Source: Ulva prolifera (taxonomy: Eukaryota; Chlorophyta; Ulvophyceae; Ulvales; Ulvaceae). From it: a stretch of DNA of 64,000 bases. The position numbers and the translations under genes were made by a program. The stretch covers positions 5,991,361 to 6,055,360 of the forward strand of contig CM041200.1 in NCBI GenBank assembly GCA_023078555.1. Reading direction: 5' to 3'. The notes under the pieces are model-generated. The model saw nothing but the letters and a program-made list of their open reading frames with translations. It was not told the origin of the DNA and made no database searches. This document shows positions 1 to 64,000 of the stretch, piece after piece (positions within the stretch are counted from its first letter, which is position 1; each line of letters opens with the position of its first letter).

Positions 1-158
1 TGAATAGTCAAGATTACGGCGGGAGATCCTCGCAGGATCTCCCTCACTACTCCGGGACAATCCCGCTGGCGTCTTACCCCTACACATGATCCGCGGATCA
101 TTCGTGCATGGGTGCACCTGTCACCACACTGCTGCCCGCAGGCGCATGCATTGTGACA
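1..158 (-). repeat. Cop-A1 3' LTR (partial)
   Basis: The sequence matches 19632-19789 with one difference seen. It ends in TGTGACA next to the polypurine tract, which reads GGGTTTATGGGGGAG on the minus strand. The distal part of the LTR is beyond the window start. Confidence 0.9.
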
Positions 159-175
159 CTCCCCCATAAACCCTG

Positions 176-482
176 CTATGTCTCCACTAGCTGGAGTTTA
201 TTACGAACTTCTTGCAAGGCAGGTCCGGGCAGCACTTTGGTGAACACATCCGCCAACTGATCAACAGTGCCAACCCATGCTACCTTAAGTTCATCCATCT
301 GGACATATTCCCGCACTCGCAAGTGCCGCACACGAATGTGCTTGGATCTGTCAGTGGAAACAGCGTTCACGGCCAAAATATTGGCACTCTTATTATCACC
401 CCACAGAGTTGGCTTATGTGGGACAAGTTTCACATCGAGAAGCAACTGCTTCATCCACATGAGCTCGTTGGCTGTTGCACTC
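176..482 (-). pseudogene. Cop-A1 RNase H C-terminal fragment
   Basis: The minus-strand frame encodes the C-terminal part of a copia RNase H. It shows WGDNKSANILA, the DRSKHIRVRHLRVRE stretch and the terminal QLADVFTKVLPGP motif, followed by a stop at 176-178. The frame is broken at 482/483 by the insertion of Cop-B and continues at 7332. The same residues occur in Cop-A2 and Cop-A3, so the identity of the fragment is secure. Confidence 0.9.
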
Positions 483-876
483 TGTCATAAATGAGGTCCA
501 TCCTGGGACACAATGCATGACGTGCAAGTACGCACATGAGTGTGGTGGCCACGGGCCCAACTCCTGTTATGTTAGGACATATGCATGATCATATGCATGA
601 GCATAATCCAGCACAATCCGTGTGAGGATTGTGTGCGGTCACTGTGATTATGACCGCTGTAGACTTGACTGATCGGTGGCATATAGTCATGTGCCTCCAA
701 GTCTACTGTAACCTTTCTCTTACAGTCTTACGTGGTTCCTGTATTGCCTCACTGCATTACAGTACATCCCTTGATCTGTGCATTGCCGACGTACGACCTG
801 AGTGCTCCACAGGTAACGGCTCTGCAGCCCACTAGCTAGCTTGATGAATGCTGCGCATAGGTCCTTGCTTATAACA
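483..876 (+). repeat. Cop-B 5' LTR
   Basis: The 394-bp LTR begins TGTCATAAATG and ends TTATAACA. A TATA-like CATATAG lies near 656, and CTGTAACC near 707 carries TGTAA, the chlorophyte poly(A) signal. A CACAG|GTAACG splice-donor-like site at 812/813 is discussed under the leader-intron finding. The 68-codon open frame inside the LTR is not a gene. Confidence 0.95.
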
Positions 877-890
877 TGGTATCGGTGAAC
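877..890 (+). other. Cop-B primer-binding site
   Basis: TGGTATCGGTGAAC follows the LTR without a gap. It starts with TGG, the complement of a tRNA CCA end. The related plant copia site is TGGTATCAGAGC, complementary to the 3' end of initiator tRNA-Met, so the same tRNA is the likely primer here (inference). Confidence 0.85.
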
Positions 891-1139
891 GTTTGCGCGG
901 TTGCATTCGTTGTGCGTAATAGTGGCGTGTCATATGACCGCGCATGCCCAAGGGCATCTGCGCTGCTTTAGTGCGTAGTCATATGACCAGATCAGCCGCA
1001 TGATAGTCAACAGTAGTAATTCGCATGTTTGATTGCGAGCTGTGTGGCTGCGGTTTACATTAGATTAGTCGTGACGGTCCACGGGCCGGCCGACGAAGCT
1101 GCCCGCGCGAGAGAAGAGATCGCTCGCTGCAGGTAGACC

Positions 1140-4100
1140 ATGTCATCACCAGAAGAGGAAGCTGCTCTTGAAGCTGAGGCTACGGCCGAAGCTGAGAGGC
1201 AAGCTGCTCTCTTGCACGCTTCGGGCGATGCACCTGGTGGCGTACCCACTACTAGCCGTGCTGATGGGCCAGCCGCTGGTACTAGACGTGCACAAGCTGC
1301 ACAAGCTGCCTCTCAGCTTGAAGCTGCTAACGCTACGGCGGAGCAAGCTCGGGTTGAAGCAAGCAATGTTCGTGCTGCTCTAGCGCGCGCGGAACAGGCT
1401 CGTGAAGCTGCCGAGGCTGAGGCGGAAGCTCTGCGTGCTACGGCCCAGGCTGAAGCTGATGACTCAGGTAATAGTCATCTGAATGCGAACTTAGTTGATG
1501 CTAATGCCATAGTTGACGCAATGAGATCTATGAACTTCCGTGAGCCCGCGATTGACAAAGGGAAGTCCCCACAGTGGGATTTTAGTAAAGGTGAACGATT
1601 CTCAACGTTTGAGTTTCGTGTTGAGCTCTGGCTCAAAGGCCATGGCCTTCATCACCTTCTGACAGAATTGCCTACTGGTCCTGAGACTGCAACTCATGAC
1701 AAGGTAATGGCAGTTGTATGCTTTGCACTGCCAGCACAGGACTTAGAATATGTCCGTGTGTTTGTCTCCCTTAAGGATGTATGGAGTGCACTGCGTGCCA
1801 AGTATATGCCTAGCAAAGAGGCAGAGATCAGATCCCTGTGGGATAGGTTCTCCCGTGTTGTACTCAAAGGACATAGAGCCACGCAGGTAGAAGAATATTG
1901 CACATATATTATGTCCTTAGTCAATCAGCTGACTGCTTTGGGTGCTCAACCTGCTCAGTACCAGGTTAGCAACAAGCTGTTCGAGCCTCTCGGTCGGGAA
2001 TTTGTATCATTGCGTAGTGAGCAAGGAGGTCGTGATTTCCTCACTCAGATAGCTGCCATCACGAATCACGCACGGGCATTAGATGCCTGTGGACCTCCCC
2101 AAGGGGCAGGGCGTGATCATGGCCCTAGAGGTAGGAACCCACAACAGCCACAGCGCCCTGCAGTTGCTGCCGTCGCTGCCAATGAGACCCGCACATGCTA
2201 CGTGTGCAAGAAGAATGGCCATCTCCAGAAGGACTGCCCGGATATCCATCCGGAGGTCAGAAAGTTCCTCTCTGAGCAGGCAGCTCAGCCTCGCGGCAAC
2301 AACACCGGCCGCGGACGAGGACGCGGACGCGGACGCGGACGGGGCAGAGGCCCATCCGTCGCTGCACTGGAGTTTCCAGGTGACGGATTCAGCATGGTTG
2401 ATGTTGCCCGCCTGGGCGAGCTGTGCAATTTTCTCATAGACAGTGGATCTCAAGCTCATGTGATCCGTAATCCTGAGCTATTCGTCTGCATGCGGAAATC
2501 GAGAATCCCGTGCATCCAGCCTGTCGGTGACGAGGACATTCCTGTCGTGGGCGAAGGAACAATTTGTTTCAAAGTAGGTTCGTATGTGACTACGGGTGGT
2601 GATGTGAAGGAATTAGTCCTAGAGATCCCGAGTTGTCTGTATGTCCCTGCATGCCCCTTCAACATCTTGTCTACGGAGGAGTTGAAGCATGAGAATATTT
2701 TCCTGCAAACGCGTGCTGTCACGGAGGGAGGTGATATAGTCATCATCCCAGGTTTCTCTGACCAGGCCCTAGGCCACAAGGAGGGTAGGATTAACCAATC
2801 CACAGACGCGAAGAATCGACCTGTTCTTTTCATTGAGACGGATAAGGGCAAGCCCATCCTAAGGGGTGAGCAAGTCAATAGTCCTAGTGTGTGGTCCTCG
2901 AGCAATGCCGTGGCAAAGCTCGAGAGTGATGAGGCCGATCTCTGCAGAATAGCTGCATTGACTGGCAAGGCACAACATGTTCCGGGTGCTGCCAAGCTGA
3001 ACACGACATTTCTGACACATTTGAGTCTGCAAACGGGCACATCCATTCTGCAAATGATGTCCAAAGCTGAGGTGTATAAGGGTCTAGGAATTAAATCTGA
3101 TGTGGTGAAGGAGAATCTAGGTCGCTGCCACGGTTGTCGCCTAGCCTCCCATGATTCCGGCTCTAGCAATCAGCATGGCACAAATGTAGAACATGATGAG
3201 GCCCAATGGCCTGGTGCATGGCTGCACGTTGATGTTATGGGTCCCATTTTGCCTGTAGGGGTAGGAAAAGCACGGTACATTCTCATAGTCGTCGATGAGC
3301 ATTCACGCTACAGTTTTGCATGTCCAATGGATGCGAAGTCTAGAGCGCCACAGCTGCTAGTTGAAATCATTGAGCACATACGGTCTAGTGTTCTTCCGCA
3401 TGAGTTCGTTGATGATGAGGGCATTAAGATCACACCTAGAGTCATGGGTGTACACGGAGATCGCGGCGGAGAGTTTGAGGGTCACAATATCCAAGATTAT
3501 TTCTCGGAGAACGGGATATCGTGGGAAACATGTGCTCCTGGACACCATGAGGGCAATGGTATAGCAGAGCGTACGTGTGGTGTCACCTCTGACAAAATGC
3601 GTGCTGCAATTCTCCCCACCGATCTACCCCGCCGGCTATGGCCGGAGGGGGCGATGTGTGTCAACCAGTGCACTAATCTTGTGCCTAGCACTGCTTTGAT
3701 GACTTGTGAAAAGAAAAAGTTCATACAGAAGAATTTGTCCAATGCGATTGAAAATCTTAGCAGAGCTAATAGAAGTAGAGTGCTCGCAGTGAAATCGAAA
3801 GGTGTGAGTAACAAGCCTGCTCTAGCTAAAGGTGATAAGCTGATGACAGAAGAGGAGATCACGGCACAGGCAAAGCGTGGCGAAAGTGAGCGGTGCAATA
3901 GACTATGGGAAAACACTAATTTCCGACTTGTGGTCCCGTATATGGTCTTCTACGGGAGATCATTGAATCTTGAACGATTCAAACTGCTTGTAGAGCAGAT
4001 GCGCCCATGGGGTTTGCCAGTGTATTTCTATCAGAATGGTCAGCATCTACGCAGACTAGACGCTAGGGGAGCAAACGCTGTGTGGGTAGGTCCGGGTCAA

Positions 4101-6932
4101 GGCCCACACATGAACAGGGTTTACCAATCCGTACCGGGGGGCGGCAACGTGATTGAAGTGCGGCAGATGGTGTATAGCGCTGCGATGTTGCGTGAGTACA
4201 TCAAGAAATTCGATAGCGTGGAGATAGGGCTCATGCCGAAAGCGACTAGGAGTGAAGTTGAGAAACTAGAATTCCAGCCCAAGATGGCGGAAAAGGTGTA
4301 CGCGCCCCCGTTGTCAGATGTCGATGCGGTTGCTGCTCGCAAGCAGTACATGCAAGTGCACGGAGCTGCTGAGTATGATTTTGACGGGATGGCCATAGGC
4401 AAGAATCTTGTTGACCTGCATGATTCGGAGTACATCGACGATAGCCTGGCCGCAGAGTTTGAGCATGTAGTTCCGGAGCTGGGGGATGACCTCGGTTCAG
4501 GGGAGCTACAGCGGAAGACTAGACAGACAACTCCAGAGGTAGTGGAGAACGTCCATGCGGTAGTGCGTAGTCAGGAGCTACGCCGAAGTGCTGCTGATTT
4601 GCACCTCCAGCCAGGTGAGAACATCGAGCGCGTCAACAATCACTCCAACGTCGACCGCTTTCGGGAGCTTGAGCACTCCAACATCGACATGTCGCCATCG
4701 GCCGCACACAACAGCCAGAGGGCGAAGAGCTTCACATCTCCGGGGAGATCTCTCGCCGGCGACTCTGGCAGAGTAGATGAGGTGAGTGTCCGCGACATGG
4801 AGATACAACATCAACCCAGCTCTGCCGCGGCGGGATCAGCTGGCCCGCCGCGAGGGGCCATGGGAGATATTGGGGGACCCGTCCCCAGGGCTTCAGGCGA
4901 ACGGGCTACGGCTCGCAGCTTGGAGCATGGGATGGACTACATGCGCGAGCATCTGGGTGGATTTATCTCCAGGGGAGAGGTAAGTCCGGCCCCAAACTCA
5001 CCTGTCGCTGGGGAGTCTATGCATCCTGCTAAAGAAGTTAGTTTTGATTTGCATGACACTGCTGCTGATGCCCAAGGGCAGGAAGCGCAGTCGGCCCCAG
5101 TTAGACACAAATGGAACCCGCTTGTACGCAAGCGCTTGATTCCACATGCAGATGTTGCTGTCGTAGAAGCTAGTGTTGATATAGAGCATAGCACAGTGAG
5201 TGAGCAGACGGTAGCACCAAAGGTTGCCGACAGATCAGGCATGTTGGCTACGGCTGACAGTGCAGTGACTGGTGCAGAGGTGACCAAGCATGGGGAGCTT
5301 GATGGCGGTAAGTCAGCCCAGCGACGTTCATCCCGTCGGGTTGCAGCCATTAAGAAGAGGAAGCCTTTTGATCCTGATAGCCCGCCTTGGAAACAGGCCT
5401 TAGCTGGAGAAGATGCCGAGAAGTGGCATGGTGCTATGAAGGAGGAGGTGACCTCGTTGAGCGAGCACGGAACTTACGAGCTCGTTGAGCTGCCAGTAGG
5501 GGCCAAGGCCATTTCTGGTAAGTGGGTCTATAAGATAAAGAGGGGACCCACAGGGGAGATCCAGCGTTACAAGGCGCGGTATGTAGCCAGGGGTTTTACC
5601 CAGGAAGAGGGAATTGATTTCTTTGAAACGTGGGCTCCAGTAGGGAGCTATGCTACTTTGCGTGCATTGCTTTCGGTCGCTGCAGTAGAGGACTTAGAAA
5701 TGAAGCATGTCGATATTCAGTGTGCCTTTCTGAATGGGGTAATGAATGAGATTGTCTACGTTGAACAGCCTCCTATCCTGAATGATGGTACAAATCGTGT
5801 GTGGAAATTGCTTAAGACTTTGTATGGATTGAAGCAGGCTGCACGTGAATGGCACAAGGCCCTTGCACGTTTGCTAGGTGAAATGAGTTTTGTGAGATCA
5901 CATTCGGACCCAGCACTGTATGTTAGAAAAACTGGTAGGTGTTTCATATTTCTGTGGGTTGATGATCTTTTTATCTTTGGACGGTCTACGGGCCTGAAGG
6001 AGTTGATCGATCAGATTCTCAAAGCATTTGAAGGTAGAGACCTTGGTGACTTGTCGTGGGCACTAGGTGCCTCAATCACCAGGGATAGGAAGCAGAAGAT
6101 CATCTCTCTATCTCAGCAGCAGAAAGTAGTGAACCTGCTAGAGAAATTCAGCATGGCAGATTGCAGACCTAGTCCGACTCCGCTGGTGCCAAGGCAACAG
6201 TTGAGGAGTGCTAAGGATCATCCCGAACTTGAGGTAGCAGACCAGGCTGAGCACGCTAGATTCATGAGTGCTGTAGGAGGCATCCAATATATTGCTGTAG
6301 TTACGCGGCCCGATATTTCTTATGCCTGCAATGTTTTGGCCAAACATATGGGGTGTAGTTTAAAGGAGCATTGGCCAGCGGTGCAACATATACTGAGATA
6401 CCTGCAGTCCACGAAGGAACTAGGTCTAGTGTTTGAGGGCTCATCAAAGAGCTGTTTGCTGGAAGGCTATTCGGATGCTGATTTCGCGAATGACAAAGGC
6501 CTGAAAAGTGTGAGTGGCCTAGTCCTAAGGGTCTATGGCAACACAGTATTTTGGAGGTCGAAGCGACAGCCTATCACTGCTGGTGATACAACTGAGGCTG
6601 AGCTGATCGCTATGAGTAGTGCAGCAAACGAGTTGATGTGGGCTAAACAGTTGTTGTTAGACCTGCATCTTCGTCCAGAAAAACCTGTGCTTTGGGGAGA
6701 CAATAAAAGTGCGAATATCCTAGCCAACAACCCAATCTCTAGTGATAGGTCTAAACACATTCGAGTGCGGCACCTAAGGGTCCGTGAATTTGTAGAGGCA
6801 GACGAGATTCAAGTGCAATGGGTAGGGACCAAAGACCAGCTTGCTGATGTCTTCACGAAGGTGTTACCAGGTCCTGCATTGAAGGATGTTCGGAAGAGAC
6901 TTCATCTGATGCCAGTCCAGATTAGTCTCTAG
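1140..6932 (+). CDS. Copia Gag-Pol polyprotein (intact, Cop-B)
   Basis: This 1930-residue single-frame polyprotein starts at an ATG eight bases after a CTGCAG acceptor-like site. In order it has: an Ala/Glu-rich, probably coiled-coil N-terminus (about 1-110); a copia Gag domain (about 130-330); a CCHC zinc knuckle, CYVCKKNGHLQKDC (353-366); an Arg-Gly repeat tract (about 390-405); an aspartic protease with IDSGSQ (about 433); an integrase zinc region with CHGC (about 663); integrase catalytic residues in HVDVMGP (about 697), HGDRGGEF (about 772) and the Glu after GNGIA (about 807); a long linker; reverse transcriptase with WVDDLFIF (about 1605); and RNase H with GDTTEAEL (about 1815), ending near ADVFTK. 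The protease-integrase-RT-RNase H order defines Ty1/copia. No stop or frameshift separates Gag from Pol, so the Gag:Pol ratio must be set in some other way. Confidence 0.96.
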   Translation: MSSPEEEAALEAEATAEAERQAALLHASGDAPGGVPTTSRADGPAAGTRRAQAAQAASQLEAANATAEQARVEASNVRAALARAEQAREAAEAEAEALRATAQAEADDSGNSHLNANLVDANAIVDAMRSMNFREPAIDKGKSPQWDFSKGERFSTFEFRVELWLKGHGLHHLLTELPTGPETATHDKVMAVVCFALPAQDLEYVRVFVSLKDVWSALRAKYMPSKEAEIRSLWDRFSRVVLKGHRATQVEEYCTYIMSLVNQLTALGAQPAQYQVSNKLFEPLGREFVSLRSEQGGRDFLTQIAAITNHARALDACGPPQGAGRDHGPRGRNPQQPQRPAVAAVAANETRTCYVCKKNGHLQKDCPDIHPEVRKFLSEQAAQPRGNNTGRGRGRGRGRGRGRGPSVAALEFPGDGFSMVDVARLGELCNFLIDSGSQAHVIRNPELFVCMRKSRIPCIQPVGDEDIPVVGEGTICFKVGSYVTTGGDVKELVLEIPSCLYVPACPFNILSTEELKHENIFLQTRAVTEGGDIVIIPGFSDQALGHKEGRINQSTDAKNRPVLFIETDKGKPILRGEQVNSPSVWSSSNAVAKLESDEADLCRIAALTGKAQHVPGAAKLNTTFLTHLSLQTGTSILQMMSKAEVYKGLGIKSDVVKENLGRCHGCRLASHDSGSSNQHGTNVEHDEAQWPGAWLHVDVMGPILPVGVGKARYILIVVDEHSRYSFACPMDAKSRAPQLLVEIIEHIRSSVLPHEFVDDEGIKITPRVMGVHGDRGGEFEGHNIQDYFSENGISWETCAPGHHEGNGIAERTCGVTSDKMRAAILPTDLPRRLWPEGAMCVNQCTNLVPSTALMTCEKKKFIQKNLSNAIENLSRANRSRVLAVKSKGVSNKPALAKGDKLMTEEEITAQAKRGESERCNRLWENTNFRLVVPYMVFYGRSLNLERFKLLVEQMRPWGLPVYFYQNGQHLRRLDARGANAVWVGPGQGPHMNRVYQSVPGGGNVIEVRQMVYSAAMLREYIKKFDSVEIGLMPKATRSEVEKLEFQPKMAEKVYAPPLSDVDAVAARKQYMQVHGAAEYDFDGMAIGKNLVDLHDSEYIDDSLAAEFEHVVPELGDDLGSGELQRKTRQTTPEVVENVHAVVRSQELRRSAADLHLQPGENIERVNNHSNVDRFRELEHSNIDMSPSAAHNSQRAKSFTSPGRSLAGDSGRVDEVSVRDMEIQHQPSSAAAGSAGPPRGAMGDIGGPVPRASGERATARSLEHGMDYMREHLGGFISRGEVSPAPNSPVAGESMHPAKEVSFDLHDTAADAQGQEAQSAPVRHKWNPLVRKRLIPHADVAVVEASVDIEHSTVSEQTVAPKVADRSGMLATADSAVTGAEVTKHGELDGGKSAQRRSSRRVAAIKKRKPFDPDSPPWKQALAGEDAEKWHGAMKEEVTSLSEHGTYELVELPVGAKAISGKWVYKIKRGPTGEIQRYKARYVARGFTQEEGIDFFETWAPVGSYATLRALLSVAAVEDLEMKHVDIQCAFLNGVMNEIVYVEQPPILNDGTNRVWKLLKTLYGLKQAAREWHKALARLLGEMSFVRSHSDPALYVRKTGRCFIFLWVDDLFIFGRSTGLKELIDQILKAFEGRDLGDLSWALGASITRDRKQKIISLSQQQKVVNLLEKFSMADCRPSPTPLVPRQQLRSAKDHPELEVADQAEHARFMSAVGGIQYIAVVTRPDISYACNVLAKHMGCSLKEHWPAVQHILRYLQSTKELGLVFEGSSKSCLLEGYSDADFANDKGLKSVSGLVLRVYGNTVFWRSKRQPITAGDTTEAELIAMSSAANELMWAKQLLLDLHLRPEKPVLWGDNKSANILANNPISSDRSKHIRVRHLRVREFVEADEIQVQWVGTKDQLADVFTKVLPGPALKDVRKRLHLMPVQISL

Positions 6933-6937
6933 GGGAG
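6931..6937 (+). other. Cop-B polypurine tract
   Basis: AGGGGAG abuts the 3' LTR and overlaps the Gag-Pol stop codon. It is the expected plus-strand primer. Confidence 0.8.
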
Positions 6938-7331
6938 TGTCATAAATGAGGTCCATCCTGGGACACAATGCATGACGTGCAAGTACGCACATGAGTGTGG
7001 TGGCCACGGGCCCAACTCCTGTTATGTTAGGACATATGCATGATCATATGCATGAGCATAATCCAGCACAATCCGTGTGAGGATTGTGTGCGGTCACTGT
7101 GATTATGACCGCTGTAGACTTGACTGATCGGTGGCATATAGTCATGTGCCTCCAAGTCTACTGTAACCTTTCTCTTACAGTCTTACGTGGTTCCTGTATT
7201 GCCTCACTGCATTACAGTACATCCCTTGATCTGTGCATTGCCGACGTACGACCTGAGTGCTCCACAGGTAACGGCTCTGCAGCCCACTAGCTAGCTTGAT
7301 GAATGCTGCGCATAGGTCCTTGCTTATAACA
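6938..7331 (+). repeat. Cop-B 3' LTR
   Basis: This 394-bp copy shows no difference from 483-876 on reading. It is followed by the TSD cactc (7332-7336). Confidence 0.95.
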
Positions 7332-10300
7332 CACTCATCGCGATGAGCTCAGCCTCTGTTGTATCCCCAGCCACTATACTCTGCTTCTTCGAACGCCAGA
7401 GAACACAGTTCCCATACACCCGAACAATCATACCAGACACACTCTTCAGATCTGCAGAATTCGCAAAGTCTGCATCTGAAAACGCCTCTAGTAGGCACCC
7501 ATGTCCCTCAGAGCCTATAAATTTTATTCCTAAATTCTTTGTGGACTGCAGGTATCTCAGAACATGTTGCACGGCAGACCAATGTTCCTTCATACTACTA
7601 GACATGTGCCGGGCCACGGCATGTGCCACATAGCTAAGGTCAGGTCGTGTCAATCCTGCAATATACTGGATGCTCCCTACAGCACTCATGAACCTGGAAT
7701 GCTCAACAGCACTGGCTTTCTCCAGGTCAGGATGCTCTTTCACACTCCTTAGCTGTTGCCGCGGCACTAATGGAGTGGGAGATTTACGACAGTCAGACAT
7801 ACTGTACTTGTCCAGCAGGTTCTGGATTTTGGTACGTTGTGTCATTGTGATTGTTTTGGCCTTTCGATCACGCGTGATCTCAGTGCCAAGTGCCCAAGAC
7901 AGGTCACCTAGGTCTCTTCCTTCGAATTTTGTGAGAATGACACTGATCATTTCCTGCAGCCCCGCCGAGCGACTGAAAATGAATAAGTCATCTACCCACA
8001 GAAAAACAAAACATCGACCGGTTTTTCTGACATACAGTCCAGGATCACTCTGTGCGCACACAAATCCCAGTTCAGCCAAGACCTTTACTAAAGCTTTATG
8101 CCACTCGCGAGCGGCTTGCTTCAGGCCATACAGTGTTTTATGTAATTTCCATACACGTGCTGTCCCGTCTGTGAAGTACGGGGGATGTTCAACGAAAACC
8201 TCTTCCTCCCGGTCACCGTTAAGAAAAGCACATTGTATGTCTATATGCCCAATCTCTAAATCCTCCTGAGCAGCAATAGACAGCAACACACGCAGTGTCG
8301 CGTAACTACCGACAAGGGGTCAGGTCTCGAAGAAATCAACTCCTTCTACCTGAGAAAAACCACGAGCTACATATCGTGCCTTGTACCGCTGAATCTCACC
8401 AGCGGGTCCGCGCTTGATCTTGAAAACCCACTTGCCCGAGATAGCTTTCTTACCCGCAGGCAGATAGCACAACCCGAAGGTGTCGTGCTCACCCAGTGCT
8501 TCCACCTCCTCCTGCATGGCACGCATCCAAGCATCCCTGTCTGGACCCGCGAGTCCTTCCTTCATAGAAGGCAGATCAGGGTCGGAAGGCTTCTGCTTCC
8601 TGGCGGCAGCTGCTCTGCGCGACCCACGACGCTGAGCACTCTGCTGCTCACCAGACTCCCCATGCTGATGCTTCAGGCCTGCACCGGACACTCCACAGTC
8701 AGCCGCGGCTGATGTGTCCTGATTGCAGCCTGGAGACTTGATGTCAGCCACTACTGTTTCACTACTAGCAAGATCGGAGCCCGCGGGCTCATGCACAGCA
8801 GCTACGTCCACAGCCAAAGGAACAAGGCGTCTACGTACAAGAGCATTGATTTTAATGCAGGGAAGAGCAGCTGGAATGGCTCTTACCTCATCAGGCAAAT
8901 CAACCCCAACAGCGGCAGAGGGGGCAGCCTGGATCTCTCCCCCTAATTCGGATCCGGACTCCATCTCAATTTCATCTGGCTCATCCTCCCAGGAAGGTCT
9001 CAGCCCCTCGGCCCCTCGCAGGGGCTCAGCTACTGCTCCCGCGCCAGATGCCGAGGCCGCAGCCGAATTACTCCTTGAGCGAACCCGCTGAGCCTCGCGA
9101 TTCTGATGAGCCGCAGCCCGTTCATCATCGCTGATGGTGTACTCCTCCATCTCATCTGCATCGTCCTCATCGTAGATGCCAGGACCGTCGTCGTCATCAT
9201 CATCGTCCATCGAATCATCAGACGACAGTGAAGGCACGGGCAGGACAGATGCAGCTTTGATGCCAGGGTCATGGAGCTGAGCATTGCGAGTCACCACATA
9301 CTCGACAGTGCGTGCTGGAGGGGCCCCAGATAGGCGCGCCTGGCCTGGGACCCGAAGAGAGCGTTCAACGTCAGGGTGGGCAGCTGCACGAGCAATCGCA
9401 CGCGTGCGATGCATGGTGTGCCTGGCCACCTCCGGTGTGTCCCGCGCAGGGTCACGCCGGAGCACCTCAGCGGAGGAACCTGCGCCGAAACGTGGAGAGT
9501 ACACTGCCTCATCAGGCAGTGCGTCCTGTCTGAACGTCATGTCCATGACAGGGACTCTACCATGACCTGGGGGGGCGTGCGAAAATTCACGCAGACGCCG
9601 CAGCACTCCCCCATCATGTGTGGAGTCAGTGACGAACGAGGGGACATCACTGTCAGTCACGCGGACACCCTCGTCATCACCCTCAAAGACGACTCGCAGG
9701 GAGTTCGCAAACTCTGCAGGTTCTCTCTTGTCCACAACAGCGGACGCATCGTACTTACGTACGTGTCGGATCATCTGATCCGTGGTGCACATGATCTGCC
9801 GCACCACCACAACCCTACCCCCAGGAACGTCCTGGGCGTACACACGCTGCATGCTGGGCCCCAGCCCAGCACCAACCCAGTATGCGACCATATCCCTCGC
9901 GGACAACTTCCGCAACTTATCATCCCTAGGGTACGCATACACTTCAACCCCCCATGGACGTTGCTGCTTCACCAAATCATGGAACACCTCAACGGAGGTG
10001 TCTCTGAAAAAGGACATGTAGGGAATGATGTCCCTGTCACAAGACCTGGTCAAAAACTCATCCAGTTCTGTCATAGTGAGCAACTCCCACTTGCGCTTCT
10101 CCTCCTCCCGCAACTTATCACGTTCGGCCTTTTTCATGCGCTTATTAGCCCGCTCAGCCTGCTGTACATCCGCAGCTGTATTGGCATCACGCTGAGCTTT
10201 CTGAGCTTTCATCATTATTGCCAGCTTGTCATGGTACAGCGCCGAGCACGGCGTGAGATTGTGACCATGGATGACACTGGCAAGGCATTCAATCCACAGG

Positions 10301-11009
10301 AACAGAGGAAGACCGCTCGCAAGCAGTACAGCTCGGACTGCCTCGAAGGCAATGCCGATCCTCCGCTCGATCATGCCATTACAGCGATGATCAGCTGTGG
10401 GGGTGGTGCGGTGAGTGATGCCACGACGCTGGAGGTAGAGCTTTAAGGCCTCAACCATGAACTCTCCCCCTTTGTCGGTGTGAAGGATGCGCACACCCGG
10501 TTCACCTGGCTTCACCACATTCACCCAAACACGCTCAATGATGTAAGAGATCATGGCCGCAGCCTCACTCTTCTTACGCAGACCGACAATGAAAGTATAA
10601 CGCATGAAGGCGCACATCACAAACAAAACATACTTCACACCGCCGATCCCAACTGGAGTGATGGGACCAGCCAAATCAGCATGCAATTGCTCGCCAGGGT
10701 ATTTCGCCTGGCCTAGGAGCTCACGATTATTGGCTGAGATTTTGCCCGCGGGCACTTTGCCAATTCTGCAGCCGTGACAACGATTCCCCATTGGCTCGGG
10801 GTCAACTTTCAAATTCAGGTCACCATAAAAATCACTATTTGACTGCATCCGTTTTAAGACCCACGTCGACTGATGAAACGACAAATGAGCTAGGAATGCA
10901 GGTTCCAACAAGTAAGCATCATGTGGGACCTCAGCTCCCCCAGCATTGGGGCGCTTCAGGTCGATCGCCGCAGCAGCCACATGACACCACTGATGTTGAT
11001 CTGCCACAA
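7332..11009 (-). pseudogene. Cop-A1 pol: integrase, RT, RNase H (broken)
   Basis: On the minus strand this is the central part of the Cop-A1 polyprotein, in two frames. Positions 11007 to 8320 hold the integrase zinc region (CHGCRIG), the catalytic ADLAGP, HTDKGGEF and CNGMIERR motifs, a long acidic linker with a run of seven Asp, and the start of RT (KWVFKIKRGP, YKARYVARGFSQ). An extra A near 8309 shifts the frame just after the FFET motif. The rest of RT (QCAFLNG, WVDDLFIF, YGLKQAAREW) and the start of RNase H (GDTTEAEL) continue from 8289 to 7337. Cop-A2 at the right end and Cop-B at the left end interrupt it. Confidence 0.92.
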
Positions 11010-11014
11010 CAGAG

Positions 11015-11357
11015 TGTCACAATGCATGAGCCTGCGGGCAGCAGCGTGGTGACAGGTGCACCCATGCACGGACGATCCGCGGATCCAGTGCAGGGGTAAG
11101 CCGCCAGCCGAGATTGTCTCGATGTAGTGAGAGAGATCCCGCGAGGGTTTCCCGCCGTAACCTTGAGTGCTCAGTGTGCATATAAGCATGTGCACACTGA
11201 GATCTGTAACCATTCTCTTTACTGTTTCCCGGTACTAGCACTTCCCTTAAGCATCTCTCGGTTCTACCTCTGTGCGCAGCAGGTATGAGATTCTGACTGT
11301 CCTGACCTGAACAAGGACTGCGCGTCCTGACCTGCACAAATGATAGCGTTTCTGACA
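11015..11357 (+). repeat. Cop-A2 5' LTR
   Basis: The LTR starts TGTCACAATGCATG and ends TTTCTGACA. It carries a TATA box inside an inverted repeat (11172-11199), TGTAA at 11205-11209, and a CAG|GTATGA donor-like site at 11282/11283. Confidence 0.95.
11172..11199 (+). promoter_or_regulatory. TATA box within LTR inverted repeat (A family)
   Basis: CAGTGTGCA and TGCACACTG form a perfect 9-bp inverted repeat around the 10-nt loop tataagcatg, which contains the TATA-like core. The same arrangement occurs in the other A2/A3 LTR copies. In Cop-A1 the arms and core have drifted. This is the likely LTR promoter (inference). Confidence 0.6.
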
Positions 11358-11371
11358 TGGTATCGGTGATG
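11358..11371 (+). other. Cop-A2 primer-binding site
   Basis: TGGTATCGGTGATG abuts the LTR. It shares TGGTATCGGTGA with Cop-B and Cop-A4, so these elements use the same tRNA primer. Confidence 0.8.
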
Positions 11372-11662
11372 TTAGCGTTTATGTCTGTTTATGGTCTGTT
11401 TCGGGAAGCCGTCGGCCAATGTCTGTGCGCAGACACGGCGGGCATTCCACTGTTCTGCCGGCGCTCAGACTGCGGTCAAAGCGCAGGCATTATTTAGCTT
11501 TCTCGTAGTATATTGTTGTTAGACACAATTCGAGAAGCTTGTTTCAATGATCAGCGCTGAGAAAAGCGAACGCGTTCGTTTGTTTTCTAAACCTGTCGGC
11601 TTGCGAGCCATCCCACCGGTTAGTTGCTGCGCGCGACAAACAACCGTCTGTCCTAATGCAGG

Positions 11663-14600
11663 ATGTCTCTTTCGAACGCCAACTCCAACGCCAACTCTCC
11701 TCGCGAGGAGAGGCGTGACGATGCTGACCAGCAGCCTCTCGTCGACAGGGACGCTGACCAGCAGCTCCCTGACGGAGAACAGCCTGCGGGTATGTTGCTC
11801 CGGGGCGGACGAATTGTCCGCCCACGACCCTCTTCTCACACTGGGCAGAGCAGCCAGCAGGTGCCTTTTTCCTCTCATGTTGTGAACGATCCTGGTCACA
11901 CTGAGTCACTCATATCACTCGAAACGTTAACCGAGGCGCTGCGCGCATCTCGGGGACGTAGCGAACCTGATTTGACTAAAGGGAAATTGCCTGAGTGGAA
12001 TTACAAGACTGAAAGTTTCGTTGCGTACGAACAGAAAGTCTTTTTGTGGTTAAGTCAATTCGAGTTAGATCATTTGTTGCAGCACGCACCGTCTGCGGAC
12101 GAACAGCGTGTTCATGCTAGGGCGAGGACACAGGTCCTAATGTCTTTGCCTGACGCGGATAGGACGACTGTCTATCGCATGTAGCATTTGTGTGAAGCAT
12201 GGTCTTACTTGACTGCCAAGTACAGACCTAGCACCGAAGCCGAAATCCACAGATTGTGGAGTCGGTTTAATTCTTTATCACAAAACAATAAAGATGTTGC
12301 GACATATTGTGGTGATGTGATGAGTGTTTACACTCAACTGGAGGCACTAGGTGCCGATGTGGGCCAGCGATGGCTACGTTTGAAACTGTTAGAGGTGGGA
12401 GAGGAGTTCAACGCTGTGCGCGGCGAAGTTCTACACTCCTCCCCTCATGTGATAATATCACGTTTGACTGAGCATGCCGATTTGCTCAAACAACAGCGGT
12501 CGCTGCAGGCTAGGTCTGGGGCGCCCGCGGACAAACCAGGCCATGGCTGGCGCAAGCAGCACCGTGGTGATGGCCCTGTGGTCGCTGCTCTTGCAGCTGG
12601 CCAGGCTCCTCGCGAGGAGACCAGGACTTGTTTCTTCTGCAAGAAGAAGGGACATTTACGTGCGAACTGCCCCCAACGCAAACAGGCTGCGGCCAAGGAT
12701 GTTTGCACCGTAGAAATGCCGGACAAGTATCCACAGCCGGACGCGTCCCTACCGTGGAACATCATTGTTGATAGTGGGTCGGACATGCATATAGTAGGGA
12801 ACCGTGAAATGTTCACTGAGTACGGTCCGTGTCAGAAAGTTGCCAATCTCGCGGGACCAGGGCAGCTTTCTATCATGGGAGGGGGAACCATTCAGGTGAA
12901 CCTGGGTGCTTATGTGGACAAGCACGGGAACAAGCATCCACTGGATGTGGAAATCCCTGGTGTATACTATGCTCCTGAATGTCCGTACAACCTGCTCAGC
13001 ACGATGGGTCTTAGACACGAGCAGATGTTCCTAGACACGCGTAGAAATGTGTTGTATGTTCCTGGTCTGGGTAATATGGCCACCGACGTAGAAGATGACG
13101 TCAAATATCAGGAACTAGATGTGGATGGTCACCCTGTCTTTGCGTTTAAAATGGCAGTAGATACCAAACCCATTCTCGTCGGTGCGCCTGTCAATAAGGG
13201 GGTAGTCTGGTCTAACCAGAGCAGTCCGACCTCAGTTATTGAGGATCAACAGCAGTGGCATCATGTGGCGGTTGCGGCCATTGACCTGCAGCGACCCAAT
13301 GCTGGGGGAGCTGAGGTCCCGCATGATGCATACTTGCTGGAACCTGCTTTTCTAGCACACTTGTCTTTTCATCAGTCTAATTGGGTTCTAAAACGCATGC
13401 AATCTAACAGTGAATTTTATGGTCATTTGAATTTGGATGTCGATTCCGAGCCATTAGGGATTCGGTGTCACGGCTGCAGAATTGGCAAAGTGCCTGCGGG
13501 CAAGTTCTCTGCCAATGATCGTGAGCTCATGGGTCAGGCCAAGTGGCCAGGTTAGCAACTGCACGCCGATTTAGCTGGTCCTGTCTCTCCAGTAGGAATT
13601 GGTGGTGTGAAATATGTTTTGTTTGTGATGTGTGCCTTTACCCGTTATACTTTCGTGGTCGGTCTGCGCAAAAAGAGTGAGGCTGCGGCCATGATCTCTT
13701 ACATTATTGAACGCATTCGGGTGAATGTGGTGAAGCCAGGTGAACCGGGTGTGCGCATCCTACACACCGACAAAGGAGGAGAGTTCATGGTCGCGGCCTT
13801 AAAACTCTACCTCCAGCGTCGTGGCATTACTCACCGCTTGACCCCCACAGCCGCTCATCGCTGTAATGGCATGATCGAGAGGAGGATCGGAGTGGCCTTT
13901 GAGTCACTCCGTGCGGTGCTGCTCGCGAGCGGCCTGCCTATGTTCCTGTGGATAGAATGCCTCGCCAGCGTTGTCCACGGTCACAATCTAACGCCGTCGT
14001 CGGCATTGTACCATGACAAACTAGCGAGCATCCTCAAGGGCCTGAAAGCTCAGCATGCTGTCAATGCGTCTGCGGACGTTGACGAAGCTGAGAAGAACCT
14101 GGGGAAGGGAAAGCGCATGAAAAAGGCCGAGCGCGATAAGTTGAGGGATGAGGAGAAACGCAAGTACAAGTTACTTGCGACGACAGAATTAGATGAGTTT
14201 TTAGTGCGGTCTTGTGATAAGGATATCATTCCTTACATGGCCTTTTTCAGAGACACCTCCGTTGAGGTGTTCCAAGATCTGCTGCGGCAGCAGCGTCCAT
14301 GGGGGGTTGAGGTGTATGCATACCCTAGGGATGACAAGCTGCGGAAGTTGTCCCCCCGGGGTGTGCCTGCATACTGGGTCGGGGCTGGGTTAGGCCCCAG
14401 CATGCAGCGTGTGTACGCCTAGGATGTTCCTGGGGGTAGGGTTTTTGTTGTGCGTCAAGTGATGTGCACTGCGGATCAGATGATCCAGCACGTACGCAAG
14501 TACGATGCGTCCGCCGTTGTGGACAAGAGAGAACCTGAGGAGTTTGCGAACTCCTACACGGTTGCTTTCGAGGGGGACAATGAGGGTGAGCGTGTGACTG

Positions 14601-17215
14601 ATGCCGATGTTCCTCCTTTTGCGGCAGAGCACACGTATGATGGGGGAGTGTTGCGCCGTCTGCGTGACCAGCTTCACACCCCCCCCGGGTCATGGTAGGC
14701 TTCCTGTCATGGAAATGACTTTCCGGCAGGACAACCCTGAGCCCAGTCCTGCTGTGTACTCTCCACGATTTGGAGCTGGCTCCTCTGCGGAGATTATCCG
14801 GCGTGACCCTGCTAGGGCAACGCCGGAAATAGCCAGAGCAGCTTTGCATCGCACGCGTGCAATGTCCAGAGCTGCTGCTCACCCTGACGTCCTTGTCCCC
14901 CATCGTGTGCGCGGCGAAGTGCATCACTCTGTCGCCACGCCCTCCCGTACTGCGCAGTATGTTGTGACGCGCAACGCTGTGTTGCACGACCCTGGTGTAG
15001 AAGTTGCGTTCCCTGTTCAAGTGTCTGTCAGTGGGTCTGATGACGACATGGATGAGGACGACGACAGTCCTGGCATCTATGATGATTACGATGAACAGCG
15101 CATGGACTACACCGTGTCCGATGATGAAAGAGCTGCGGCTCATCAGAATCTGGAGGCTCAGCGGGTCCGTTCTGGAAGTAATTCGGCAGCGGCCTCAGCA
15201 TCTGGCGCGGGGGCAGTTGCTCAGCCCTTGCGAGGAGCCGAGGCGCTGAGGCCCTTCTGGGAGGATGAGCCAGATGAGGTGGAGACCGGGTCCGAATTAG
15301 GGGGAGAGGATCCGGACCCCTCAGCCGCAGTTGGGGTTGATTTGCCTGACGAGGTGAGGGCCATTCCAGCCGCCTTGCCTCGTATTAAAATCAATCCTCT
15401 TGTACGCAGACGCCTTGTTCCATTGGCTGCAGACGTAGCAGCTGTACAAATGCATGAGCCTGCGGGCTCTGACATTGCTAGTAGTGAAACAGTTGTAGCT
15501 GCTATTGATGTTTCAGCTTGCGATCAGGACACATCAGCCGCGGCTGACTGTGGAGTGTCCTGTGCAGGCCTGAAGCCTCAGCATGTGGAGTCTGGTGAGC
15601 AGCAGAATGCTCAGCGTCGTGGGTCGCGCAGAGCAGCTGCCGCCAGGAAGCAGAAGGCCTCCGACCCTGATATGCCTTCTTTGAAGGAAGCGCTCGCGAG
15701 TGCTGACAGGGATCCATGGCTGCGTGCCATGCAGGAGGAGGTAGATGCACTGGGTGAGCACGGAACCTTCGGGTTGTGCTATCTGCCTGCGGGCAAACGG
15801 GCTATCTCGGGCAAATGGGTGCTTACGATTAAGCGTGGGCCTGCGGGGGAGATTCAGCGCTATAAGGCACGTTATGTAGCGCGTGGTTTTTCTCAGGTAG
15901 AAGGGATTGACTTTTTTTAGACTTGGTCTCCTGTTGGTAGTTATGCGACACTGCGTGTGTTGCTGTCAGTTGCTGCTCAGGAAGATTTAGAGATTAGGCA
16001 TATAACATTCAGTGCGCCTTTCTTAATGGCGAGTTAGAAGAAGAAGTGTTCGTTGAACAGCCCCCGTTCTTCACTGACGGGACAGCACATGTATGGCGAT
16101 TGCACAAAACCTTGTATGGCTTGAAGCAAGCCGCTCGCGAGTGGCATAAAGCTTTAATAAAGGTCTTAGCTGAGATGGGATTTGTGTGCGCACAAAGTGA
16201 TCCCGGACTGTATGTTAGAACATCTGGTCGCTGCTTTATTTTCTTATGGGTCGATGACTTGTTCATATTCAGTAGCTCTGCGGGGCTACAAGAACTTGTC
16301 GACATCATTCTCACAAAATTCGAAGGCAGAGATTTGGCTGAACTTGCATGGGCACTTGGCAAAGAGATCATGCGTGATCGCAAGGCCAAAACAATCATCA
16401 TGACACAACGAAACAAAATTCACAACTTGCTTGAAAAGTACAGTATGTCTGACTGTCGCAAGTCTCCCACTCCCTTAGTGCCGCGGCAACAACTAAGGTG
16501 TGCGAAAGAGCCTCCTAACCTGGAAAAAGCCAGTGCTGCTGAGCATTCCAGGTTCATGAGTGCTGTAGGAAGTATCCAGTATATTGCAGGAGTGACACGA
16601 CCTGACCTGAGCTATGTGGCGCATGCCCTGGCCCGGCACATGTCTAGTAGTCTGAAGGAACATTGGTCTGCCGTGCAACATGTTCTGAGATACCTGCAGT
16701 CCACAAAGAATTTAGGAATAAAATTTATAGGCTCTGAGGGACACGGGTGTTTATTGGAGGCTTATTCAGATGCAGATTTTGCGAACTCTGCTGATCTGAA
16801 AAGCGTGTCCGGTATGATTATTCGGGTGTATGGGAACTGTGTTCTCTGGCGTTCAAAGAAGCAGAGTATAGTGGCTGGGGATACAACAGAGGCTGAACTC
16901 ATCGCGATGAGGGCAACAGCCAACGAGTTAATGTGGGTGAAGCAGTTGCTTCTCGATTTGAAACTCGTCCCACATAAGCCGACTCTGTGGGGTGACAAAA
17001 AGAGTGCCAACATCTTGGCTGTGAATGCTGTGTCCACTGACAGATCCAAGCACATTCGTGTGCGGCACTTGCGGGTGCGGGAATATGTCCAGATGGATGA
17101 ACTTAAGGTAGCATGGGTAGGCACTGTCGATCAGTTAGCGGATGTGTTTACTAAAGTGCTGCCCGGACCTGCTTTGTTAGAAGTTCGTAATAAACTCCAG
17201 CTAGTGGAGACGTAG
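11663..17215 (+). pseudogene. Cop-A2 gag-pol (multiply disabled)
   Basis: The polyprotein would start at the ATG at 11663, one base after a TAATGCAG acceptor-like site. Gag has a CCHC knuckle (CFFCKKKGHLRANC). The protease reads VDSGSD, and the integrase has CHGC, ADLAGP, HTDKGGEF and CNGMIERR. RT has WVDDLFIF, and RNase H has GDTTEAEL and ADVFTK. The stops at about 12182, 13553 and 14420 are single-base TAG changes relative to Cop-A3. Lesions shared with Cop-A3 are an eighth C in the C-run near 14686, a TAG after the T-run near 15918, and a lost base near 16005. The last open segment ends at 17215 with the normal terminus. A conserved WGDNKSA reads WGDKKSA here. Confidence 0.95.
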
Positions 17216-17232
17216 CAGGGTTTATGGGGGAG

Positions 17233-17575
17233 TGTCACAATGCATGAGCCTGCGGGCAGCAGCGTGGTGACAGGTGCACCCATGCACGGAAGATCCGCGG
17301 ATCCAGTGCAGGGGTAAGCCGCCAGCCGAGATTGTCTCGATGTAGTGAGAGAGATCCCGCGAGGGTTTCCCGCCGTAACCTTAAGTGCTCAGTGTGCATA
17401 TAAGCATGTGCACACTGAGATCTGTAACCATTCTCTTTACTGTTTCCCGGTACTAGCACTTCCCTTCAGCATCTCTCGGTTCTACCTCTGTGCGCAGCAG
17501 GTATGAGATGCTGGCTGTCCTGACCTGAACAAGGACTGCGCGTCCTGACGTGAACAAATGATAGCGTTTCTGACA
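17233..17575 (+). repeat. Cop-A2 3' LTR
   Basis: This 343-bp LTR is preceded by the purine tract ATGGGGGAG. It differs from the 5' LTR at about seven positions, for example GGACGATC to GGAAGATC and CTTAAGC to CTTCAGC. The TSD cagag follows. Confidence 0.95.
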
Positions 17576-17580
17576 CAGAG

Positions 17581-19137
17581 GTCGGACTGCTCTGGTCGGA
17601 CCACACTACTCCCCTGTTGACAGGATGACCCTCAAGAACAGGCTTCTTGAGGGAACACATTTTGAAAGCAAAAACGCGACACTTATCCTCATCCAGCTCC
17701 TGGTGTTTGGACGCATCCTCAATACCAGTAGCCATGTCTCCGAAACCGGGGACATACAACACACTCCTACGCGTGTCTAAGTAAATCTTCTCGTGACGAA
17801 GACCCATACTCAGTATGTTGTATGGACACTCAGGGGCATAGTACACACCCGGAATTTCCACACCCAGAGGATGCTTATTCCCATGCTCATCCACATAGGT
17901 GCCCAGGTTCACCTGAATGGTTCCCCTGCCCATAATGGGGATCTTGCCTGGTCCCGCGGGATTGGCAGTTCTCTGGCACGGACCATACTCAGTGAACATG
18001 TCGCGATTGCCAACAATGTGAATGTCAGAACCGCTATCAATGATAAAATTCCACGGTGCTAATGCATCATGATCCGGGAACTCTTCAGGCAGTTCTACAG
18101 CACAAACATCTTTGGCCGCGGCCTGTTTGCGCTGGGGGCAGTTCGCACGCAAGTGTCCCTTCTTCTTGCAGAAGAAGCAGCACCTGGTCTCCTCGCGAGG
18201 AGCCTTGCCAGCGTCAAGCGCGGCAACTGCAGGACCGTCGCCTCGCTGCTGATTGCGCCAGCCTTGGCCTGGTTTGCCCGCGGGCGGACCAGACCTAGCA
18301 TGCAGCCGCTGCTGCTTGAGCAAATCAGCATGCTCAGTCAAACGTGCAATGATGACATGAGGGGAGGAGTGTTGAACTTCGCCGCGCACAGCATTGAACT
18401 CCTCCCCCACTTCTAAAAGTTTTAATCGGAGCCATCGCTGGCCCACATCGGCACCTAGTGCCTCCAATTGAGTGTACACACTCATCACTTCACCACAGTA
18501 AGACCCAACGTCTCTATTTCGCTGTGACAGAGAGTTGAAACGACTCCACAGTCTGTGGATCTCTGCTTCAGTGCTAGGCCTATACTTTGCAGTGAGATAG
18601 GCCCATGCTTCACACAGATGTGACATGCGATAGACAGTGGTCCTATCCGCGTCAGTCAAAGACATAAGGACTTGGGTCCTTGCTCTAGCGTGGACACGCT
18701 GTTCGTCCGCGGACGGTGCGTGCTGCAACAGATGGTCTAACTCAAACTGTCCTAACCACAAAAAGACTTTCTGCTCGTACGCAACGAAGCTTTCGGTCTT
18801 AAAATTCCATTCAGGCAATTTTCCTTTGGACAGATCAGGCTCGTTACGTCCCCGAGATGCACGCAGCGCTTCGGTCAACGTCTCGAGTGTGATGAAAGAC
18901 TCAGTGTGACCATGATCGTTCACAACATGAGGAAAAAGGCACCTGCTGGCTGCTCTGCCCAGTCTGGGAAGAGGGACGTGGTCGGATAACTCGTCCGCCA
19001 CGAAGTAACATGCCCGCGGGCTGTTCTCCTTCGGGGAGCTGCTGGTCAGCGTCCCTGTTGTCGATTGGCTGCTGATCAGCCTCGTCCTGCCTCTCCTCGC
19101 GAGGAGAGTTGGCGTTAGAGCGATCGGAGTTAGACAT
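17581..19137 (-). pseudogene. Cop-A1 gag and protease (broken)
   Basis: On the minus strand this is the N-terminal part of the Cop-A1 polyprotein, starting at the ATG at 19137-19135. A short deletion near 18930 shifts the frame where related copies read SSHVVNDPGHTES. From about 18925 to 17581 the frame is open. It covers the copia Gag domain, a CCHC knuckle (CFFCKKKGHLRANC), protease IDSGSD and the segment up to SSPTS, where Cop-A2 inserted. It continues at 11009. The annotated frame appears to run into the Cop-A2 LTR, but that tail is an artefact of the insertion. Confidence 0.92.
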
Positions 19138-19443
19138 CCTGCAGTAGGACGAAGGGTGGTTTGTCGCGCGCAGCAAACTAAACCATGGGATGGCTCGCAA
19201 GCCGGTAGGTTGAGAGAATAAACGAACGCATTCGCTTTTCCCAGCGCCGATCATTAAAGCATGCGTCTCGAATTGTATCTAATAACAATGTGCTACGAGA
19301 TCGCCTAATGATGCCTGCGCTTATGACCGCGGTCTGAGCGCCGGCAGAACAGTGGAATGCCCGCCGTGTCTGCGCACAGACTTTGGCCGACGGCTTCCTG
19401 AACAAGACCGCAAAAGACATAGCGCAAACGTTCATCGATACCA
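19138..19443 (-). other. Cop-A1 untranslated leader with primer-binding site
   Basis: This is the region between the 5' LTR and gag. The primer-binding site is 19443-19430, reading TGGTATCGATGAAC on the minus strand. The remainder is homologous to the leaders of Cop-A2, A3 and A4, and I see no gene in it. Confidence 0.8.
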
Positions 19444-19789
19444 TGTCAGAAAGTCTATCCTTCGTCAGGTCAGACACGCAGTCTTATGTCAAGTCAGGAG
19501 GCCAGCATCTCATTCCTGCTGCGCACAGAGGTAGAACCAGAGAGATGCTGAGGAGGAGACAAGATACGACTAGTACCGAGAAACAGTGAGAGAAAGGTTA
19601 CAGCTTTCCGTGTGCACAGCCATATGCACACTGAATAGTCAAGATTACGGCGGGAGATCCTCGCAGGATCTCCCTCACTACTCCGGGACAATCCCGCTGG
19701 CGGCTTACCCCTACACATGATCCGCGGATCATTCGTGCATGGGTGCACCTGTCACCACACTGCTGCCCGCAGGCGCATGCATTGTGACA
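19444..19789 (-). repeat. Cop-A1 5' LTR
   Basis: This 346-bp LTR begins TGTCACAATGCATG on the minus strand and ends TTTCTGACA next to the primer-binding site. It pairs with 1-158. It is clearly diverged from the A2/A3 LTRs, so Cop-A1 is a separate subfamily. Confidence 0.93.
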
Positions 19790-19806
19790 CCGGGTTGGGG
19801 GGGCGT
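19790..19806. other. Host DNA sliver between the two nests
   Basis: These 17 bases, G-rich in the middle, are all that separates Cop-A1 from Cop-A4. They include the presumed right TSD of Cop-A1 (ccggg) and the left TSD of Cop-A4 (ggcgt, 19802-19806). Original host sequence resumes after 43722. Confidence 0.8.
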
Positions 19807-20141
19807 TGTCATAAATGCTCTCATCTGCAGGTAAGACACGCAGTCTTAAGTCAGGTCAGGCAACCAGCATTCCATACCTGCTGCGCACAGAGGAATGCGG
19901 GGAGAATCAGGATACCGCTAGTACCGTGAAACAGTGATAAGAAAGGTTACAGATCTCAGTGTGCACGTGCTTATATGCACACTGAACACTCCAGGTTATG
20001 GCGGGAAACCCTTGCGGGATCTCTCTCACTACGTCGAGACAATCTCGGCTGGCGGCTTACCCCTGCACTGGATCCGCGGATCGTCCGTGCATGGGTGCAC
20101 CTGTCACCACACTGCTGCCCGCAGGCTCATGCATTGTGAAA
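19807..20141 (-). repeat. Cop-A4 3' LTR
   Basis: This 335-bp copy is shorter than its partner because of an 11-bp deletion near 19885. It has accumulated further substitutions, including a mutated terminal base (TGTGAAA instead of TGTGACA). The polypurine tract lies next to it at 20142-20156 on the minus strand. Confidence 0.9.
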
Positions 20142-20308
20142 CTCCCCCATAAACCCTGCTACGTCTCCACTAGCTGGAGTTTATTACGAACTTCTTGCAA
20201 AGCAGGTCCGGGCAGCACTTTGATAAACACATCCGCTAACTGATCAATAGTACCTACCCATGCCACCTTAAGTTCATCCATCTGGACATATTCCCGCACT
20301 CGCAAGTG
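20142..20308 (-). pseudogene. Cop-A4 RNase H terminus
   Basis: This minus-strand fragment encodes the end of RNase H, homologous to the KVAWVGT, ADVF and KVLPGPAL stretches of Cop-A1. It is cut at 20308/20309 by element C and continues at 23055. Confidence 0.85.
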
Positions 20309-20646
20309 TGTGGCAGCACAGACTTCTCTGGGCTGTGAGAATGAGTCATGCTAATATTGAAGTCAAATGTGAGGTGCAGCAATGGCTGCCTCATTGACCG
20401 ATTGTCCTCTATTAGTGTTGCATGCACACGTGAGACGGACAGTGAAGACTCAGGAAAACGAGTCAACACACACGCATGCAGGCAGATGCCTGACATGATG
20501 CGTGACACGACGCGTACGCAGTCGTGTGAGAGCACCACACATCCTATGGTATAGTATGATGTGATGGTGTGGATGATTTGGTAGATCTGAGCTCCACAGA
20601 GCCAGAGTGTTGTGCTCTGTGCACCATGGTGTGTGCGTGGAAATGG

Positions 20647-20653
20647 TATATAT
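20647..20653 (+). promoter_or_regulatory. TATA box of element C LTR
   Basis: TATATAT lies 31 bp upstream of 20678, where the duplicated leader segment starts. This spacing is normal for a TATA box and its start site, so 20678 is the predicted transcription start. Confidence 0.65.
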
Positions 20654-20703
20654 GCAGCCGTGCACTCTGTAGCAGACATCTTGTCTGAACAGAGAATGCA
20701 CAG

Positions 20704-20809
20704 GTATGCACATCCAGCTACGGTAGTTTGGACTGCATGTTGTGTTCGTGTGCTGAGTGTCATTGTGAGAACTGTGGGTAGCATATAGTTCATAGAACAG
20801 ATGTTGCAG
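20704..20809 (+). other. 106-bp GT-AG intron within the element C LTR
   Basis: The segment begins GTATGC after CACAG and ends GTTGCAG before GTGCTG. It is precisely absent from the second copy of its flanks at 20897-20987. Its length and splice sites fit the short introns of the host genes in this window. The same segment lies at 22772-22877 in the 3' LTR. Confidence 0.8.
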
Positions 20810-20896
20810 GTGCTGTGTATGTATTGAGCAAAGGCCAATACAACAAGTGACAGATCACCTGTTTATTCCCACAGGTGAGACAACTTAGCACATGTA

Positions 20897-20987
20897 ATCT
20901 TGTCTGAACAGAGAATGCACAGGTGCTGTGTATGTATTGAGCAAAGGCCAATACAACAAGTGACAGATCACCTGTTTATTCCCACAG
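20897..20987 (+). repeat. Intron-less duplicate of the leader (91 bp) in element C LTR
   Basis: These 91 bases equal 20678-20703 joined to 20810-20874, with no mismatch seen. The copy starts at the predicted cap site and ends at the LTR/primer-binding-site boundary. A 22-bp spacer (20875-20896) ending in a TGTA sequence separates it from the first copy. Confidence 0.85.
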
Positions 20988-20998
20988 GTTATGGGCCT
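20987..20998 (+). other. Element C primer-binding site (tRNA-iMet anticodon arm type)
   Basis: GGTTATGGGCCT follows the LTR. It is complementary to the anticodon arm of initiator tRNA-Met (GGCCCAUAACC). Drosophila copia uses this kind of site, primed by a half-tRNA. It differs from the TGGTATCG sites of the A and B elements. Confidence 0.75.
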
Positions 20999-21015
20999 AT
21001 CGCGAGTACTGCGCT

Positions 21016-21753
21016 ATGGAGTACCGGAACAACGCTCTGAACGCTGTTAGAAAGCTGAAGAGAGATGGCGACTACCGCATGTGGGCGGCGCAATTCGAAG
21101 CCTCGATGGTAACGATGAATTGCGAGCGCTGGCTCACGGATGAGCCTGACGCTGAGGAGCCGGCGGAAGTCCGGGAGGATGTCAACGTCAAGAGCCGAAT
21201 GCTGCTGACGGTCGACGATCGCGGTTTGATGCGGATCATCAAACGCGCTCCGAATTCGGTGCAAGCGTGGCAAAGGGTAAGAGCTGAGTTTGAAGCAGAG
21301 CTTCAGCTCAGGCAACCGCTGCTCGTCAACCAATTGAATGCGATGAGGCAGACGACGGCGGAGTCATACACGCGGTTTGCTGAACGAGTGCTGGAGGTAC
21401 TCGAGAAGCTTAAAGATACGAATTTCGAAGCGGCTGATGAACTTGCCGCCAACGCACTCGTGCGGGGTCTTCGAGAATCGTCGGAGAAGGGATCCCTCGT
21501 GTTGTTGCTGACACCACACGTCGAGACGGGGTTCAACCAGGTCGTGACTGAGCTGAAATCAGCGACACGACTGCTGGAGAGCGCTCGAGAGCGGTCAGCC
21601 CGTGAAAGGCATATGCATGATTCCGATGATGACAGTCATGGCGATGATAAACGTGATGGCCGTGTCATGATTGCAAACGGCGAGGGACATCGTTTCTGCC
21701 ATCATTGCGGACACGAGTTTGAGTTTGAAGGGTTCTCTAGCTGTCATGCATGA
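21016..21753 (+). CDS. Gag-like protein of element C
   Basis: This 245-residue protein starts at the first ATG after the primer-binding site. Residues of about 1-190 resemble a copia Gag (UBN2/DUF4219 type): an early GDYRMWAAQFEASM segment with the conserved Trp, then helices including a VNQLNAMRQ stretch, SYTRFAERV and ADELAANALVRGL. An Arg/Asp/His-rich linker follows (about 195-220), and a C-terminal Cys/His cluster (CHHCGHE) looks like an incomplete zinc knuckle. It would form the particle that packages the element C RNA. A normal copia Gag-Pol would continue into protease, but a stop ends the frame here. The frame is intact, consistent with selection for Gag function. Confidence 0.82.
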   Translation: MEYRNNALNAVRKLKRDGDYRMWAAQFEASMVTMNCERWLTDEPDAEEPAEVREDVNVKSRMLLTVDDRGLMRIIKRAPNSVQAWQRVRAEFEAELQLRQPLLVNQLNAMRQTTAESYTRFAERVLEVLEKLKDTNFEAADELAANALVRGLRESSEKGSLVLLLTPHVETGFNQVVTELKSATRLLESARERSARERHMHDSDDDSHGDDKRDGRVMIANGEGHRFCHHCGHEFEFEGFSSCHA

Positions 21754-22376
21754 AGCACATACATAGAATGTACTGCACCAGATTTGCAGTGCAGAAAGCC
21801 ACAGCATGTGTTGCTAAGGGAGCTTGTTTGTGAAAGGGTGCTACATTGAGACAAACAGGGGGAGTGTGCAGTCATTCTGATCATTTCTTTTACTGTTTTG
21901 TCGAGCAATGAGCAGCGAATCGGACAGAGTATGACCGACGTGCGAGTGAATATTGCCTGAATTCATGAAGCAGTAGCTTGCATGGACGAGATGCTCCACT
22001 CTGATGGGTGTAGCGATGCGAGGTGTCTATAGAAGGACAGACAGTCGTGAGCACAAGCACCAAGAATGAGCAGGGGTGCCCGAGCGTGGTACCTTGGTAC
22101 AGTCCAGCATGGATGTCAAGACGGCATCCTACACGGCCACGGGTGCAGCAGCGACGCAATGCTGAGAGCACAAGGGTGCGCCGCGGGGGGAGAGAAGCAA
22201 AAATGCGATGCAATTGCTTGGGCCAATGTCTGACAAGGGTGCATGGGCGTTACGAGTCTATAAATGCTGTCATGACATGTCAGCACGGGTGACTGAGAAG
22301 AACAAGCAGAAGAGAAGAAGGGGCACATGGGAATGTGGATCCTACTGCAGCCTATAGCATGACCATTCAGGGGGAG
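21754..22376 (+). other. Element C non-coding 3' region and polypurine tract
   Basis: About 620 bp between the gag stop and the 3' LTR have no recognisable pol remnant. It ends in AGGGGGAG (22369-22376), the polypurine tract. Confidence 0.7.
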
Positions 22377-23054
22377 TGTGGCAGCACAGACTTCTCTGGG
22401 CTGTGAGAATGAGTCATGCTAATATTGAAGTCAAATGTGAGGTGCAGCAATGGCTGCCTCATTGACCGATTGTCCTCTATTAGTGTTGCATGCACACGTG
22501 AGACGGACAGTGAAGACTCAGGAAAACGAGTCAACATACACGCATGCAGGCAGATGCCTGACATGATGCGTGACACGACGCGTACGCAGTCGTGTGAGAG
22601 CACCACACATCCTATGGTATAGTATGATGTGATGGTGTGGATGATTTGGTAGATCTGAGCTCCACAGAGCCAGAGTGTTGTGCTCTGTGCACCATGGTGT
22701 GTGCGTGGAAATGGTATATATGCAGCCGTGCACTCTGTAGCAGACATCTTGTCTGAACAGAGAATGCACAGGTATGCACATCCAGCTACGGTAGTTTGGA
22801 CTGCATGTTGTGTTCGTGTGCTGAGTGTCATTGTGAGAACTGTGGGTAGCATATAGTTCATAGAACAGATGTTGCAGGTGCTGTGTATGTATTGAGCAAA
22901 GGCCAATACAACAAGTGACAGATCACCTGTTTATTCCCACAGGTGAGACAACTTAGCACATGTAATCTTGTCTGAACAGAGAATGCACAGGTGCTGTGTA
23001 TGTATTGAGCAAAGGCCAATACAACAAGTGACAGATCACCTGTTTATTCCCACA
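22377..23054 (+). repeat. Element C 3' LTR
   Basis: This 678-bp copy carries the same intron-plus-spliced-duplicate structure as the 5' LTR, with one base difference seen. The composite LTR has therefore been replicated as a unit. Confidence 0.93.
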
Positions 23055-23937
23055 AAGTGCCGCACACGAATGTGCTTGGATCTGTCAGTGGACACGGCAT
23101 TGACAGCCAAAATGTTTGCACTCTTATTGTCACCCCACAGAGTCGGCTTATGTGGGACGAGCTTTAAATCGAGAAGCAACTGCTTCACCCACATTAACTC
23201 GTTGGTTGTTGAACTCATCGCGATGAGCTCAGCCTCTGTTGTGTCCCCAGCCACTATACTCTGCTTCTTCGAACGCCAGAGAACAGAGTTCCCATACACT
23301 CGAATAACCATACTAGATACGCTTTTCATATCAGCAGAGTTCGCAAAATCTGCATCCGAAAAAGCTTCCAACAAACACCCGTGTCCCACAGAGCCTATAA
23401 ATTTTATCCCTAGATTCTTTGTGGAATGTAGGTATCTCAGGATATGTTGCACGGCAGACCAATGTTCCTTTAGACTACTAGACATGTGCCGGGCCAGGGC
23501 ATGTGCCACATATCTCAGGTCAGGTCGTGTCACTCCTGCAATATATTGGATGCTCCCTACAGCACTCATGAACCTGGAATGCTCAGCAGCACTGGCTTTC
23601 TCCAGGTCAGAATGCTCCTTCACACTCCTTAGCTGTTGCCGCGGCACTAATGGAGTGGGAGATTTACGACAGTCGGACATGCTGTACTTTTCCAGCAGGT
23701 TCTGGAATTGGTACGTTGTGTCATTGTGATTGTTTTGGCCTTCCGATCACGCGTGATCGCAGTGCCAAGTGCCCAAGACAGGTCACCTAGGTCTCTACCT
23801 TCGAATTTTGTGAGAATGACACTGATGATTTCTTGCAGCCCCGCAGAGCAACTAAAAATGAACAAATCATCCACCCACAGAAAGATAAAGCAGCGACTGG
23901 TTTAACTGACATACAGTCCGGGATCACTCTGTGCGCA
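23055..23937 (-). pseudogene. Cop-A4 RT and RNase H (broken)
   Basis: This minus-strand continuation of Cop-A4 holds RNase H (GDTTEAEL, WGDNKSANILA) and the last part of RT up to DPGLYV. It has a frameshift near 23708 and an in-frame stop next to LYV. The sequence stops abruptly at 23937, where the Gyp-D LTR begins. The next upstream codons of RT are absent from the window for this element. Confidence 0.9.
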
Positions 23938-24611
23938 TGTCATGATCTTACAAAGGCCCTGAACCAGGATGGTTCCAAGGCAGCTAGGCATGTGAGTGGC
24001 CTAGACAACACAAGCTTATGAGTTCAAGTAATAGGGAGTAAGCTGAACTATTTGTCACCATGCGAATTGATGCAGTCTTAAGTGCTAATACAATGCCCTA
24101 AAGTACCTATGAGAACGCCAGTCTTGCTTGATCTTGACTTGGTACTGCTTGACTTGAACTTGAATCTTGTATCTTGATATCTTTATTACTTTAAATGCAC
24201 CATTTTACACTCCTTTTCAACACCGCTCCGCACCGACGCCTTTGCTTCTCCTTACATGCTCAACACAGACCACTGCCTATTCTTCACTGTCAGCTCGGCC
24301 CGTCACAACATAGAGGCCGTTCATCCCGATGTAATTGATAGTATTTTAATTTCGTTCTCAGCCCCAATTGGCCGAGCTTCCTCAAGGATGAGAAGGCTTA
24401 TGAGCACTGCAACTACATCAAGCAGTGCAGAGACAAGCGTGCATCAGGGCTGATGGCACGGCTGAGCGCACAGTCGCGCATGCATGCATGTGCAGACGGA
24501 TGCACGCAGCGTGAGTGCATTTGCGCGTAGCTGCGCTGGCTCGAGCAGTGCTAGCAACGAGCATGGCTCAGTTACATAGCTAGGCCACGACATTCATGTC
24601 ATGATCTTACA
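23938..24611 (-). repeat. Gyp-D 3' LTR (putative)
   Basis: This 674-bp segment between the Cop-A4 fragment and the Gyp-D coding region begins and ends with TGTCATGATCTTACA, giving TGT...ACA termini. On the minus strand the termini contain TGTAA. The LTR call rests on position and termini only, because the partner LTR is missing. The full direct repeat is 20 bp (23938-23957 and 24597-24616), so a flanked insertion is an alternative. Confidence 0.55.
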
Positions 24612-24636
24612 AAGGCGCCGATGGGGCCAGCGTGCG

Positions 24637-26906
24637 CTAGCTCGTGAGCTGCGCCGCCGCGTGATCGGGCGGTGGCCGCATCGACATGCCTGCGGCGTGC
24701 AAGAGCTTCTCTAACACGTCCGTCACAGTCGTGCATCGGGCCACACGTTCTAAGTGTACTGGAAAGTGGCGCACTTCCTGACCTGGCACTTGGCGCGTTG
24801 TACGCAGGAAAGCCTGATTTTCAGATATGCTTTCGACAACAAATGGGCCTGTGACCGCATTTTTCTTGCCCAGTCCGCGTTCTAGGACATAAGCAAGCTC
24901 TCCAGCTTGCAATTTCCTCCCCCTCCTAGGCTTGCGGATGGCCAGAAGGTGGGCTTGCCTGTCAGCATCACGTTGCTGCGAACGGAGGATGCGATCGTAT
25001 ACGCGCGCAGCCACACGCTCTGCGTGGGCGTCGCGCTCACGCACATAATCGTCCTCGGGCATGGCAGAAATCTCGATGGCTGCCATGCGGGGGTGCGCAT
25101 CGCGCGCGCCCACCGGAGGTGGCAGCCGGAGGCGGTGTGCCATCACCAACTCATTCGGCGCATAACCGGTCACAGTATGCCGGCGTTGCATGTATTCCAT
25201 GCGTGTCTGCGGAAGCAGCGCGGGCCAATCATGGATGGCACCGGCAACTTTTGCCGCCAACATGGTCTTCATTGTGCGCACGAGTCGCTCGACGGCGCCG
25301 TTGGACTGGGGATGGTACGCAGATGTCTGGACGTGGTCAATGCCAAACCGTTCTAGCTGGTGCCGGAAGGCTCCAGCAAACTCTGTCCCGTTATCTGTGG
25401 TCACCCATTCCGGGATGCCGTAGCGCATGAACCAGAAGTCATGCACGGCACGAGCGACTGTGTCGGCACTCTTGTCTCGCAGCGGTGCGAATTCCGCTGC
25501 CTTTGTGAAATAATCCACCATTAGGCACACATACCCTTGGCCGGTCTGTGCCGTGGACAAGGTGGCTTTGGTGCGCCCTGCCTTGCCACGCACTGGCGCC
25601 GCTTTCACCTCACGGAGGGGAAATGGGCCAGCCAGGTCAATGTGCACATGGCAGAACGGCTTGCTCATGCGGGGAAGCTGCACATCTGCCACATGTTGCA
25701 ATTCCAACCGCTTGACTTGGCAAGCATGGCACTGTTCAACATATGCTGCTACATCTAGCTTTATGCCTTGCCAATGGTAGTGCTGATGCAGCACGGCCAG
25801 TGTTTGGCTCACGCCGGCATGTCCCATGCGATCACGATACGCTCCAATCAGTCCCCAGCGGAATTCCACAGGGGGCACCGCTAGCCACAAACGGTCGCCT
25901 GTGCGCAATTGCGTATGCTCGAGCAGCCATTCTGGGCGAGTCGGATGCAATCGCAAGGTGGCAGCCTTCTTACGGACTTTGCGTTTCAGCGCTTTGGGCA
26001 TATCGGGGTGGAACACTGCTTCCGCCGCAGCACGCGCGTGCTGCGACGCTGCTTCCGTGTCGCGGTCACCGCTTGATGCATGGCAGTTCAAGGACTCGAC
26101 CACTGCCCGCTCCTGACGCTCAACATACGCACGTACCAAATCCACTAGATCTGGGTGGTGCGGATCTCCACGCCGCGCAAACAAGATCGGTTCGCTGCGG
26201 CGGAGTTCGTCGATGTTGGAATACGCTTCATCGCATTGATGGCAGTGCCACGCTCCATCGGGTACCACAGACCGTCGGGATTGCATACACTGCAGGTGGT
26301 ATGGCCGGTTGCAGGTATCGCATAACACCATGTGAGCGTAACCCTCTGCAGCACCGCAAATGGTGCAGGGTTCCTTGTTCTTTGCTTGTGTGTCGCCCGA
26401 TGACCACAGCTCTTGCAGGCTATGCATGCACCATGACTGGGGATCGAACACATCATGGCCCTCGTCTTCAATATAAAGAACGCGGCCCTCGGTAGCAAAG
26501 GCCAGGTGACCTGTAACTGCGGTCACGCTGCCCGCTTCCATGTGGGAGTAGTGTCTCGACAGGTGGTCGGCCACAACATTCTGATCTCCCGGCAGGTACT
26601 CAACTTCATAGTCGAATTCTTGCAGGCGCATCGCCCATCGCTCTAGCTTAGAATTTTCGAAGCGAGCCGTGGACAACCATTTCAAGGCCGCGTGGTCAGT
26701 GCGAACACGAAATTTGTAGCCGTCTAAATACGGTCTGAATTTTCTGGTGGCCCATACAAGGGCCAGGCACTCTCCCGTGGGAGCATAATGGCTCTCAGCT
26801 TGGTTCAGAGATCTGCTAGAGTATGCTATGACATACTCTTTCTCTGCAGAGTCCGGATCTGCAGGATCTTCTGGCTGGATCTGGCTCAAAACCGCACCAA
26901 CGGCTA
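24637..26906 (-). pseudogene. Gyp-D RNase H, PHD finger and integrase
   Basis: The open minus-strand frame is about 750 residues after the Cop-A3 insertion point. RNase H is at about 1-115 (YVIAYSSRSL, RTDHAALKWL, DHLSRH). A C4HC3 PHD finger is at about 175-219 (CTIC, CDTC, YHLQC, WHCHQC). Then come an HHCC integrase zinc domain (about 355-395), the integrase core with Asp in HIDLAGPF (about 416), Asp in TTDNGTEF (about 496) and Glu in SNGAVERL (about 532), and a C-terminal GPF module (VTGPFVVES). No chromodomain is visible. The PHD finger occupies the unusual place between RNase H and integrase. This stretch is free of stops, but it is cut off from its RT by Cop-A3. Confidence 0.92.
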
Positions 26907-26911
26907 GTTTG

Positions 26912-27260
26912 TGTCACAATGCATGAGCCTGCGGGCAGCAGCGTGGTGACAGGTGCACCCATGCACGGACGATCCGCGGATCCAGTGCAGGGGTAAGCCG
27001 CCAGCCGAGATTGTCTCGATGTAGTGAGAGAGATCCCGCGAGGGTTTCCCGCCGTAACCTTGAGTGCTCAGTGTGCATATAAGCATGTGCACACTGAGAT
27101 CTGTAACCATTCTCTTTACTGATTCCCGGTACTAGCACTTCCCTTAAGCATCTCTCGGTTCTACCTCTGTGCGCAGAAGGTATGAGATGCTGGCTGTCCT
27201 GACCTGACCTGAACAAGGACTGCGCGTCCTGACCTGCACAAATGATAGCGTTTTATGACA
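26912..27260 (+). repeat. Cop-A3 5' LTR
   Basis: This 349-bp A-family LTR carries the TATA-in-inverted-repeat and TGTAA signals. The primer-binding site TGGTATCGATGATG follows at 27261. Confidence 0.95.
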
Positions 27261-27565
27261 TGGTATCGATGATGTTAGCGTTTATGTCTGTTTATGGTCT
27301 GTTTCAGGAAGCCGTCGGCCAATGTCTGTGCGCAGACACGGCGGGCATTCCACTGTTCTGCCGGCGCTCAGACTGCGGTCAAAGCGCAAGCATCATTTAG
27401 CTTTCTCGTAGTATATTGTTGTTAGACACAATTCGAGAAGCTTGTTTTAATGATCAGCGCTGAGAAAAGCGAACGCGTTCGTTTATTTTCTCAACCTATC
27501 GGCTTGCGAGCCATCCCACCGGTTAGTTGCTGCGCGCGACAAACAACCGTCTGTCCTAATGCAGG

Positions 27566-30500
27566 ATGTCTCTTTCGAACGCCAACTCCAACGCCAACTC
27601 TCCTCGCGAGGAGAGGCGTGACGATGCTGACCAGCAGCCTCTCGTCGACAGGGACGCTGACCAGCAGCTCCCTGACGGAGAACAGCCTGCGGGTATGTTG
27701 CTCCGGGGCGGACGAATTGTCCGCCCACGACCCTCTTCTCACACTGGGCAGAGCAGCCAGCAGGTGCCTTTTTCCTCTCATGTTGTGAACGATCCTGGTC
27801 ACACTGAGTCACTCATATCACTCGAAACGTTAACCGAGGCGCTGCGCGCATCTCGGGGACGTAGCGAACCTGATTTGACTAAAGGGAAATTGCCTGAGTG
27901 GAATTACAAGACTGAAAGTTTCGTTGCGTACGAACAGAAAGTCTTTTTGTGGTTAGGTCAATTCGAGTTAGATCATTTGTTGCAGCACGCACCGTCTGCG
28001 GACGAACAGCGTGTTCATGCTAGGGCGAGGACACAGGTCCTAATGTCTTTGCCTGACGCGGATAGGACGACTGTCTATCGCATGTCGCATTTGTGTGAAG
28101 CATGGTCTTACTTGACTGCCAAGTACAGACCTAGCACCGAAGCCGAAATCCACAGATTGTGGAGTCGGTTTAATTCTTTATCACAAAACAATAAAGATGT
28201 TGCGACATATTGTGGTGATGTGATGAGTGTTTACACTCAACTGGAGGCACTAGGTGCCGATGTGGGCCAGCGATGGCTACGTTTGAAACTGTTAGAGGTG
28301 GGGGAGGAGTTCAACGCTGTGCGCGGCGAAGTTCTACACTCCTCCCCTCATGTGATAATATCACGTTTGACTGAGCATGCCGATTTGATCAAACAACAGC
28401 GGTCGCTGCAGGCTAGGTCTGGGGCGCCCGCGGGGAAAACCAGGCCATGGCTGGCGCAAGCAGCACCGTGGTGATGGCCCTGTGGTCGCTGCTCTTGCAG
28501 CTGGCCAGGCTCCTCGCGAGGAGACCAGGACCTGTTTCTTCTGCAAGAAGAAGGGACATTTACGTGCGAACTGCCCCCAACGCAAACAGGCTGCGGCCAA
28601 GGATGTTTGCACCGTAGAAATGCCGGACAAGTATCCACAGCCGGACGCGTCCCTACCGTGGAACATCATTGTTGATAGTGGGTCGGACATGCATATAGTA
28701 GGGAACCGGGAAATGTTCACTGAGTACGGCCCGTGTCAGAAAGTTGCCAATCTCGCGGGACCAGGGCAGCTTTCTATCATGGGCAGGGGAACCATTCAGG
28801 TGAACCTGGGTGCTTATGTGGACAAGCATGGGAACACGCACCCACTGGATGTGGAAATCCCTGGTGTTTACTATGCTCCTGAATGTCCGTACAACCTGCT
28901 CAGCACGATGGGTCTTAGATCAGAGCAGATGTTCCTAGACACGCGTAGGAATGTATTATATGTCCCTGGTCTGGGTGATATGGCTACCGACGTAGAAGAT
29001 AGCGTCAAGTATCAGGAACTAGATGTAGACGGTCACCCTGTCTTTGCTTTTAAAATGGCAGTAGATACGAAACCCATTCTCGTCGGTGCGCCTGTCAATA
29101 GGGGGGTAGTCTGGTCTAATCAGAGCAGTCCCACCTCAGTTATTGAGGATCAACAGCAGTGGCATCACGTGGCGGTTGCGGCCATTGACCTGCAGCGACC
29201 CAATGCTGGGGGAGCTGAGGTCCCACATGATGCATACTTGCTGGAACCTGCTTTTCTACCACACTTGTCTTTTCATCAGTCTAATTGGGTTCTGAAACGT
29301 ATGCAATCTAACAGTGAATTTTATGGTCCTTTGAATTTGGATGTCGATTCCGAGCCATTGGGGAATCGGTGTCACGGTTGCAGAATTGGCAAGGTGCCTG
29401 CGGGTAAATTCTCTGCCAATGATCGTGAGCTCATGGGTCAGGCCAAGTGGCCTGGTGAGCAACTGCATGCCGATTTAGCTGGTCCTGTCTCTCCAGTAGG
29501 AATTGGTGGTGTGAAATATGTTTTGTTTGTGATGTGTGCCTTTACCCGTTATACTTTCGTGGTCGGTCTGCGCAAAAAGAGTGAGGCTGCGGCCATGATC
29601 TCTTATATTATCGAACGCATTCGGGTGAATGTGGTGAAGCCAGGTGAACCGGGTGTGCGCATCCTACACACCGACAAAGGAGGAGAGTTCATGGTCGCGG
29701 CCTTAAAACTCTACCTCCAGCGTCGTGGCATTACTCACCGCTTGACCCCCACAGCCGCTCATCGCTGTAATGGCATGATCGAGAGGAGGATCGGAGTGGC
29801 TTTTGAGTCACTCCGTGCGGTGCTGCTCGCGAGCGGCCTGCCTCTGTTCCTGTGGATAGAATGCCTCGCCAGCGTTGTCCACGGTCACAATCTAACGCCG
29901 TCGTCGGCATTGTACCATGACAAACTGGCGAGCATCCTCAAGGGCCTGAAAGCTCAGCATGCTGTCAATGCGTCTGCGGACGTTGACGAAGCTGAGAAGA
30001 ACCTGGGGAAGGGAAAGCGCATGAAAAAGGCCGAGCGCGATAAGTTGAGGGATGAGGAGAAACGCAAGTACAAGTTACTTGCGACGACAGAATTAGATGA
30101 GTTTTTAGTGCGGTCTTGTGATAAGGATATCATTCCTTACATGGCCTTTTTCAGAGACACCTCCGTTGAGGTGTTCCAAGATCTGCTGCGGCAGCAGCGT
30201 CCATGGGGGGTTGAGGTGTATGCATACCCTAGGGATGACAAGCTGCGGAAGTTGTCCCCCCGGGGTGTGCCTGCATACTGGGTCGGGGCTGGGTTAGGCC
30301 CCAGCATGCAGCGTGTGTACGCCCAGGATGTTCCTGGGGGTAGGGTTTTTGTTGTGCGTCAAGTGATGTGCACTGCGGATCAGATGATCCGGCACGTACG
30401 CAAGTACGATGCGTCCGCCGTTGTGGACAAGAGAGAACCTGAGGAGTTTGCGAACTCCTACACGGTTGCTTTCGAGGGGGACAATGAGGGTGAGCGTGTG

Positions 30501-33119
30501 ACTGATGCCGATGTTCCTCCTTTTGCGGCAGAGCACACGTATGATGGGGGAGTGTTGCGCCGTCTGCGTGACCAGCTTCACACCCCCCCCGGGTCATGGT
30601 AGGCTTCCTGTCATGGAAATGACTTTCCGGCAGGACAACCCTGAGCCCAGTCCTGCTGTGTACTCTCCACGATTTGGAGCTGGCTCCTCTGCGGAGATTA
30701 TCCGGCGTGACCCTGCTAGGGCAACGCCGGAAATAGCCAGAGCAGCTTTGCATCGCACGCGTGCAATGTCCAGAGCTGCTGCTCACCCTGACGTCCTTGT
30801 CCCCCATCGTGTGCGCGGCGAAGTGCATCACTCTGTCGCCACGCCCTCCCGTACTGCGCAGTATGTTGTGACGCGCAACGCTGTGTTGCACGACCCTGGT
30901 GTAGAAGTTGCGTTCCCTGTTCAAGTGTCTGTCAGTGGGTCTGATGACGACATGGATGAGGACGACGACAGTCCTGGCATCTATGATGATTACGATGAAC
31001 AGCGCATGGACTACACCGTGTCCGATGATGAAAGAGCTGCGGCTCATCAGAATCTGGAGGCTCAGCGGGTCCGTTCTGGAAGTAATTCGGCAGCGGCCTC
31101 AGCATCTGGCGCGGGGGCAGTTGCTCAGCCCTTGCGAGGAGCCGAGGCGCTGAGGCCCTTCTGGGAGGATGAGCCAGATGAGGTGGAGACCGGGTCCGAA
31201 TTAGGGGGAGAGGATCCGGACCCCTCAGCCGCAGTTGGGGTTGATTTGCCTGACGAGGTGAGGGCCATTCCAGCCGCCTTGCCTCGTATTAAAATCAATC
31301 CTCTTGTACGCAGACGCCTTGTTCCATTGGCTGCAGACGTAGCAGCTGTACAAATGCATGAGCCTGCGGGCTCTGACATTGCTAGTTGTGAAACAGTTGT
31401 AGCTGCTATTGATGTTTCAGCTTGCGATCAGGACACATCAGCCGCGGCTGACTGTGGAGTGTCCTGTGCAGGCCTGAAGCCTCAGCATGTGGAGTCTGGT
31501 GAGCAGCAGAATGCTCAGCGTCGTGGGTCGCGCAGAGCAGCTGCCGCCAGGAAGCAGAAGGCCTCCGACCCTGATATGCCTTCTTTGAAGGAAGCGCTCG
31601 CGAGTGCTGACAGGGATCCATGGCTGCGTGCCATGCAGGAGGAGGTAGATGCACTGGGTGAGCACGGAACCTTCGGGTTGTGCTATCTGCCTGCGGGCAA
31701 ACGGGCTATCTCGGGCAAATGGGTGCTTACGATTAAGCGTGGGCCTGCGGGGGAGATTCAGCGCTATAAGGCACGTTATGTAGCGCGTGGTTTTTCTCAG
31801 GTAGAAGGGATTGACTTTTTTTAGACTTGGTCTCCTGTTGGTAGTTATGCGACACTGCGTGTGTTGCTGTCAGTTGCTGCTCAGGAAGATTTAGAGATTA
31901 GGCATATAACATTCAGTGCGCCTTTCTTAATGGCGAGTTAGAAGAAGAAGTGTTCGTTGAACAGCCCCCGTTCTTCACTGACGGGACAGCACATGTATGG
32001 CGATTGCACAAAACCTTGTATGGCTTGAAGCAAGCCGCTCGCGAGTGGCATAAAGCTTTAATAAAGGTCTTAGCTGAGATGGGATTTGTGTGCGCACAAA
32101 GTGATCCCGGACTGTATGTTAGAACATCTGGTCGCTGCTTTATTTTCTTATGGGTCGATGACTTGTTCATATTCAGTAGCTCTGCGGGGCTACAAGAACT
32201 TGTCGACATCATTCTCACAAAATTCGAAGGCAGAGATTTGGCTGAACTTGCATGGGCACTTGGCACAGAGATCATGCGTGATCGCAAGGCCAAAACAATC
32301 ATCATGACACAACGAAACAAAATTCACAACTTGCTTGAAAAGTACAGTATGTCTGACTGTCGCAAGTCTCCCACTCCCTTAGTGCCGCGGCAACAACTAA
32401 GGAGTGCGAAAGAGCATCCTGACCTGGAGAAAGCCTGTGCTGCTGAGCATTCCAGGTTCATGAGTGCTGTAGGAAGTATCCAGTATATTGCAGGAGTGAC
32501 ACGACCTGACCTGAGCTATGTGGCACATGCCCTGGCCCGGCACATGTCTAGTAGTCTGAAGGAACATTGGTCTGCCGTGCAACATGTTCTGAGATACCTG
32601 CAGTCCACAAAGAATTTAGGAATAAAATTTATAGGCTCTGAGGGACACGGGTGTTTATTGGAGGCTTATTCAGATGCAGATTTTGCGAACTCTGCTGATC
32701 TGAAAAGCGTGTCCGGTATGATTATTCGGGTGCATGGGAACTGTGTTCTCTGGCGTTCGAAGAAGCAGAGTATAGTGGCTGGGGATACAACAGAGGCTGA
32801 ACTCATCGCGATGAGTGCAACAGCCAACGAGTTAATGTGGGTAAAGCAGTTGCTTCTCGATTTGAAACTCGTCCCACATAAGCCGACTCTGTGGGGTGAC
32901 AATAAGAGTGCCAACATCTTGGCTGTGAATGCCGTGTCCACTGACAGATCCAAGCACATTCGTGTGCGGCACTTGCGGGTGCGGGAATATGTCCAGATGG
33001 ATGAACTTCAGGTAGCATGGGTAGGCACTGTCGATCAGTTAGCGGATGTGTTTACTAAAGTGCTGCCCGGACCTGCTTTGTTAGAAGTTCGTAATAAACT
33101 CCAGCTAGTGGAGACGTAG
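27566..33119 (+). pseudogene. Cop-A3 gag-pol (disabled)
   Basis: The gag ATG is at 27566. Gag runs open to a private frameshift near 28436, where one A is gained relative to Cop-A2 just after the RSGAPAG stretch. Pol continues from about 28440 with the CCHC knuckle, protease VDSGSD, and integrase HTDKGGEF and CNGMIERR, to the extra C near 30591. A third segment to 31824 carries the acidic linker and early RT, ending at the TAG also present in Cop-A2. After a lost base near 31909, RT (WVDDLFIF) and RNase H (WGDNKSA, ADVFTK) are open from 31950 to 33119. Confidence 0.95.
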
Positions 33120-33136
33120 CAGGGTTTATGGGGGAG

Positions 33137-33485
33137 TGTCACAATGCATGAGCCTGCGGGCAGCAGCGTGGTGACAGGTGCACCCATGCACGGACGATCC
33201 GCGGATCCAGTGCAGGGGTAAGCCGCCAGCCGAGATTGTCTCGATGTAGTGAGAGAGATCCCGCGAGGGTTTCCCGCCGTAACCTTGAGTGCTCAGTGTG
33301 CATATAAGCATGTGCACACTGAGATCTGTAACCATTCTCTTTACTGTTTCCCGGTACTAGCACTCTTCCTTAGCATCTCTCGGTTCTACCTCTGTGCGCA
33401 GAAGGTATGAGATGCTGGCTGTCCTGACCTGACCTGAACAAGGACTGCGCGTCCTGACCTGCACAAATGATAGCGTTTTATGACA
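33137..33485 (+). repeat. Cop-A3 3' LTR
   Basis: This 349-bp LTR is preceded by the polypurine tract ATGGGGGAG and followed by the TSD gtttg. Confidence 0.95.
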
Positions 33486-33490
33486 GTTTG

Positions 33491-35241
33491 GACCAGTCTG
33501 TGGTGAGAATGAACGGTCGTTCTGGGTCTGGCATGCGCAAGCACGCCGGAGACACGAGGTCTGCCTTTAGCTGCTCAAAGGCGCGCTGGCATTCCTCAGA
33601 CCAGATGAACTGCACGTTCTTCTTCAGCAGCGCCCTCAAAGGTGCTGACTTGTCCGCATACGCTTGTATGTGCTCGTGGAAATATCCAGTGGCACCCAAG
33701 AAGCTGCGAACGTCCGCAACATTTCGAGGCACCGGCAGCTTGTTCACCGCAGCCACTTTGTCAGGATCTGGCGCAATGCCGGCCTCATTGACAATAGAGC
33801 CCAGTACTCTGCACTCTGCAGCTGCCCAGACGCATTTGGCATATTTAACCTTCAGACCTGACTTGCGCAGTCTCTCAAACACCCTAGCAAGAATGCTGAG
33901 GTGCTCCTGCCATGTCTTGGAGAAGATTGTGATGTCGTCTATGTAGACTGACACGCCTTTGATATCTCTCAGCACATGTGCCATGAGACGTTGGAAGGCA
34001 GCAGGCGAGTTGGAGAGACCCATAGGAGCCTTCGTCCAGACATAAACTTCTCCATCGGGGCCCGTAAAGGCCGTTTTGTGCTGATCCTGTTCGACCACTG
34101 GAAGGGCCCAGAATCCCCAGGTCAAATCTAGGGCTGTGAAGTATTTACAGCCGGACATTGATTGAAGTAGGTCACGGATATGCGGGAGGGCATGGTAGTC
34201 GCGGTTCGACACAGCATTCAATCTGCGGAAGTCTACGCACATACGCAGCTCGTCCGGCTTACGTGGCTTCGGCACAAATAGCACCGGAGAGAGAAAGTCG
34301 GTTGGACCGTCAGCTTTCTTCATAACTTCTTGCTGCAAGAGCAGGGACACTTGCGTTTTAAACGCTTCCAATTCTTTGTATGAGAGCCTGTAAGGCATCT
34401 GCTTACACTTGGCACCTTCCTCCGTGGGAATCTGGAGGTAGAACTCCTTGTAATCCTCAGATAGGCACCCAATGTCATTAGGGTTCCAAGAGATCTGGTC
34501 CTTGTGCTTTTCAATCAGAGCTTGTAGCTCTTGAGTCTGCTCGTCTGTGAGTTGGTCGCTCGTGACTTGAGCTACCTCCGCTATGGCACTGGCGAGTTGT
34601 GCTTTCTCGACCGCGGCTCGGCGGACAGACTCTTCTGTGCGCAATTGCCTTTGCCTAAGGTGATACTGCGTACGCCTACAGAATGTACGGGGCACGCCTG
34701 AGTACTCCGCGCATGAAGCTGCTGCAGATTTGGGCAGTTCCGTGAAATTATTTCCAGGAGGTGCAGCCTCGATCAGGATGCGGTGCTCCTCCGGAACTGC
34801 GCCAGGGTCAAAACCTAGCGCCTGGTCGTGTGAAGGGTCAGGCACACGTAACAAAGATTGTGTCGCAGTGTCCTCCCCCTCCTCAGGCATGTCACACATC
34901 GTGTGCGACCTGCAACACGAGTTGACGTGGGCGAACTCATCACCCACTAAATCACCACCGTCGATGACTGGTGTAATAATGAAGGGCAAGCGCGGCTTGC
35001 AGAAAGCTTTGCTGCCTAAGGCCATATCCACAAGGGCACAACCCTGAGAGTCTATGGAACAGTTATATGTCCCCTTCGAAATGCTATCGAAAACACCCGC
35101 CAATGCAGCATTTGTGGGGGACGGGTCTTTAAACGAGCGGACCCAGCGCCGTGCAGACACTCTCAACTCAGTCATCGAGATGCATCGGTGACGGCTCCAC
35201 TGAGTTGCGTGGGCGTGAGGCGTTTGCCGGTAACATTCCAT
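33491..35241 (-). pseudogene. Gyp-D reverse transcriptase
   Basis: The minus-strand frame of about 585 residues holds an N-terminal region (about 1-280), then a gypsy RT: DFLSPVLFVPKPRKP, MCVDFRRLN, FTALDLTWGFWALP, APMGLSNSPAAFQRLM and the catalytic SVYIDDITIF. The connection domain follows, with LRALLKK, FIWSEEC and the start of RNase H at ILTTDWSK. There the Cop-A3 insertion interrupts it. The RNase H resumes at 26906, and the TSD gtttg encodes part of the junction. All key RT motifs are present, so this part was coding until the Cop-A3 insertion. Confidence 0.93.
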
Positions 35242-36345
35242 GTCATCCAGGGGGTCTGGAGATGGAGAATCTGGCAGAACCCAGCATCAGCGGGGTCGCG
35301 GCCCCGAAACAGATTTTGAAGCCCTTTAGGGTAATACAGCCCATATCCTTTCGGCACGCCCAGGCAGATGGAAGTAACTCCCATTGACTGCGACAAAGGG
35401 TATGCCGGCGGATAGGGGGCATTGAATTTCCTGCGGAACCCAAGTCCGAGGACAACATCTGCCGGAGCGACGTCGACGAGCGTACAATACACTGGATAGC
35501 ACGCACAACCAAGGCGCAAGTGAATTAGAGCCATATGGTCATGCCGCGTCGCGTCCCCATGGAAACCAGTGAGGGTGACAGGCTGTTGCATTTTAACACC
35601 ATGAGGTTTGCCAATGTCACGGTTGTCATTGAATGCAGGGTGACCCTTTTCCCAATCCGCTTTGTGCTTCTGCCAGGCAGATTTGGTGATGGTATTGAGT
35701 TCTGCGCCCTCATCGAAAGCGACTTTCAGCCCCGGAGGGTGATTTGGCGCGCCGGCGCGGGGAACGTGAGATGTCAAGAACCCCGTGCACTTCCGCATTC
35801 CAGCGAACGGAACTTTAAAGTTGGTAGTCTTGCCCGGCACTTTTGTCCATTCTGCGCTGGAACAGAGTATCTTGGACCACCGAGCGCTGACACCGCTAGG
35901 GTCTGCGCACGTGGAAATGGCAGTAGCCAACACTTTCATCGTGTCCGGAGTGGCGCCGGCATGGGCAGTAACGACTCGACGGAGTGCGGCAGCCAGGACA
36001 GCATCAACGCGTTTGCGTGGGCCGTCGAGCGCATGAGCATCGTCCGCTTCACGCAGCGTCTCGGCAAGTTGCACAAGGAGCGTCACAAGTCGGTCATGCA
36101 CAGCGAGCGCAGCCAGCTCTGCCAGAGAAAGGGTGACGCGTGGACTGCAGAATTGCTCGGTACACACGCGTGGGCACTTTACGATCTGCCATTTCGCGAC
36201 GGAACTCATCGAGGTGCGCTCGACGCGCGGCGACTGTGTCGGAGTCTTGCTCATCACACACATCCCCGCGGTCCGCTTGCAAATTGGGCCGGCGTGTCGA
36301 CGGCTTCCGCGCTAAGCGGGCTGGGTGCACTTCTTTGGCACCCAC
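35172..36345 (-). pseudogene. Gyp-D protease region
   Basis: The minus-strand region between gag and RT is covered by overlapping frames (36345-36094 and 36263-35172), so at least one frameshift is present, or frameshifting is used. A retropepsin-like segment is at about residues 185-285 of the longer frame: a FDEGAELNTI active-site motif and a downstream VVLGLGF flap/hydrophobic motif. The active site reads Asp-Glu-Gly instead of the usual Asp-Thr/Ser-Gly. Protease in this position fits a gypsy Pol. Confidence 0.7.
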
Positions 36346-38468
36346 GGGAGGGGCAATGACCCCATCCTGAGAATTCTGAGCAAGAGCATCAGTAGTGCCG
36401 CCGTGCGAGCTGCTGGCGCTAGCAGGGGAGGGCGTCTTTGTGCGCTTGTTACGTCTGCCTTTGCGGCCCCCCGCCGTAGCTGCGCGGTCATCCGGCCAGA
36501 AGGGGCAGCGGACTCCACCTTATTCGCAACAATCGGGAGTGCCGAAGGCGCGTCCTGGACAGGCGTGGGAGCCGTGGCGTCCAGACTCTTCAACGGCACT
36601 TCTACTGGGGGCTGCGCTGATATGGTACGAGGTTGCTCCTCAGGATCATATGAGCGTTCGCGGGCAGTACGACTGAACTCAACTGTGCTGCGGGAGCGCG
36701 TGGCAGCAGCGACCGAAGCATGGCCAGGCTTTGCTGCCGGCTCTACGCTCGCTGCCAACATTTCACAATGGTTTTTAAGCGGCCACACGGTGGGCCCAAC
36801 GGCTGGGGAGCGGCCGTGCTGGAGGGCATGCGAATTCACCGCTGCCACGACTGCAGTGGACATGTGCGCGCTCAGAGCATTGGTGTTGACTGACATATGT
36901 GGATCAGATGCCATCAGCATGTCAGGGGAGAAATCTTGCTGGACCGGTTGGTTCGCGTTTGCCTGGTCCCAAACCGGGCCAGGGGCGCGATCACCACGAC
37001 CACCGCCACGGCCACGGCCGCAACCTCTGCCGCGCCCGGTGGGAGTGCCCCGCTCTGTCGGAGCTGCACCACTCGCGGCGACAGCCGCAGACGCAGCTAC
37101 CGAAGGAGCACGCCGGGGCTGTGCTGAATGCTCGGCTTGCTCACGATCAAGCATATGGCACAACGCGCGAATGGGTTCTAGATCCCCCAAGTTATACTCG
37201 TCGGATGTCTCCGTGATGCCCTGCTCAAGCAAGTGTTTGCGAGCCACAGTATGGAAAACGCGACCGAGCGTGTCGGCGCGATGTGTACCCCCAAATAACG
37301 TTATGTACAGCGCCGGGGTAAGTTTGGCGCGCAAGTTGTGCAATCTATACACACGCACATTATCGTCTATGTGACGCGTGAACAGCTTGTCCGGCTGTTG
37401 CATGCGCCGGTCCGGAAGCACAGTGAGGCTTGTCGCCAACTCCGAATGTTTGTCCTGGAAGTTGGACCGCACTAAACGCAGCAAGGTGTCCGGGGTGCGA
37501 TTCGCATCGCTGGACGCGCTCAGGCGCACGTGGAATTCCACCGGGAACATGGCCAACGAGCGGTCATGTATCCACCTGTCCGAAATCACCCCCGGCAACC
37601 GTGCAGCAAATGCGCGAAACTTCACGGAAGTCTCGTGGGCGCGTGCCAGCCAGTCACCAACGTCCGTGACGCCGTGCACAAATTGCAACGACTTGTCCAC
37701 TAAAGTTTTCCCCCAAAACTCATCCAAAGCTAGGCGTTTGGTAGGATTTTTCTCATCGTCCGCGGAATCAAGCATGGTCATGAGTTCTGTAACAGCGGCG
37801 TCCGAGGTGATACCAGCAGCAAGCAACGAAGCTTTAGCCTCTGCTCGTGTGCTTGTGTCTTCCGCGTGGACGATCGCAGCTGCACCTGGTGCCGGTGGTT
37901 TTGATGCCGCGACAGGCACCGGAGACGCACACGAGGCCTGCAACGGCACACGCGGCGGCATCACCGCCGACACCGGAAGGTGGTGCGCCGGCAAGCCGGA
38001 CGATGCACGTGGCAACCCACTAGTGAAGTCGAGCAGATCAATGTCTGTGACCAAAGGGGGCAGGCTGGTGCCGGATGCATATGGTGCGGACGTCGACGAG
38101 GACGAACCAGTGCTGACGTTGGCCAGTGCCTGAACTCGCGCGGACACCGCTGCCAGTACAGACCGGGACTCTGCTTGAGCGGTCGTTTCTGCCGCCGCAG
38201 CTCGTGAAAGAGTAGTGATGTCGTTTCGGAGAGCACGAATCTCCTCGAGCAATTCATTGTGCAAGTCACGGTGCCTATCATCACTCTGCTGAAGGGCAAT
38301 CCTGATGCTGGCTTGCTGCTCACTCACACGAGAAATAATGCCAGTATGCGTGGTGGCCTTCGCCAACAGTGTCTGAATGGACTGCGTTAACTCAGCGCGT
38401 GCAGCTTGTGAGTCCTGTACAATCGCACGCAAGAGCTCTTGCTGCAACATCTGATGTAGGGCAGCCAT
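36312..38468 (-). pseudogene. Gyp-D Gag
   Basis: The minus-strand frame of about 718 residues starts with MAALHQ at the Cop-A4 junction. It has an N-terminal coiled-coil-like helical part (about 1-120), a Ser/Pro/Ala-rich linker, a Gag core (about 240-440) with WLARAHETSVKFRAFA and VRSNFQDKHSEL, and an Arg-Gly-rich tract (GRGRGCGRGRG). It then degrades into low-complexity sequence. No CCHC knuckle is visible, so the RG tract may do the RNA binding. The frame is open through the junction into Cop-A4 RT, which makes a 1254-codon chimeric frame that I do not regard as a gene. Confidence 0.75.
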
Positions 38469-40040
38469 AGACAGTAACACACGCAGTGTCGCATAACTAC
38501 CGACAGGGGACCAGGTCTCGAAGAAATCAACTCCTTCTACCTGAGAAAAACCACGAGCTACATATCGTGCCTTGTACCGCTGAATCTCACCAGCGGGTCC
38601 GTGCTTGATCTTGAACACCCACTTGCCCGAGATAGCTTTCTTACCCGCAGGCAGATAGTACAACATAAATGTCCCGTGCTCACCCAGTGCTTCCACCTCC
38701 TCATGCATGGCACACAGCCATGCATCCCTGTCTGGACCCGCGAGTCCTTCCTTCATAGAAGGCAGATCAGGGTCGGAAGGCTTCTGCTTCCTGGCAGCAG
38801 CTGCTCTGCGCGACCCACGACGCTGAGCACTCTGCTGCTCACCAGACTCCACATGCTGATGCTTCAGGCCTGCAGAGGACACTCCACAGTCAGCCGCGGC
38901 TGATGTGTCCTGGCTGCAACCCGGGGCGTCAATAACAGCTACTGTTTCACTACTAGCAATGTCAGAACCCGCAGGCTCTTGCAAGTGTACACCTGCTACA
39001 TCCGCAGCCAGTGGAACAAGGCGTCTGCGTACAAGAGGATTGATTTTATTACGAGGTAAGGCAGCTGGAATGGCCCTCACCTCGTCAGGCAAATCAACCC
39101 CAACTGCGACTGAGGGGTCCGGATCCTCTCCCCCTAATTCGGACCCGGTCTCCACCTCATCTGGCTCATCCTCCCAGAAGGGCCTCGGCACCTCGGCTCC
39201 TCGCAGGGGCTGAGCAACTGCCCCCGCGCCAGATGCTGAGGCCGCGGCCGAATTACTTCCGGAACGGACCCGCTGAGTCTCCAGATTCTGATGGGCCGCA
39301 GCCCGTTCATCATCTGAGACGGTGTAGTCCATATCCTGTTCATCGTAATCATCATAGATGCCAGGACTAGCGTCGTCCTCATCCATGTCATCGTCAGACG
39401 CACTGACAGACATTTGAACAGGAAAGGCAGCTTCTACACCAGGGTCGTGCAACACAGCGTTGCGCGTGACAACGTACTGCGCAGTGCGAGAGGGCATAGC
39501 GACAGGGTGATGCACTTCGCCGCGCACACGAGGGGGGACAGGGACGTCGGGGTGAGCAGCAGCTCTGGATGTCGCACGCGTGCGATGCAAAGCTGATCTG
39601 GCCATTTCCGGTGTGGCCCGAGCAGGGTCACGTCGGATTATCGCCGCAGAGGAGCCAGCTCCAAATCGTGGAGAGTGCACAGCAGGACTGGGCTCAGGGT
39701 TGTCCTGCCGGAATGTCATTTCCATGATTGGAACCCTACCATGACCAGGGGGGGTGTGAAGCTGGTCACGCAGACGACGCAACACTCCCCCGTCATACGT
39801 GTGATCTGCCGCGAAAGGAGGAACATCAGCATCAGTCACACGCTCACCCTCATTGTCCCCCTCGAAAGCAACCGTATAGGAGTTCGCAAACTCCTTAGGC
39901 TCCCGCTTGTCCACAACGGCGGACGCATCGTACTTGCGTACGTGGCGGATCATCTGATCCGCAGTGCACATGACCTGGCGCACAACAAAAACCCTATCCC
40001 CAGGGACATCCTGGGCGTACACACGCTGCATGCAAGGGCC
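38469..40040 (-). pseudogene. Cop-A4 integrase C-terminus, linker and early RT
   Basis: This minus-strand continuation of Cop-A4 has the segment around QRVYAQDVPG, the acidic linker (DDDMDEDD), the Arg/Ala-rich spacer and the first RT motifs (KWVFKIK, YKARYVARGFSQ, FFETWSPVGSYATLR). It ends at LLS, where the deletion junction with Gyp-D lies. Unlike Cop-A2 and A3, the C-run near 39755 has seven C and the FFET codon is intact, so the frame is open throughout. Confidence 0.92.
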
Positions 40041-40044
40041 CAGC

Positions 40045-40320
40045 TGTTCGAATGCAAGCGCGAGTGGAAGCGTCATACCGTAAGTTAAGTTGGGCGAAAT
40101 GTTAAGTATGTGTGCGGAATACTTAGCACATGACGCTTTAGATCTGGGATCATCTGCATGGTCAGTATCTGAGTCAGATACTTATACCATGACCTTGTTC
40201 GACCTATACAGAGAGCTGGAATGTGTCTTCTCATTCGCGGGCTCGTGATTGCCACGTGTCACCCCGTGCGTGCATCCGCATGTGCACATGCCTTGTGCGC
40301 TACGAGGCACTTTCACAACA
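40045..40320. repeat. Solo LTR (276 bp) of an unidentified family
   Basis: This insertion interrupts the Cop-A4 pol. It begins TGTTCG and ends ACAACA, that is TGTT...AACA. Its flanks are ccagc (40040-40044) and ctagc (40321-40325), which match the single ctaac of intact copies, so they are a 5-bp TSD with one mutation. There is no coding capacity. No other copy is in the window. Orientation is unknown. Confidence 0.7.
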
Positions 40321-40325
40321 CTAGC

Positions 40326-43051
40326 CCAGCCCCGACCCAGTATGCAAGGACACCCCGCGGGGACAACTTCCGCAGCTTGTCGTCCCTGGGATACGCATAC
40401 ACCTCAACCCCCCACGGACGCTGCTGCCGCAGCAGATCTTGGAACACCTCGACGGAGGTGTCTCTGAAGAAAGACATATAAGGAATGAAATCCTTATCAC
40501 AAGACCACACTAAAAACTCGTCTAACTCTGTCGTCGCAAGCAACTTGTACTTGCGTTTTTCCTCATCCCTCAACTTATCGCGCTCGGCCTTTTTCATGCG
40601 CTTGCCCTTCCCCAAGCTCCTCTCAGCTTCGTCCACATCCGCAGATGCGTTGACAGCATGCTGACCTTTCAGGGACTTGAGGATGCTCGCCAATTTGTCA
40701 TGGTACAGCGCCGAGGACGGCGTGAGATTGTGACCATGGACAACACTGGCGAGGCATTCGATCCACTGGAACAGAGGCAGGCCGCTCGCGAGCAGCACAC
40801 CACGGAGTGACTCAAAGGCCACTCCGATCCTCCGCTCCATCATGCCGTTACAGCGATGAGCAGATGTGGGGGTCAAGCGGTGAGTGATGCCACGACGCTG
40901 GAGATAGAGTTTTAAGGCCTCGACCATGAACTCTCCTCCTTTGTTGGTGTGTAGGATGCGCACACCCGGTTCACCTGGCTTCACCACATTCACCCGAATG
41001 CGCTCAATAATATAAGAGATCATGGCCGCAGCCTCACTCTTTTTGCGCAGACCGACCACGAAAGTATACCGGGTAAAGGCACACATCACAAACAAAACAT
41101 ATTTCACACCACCAATTCCTACTGGAGACACAGGACCGGCTAAATCGGCGTGCAGTTGCTCACCAGGAAACTTGGCCTGGCCCATGAGCTCACGATCATT
41201 GGAAGCGAAACTGCCCGCGGGCACTTTGCCAATTCTGCAGCCGTGACACCGATTTCCCAGCGGCTCGGAATCGACAGTCAAATTCAAATGACCATAAAAA
41301 TCAGCGTTGGATTGCATGCGCTTGAGAACCCAATTTGACTGGTGAAAAGACAAATGTGCAAGAAAAGCAGGTTCCAGCAAGTATGCATCATGCGGGACCC
41401 CAGCTCCCCCAGCATTGGGTCGCTGCAGGTCAATGGCCGCGACCACCACATGATGCCACTGCTGTTGATCCTCAATCACTGAGGTCGGACTGCTGTGGTT
41501 AGACCAGAGTACCCCCCTATTGACAAGCGCACCGACGAGAATGGGTTTGGTCTCTACTGTCATTTTGAACGCAAAAACAGGGTGACCATCCACATCAAAT
41601 TCCTGGTATTTGACGTCATCCTCTACGTCGGTAGCCATATCACCCAGACCAGAGACATACAACACACTTCTACGCGTATCTAGGAACATCTGATCATGTC
41701 TAAGACCCATTGTGCTGAGCAGGTTGTACGGACATTCAGGCGCATAGTAAACACCAGGGATTCCCACATCCAGTGGATGCTTGTTCCCATGTTTGTCCAC
41801 ATAAGTACCCAGGTTCACCTGAATGGTTCCCCTACCCATGATAGAACGCTGCCCTGGTCCCGCGAGATTGGCAACTTTCTGATACGGGCCGTACTCAGTG
41901 AACATTTCACGATTTCCTACTATATGCATGTCCGACCCACTATCAACAATAATGTTCCATGGCAGAGACGCGTCTGGTTGCGGATACTTGGCAGGCATCT
42001 TTACAGTGCAAACATCCTTGGCCGCAGCCTGTTTACGTTGGGGGCAGTTCGCACGCAAATGTCCCTTCTTCTTGCAGAATAAACAGGTCCTGGACTCCTC
42101 GCGAGGTGCCTGGCCGGCCGCGAGAGCGGCGACCACAGGACCATCACCACGGGGATGCTTGCGCCAGCCATGGCCTGGTTTGCCCGCGGGCGCCCCAGAC
42201 CTAGCCTGCAGCTGCCGCTGCTGTTTGAGCAAGTCAGCATGCTCTGTTGAACGTGATATGATTACATGAGGGTAGGAGTGTTGTACTTCGCCGCGCACAG
42301 CGTTGAACTCCTCCCCCACCTCCAAAAGTTTCAATCGAAGCCATCGCTGGCCCACATTAGCACCTAGTGCCTCCAGGTGAGTGTAAACACTCATCACATC
42401 ACCACAATATGTCGCAACATCTCTATTGTTTTGTGACAAAGAATTAAACCGACTCCACAATCTGTGGATTTCGGCTTCAGTGCTAGGTCTGTACTTTGCA
42501 GTCAAGTAAGACCATGCTTCACACAGGTGTGACATGCGATAGACAGTCGTCCTATCCGCGTCAGGCAAATACATCAGGACCTGTGTCCTCGCCCTAGCAT
42601 GAACACGCTGTTCGTCCGCAGACGGTGCGTGCTGCAACAAATGATCTAACTCAATTTGGCCTAACCACAAAAAGACTTTCTGTTCGTACGCAACGAAGCT
42701 TTCAGTCTTAAAATTCCATTCAGGGAGTTTTCCTGTAGTCAAGACAGGTTCGCTACGTCCCCGAGATGCACGCAGCGCCTCGGTCAACGTTTCGAGTGAT
42801 ATGAAAGACTCAGTGTGACCAGGATCGTTCACAACATGAGAGGAAAAGGGCACTTGCTGGCTGCTCTGCCCCGTATGGGAAGAGGGTCGCGGCCGGACAA
42901 CCCGTCCGCCCCGGAGTAACATACCCGCGGGCTGTTCTCCGTCAGGGAGCTGCTGGTCGGCGTCCCTGTCGACGAGAGCCTGCTGGTCAGCATCGTCGCG
43001 CCTTTCCTCGCGAGGAGAGTTGGCGTTAGAGTTGGCGTTAGAGAGAGACAT
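40326..43051 (-). pseudogene. Cop-A4 gag, protease and integrase (open frame)
   Basis: The minus-strand frame of about 908 residues starts at the gag ATG at 43051. It has a short Asn/Ser-rich N-terminus, the copia Gag domain (about 90-250), a CCHC knuckle (CLFCKKKGHLRANC), protease VDSGSD, and integrase with CHGC, ADLAGP, HTNKGGEF and CNGMMERR. The second catalytic residue region reads HTN where sister copies read HTD, so the integrase Asp is probably lost. The frame is otherwise uninterrupted until the solo LTR. Confidence 0.93.
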
Positions 43052-43371
43052 CCTGCATTAGGACAGACGGTTGTTTGTTGCGCGCGGTAACTAACCGATG
43101 GGATGGCTCGCAAGCCGACAGGTTGAGAAAAATAAGCGAACGCGTTCGCCTTTCTCAGCGCTGATCATTAAAACAAACTTCTCGAATTGTGTCTTACAAC
43201 AATATGCTACGAGATAGCTAAATGATGCCTGCGCTTTTGACCGCAGTCAGTTGACCGCAGTTGAGCGCCGGCAGAGCAGTGGAATGCCCGCCGTGTCTGC
43301 GCACAGATGTTGGCCGACGGCTTCCTGAACAAGACCATAAACAGACATAACGCTAACATTCACCGATACCA
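43052..43371 (-). other. Cop-A4 leader and primer-binding site
   Basis: The untranslated leader has a CTAATGCAG acceptor-like site directly before the gag ATG. The primer-binding site TGGTATCGGTGAAT is at 43371-43358 on the minus strand. No gene is present. Confidence 0.8.
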
Positions 43372-43717
43372 TGTCAGAAATGGTCTCATCTGCAGGTCAG
43401 ACGCGCAGTCTTAAGTCAGGTCAGGCAACCAGCATTCCATACCTGCTGCGCACAGAGGTAGAACCGAGGAATGCGGGGAGAATCAGGATACATCTAGTAC
43501 CGTGAAACAGTGATAAGAAAGGTTACAGATCTCAGTGTGCACGTGCTTATATGCACACTGAACACTCAAGGTTACGGCGGGAAACCCTTGCGGGATCTCT
43601 CTCACGACGTCGAGACAATCTCGGCTGGCGGCTTACCCGTGCACTAGATCCGCGGATCGTCCGTGCATGGGTGCACCTGTCACCACACTGCTGCCCGCAG
43701 GCTCATGCATTGTGACA
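43372..43717 (-). repeat. Cop-A4 5' LTR
   Basis: This 346-bp LTR is the partner of 19807-20141. It ends TGTGACA at 43717 and is followed by the TSD ggcgt (43718-43722). Confidence 0.93.
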
Positions 43718-43722
43718 GGCGT

Positions 43723-44965
43723 CACAGGCTGTGCTGGCTCGTCCGCGCCACGATGACGTGCCGCACCACCCTTGGGCCCTTCGCGACAGTAACTGCACAA
43801 ATCTATATAACTTCTCAGTCATCAGTGAGATGGGCGCAGTGTGATTACTCCATGGCGCCCCATTTTTTACGCTTGCGCGTTGTTGGGTCCTATTCTTCAA
43901 CCCTCGTAGCCACCCGTGTTCGGCTGGCACAGGCTCCTACCTCGTTGCTCCAGGGTCAGCCACATACATACATTATCAAATGAAATGTTGAAGTTGATGA
44001 TTTCTGTCTGTTTTTTCACCTTTGACACGCTGACAACCACGATTGTCAAACGTCGGTGCATGGTGCGTGGCACTACGCTGGCACCCCCCTAGCCACTGAA
44101 GCCTGCTCACCGTTTACGGACACACCGAGCATGCAGAACGACAGCACACGCATTATAAAGCGATGGGCCATTTCTCAGGCGATGAAGTGTGATATTTCAC
44201 ATACAACGAGGATGATCGATGTGTTAACATATATGGGATCCTCAAATATCAGATATCTGATGAATCAAGGGCCGGTTTATGCATAAATCATGGCAATGGC
44301 CAGGTGCTCAGGATAGGCTATCCACGGCAAATACCCTCTACATCCTGCTCTAAAGCAACGGCATCAGCAGCAAGGGCATACAGAAGGCAGTGGCGAACCT
44401 AATTATAATGGCGGAGAAATATGTTGCAATGATGGTGTTCGAGGTCGTGACCGCTCGCGCCGCCAGTGCAGGTGACGTCCATCACGGAGGATTTTTTTTT
44501 CAGAATGTAGTCAGTTCACCGATGTCCGAGCTATGCAGTCGACCACGGCATGCCGAGTTCTGGTCGTCACCGCGCCGCACATAATGCCGTCACTCTTAGC
44601 GGGAGTTCAGTATTCGTACGGACCCTGATGACTGCGGATGCTGACGGATGTAGAGCACTGAGGCTGTGCAGGTCGGGGGGGTGTCAAGCCGGAATAGTAC
44701 AATCCATAGGCCGCCGAATTAGTTTTCGGTATCGTCATGTTGGTCATGGGCTCAATGCAACACTTTGCAGGTTGAGCGCGTGGCTGATCTGCCATGGTTT
44801 GGTAGCTGCACACAGTGTAACGCATTCGGACTCCCTTAAACTGCGTAACCAGGCAACAAGCATTCAACCGAACTCTTTTCGTCATGGGATCAGACAGGTA
44901 CATCATCGCGCAATCGTGGCTGAACATCGGCTCATTTCATTGTGAACAGTGAGCTGTCTGCTACA
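43723..44965. other. Host intergenic DNA, no gene recognised
   Basis: This is host sequence after the second nest. Short frames here show no recognisable domain. A T-run followed by CAG near 44500 and a CTACAG site at 44960-44965 could be splice acceptors for upstream exons of the next gene, but I cannot place those exons. Confidence 0.4.
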
Positions 44966-45039
44966 GGCTAGGAGCTGCTAGGCCGCGTAGGAGGGCCGCA
45001 GGTGCTCATGAGGCAGTGACGTTGGACCAAGTATTCACA

Positions 45040-45882
45040 ATGCGTGCCAAGCGCACTGTGGTGGCCGACATCCAAAGGCAGCCTGAGCTGGCCTCTCACA
45101 CAACAATGATTGCCAGGATCAACAGCTGCTGCTTGGAAGCGGGGCAGCATACCTGGCCCTTAGATCCAGAAAACAACACGGTAGTATTGTCAAAGATAGC
45201 TGAGTCTCAGCATTCCAATGCTGCTGCAATCAGGCAAGGCATGTATGACCTGTTTTTGAAAGACTTTAGGCCCCCATGCCAGTTTGCCACAGCCCACGGA
45301 ACAGAGGTCAACATGCTGCGCTGCATGGTAGATGGAACAGCGACTCCTGAGTTCCCAGGATGGCAAAAGTGTATACAGGTTGCTGTCTGCAATTCCAGCA
45401 ACGCGGTTGTAGCTGCTGCACTGATTGTGCCGGTGAACGCTGCTCTGGCATGGATGCCCATCCTGTCCGTGCAACCTCACCTGCGAGGGAAGGGAATCGG
45501 CCGAAAATTTGTTCATCAGATTGTGGATTTGCTGGCCAGCTTCTTCATAGAGTCCCTCCTGATTCCATCCAGCAATGAATCCAAGCTCATCAGCTGGTGG
45601 ATAGACCAAACTCAAGCAAGGAAAATGAATGCCGACGAAGTCGATGTACTGATTGAATCATTCCCATGCTTGTGTGAGATAGACAAGACCAAGATTTTAG
45701 TTGCTCGGCTGGCGCCTGCTGTTGAAGACTTAGGGGCTGCAGCTGAATGCTCCAAGGTAATACAGTGCAGGGCAGAAAACAGGCAAGTTGCGCGCAGAGG
45801 CGTGGACTGTGATGGCCTCATCACATGGGAGGCAGTGCCGAACCGCAAACGACTGCGGTCGGAACTGGAGGACCCTCCTTAG
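45040..45882 (+). CDS. GNAT acetyltransferase-like protein (possibly C-terminal exon)
   Basis: The frame ends at a stop at 45880-45882. The first ATG is at 45040, but the frame is open back to 44953 and CTACAG precedes 44966, so this may be the last exon of a longer gene. About 280 residues are visible. The core is a GNAT fold: AWMPILSVQPHLRGKGIG has the R/Q-x-x-G-x-G/A acetyl-CoA-binding loop, followed by a helix (KFVHQIVDLLA), IESLLIPSSNES and a Trp-rich end (ISWWID). The order resembles the GNAT domain of plant PHD-finger histone acetyltransferases of the IDM1 type, where LVIPA and a Trp occur at the same places. No PHD finger is visible nearby. Substrate unknown. Confidence 0.6.
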   Translation: MRAKRTVVADIQRQPELASHTTMIARINSCCLEAGQHTWPLDPENNTVVLSKIAESQHSNAAAIRQGMYDLFLKDFRPPCQFATAHGTEVNMLRCMVDGTATPEFPGWQKCIQVAVCNSSNAVVAAALIVPVNAALAWMPILSVQPHLRGKGIGRKFVHQIVDLLASFFIESLLIPSSNESKLISWWIDQTQARKMNADEVDVLIESFPCLCEIDKTKILVARLAPAVEDLGAAAECSKVIQCRAENRQVARRGVDCDGLITWEAVPNRKRLRSELEDPP

Positions 45883-46995
45883 ATCAGCGCTGAGGATGTT
45901 GTTAAGGTCCAGGGTGCAGTCAACATCGTAATGCCTGCACTGTAGTAATGAGATGAGGACTGCAATTGTTTGCAGAGCTACGACCACAATGCCATGTCCG
46001 CAAACCAGCAGGAATTATGCAGCGGACTGGTGATCGCTCATGGTCTACCTGACGCCATGAGCGTAAGCACACATTGATCTGAGCCCACGCTGTGACGCCT
46101 TGGGATGGTGGCATGAGTTTTACGTCAGTCCGTGTGCATAGGCCAGAGTCATAAAACAAGGCAGGTAAATCAACCTGGCCAGATGTGGCAGCCCGCAGAT
46201 ATTGCTGCGGTCGAAAGTAGAAAGGTGCCAACTGCAACTCTGCAATCACTCGTGTGTGAAATGAGGCTGCTCTGTGTAGGCTCCTCCAACTTCTGTCAAG
46301 GAGCCGTTGGCAGACGGTATAGAGCGTATAGAGCGGACCCGGTGCTGTGACTACGTGCCATGAAATCTGAACAGCATGCCAAGTCTCCCAGCAAACTTCC
46401 AACCAGGTGTAAAGTGGTGATGCATACACACAAAACCAGCAATTGCACGGCCTCGTAGGTTGAGCCGACAGGCGTCTGAGGTTGCCCTACGTCCATTAAA
46501 GGCAATTTGACCCTGCAGAGTCTACCCCGGGACAGTGCCATTTGCAAGACCTCGCCACACCACCTGGACCACCTGTTCCAGCGTTAGTAGGAACAAAGAA
46601 GCCTTGATTGTCGAGAGTCTGGTGCATTGCAATTCGGAGGCTGACGGCATGTAGAGCTGTCGAGATGCTGCAAGCTACAGCAACACATACCCCAGCTGAG
46701 AAGAAAGCAAATGACTTCTGGACCATCGCAGACGAGACAATGCAGTGCACTGTTTGGCAATTGCACGAAGATGATCATCATAGGTGGATCGGAGGGTCAT
46801 CTGTGTACTGTGAAAATGAGGCAAGTACGTGTGCTGTTGCGGCATATAAGTTTCTCCATACATGCTGTCTCATGCATCGGCAGCTGAGAGCTGGCTTGAA
46901 GAAAACTGGGCAGCTGTAACACACTAACACAATCACTACACACGAATGATCACTACGTAAAATTCATCCGGACAACATAGGATGCTATTCGAACA
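45883..46995. other. Intergenic region between convergent genes
   Basis: About 1.1 kb between the GNAT stop and the formin stop. It presumably holds the two 3' untranslated regions. A TGTAA lies near 46407. I see no convincing exon. Confidence 0.4.
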
Positions 46996-49900
46996 TTATC
47001 TGCGACTGAGAGAAGATTGGCGATTCCGTTTCCGCTCCTCAGCTTCCCTCACAGCCGTCCGAGACTCGACAAGCGCAGACTGCAGCTTGCTGAAGGGCTT
47101 CAGGAACTTGATCAGGTCCCCCCACCACTCCGACTCCTTCACAGCTGTTGGCCTTTCCCCATACTTCGCCACCAGCTTTGCAAACCTTGCATTCACTTCA
47201 TCCCGTTCCGTTGTGAGCGTTTCCACCCTCCGTTGCAGCTCTTCGACCTCACTGGTCATGACCTCCATATACCGATCCACGGTAATCAGCAGTGCCACCC
47301 GCTCCACCTTCTCATATGTCACCTCCACAGCAGCTTCTTCTGCAGCTTCACCCCCAGTCCCGCCCTCACCGCTTGAAGCACCTGCTGCAGCGCTTTCTGC
47401 ATCCTCCCCAGCAGGGTCACACTCGCGTGGGGCCGCCGGCTGTGTGACGGTCGTCACTGCGACCTTACTTGTGAACACCCGCATCTTGATGAAGATCCCC
47501 TGGGAGCCGTCCAGCACCTGGAGCTGCTCCCTGATCACCGTGAGCTGCTCCTTCGTGCGCTCAACGGTGCTCGACACTTCCTGCACATGCGCATCGCTGA
47601 GTGGCCAGCAGGTTCACGGGCACTGGCATGCTGTAGTTGCCTGGCCGACTGCGCTGTGCGCTATGACATGGATGCCACGTCAGCCTGCCACCCCGACTGA
47701 GCCATGTCCCTGCCAGTGCATGCTGCAGAAAAGACTCAGATCATCACACAAGATGACACGTGTCAGCGGAATCCTGGCAGAATTGCTGTCTGCACCATGC
47801 TGACAGCACACTATGGAATTCACCACTCACAGCTGCAGTCTCGACGACCCATGATGTCATACAATTCCGAGGCTACGCAGAATCCACCCACGCATGCCGG
47901 CTGACAGTGGCAGCACAGCATGCATGACAATGAAGTGACCGGTCACCGCCCACAGACCGCTTTTGCATGCAGGTGTGGCAGAGGGCAGGGCCGTGCCTCC
48001 ATGGCAATCTGCATCTTGGTGCCCAGAGCAGACGGGATTTCGTCTGCAAGAGGCGCCAGGTCAGAATCGAGGAGGGTGGTTGCAAGGAAGCTGAGCAGCG
48101 TCTCGTCGCCGTCGATGCTCTTCGTGTCCTGCAGCTTGGTGAGCGCATGCATCTTGAACGCCGCCGCACCACCGTTGGTCGTGCCACTGTTGAGGTAGTT
48201 ACCCACAGCTAGCACGGCCACGAGCAGCGCCTCAAACGTCTTGCTTGCAGCGACCTACGTGGGTGACGCATCTGGTGTAAGAACGGACTGTGCATGGGGC
48301 AGACTGTATCCCTGGTAATGACATGCACAGGGGTTGGCACATGTAGAGGCCATACGAAAGGCTGGCTGGCTGCATGTGCCCCTCTCAAATGTATTGCATC
48401 AATGTGGGTATGCATGCACCCTCAATATGCTACGGCACCTGCCCTTTGTGGATCTCGGCCGTACCTCTGCTATCGCCTTCTTGCGTATCGCCACGATCTG
48501 GAACGCGGTCTCCATGTCCTCTGGAATCGAAAACTTGTACCGGAATGTCGTCAGCCGCATCTCGATCTGTGGGACCTTGGACAGCTCCAGCACAAACATC
48601 TCGGCCGACGTCAGGTCAGACAGCGGCCGCTGCCCGGCAACGTACGGCGCCAGCTTCAGCACCTCGTCGGCAGTCGGTAGGCACTGCAGGATCGTGTCGA
48701 CCTCGTCCTGTGACTCAAACACCTGCACCGTAGCACAACCTTGGTCGACCCACCTCCACATGCAGCCTGTGCACATCTGTCATATCTTTACACTCTGGTG
48801 CGCAAAACAGTGAGAACGACATGCGGATGCCCGGCGCTGCTGAGAGCGCCACCCCACGCATGCCGCAATGCGCCTCCACAGCAGAGGCAAACCAAGCAGT
48901 ACAATAGGAACAGGCCGCACAGCCGCACACCCACCCGGCTGTGCGGCTCAGGTGTGCTGAAGAAGACATCAATGATGACAGACAGGGCAGCGCACGTTCT
49001 TGTCAAGCTGGTAGACGGCATGCACAAGGCGGTAAGCAGGCAGCCCGAGCCGGCTCATGAGGACGCCCACAGATGTTGCCCGCTTCATGTCCAGCACCTG
49101 GAATGCCGCAGCCCCGGCCGTTGCCACGGCGCCCGCGGGCTTCTTCTTTGCAGCTAGCTTTGCCCGGAAGAGGTCCGCGATGCGTGTGTAGTCGAGGTCG
49201 ACGGGCTCGGGTCGGGTCTCCCAGAACGAGATCGTTGGCTGGCTGAGGAGGGCGTACGGCATGATCTTCTTCCAGAAGAAGGACTTGAGCTTGACGCCCT
49301 CCGGCTGTGGCGGCACTGCCAGCGGCTCGAGAGACCGGTCCGAAGGCAGCTGCGGCGGCCCTACACCCACAGAGCACTGATCAAATTCACAAACAGGTGT
49401 AAAATCCACAGTCAACAGCCGGCGCCAAACCATTGCATGGAGATCTGGCAGCGAGAAAAGTGCTCTGTGCACTGGGCCCAACCCCAAATCTGAGCGGCGG
49501 GCGCTGTAATTGCTCGGCCTCGGGTAGCTCTACAGCACAGCGGACGCCGCTGTCGTAGAATGCAAAAACGGACAACGCAGCTGTAGACCTGGTGATGCAC
49601 ATGTGCCCCACAGGAGCTATGCACAAACACGCACTGCATCTTGCACACATCTGCATGCAACAGGTGCCAGAAGAACACACCAGGGGGGGGAGGTGCCGCT
49701 TTGGTGCCGCGCGGAGGCGGGGGCGGCGGCGGAGGCGCCGCCGGCGCCTTCGCCGCGACCTTCCGCTCTGCAATGAGCTGCAGGTACGCCTCCTGCTGCG
49801 CCTCCCATGCCTTGCGCGCACGATCCCGCCGCGCCTTGAGCGTCGCCTCCTGCTCCGCGGCGCGGCGGCGCTGCTCTCCGAGCAGCGTCTCGCACACCGC

Positions 49901-52900
49901 GAGCAGCCGCGACGCCTCGTCCCCGACCTCCCCGTACCCATCCCGGTACTTCTTCCCAAAGTACTGCAGCTTGCGCAGCACGGCCAGCATCGGCGTGTCC
50001 TCCGCGATCACCCGCAGCAGCAGCTGCTGCAGCGCGAGCACGGCGGGGGGCACGGACCCCGGGTCGTCCCGCCGCTCACGCATGTTTCGGTGGTACGAGT
50101 GGAGGTTGAGAGCGCGCTCCAGCCATGAGAAACTGCGTGAGAGGAAGTCGATATCAAGGTCGACTTCGTCTGGCTTGATGTTCACCTCGTCGTTGTCTTG
50201 GAAGACCTGCGTCGCCCGGAGGATCTGGTGGATTGTGCGTGGCTGGCACGGCGGCAACGACTCCAGCACCACCTCAGCGGGAGTCGGCGCGGAGTCGTCC
50301 TCCGGCAGCTCCAGCGGCGGCGGCGGAGGCGGCATGTCTGGCTCCGGCACAGCAGCCTGAAGAGGCGAAGCGGACGGTGGGGCCGTCGGAGGGGCCGCAG
50401 GCGTCTTTGGCATACCTTTACTACCAGGGGGCAGCGGCGGAGGTGGGGGAGCGGCTGCGCCGGACGGCCGTGCCCCCGAGCCTTTCAGACGGCCGGGGAG
50501 CGGCGGAGGGGGTGGTGCAGCGGGGGCGGGAGCCCCAGTCGTGGAGGGCGGGGTTGCCGCACGTGCACCTATCCTGCCTGGAAGGGGCGGGGGAGGTGGT
50601 GCAGGTGGTGGGGGTGCGCCCGGTGACGGGCTTGCAGGGAAGGCTGTGGCGGCGGACGCGCTGCGGCCGGGCAGTGGGGGCGGCGGCGGCGCCGGAGCAC
50701 CAGACGGCTTTGCTGCACTGGCTGCTAGGCGACCGTGGCGCGGCGGGGGTGGAGGGGCTGGGGGAGGCGGTGCCCCCGGTGATTTTGCCTTCATGCCGGA
50801 CGGCAGCGGAGGCGGTGTGGGCACTGGCGGGGGTGGTGCAGCTCCGTTCGTTGAGGCCCGCAGGCCGCCGGCTGCGACCTTGGACATGTCGAGGGCAGAC
50901 GGAGACGGGGATGGCGCGGCGGACACGGGCACGGAGGGGCCGCGCGAGGGCGCAGGGGTGCTTACCCCAGACGCAGCGGCCGACGAGACTCGGGTCTCGA
51001 TGGCCGATGTCTCAGAATCGAGCTTGCGGCTGCGGAGGGCCGCCTGTAGGGACGAGACGGATTCCGTTCGAGCAGGCGGTTTGCCACCTGGTGGGACCAG
51101 GGACTTGGCTGTCAGTGGCCTCGGCGGAGGTGGGGGTGCTGGAGGGGGAGGGGAGACTGGCGGCGGCGAAGGCTGTGCATGGCCGGGGGCGCGGGACGGT
51201 GGAAGCGGCGGGGGTGGTGGCGGAGCTGCGCCTTTTCGCGGCGGTGGGGGCGGGGGCGGCGGCGGGGGAGCTGCTGCGGCCTTCCTTGGCGGTGGGGGCG
51301 GTGGTGGTGGAGGAGGCGCTGGCGGAGTCTTGGCAGCGACTGGCGGGGGGGCGGGTGATATAGTTGGTTTCTTGGGCTTGACGGGCAGGGGCGGTGGTGG
51401 CGGTGGAGGTGCTCCGGGGCTTTTCCCTGGAAGCGGAGGAGGTGGGGGTGGGGGTACGCCTTTCGCTTTGCCCGGAAGGGGCGGCGGTGGGGGGGCAGGT
51501 GCACCCTTTAGCTTCCCCGGCAAGGGTGGCGGTGGGGGCGGCGCTCCCCCCTTGGCCTTACCAGGTGGTGGCGGCGGCGGCGGCGGCGGAGCTGGCGCGC
51601 CCTTCGCCTTCCCTGGCAATGGAGGCGGCGGCGGTGGCGGCCCACCCCGCGCCTTGCCGGGCGGAGGAGGCGGAGGCGGTGGAGGCACGGCCCCGGCCGC
51701 CGCTCCCGGCGGCGGCGGCGTCGCCGTAGCCGCCACCGGAGGCGGCTGGAGCCTCGGCGGCGACACGGGGGCAGTCCCTCCCTCCGCCCGCCCTGGCGCA
51801 CCCTCTGCAGCTGCGCCGTTGCTCAGCATGATACCCATTGCCTCGGCGATCAGCCGCGCGACGTCAGCTGTCGGCAGGCCCAGGAACGACCCCAGCACAC
51901 GCACGTACGTTGCGGGGCTCTCCACCAGCAGCTGCACCGTCCAGTCGAGCACGAAGCACGCGATGCTGTCGTTGAGGCGCACGTACTGGAACGACGCCCA
52001 GAGCAGCGGGTACAGCGAGAGGCGGCGCGCGATGCGCTCCAGCATCACCTCGCCGTGTTGCGACATGAGGAAGTGCAGGCAGCCCATGACCGTGTGCACG
52101 ATCTCCAGCAGCTCTGGGATGTTACCCGCCATCACGCCTGTCTTTGGGCACCCGGCGTCGACGTGCTCCTGCACACACCCCCACCCCGCACCGTCAATAC
52201 CCCAAAAGCTACAGCCGCTCACCCACCAGACAGAGTCAGTCATGAACATCATTACTGAAGTTCTTAGACGCGTGGCAGTGCACCGATAGCGGGTCATGCC
52301 TCGGCTGCATTCAGGCAAACACTCACAAAACATATCGCAGCGTTGTGGCGTCTGTGCTGGCACGACTCGGCAGTCTGGAGCAGCAACGTGGGCGGTGTAG
52401 AGCATGCAGGACCGGGAGGGGAAGACGCACAAACACACGGTCCGTAGCCCACTTCAGAAACGTCTCGAGGTCATCGAGGCCGCCGAGCTGATAGAAGACG
52501 GTCGGCCAGTGCGCGTTGGAGCTCTGCAGGGGCTCCTTGATCTGCTCCGCGTGCTGCCGGGTCGCTGCATCCCGGAAGTCCGCGATCGCAACAGCGGGCG
52601 CGAGGATGCGGCGCCGCACTGTGCCGTCCTGTTTCAGTGACGACCAGTGGTGGTCGATCTTGGTCGCCTCGAGGACAAAGAGCATGACCTCATCCGGGAG
52701 GGGGCTGCTGGGCTGGCCGCTGTCCTCGATGTGCTGGACTGCCTGCACCCGGCCAGCACGCGATGTGGCCCTGCATCGAGTCCAACAGCGCGGAATCGGG
52801 GCTTACAAAGTCAGGCTTATGCACCACCAGGCTGTCTTTGTATTCATTTCAATTGAAGGCTACATGGGTTACACATATAACCCTATATATAAGTCGGCAT

Positions 52901-54737
52901 ATGTGGTCCCGTTAATTCGGAGTTGTCAATGTCCAATAGGATACGGCTCAGTAAATTCAGATTTTACTTTACATTACACATGGCAGAACATGCATTGGTG
53001 AGAGACCTGCTGAAGTAGATGATCGAGGCTTGCACAGAGTGGGAGCCACCGACAGGTCGGGAGCATGCACACGTATATATTGTTATGTGAACAGCCCGAG
53101 CAGCTCACATCCCGGAAACAATGCGCAGATTCAGACACCGCGTCAGCTACAAGCCCTGGTGAACAGGTGCCTTTGCGGCGAGTGCTTGATCTGTGTACAC
53201 CGCACCAGCTCACGATGCACCAAAGGCCTCTGTTCCATAGTCAAGGCATCTCCAAGCATTCAATGGTGCTGCAAGCACAGCATGCGTGCCGTGAGAAAGA
53301 GAGGCGCACCTTTTGGGCCAGGTCATGCAGGGACTGGATCTGCTGCACACGAGCGGCTGGGTAATGCTGGCCGCCAATCTGATGAAAATACATCCCAGCG
53401 CGCTCAAACATCTCCAGCAGATAGTCTGAGAGTTTGAGTCTGCCACGGCGGAGCCCGTCCAGCACCAACTGCAATTCGTCCTTGCGTTCCCGGGCTATTG
53501 CAAATGGCCACTCTGCAGATGTGCCAATCGCTGCTGACACGTCTGATGCCCCGACTGCGGATGAGCCATCTACCAGGTTCATGACATACTCTGTGAATGC
53601 CGAAGCAAGAGTCCTGCACCAAGCGTATCCCTCATGAATAGACCTTGAGTTGTGTCACCTGCTGTATAAGCTCACAGTCTGACCGTCCCTGCGACTGCGC
53701 CATGCTCAAGCAGGGGCTGGCATGGAGACATTTGGTGTGAACCATTACTTAAACGCCTAATAGATTCACGGCATACACAAGCCGGCTTGCCAGGGGGTCA
53801 GCAGCTGTTCAGCTGATTGATGACTTGCGGCGTCATTGAAGTGAATCTGCGAGCGATGTGAGACACAAGAGCTAGCGTCGACCACTGGACGATTGTCCGG
53901 GGACAGCTGGCTTATGCAGATTCAGCTGTCTAGATCTCAGAGGGTAGCACACCGGTTTCTGGCATGGGCTGAACGAGGCGGACGAGGTAGCTCTGGTGTG
54001 GTGATGGAGGATAGAGATGTGAATTCCCCAGCTTGGACAGCGCCCGACTGATGCTGCTGCGCGCTGATGGATGTATACTCGGTCCCATCACTGGTCACAC
54101 TCCCAGCAACAGGAGAACCAGGTCCTTCGTTCGCCACGCTCGAAGGGCGCACACCGCTGCGGGACACGGGGTGCGGACGGGTGAAAACTGGGGTAGTTGT
54201 CAGCCGTGGCGAGGTGGCGCCGGAGACGTCAGAGGCCGGAGGCGACGAGGTGCCACCGACAGCATGCCGATTCACAGCATTTCGCAACGCAGCTATCCAT
54301 GCTTTTCTATCAGCTTGACTGTCGGCTTTCAGTCGCAAGGTTGTTTTGTCGCGAAAACGGATGACGAAAATCGCGTCACGCCCAGTTTCTGTCTTCAGCG
54401 AGGCGCCCTCCAAGGAGAGCAACTTCCGCGCGGATTCCCCTTCCTAAATGACAAGACAGTTTGCGGTGGCCTCAGGCATACTCTCACTCGAGTGCCAACA
54501 TGGCAACGCGGGATGATGTTCACACACATTGAATTGCTTGAGAACATCAGTTCGATCGAGGGCAATGCAAACACCCGATACACGCACGTGATCGCCTGAA
54601 ACCTCGCAACATGTTGTCAGCAACAGGAGACGTGATGGTGGACGAGCGTGAGCGCACCGTCAAGCTCGTTACAAGTCGAGGACTGGGGGAGGCAAAGACG
54701 ACATAGAATCGCCTCTCCCACGAACGGAGCCATTCAC
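46996..54737 (-). CDS. Formin with N-terminal PH domain, FH1 and FH2
   Basis: Formins nucleate and elongate actin filaments. The model has nine minus-strand exons in consistent phase: 54737-54673, 54443-53953, 53613-53310, 52742-52431, 52168-49681, 49360-48996, 48722-48465, 48239-47997, 47580-46996 (about 1700 codons). The true start is upstream and not found. The first two exons give a PH domain (WERRFYVV, then FVIRFRDKTTLRLKA and AWIAALRNAV). Next comes a helical region without a firm match (possibly GBD/FH3-like), then an FH1 of dozens of Pro runs (about 51800-50270). FH2 spans the last exons: KSFFWKKIMP, VGNYLNSG, ALTKLQDTKS and a coiled C-terminus. The exon ending at 47997 is followed by GC, so a GC-AG intron is inferred. 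Confidence 0.85.
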
Positions 54738-55413
54738 CTGCAATGTGGTTGATGTTTGCTACGCTGAAACTGCGCGGAGATGTTGATTAAGTGTTGGGTG
54801 GCTTTGTACAGTAGCTCTTCCCGGCTCAAGCCTGGTGCAGCTGTACCAAAGCCAAACAGAACGCACTTTGCCGAAATAAATAACCTTTCCGTATTGGAGG
54901 CTCTGCCATAGTGGCATGAAGTCACATTCACGATGCACGACTGCGAGCGCCCGTGCAAGCCCAACTACACTAGGTGCAGGTCACATTGGCATCAACATCC
55001 AGCTGACGAGCGGCAAGTAGGAATCACAGCAGGCAAGCAAGCGGGGTGCGACAAGCATATGAGATACACAAGGAGCCATAGCCGGGCGCAACTTCGCAAG
55101 TGCTGTACAGCTGGCGCGCTCGCGCGAGGCAATGATGCGTCTGGCAAGGCTGCTATCGCAAGGATGCCTATCTATACCAGTCTAACAGATGATGTCAGGG
55201 AGCCGGAGACAGCTTTTTCCGTAGATTTGCCGGGGGACTGTCGCTCTGGCGCTGTGCTTCGCATGCATGCTGTCAGGTCGCACACGGAAGAGGCAATACT
55301 TAGCCTAGCTGCGCAGCATAAGGCGCAGTACACAGGCATGTCGTGAGTGCTCTTGGTGCATCTGATTTTGCATTATTGTGACGGCATTGTGTCCATGAAT
55401 ACGGAGATCATCG
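54738..55413. other. Region between divergent formin and RsfS genes
   Basis: About 680 bp. It must hold the missing first exon(s) of the formin (minus) and the RsfS promoter (plus). A minus-strand frame over 54964-54740 was considered as an exon, but it is followed by the TTGCAG acceptor of the next exon and shows no family resemblance. Nothing else is supported. Confidence 0.35.
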
Positions 55414-57290
55414 ATGTTCCGTCGGTTCGTTGCCAGGCAGGTGTCACAAGCGTGTCAGCAGAATGTGACTACTCATGTCAGCAGTGAGTATCTCGATGTG
55501 GCCGTAAGGTCCCAGCTATTTCTCCTGCGTGCACTGTGCGTAGCTCCAAATCTGCGGTGGAGAGGCGGACTCCCGCAGGTCACACGCAGCGAGACATCTT
55601 CCCTATCAGAGATCCTGCGCGTCAGCGCAGTGCCAAGCAACATTCGATCCTTCGCTATACTATCAGATCTTACATGTGTCAGTGGCCTGGAAGCTTTAAA
55701 CGATGAGCTGGCGGAGGCAGTTGTCAAAGATCGTGCCACTGCACGCGTCCGTCTGTACAACGATGTTATGTGGTCTTTGCATAGTAATGTATCAGACGAC
55801 CGAGCGAGGATGACCAGACCTGTTGAAAGGCCAGTCCATGCCTCAGACCTGTCACACCTGTCGGTACGTCTGGTTGGCACAAGCACAAGGTTGTCACAAG
55901 CACATGCACAGCCATGTCCGGTTGCTCAGGCTTGCACGCCTTTCAGGCACGCCAGCTCATAGCCAAGATGAGACCTTGTGTTTCGCAATCCGAGCTCTTG
56001 CAAGGGACCGAAGATGCGCTGCGGCTTCGACTGGCAGCATTGCTGCATTTCACTGGGCTTCAAGACCAAGTGCCTGTCGACTTGCGAAGTAGGTATGTCC
56101 TCTCGCTCCAGCAACCTGAAGACTATCACGAGGGTGACAAGGATTGCGTGAATGCCAGCTAGCTGCTCGATGCATTCGTGAGTGGGAAGAACTGAACAAC
56201 CGTTGTTGGGCATGTAGCGAAAGCATGCAACAGCTGAAAGACAAATTTGCGGTGGCTGCACAGAATGGAACAGCACTGGGCTACAAAAGAGTCGAAGAAA
56301 GCCAGAAGCCGGCGAATGATTCTTGGAAAGCGCCAGTCTCCTTAGCCGAAGCTCATCGTCGGATGAAGGTTGGTCATGTTCTCTGCTATGTCAGATCACG
56401 GCCAATGCATCTCTTTGGCCTGTTAACGCAGTACCTGCAGAGGCGTCCGCACCACTATGTCAACGACATCCAATCAAGCTAATGTCTGTCGGTGCAGGCA
56501 AACCTGACTCGAGGCCCTTCTGAAGATCAAGTACCAATTGATGCACTTGCGCAATTGCTTGTGGATGCTGGTCTCGAGGACGTCGTGTCCTTAGACATGA
56601 CTGTTATCGAAGCCCAGAGGGATTGTGATGCCCTTTTATTGGCCACAGGCCGGTCCCCACAGCACGCATTTGCAGGTACGATGCCGCATCAGCGATTGAC
56701 AAAGCATAGCATAATTATGCTCTGTTCTCTTCCAATCACAGCACGTTTCCGCAGTCAGAATCAATGCCACATTGTGAGTTCCCATGCGCATGCTGCACAA
56801 TGGGCATGCTGTAACCCCCTGGATGAATCGGCAGCGTCGAGCTCACCGCAACTAGTTTGACATGCCACGCTCATATTGGACAAGCTCAGACGCACTACAC
56901 AGGCATGATGCGCACTGCACTGGCTCTGGATGCTACACCAAGCACAAGCACACTCCCGCCAGTGCCGCTGCACTGATGTTGCCGTGCCCGTTCATCAGCT
57001 GTGTGCTCAGGTTCTTGACATGTGCAGGAGCAAAAGCAGTGAGATATGTGCTGAAGCAGGCGCGCCGTGGGGGGCAGATGGCTCGGCAGGTGGTGATAGC
57101 CCATGATGCTGCGACACCATGGTACTCCGTGAACTCTGGGGGCATCAGTGTACACTGCATGAGTCGCGATGTGCGGGCAGAGCTAGACCTGGAGACTCTA
57201 TGGGGTAACGGCACGAATGAGACATGGTGGCAACGCGGCCCTGCCTCCATGACACTCGATACGATACAAGTCGAAGCCAGCCCAGGTTGA
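55414..57290 (+). CDS. Ribosome-silencing factor RsfS/Iojap family, mitochondrial type
   Basis: RsfS/Iojap proteins bind the large ribosomal subunit (uL14) and control subunit joining; eukaryotic members act in organelles. Exons: 55414-55863, 55947-56088 (end uncertain), about 56163-56368, 56498-56675 and 57028-57290, giving about 412 residues. The N-terminus (MFRRFVARQVSQACQQ) is Arg-rich with no acidic residue, like a mitochondrial presequence. The last two exons hold the RsfS domain: AQLLVDAGLEDVVSLDM, CDALLLATGRSPQHA, then VVIAHDAATPWYSVNSGG, ISVHCMSRDVRAELDLE and TLWGN, in the usual order for the family. The stop is followed by TGTAA at 57451. The long N-terminal extension (about 260 residues) is unrecognised. 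The junction of exons two and three is the only one I could not settle. Confidence 0.8.
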
Positions 57291-57450
57291 AAGGGCCACA
57301 CTGAAGAAGCCAGCTTCTGAAAGCGTGAGTCTAGCTGTTCTGATCCACATCCAGTTGCGAGGTGAGGAATTGATTGCGAGATCTTCCATGACGTGCGTGA
57401 ACTATGCAGGCCGTATCCAATGTCGCCATGTCGTTTTGAGCCCTGCCGAT

Positions 57451-57455
57451 TGTAA
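57451..57455 (+). terminator. TGTAA poly(A) signal of the RsfS gene (putative)
   Basis: TGTAA lies 160 bp after the stop. It is the usual chlorophyte polyadenylation signal. The assignment is by position only. Confidence 0.45.
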
Positions 57456-58720
57456 CGATCATGGAAGTGAGTGTGCTTGTTTACACATGCCAAAGAGCCG
57501 AATCAAGACTGGAAATTCTCTGGTGACTCAGGTGGGTGTACTGAATGTCAAACGTACGGACTGAATCAGTATCACCAGCTGCAGATCGAGGTGCCTTCTG
57601 GCCACTGGTCCTGTATGTAGGGATCACATCATGTGGTGCTCGACATGCGCTATTCATGCATTTGCAACAGTCCAATCTCACAGTGGTGCTCCCGGGCACA
57701 CCGTAGCGGTTGTGCCTGCAACAAGGCGAACATGCATCATCTGGCTGAGCGTGGCTAGATCAAAGCTCGCTGTCTGCGCCGCGTTGTTGCCATCAGAGTG
57801 CAATACTGTAAGCTCACAAGGGTGCAGCCCTGCGGTCCTTGTGGCTCCCAATGGGGAGGGAGTTTGTGCTATGAAAAGCTATGCGCTGAGGCCGTCGGTG
57901 CAGGGTTTTCGATACCACTGGGCTGGCGACCGCCCATAGACAGTCGTGATCGCAGCCCTGCACCAGCCAGCTTCACCACCTTCAGATCACTGCATGCAGC
58001 TTGTTATCAATCACACTTCGTGCCTGCTTGCTCCACATCTGCTGTCTCAAGGACTGCGCAGCTGCTGCATGCCCTGTGCTACTGCTCCCTGAGCTGTGCC
58101 GCCAAACCTAATCGCTTGAGATGTCCGCGGTCCCCTCATCAACAGAGGCGGTGTGCTCCACCTCTTCATCTGAGCATGTGGCCAGGAGTGCCGTGAGCTA
58201 GACTGGCGCGAGGGCCCCCATGCAGCCGTGACATTTTGACGGTGTTGTGTGAGCCCTTCCAAACTAGAAGTCGAATGGCTGCCTATGGCGTAGAGCGCCT
58301 TGAAGACGGCGGCTATCGGCCTTGGCGTCGGCAATTGCGTGCCAGCTATATGAGGCGAATCTAGCACATGTCGGCAACGGCAGGGTCGATTGCGATGCCA
58401 GGGGCAGAACTCCATTGTAGACGCACCCCGTCGAGCAGAACGCCCGGGAGGCCTGCCTCTGAACTCTCAGATCTGCCCCGGAACGGTACACTGCGCTCCA
58501 CACCGTCGTTGCGGGCACACAGTGCCACAGGCAGCAGGCACGCTGTGTCGCATCATTTGCCGCGGTTGTGCCACTCCCGGTGCCCCATGCCGTCCTATGC
58601 TGTGCGAGTGGCCTGTGGATGTGCATTGCAACGGCCAGGCCCGAGGTCATCTTGCCTCTTGCGTGACCCCTGTGGCTTTGCCCTCGGCTAAGTGTCAGCA
58701 GCTGAGTCCACATATACAAC
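57456..58720. other. Unassigned region before the PTAC14-like gene
   Basis: About 1.3 kb with several short frames on both strands and no recognisable domain. It may hold the promoter and a first exon of the PTAC14-like gene. Nothing else is supported. Confidence 0.35.
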
Positions 58721-61700
58721 ATGGAACTGACCGGAGAATGCGTAACCAGTACATCATTGCAGTCTCATTGCCACCGTCCGGTGAGTATGGCACGGACTAA
58801 TTGCAGTGCAATCAGTACACGATGCAGCGTGCAACACACCGGAGGTTACATGTGTGTGTGCAGATTTACCCACACCACGCGAGTAGCTTCATGCTATAGT
58901 TCACCGGGTTGGGACTTACGTGCACCTGAGACAGATTTTTTTTTCCCGACGAAACAGGGGCGTGTGGCTCCATGCAGCCACGCGATCGCGTTGGGGTCTC
59001 TGACAGCCGGGAAATCGGTTGCGCTCCGCGGTTATCCGGAATGCTCCTGTCGCAGCACAGAATTCAAACGATGCCTGAGCAAAGATCAATTGTCGGAGGT
59101 GCATTTAACGCGTTTTCAAATCAAACCGAATTGTGTCTGCTTCGTGCGGCCATCTTTGCGGGCAGATCCACTCTCGTATGTTGGTACCTTGCCGAAATTC
59201 ACGCCTGCGCTGCTGAGATCTTACCCAAGCAGCATAGATGAGTTCAAGCATGCAAAGCCTCCGGATCCCCTTACAGAGGGCCAGCTGTAAGCTTCCTACA
59301 CGCAGGGCGACACAGGCACGCAGCCCTCGACACCATCCCAACTGCTGCACACGCCTTGACAGCATCCAAAATGTAATGTGAAAGAAACACCAACTCGCGT
59401 TCATTGCTGGTCTTGAAAAGATGGCGATTCAGTTAATGTAGCAAGCGGCGCTGTAAACGTGCCCCATGGTCTCCGAGCACTGTTTGCCCATTTTCGGACA
59501 ATACAGGCTTGCACACAATTTGCAGTATCAACTCACTGCAGCCTGCTTAGATCATTATAGGAGCTTTTTGTGTTTGATCAGCTGTGTCACGTTTGGTCGG
59601 GTGCTGAAGGTACCAGCAGTGGCTTATGCTGGCACCTGCCTGATCAGTTGGCTGGAGGAGAACGGAGCCGAACAGCAAAAGTTGGAGCTGCAAGAAGTCA
59701 CAATTGACGGTATGGCTATCGACATATCAGTGACAAAGGAAGATGTTGATGAAGGCACCACTGTGCTGAGGATACCGGACAAGTTGGTCGTCACGCTCGA
59801 TCAAGTGTTTGAGAACGAAACAGTGGCAGAACTGCTGACGACAGACAAACTCTCGGAGCTGGCCTGCCTGGCCTTATATCTAATGTGCGAAGTCTGCACT
59901 GCGTTGCAATGTTGTGCCCTTGCAGACTCGGCCCCACCTCCCTCGTGCAAGCGCATCTCAGTGGTCCCTGATCTTGGTACAGGTATGAGAAGATGAAAGG
60001 CAAAGAGAGCTTCTGGTATGCTTACATCAAAGAGCTAGACCACCAGAGGGCTCGAGGACCCCTCGCAGCCGAGTCACCTCTCATCTGGACTGACTATGAG
60101 GTGGAACAGTATCTGAAGGGAAGTCCCGTTCAGAAACTTGTGCTCTCACGACTGGCGTCTATCAAGGAGGAGTATGATGCACTTGACACAGTGTGGTTCA
60201 TGAGCGGCTCTCTCTTCAACAAGTACCCGTGCGCCCCATCACATCAGCCCACAGTACCGACAAAGACTGTACATGTATACACACAGCCGTAACCAGACCT
60301 GCCCCATGACCAACTACATGAATAGCATACGTTCATGTGGCGCATACCTCTGGGTGTTATGCTTTTTTTTCGCATCGGCCATGGGGCACGGCACCCTTCG
60401 GTGACACGTACCTCCTGCAATGTTCTCCTGATCATGCTAGCATCGAGCGTGGTATCGCCAAAGTCAGGCAAATACCCACCGCGTCAACCCGCCATACCAG
60501 CTCTGAAGTTCATGTGGCATGCAGGTACGATGTGCCAACAGAAGCCTTCTCATTCGACATCTTCCGGCAAGCGTTTGCTGCCATCCAGGCGTCTGTGGTC
60601 CACCTTCAGGTACGTGTCTCGGCCACCTGATGTCTGACTCTGAAGAGGTTCATCCAGGTCTGACCGACCGGAGCGCCCGGTGATCTCACGTTACGCTGAT
60701 TGGGCCAGTGGCGCAGTAGCTCAGGGTGCCTCGTGCACCGTTCTGCACTGCGAACGCCACTCAGGCTGCATGGGCGCAGCATCATCACAACCCACCCAAC
60801 ACCTCTGCGCTGGCAGCCTGCATGCATGGAGAGTGCTCCTTTCGAGTCGGGGAAACCTCCCCGCCGTCTTCAAGGCCATGCAGACAAGCGTCTTTGCAAT
60901 TGTTGAGGGTGGGTGCACAATCATCCTCCAGCGAGCACCCAACAATCTTACAGAGCCTCAACCTGTCACACCCGAGCCAGACCCAGAGATGACGCCACTC
61001 CGGGGGGCAGTTCCACATCATCCAGACGTCGCTCAAATGGCTCCCAGCAAGGACTCCTGGAAACCCCAGCCATGCTGTGCACGCATCTGCTCCCCATGGA
61101 GCCCACCGAGGCGTGCCTCGACTCCACCACATGCATGCAGGGCGTCCCACTCGCGCGCCGCTTCGCGCTCGTGCCGCTGGGGCCGCCGAGCCTGAGCTAT
61201 TCCTCCACCTGCAAGGCGCTGCTGAAGCACGACGAGGAGCGGCAGGAGGTGCAGCTGACTGTGGACCGGCCGTACGCGCAGGGCGAGCGCGTGTACGCGT
61301 GGTGCGGTCCGCAGCCCAACAGCCGCCTGCTGCTCAACTACGGCATCGTTGACGAGGGCAACCCGTACGACAAGCTCACCGTCACGGCCACCCTGCCGAG
61401 CTCGATGCCGCACTTCCAGACCAAGCGGCGGCTGCTGGAAAGCGCTAGTGCGGTTCTGCGTGGCCTGCTGCAACTATGTGCGCTGTGCTCTGAGGCTGAA
61501 CCGGCATGCATGGAGCGCGTTGTGAAAAAAATGGTGTGTTGAGCTGAGGAGGACTGCCGAGGCTGTTGTGTGGGCGGAGGAGGGCGTCTGGCAGCACATC
61601 AGTGGTGCATGCATGAGGAATGGTGCCGGCAGCGCCCTATTGTTTGATGGGAGCTGGCCCAGCAGACTCACGAATGCCAAGCCTGACCTCTGCGCCACCG

Positions 61701-62389
61701 TGAACAAGAGCACGGCAGTAGAAACAAAGTGTCTTGGTGTTGTAGAACTCTCGACCAAGCATGATTTCCAGCTTCAACGAAACAAGGGACTGCCAGCTCA
61801 GCTCATCCCGTTCATTCGCTTCTGCTATTGCCAAGAAGAGTCAGAGCTGAAGAGCATTGATTTGAATGAGACTGGCGAGCTCACCGAGGCAGATGAGCCG
61901 ATCCTGATGCAAATCGTACAATATCTGCAGAACCGGCTGGCCAGGTGTGAACCTTGCACTGATGAGCCAGCACAATACATACGAGAAGCGTCTGAAGGCC
62001 TCTGATTGCAAGCATCATGTTGTCGATGCGTCTCCTTTTGCACAGCAGCTTGTGTAGGGGGCTGCTGCAGTGGATTCGGTATCATCAGTGCTGCTTTGAT
62101 CTGACATTTTGCCAGGAGCAGCTGCTCCTGTTTGTACACTTGACTGTGTTGGGGAACTGTTTGAATCCATGCATCCTACAGGTATGAGCGGACAATCGAC
62201 GAGGACAAGGTTGTCATTGCAGACAGCGGCACGCCTGTGAGGGAGAAGGTGGCGTGCAGAATGCTAGTGTGCGAAAAGGAGATCCTTCATGCGGCCCTCG
62301 ATGAAGTCATGGCGTTGCCAAATGCCCCGCGTGAATCAGAAATGGTGTCGCGTTTGGATGCCAACAGCACCTACGTAAGGTTGGAGTAA
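58721..62389 (+). CDS. PTAC14: PTAC14-like SET-domain protein of the plastid transcription complex
   Basis: PTAC14 is an accessory protein of the plastid-encoded RNA polymerase complex in land plants. Seven exons join in phase: 58721-59286, 59648-59884, 59983-60228, 60525-60609, 61141-61447, 61746-61944, 62182-62389 (about 615 codons). The start could also be the ATG at 58787 or 58847, and the first 150 residues may include a transit peptide. Conserved stretches include LWLEENGA, LRIPDKLVVTLDQV, AELLTTDKLSELACL, SFWYAYIKELD, LDTVWFMSGSLF, PTEAFSFDIF, RFALVPLGPP, WCGPQPNSRLLLNYG and a Rubisco LSMT-type C-terminal helical domain (about 480-615). After RFALVPLGPP the sequence is SLSYSSTCKA, so the Asn-His motif of active SET methyltransferases is not visible, as I recall for plant PTAC14. 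Confidence 0.82.
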
Positions 62390-62491
62390 AGCGCGGGGGT
62401 TCAGTAGTGTGTGAGGGCATCGAATGAGATGGCAGGCACGAGCACAACGTCTCAGTCATTGCCGTTGACTCATCAAAACGTGTTGAGTTGT

Positions 62492-62496
62492 TGTAA
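62492..62496 (+). terminator. TGTAA poly(A) signal of the PTAC14-like gene (putative)
   Basis: TGTAA lies about 103 bp after the stop codon, within GTTGTAAGTC. It fits the chlorophyte signal. Confidence 0.55.
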
Positions 62497-63027
62497 GTCG
62501 ACCATGCTGATAGCTGGACGGACGGCACAGCCGCAGCGACATATTTGTCGCGAATGCAAGTGCGCGAGGACTGCAGCCTGACGACGCCGCGACGTGAACC
62601 TTTGTGGAGAAGATCACGTGTATGATGTAATTCAGGTCTTTACGGAACGGCGCATGCTTTAGGACTGGGCGCCTCAGCAGGAGCAGAACATACATGATGC
62701 AGCACGTACTACATCTCCTCCTGCGGGACATGCACCACATCCACGTGTAACGTGTCGTCGTTTGCACACCTGTCCCATGCTGGCCACAGACAAGCGCCGA
62801 GTGTCGTCAGCCAGTGGAAATGTGGCCACAAGCGTCGTGTGGCCAAGTCGGGTGTGATGCGATGCATTGTGTGAAAGTGAAGCGTTGCTCACGATCGGGA
62901 CAATATTCAATAGCTGCCTCCCGTGAGTGTCGACGAATAAAAATCGCACCTCTCTGCAATTTGCCGCCAAGGCAGGCCACACAAGTAATCAAAGTTAGCC
63001 AATTGTCACGACGGAAATTGCGAGAGC
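62497..63027. other. Intergenic region before the G6PD gene
   Basis: About 530 bp of promoter and 5' untranslated sequence for the next gene. No TATA box or other gene was recognised. Confidence 0.4.
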
Positions 63028-64000
63028 ATGGCGACCGCTACAGAAGTTGATCAAGCTGCGAAGCAGCTATCTCCTGTCGAAGATTCTCCGTATGGAGTTG
63101 ATCGCGACAGCTGGTGCATGGGGGACGCGTGCTCGCAGGCGCTGCACCTGAGCATCGTCGTCTTCGGGGCCACTGGCGATCTCGCCGCAAAAAAAACGTT
63201 CCCAGCCTTAGCTGCGCTCCACAGCAGGGGGTATGATTGCCACGCGATGTTTGTGGGAATGCGCTTGCTTGGATCGCCAGCCGGCTGCTTTCGGGAATTC
63301 TCTTTCCGACCTATCTAGCTCACACTTATGCATTCCTGAAACGGCGATTCTGCGGTGTGCATGGGATCTGCAGAAGTACGTATTGCTACTGTAGTGCTCA
63401 GGCTGTTATGATATTGCGTGCCTGACAGGAGACGGGGTGTGCGCCCGGAACCTAGATTCCTAATAGACTCCTCAGGCCTAGAGGCCGCAATGCAACGGAC
63501 TCCTGAGCAAACGAAATAACGAGAAAACTTCATCGATGATTGAATATTATTTATGTGCTCATGCCTCCCGTGTGCGCAGGTTCATGCCAAAGGGCTTGAA
63601 GATAGTGGGCTACGGACGCTCCAAAAAATCGGACGAGGAGCTCCGCAAGAAGGCCGGTTCCAATCTTGACATCAGTGATGAAGAAAAAGAAAAGTTTCTC
63701 GAAACTGTGCGACTCTTTCTGCTTGCCAACCGCTCACATCGCCGCAGATGCGAACCCACGAGTCGGGCCCGCTGTGGGAATCACAGTGTACACAACTGAC
63801 ATGCCCGCCGTGGCTCCGCGTGTCTACAAGCAAGGCACGTGTTGACGCACATTAGGACCAGCACATCATGATGATAATTGATGTTGTCATCTGTGCCATC
63901 CAGATCACCTACTGCCAGGGCCCATACGACGAAGCGTCGGGCTTTGCCAACCTCCAGGAGACCCTGCAAGGCTTTGAGACAGCAGCAAGTGCCAAAACGG
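63028..64000 (+). CDS. Glucose-6-phosphate dehydrogenase, 5' part (cut by window edge)
   Basis: G6PD oxidises glucose 6-phosphate with NADP+ and opens the oxidative pentose phosphate pathway. Exons: 63028-63230, 63580-63706, and 63904 to beyond 64000, in consistent phase. The ATG at 63028 is the first of the frame. Residues of about 40-60 hold the NADP-binding motif VVFGATGDLAAKKTFPAL. Exon two gives KGLKIVGYGRSKKSDEEL, the usual next block, and exon three gives YCQGPYDEASGFANL. No plastid transit peptide is evident in the roughly 35 residues before the domain, so a cytosolic isoform is more likely. The substrate-binding and catalytic His region lies beyond the window. Confidence 0.9.

Follow-up and report, generated by a model that had tools for sequence, protein, structure and literature searches.

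Concerted evolution within the LTR of an Ulva retrotransposon points to repeated rewriting from a spliced leader

How might an element that passes through RNA keep what looks like an intron inside its long terminal repeat (LTR), and why would that LTR also hold a copy of the intron's two flanks, joined exactly where the intron is missing? Introns are normally erased when spliced RNA is reverse transcribed. Many LTR elements, moreover, ignore the poly(A) signal in one LTR and use the same signal in the other. Both matters are raised by element C, a retrotransposon of Ulva prolifera that lies within a 64,000-nucleotide stretch of contig CM041200.1 (the window; positions are those of the window unless another sequence is named).

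Results

Anatomy of element C

Element C lies on the plus strand between two perfectly matching target-site duplications, AAGTG (20304–20308 and 23055–23059). Its 5′ LTR (20309–20986, 678 bp, TGTGGC...CCACA) is built as U3-A-I-B-sp-A′-B′, an arrangement that we call form D; a short form, S, is U3-A-I-B. A TATA box (TATATAT, 20647–20653) stands 31 bp upstream of the predicted RNA start at A (20678–20703, 26 bp), which would serve as first leader exon and as R sequence. Segment I (20704–20809, 106 bp), bounded as CAG/GTATGC...TTGCAG/GTG, is a putative first intron, and B (20810–20874, 65 bp) would be the second leader exon. The spacer sp (20875–20896, 22 bp) opens with a splice donor motif, GTGAG, which begins 18 bp upstream of TGTAA (20893–20897), a green-algal poly(A) signal (its function is taken from excerpts of PMC1868727) that straddles the sp/A′ junction, so that a donor precedes a poly(A) signal. 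A′B′ (20897–20986) repeats the joined A and B as far as the LTR end, and the primer-binding site (PBS), GGTTATGGGCC(TATCG), follows at 20987–21002. A second putative intron (20875–20987, 113 bp; CAG/GTGAGA...CCACAG/GTTATG) would hold sp, A′, and B′. Further downstream, a polypurine tract (GGGGGAG, 22370–22376) precedes the 3′ LTR (22377–23054), which differs from the 5′ LTR at one of 678 positions.

A preliminary description of this locus had reported that 20678–20874, without the GT-AG segment, equals 20897–20987. Alignment gave the same result, with no mismatch in 91 positions (A and B against A′B′), and an exact 91-bp repeat that lacks precisely a GT-AG segment is not due to chance. Both LTRs carry the whole structure, as that description had also stated; in the 3′ LTR, A occupies 22746–22771, I 22772–22877, B 22878–22942, sp 22943–22964, and A′B′ 22965–23054, and the lone apparent mismatch in the 3′ copy is base 23055, outside the LTR. 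The reported start of the copy 31 bp after TATATAT was likewise confirmed (20647–20653 against A at 20678). Its reported end at the PBS needs a correction of one base, since the LTR stops at 20986 and 20987 is the first G of the PBS. These limits would be those of minus-strand strong-stop DNA, as had been proposed. The further proposal that the copy derives from a spliced leader RNA stands insofar as its sequence equals that of a spliced leader, the splicing itself being presumed. A occurs twice per LTR, 219 bp apart, and if A is R, this LTR does not have the single R of a conventional U3-R-U5 LTR.

Element C is a short, non-autonomous Ty1/copia-type element. The only plus-strand open reading frame (ORF) of at least 150 amino acids between its LTRs (21016–21753) encodes a copia-type Gag (Retrotran_gag_2, PF14223, E = 6.1e-9), the LTRs are of the TG...CA kind, and the target duplication, AAGTG, is of 5 bp. 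A protein database search with this Gag found no homologue at E ≤ 0.001. L010, a longer relative whose 5′ LTR is of form D, encodes gag, zinc-knuckle, and integrase (rve, L010:2527–4575) domains; its protein has 12 database homologues, the best two of which are from Ulva mutabilis (52% and 54% identity). Downstream of L010, in L079, there is a partial RVT_2 match (profile positions 15–178 of 244) in a frame ending at L079:620. The order of integrase and then copia reverse transcriptase was observed solely in L010/L079, and element C has no known pol domain. The ORFs scanned, which covered part of the element sequence, gave copia Gag, integrase, and RVT_2, with no GIY-YIG endonuclease among them. 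By eye, the start of gag (window 21000–21300) looks near-identical in element C and L010, in contrast to their LTRs, with a similarity of only about 71%; the discrepancy suggests that LTRs were exchanged between subfamilies.

The GGTTATGGGCC portion of the PBS matches TGGGCCCATAACCCA, in the anticodon arm of three host tRNA-Met (CAT) genes detected with ARAGORN, and the tRNA is the predicted primer. We take the three genes to be of the initiator type, judging from the anticodon arm. A tRNA pattern search of the genome matched ten LTR/PBS junctions, belonging to eight D LTRs and two S LTRs (L066, L067). Removal of both putative introns would lower the number of ATGs ahead of gag in element C (window 20678–21015) from nine to three. 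We considered and rejected an N-terminal extension of Gag encoded by the spliced leader: Subfamilies 1 and 2 (defined below) lack an in-frame ATG that reaches gag before a stop.

Two copia LTRs of another family, about 81% alike, stand side by side on the minus strand at 19444–20142, and element C is inserted in the adjoining minus-strand copia sequence.

Relatives elsewhere in the genome

The genome was searched at the DNA level with the LTR, the leader part of L010, part of L018, and A′B′; with at most 40 candidates scored in each search, all family counts are lower bounds. At least 28 D LTRs were parsed genome-wide, a minimum also because the parser required that ATCTTGTCT be intact in A as well as in A′; L015, L057, L062, L069, and the truncated 5′ LTR of L025, which have no intact A or A′ motif, fall outside this number. 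Form D is present in three LTR subfamilies: subfamily 1, that of element C (18 parsed D LTRs); subfamily 2, L009–L017, L021, and L022 (seven); and subfamily 3, L018–L020, L023, L059, L060, and L063–L071 (three).

If the LTR had been enlarged, related LTRs without the duplicate should exist, as the preliminary description anticipated, and S forms were indeed found in all three subfamilies: L061 in subfamily 1 (with CCCAT on both flanks, by eye), L017, L021, and L022 in subfamily 2, and L063–L068 in subfamily 3. The expectation that the short LTR is simply the ancestral form fared less well. On a tree of 41 LTRs (31 D, comprising the 28 plus L015, L062, and L069, and 10 S), S LTRs are interspersed among D LTRs and form no single group; there are eight changes between the forms (shuffled mean 8.3), at least four of them forced by well-supported branches. 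The scatter indicates that S is recurrent. It may originate by removal of intron 2 alone or by recombination between B and B′.

Two LTRs have a third arrangement. L059 (G000:C7:1778163) and L060 (G000:C7:1746057) are decayed U3-A-B LTRs, with neither intron I nor the duplicate; their 3′ flank is common to both, so they may represent one event followed by segmental duplication. A decayed U3-A-B form is as expected if strong-stop transfer (see below) occasionally goes to A. Searches of the genome with exact patterns gave no match to intact U3-A-B and none to sp-A-I, two arrangements predicted from alternative splicing or transfer routes; these zeros count against the cycle proposed below but carry little weight because exact patterns are blind to decayed copies and passed over L059 and L060. 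In L022 (G000:C9:1962957–1963044), an inverted spliced A-B, bounded by the R start and the LTR end, sits within the U3 of an S-form LTR and resembles a free spliced strong-stop cDNA that was captured there. This U3 seems to be incomplete.

Concerted evolution of A′B′ with A and B

The three subfamilies have diverged considerably. Among the 28 D LTRs, A+B differ by 19%–23% between subfamilies, B by 23%–27%, and I by 29%–32%. Within an LTR, by comparison, A+B and A′B′ differ by a mean of 0.6% in subfamily 1 (n = 18), 0.6% in subfamily 2 (n = 7), and 10.8% in subfamily 3 (n = 3, decayed copies), each gap being counted once. For every A′B′ the nearest A+B was that of its own subfamily (28 of 28).

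Variants confined to individual copies tell the same tale on a finer scale. B and B′ share a variant at position 51 in C8:4126449, one at position 53 in the LTR pair C7:3624497/3626568 and, as judged by eye, in L024, and one at position 49 in subfamily 2; a 1-bp insertion of L010 is likewise present in B and B′. Against this, one-sided differences in subfamilies 1 and 2 number eight, of which seven are restricted to a single LTR each and one, in L025, is found in B′ of both LTRs and absent from B. This last variant fits either a parental difference between 5′ and 3′ LTRs or a round without rewriting. The variant table covers subfamilies 1 and 2 without L024 (C3:1438602) and L010 (C5:3858525), which were left aside for length or gaps; in L024, A+B and A′B′ differ by four mismatches and two gaps.

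We also compared the rest of the LTR between the two LTRs of an element. Six LTR pairs, two of which share one LTR, differ at 0–2 of 588–616 sites (one pair by a single gap); a further pair, C7:2413766/2411685, is without a full U3 and has no value. Divergence between paired LTRs is of the same low order as that between A+B and A′B′ in those LTRs, so the A′B′ of young copies appears about as old as the last transposition and not as old as the subfamily. Taken with the matched B/B′ variants, the tracking of its own A+B by A′B′ across three diverged subfamilies argues for repeated rewriting over one inherited accident.

Conservation of splice and poly(A) signals

The motifs at the putative junctions are conserved throughout the parsed D LTRs. 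The first donor, CAG/GTAT, the first acceptor, AG/GTG, and the second donor, GTGAGA, are each present in 28 of 28, a result that is partly circular because the parser demanded GTA(T/A), AG/GTG, and GTGAGA(C/T)A, although none of the 28 candidate pairs was rejected for motif failure. The triplet before the second donor is CAG in 27 cases and CAA in one, and the spacing from TATA to A is 31 bp in 27 of 28. By eye, the acceptor tract has only a weak richness in pyrimidines.

The spacer had been described as the end of a read-through or longer RNA, with a TGTA(A) signal. The signal was borne out, in that TGTAA closes sp across the junction with A′ in 27 of the 28 D LTRs. A random read-through end is contradicted by the GTGAGA donor and terminal TGTAA common to all three subfamilies. 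Over its full length, sp shows 6.8% divergence between subfamilies 1 and 2 (I: 31%), and 26%–29% between these and subfamily 3, about as much as I does. UGUAA is the leading poly(A) word in Ulva ESTs and peaks near −17 in chlorophytes other than Pyramimonas (excerpts of PMC1868727); given this peak, the RNA end would fall inside A′.

The second acceptor depends on the base that follows the LTR. This base is G in seven of eight PBS-adjacent D LTRs and in three of 19 others (one further row has no base), a contrast that is partly given because the PBS begins with G by definition. Among the three flank G's, that of L020 belongs, by eye, to a degraded PBS; the LTR end is missing in L019.

A proposed replication cycle

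We think that the D LTR is probably a Ty1/copia-type LTR with two leader introns and a doubled R, in which A′B′ is rewritten from the spliced leader through transfer of strong-stop cDNA to A′. This reading builds on the anatomy, its presence in three subfamilies, the concerted evolution of A′B′ with A+B, the conserved donor and poly(A) motifs, and the geometry of the junctions; from these, both splicing events, the poly(A) site, and the transfer to A′ are predicted.

Transcription would start at A of the 5′ LTR, and splicing out of intron 1 (I) and intron 2 (sp-A′-B′) would leave a leader, A-B-PBS, of the same sequence as A′-B′-PBS. In the acceptor AG of intron 2, the A would be the final base of the LTR and the G the opening base of the PBS. 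Lying within intron 2, the 5′ poly(A) signal would be discarded along with it. In the 3′ LTR there would be no PBS to complete the acceptor, the next base being set by the target; TGTAA would be kept there and the RNA cleaved inside A′. With the RNA starting at A on the 5′ side and cleaved in A′ on the 3′ side, A and the start of A′ would act as the terminal R.

With priming at the PBS, reverse transcriptase would then produce a strong-stop cDNA of the spliced A-B, which would transfer to A′ at the 3′ end of the RNA. The new LTR would consist of U3-A-I-B-sp, from the 3′ end, and A-B, from the spliced 5′ leader; A′B′ would be rewritten again and again, and intron I would survive in the LTR. A cycle of this kind would produce an A′B′ that is without I, ends at the PBS, and tracks A+B, and under it the donor and TGTAA would be kept. 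It counts against the scheme that intron I of the 3′ LTR would have to escape splicing in the template RNA. The full proposition, in which the element would replicate through spliced genomic RNA, the distal LTR would be rewritten in each round, and the PBS-completed acceptor would distinguish the 5′ from the 3′ LTR, seems to us evenly poised between being right and being wrong.

Alternative explanations

Could the copies be kept alike by DNA-level processes? A tandem duplication of A-I-B, loss of I by slippage between CAGGT repeats, and later gene conversion would together give form D. The CAGGT repeats do bound I on both sides, and conversion is able to homogenize near repeats. However, conversion would need to act on two short stretches, A (26 bp) and B (65 bp), and to leave I and sp untouched. 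Microhomology at CAGGT could produce the junction once by deletion; it would not produce the repeated agreement of A′ with A and of B′ with B. This scenario also leaves without a reason the 5′ limit spaced from the TATA box, the conserved donor and TGTAA, and the inverted A-B of L022. We therefore consider this course of events unlikely.

Homogenization might instead come from template switching between the RNAs of short (U3-A-I-B) and D elements, with no splicing of intron 2. S LTRs are interspersed with D LTRs (the eight changes on the 41-LTR tree), and two of ten PBS-adjacent LTRs, L066 and L067, are short. Switching can transfer the PBS-proximal part of B to B′; it cannot transfer A to A′, yet A′ tracks A in all three subfamilies, which makes this explanation quite unlikely.

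The preliminary description favored a single past accident that was carried along, in which the transfer of spliced strong-stop cDNA to a read-through 3′ end happened once and the LTR so enlarged was then copied faithfully as a block. The anatomy fits, and the first D LTR may have arisen in just this way, the disagreement being over its later history. Block copying predicts that A′B′ and A+B have diverged since the duplication, and concerted evolution contradicts this as the whole story: Form D occurs in three diverged subfamilies in which each A′B′ matches its own A+B, and variants of a single LTR or element are matched in B and B′. A one-time event as the full account is, in our judgment, very unlikely.

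A last possibility, that the 106-bp segment is a late introner-like insertion that entered the first copy of an A-B tandem, is extremely unlikely. CAG/CAGGT at both ends can be read as a short target duplication, but I occupies the same site in three subfamilies with copies 29%–32% different and is thus older than the present A′B′ copies, and inspection of I by eye noticed no terminal repeats.

Comparison with known systems

Rewriting from a spliced leader would, if true, solve intron keeping and the choice between 5′ and 3′ poly(A) signals by one arrangement, the 5′ copy being marked by its contact with the PBS. One part of the LTR would then preserve, in legible form, the spliced leader of the parent, and genome sequence by itself would suffice for studying splicing and the first strand transfer. 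In the results consulted from exact-phrase searches of open-licence papers, neither an intron between the cap and the PBS of an LTR element nor an LTR rewritten from spliced cDNA was described. The "Ltr" of one further paper is presumably the name of a group II intron. Elements of the TR-GAG type are non-autonomous LTR elements that, like element C, have a sizeable ORF for Gag; the oddity of element C is its LTR, which it shares with the longer L010. Another candidate parallel was dismissed, as the excerpted text of PMC4558846 concerns LTR-driven transcripts of a miniature element, unlike the case of element C.

Element C shares with Ty1/copia elements (Pseudoviridae; with Hemivirus-like use of a tRNA fragment) a Gag, TG...CA LTRs, a 5-bp duplication, a polypurine tract, and a PBS matching an internal part of tRNA-Met (ICTV profile, in excerpt). 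The LTRs of that group are described as one U3-R-U5, whereas element C would have R twice per LTR and two introns between cap and PBS. Foamy viruses have, like element C, a splice donor before the poly(A) signal in both LTRs, an arrangement in which the 5′ and 3′ LTRs must be told apart; in these viruses the 5′ poly(A) site is reportedly suppressed by U1 snRNP and RNA structure (excerpts of PMC3694450). In element C, by contrast, only an LTR adjoining the PBS would have a complete acceptor, and the PBS would be retained in the spliced RNA.

Penelope-like elements are likewise retroelements able to spread intron-containing copies despite an RNA stage, for which antisense or unspliced templates are discussed by the authors (excerpts of PMC3846280). 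Their enzymes are different and they have pseudo-LTRs, whereas in element C, as proposed, the LTR also receives the spliced copy. The LTR1 lentiviral vector, an engineered construct described as needing one strand transfer instead of two, illustrates that the first strand transfer can be rearranged; the excerpted text makes no mention of LTR rewriting by a spliced copy (PMC5542766).

Further copies

Two additional loci are of note. L072 (G000:C3:20153–20238) is an isolated A′B′ fragment without the first bases of A, next to which no U3 or sp was seen. Finally, at G000:C1:5972963–5977783 three near-identical subfamily-1 LTRs follow one another at a spacing of ~2.07 kb, resembling two tandem elements that share one LTR.
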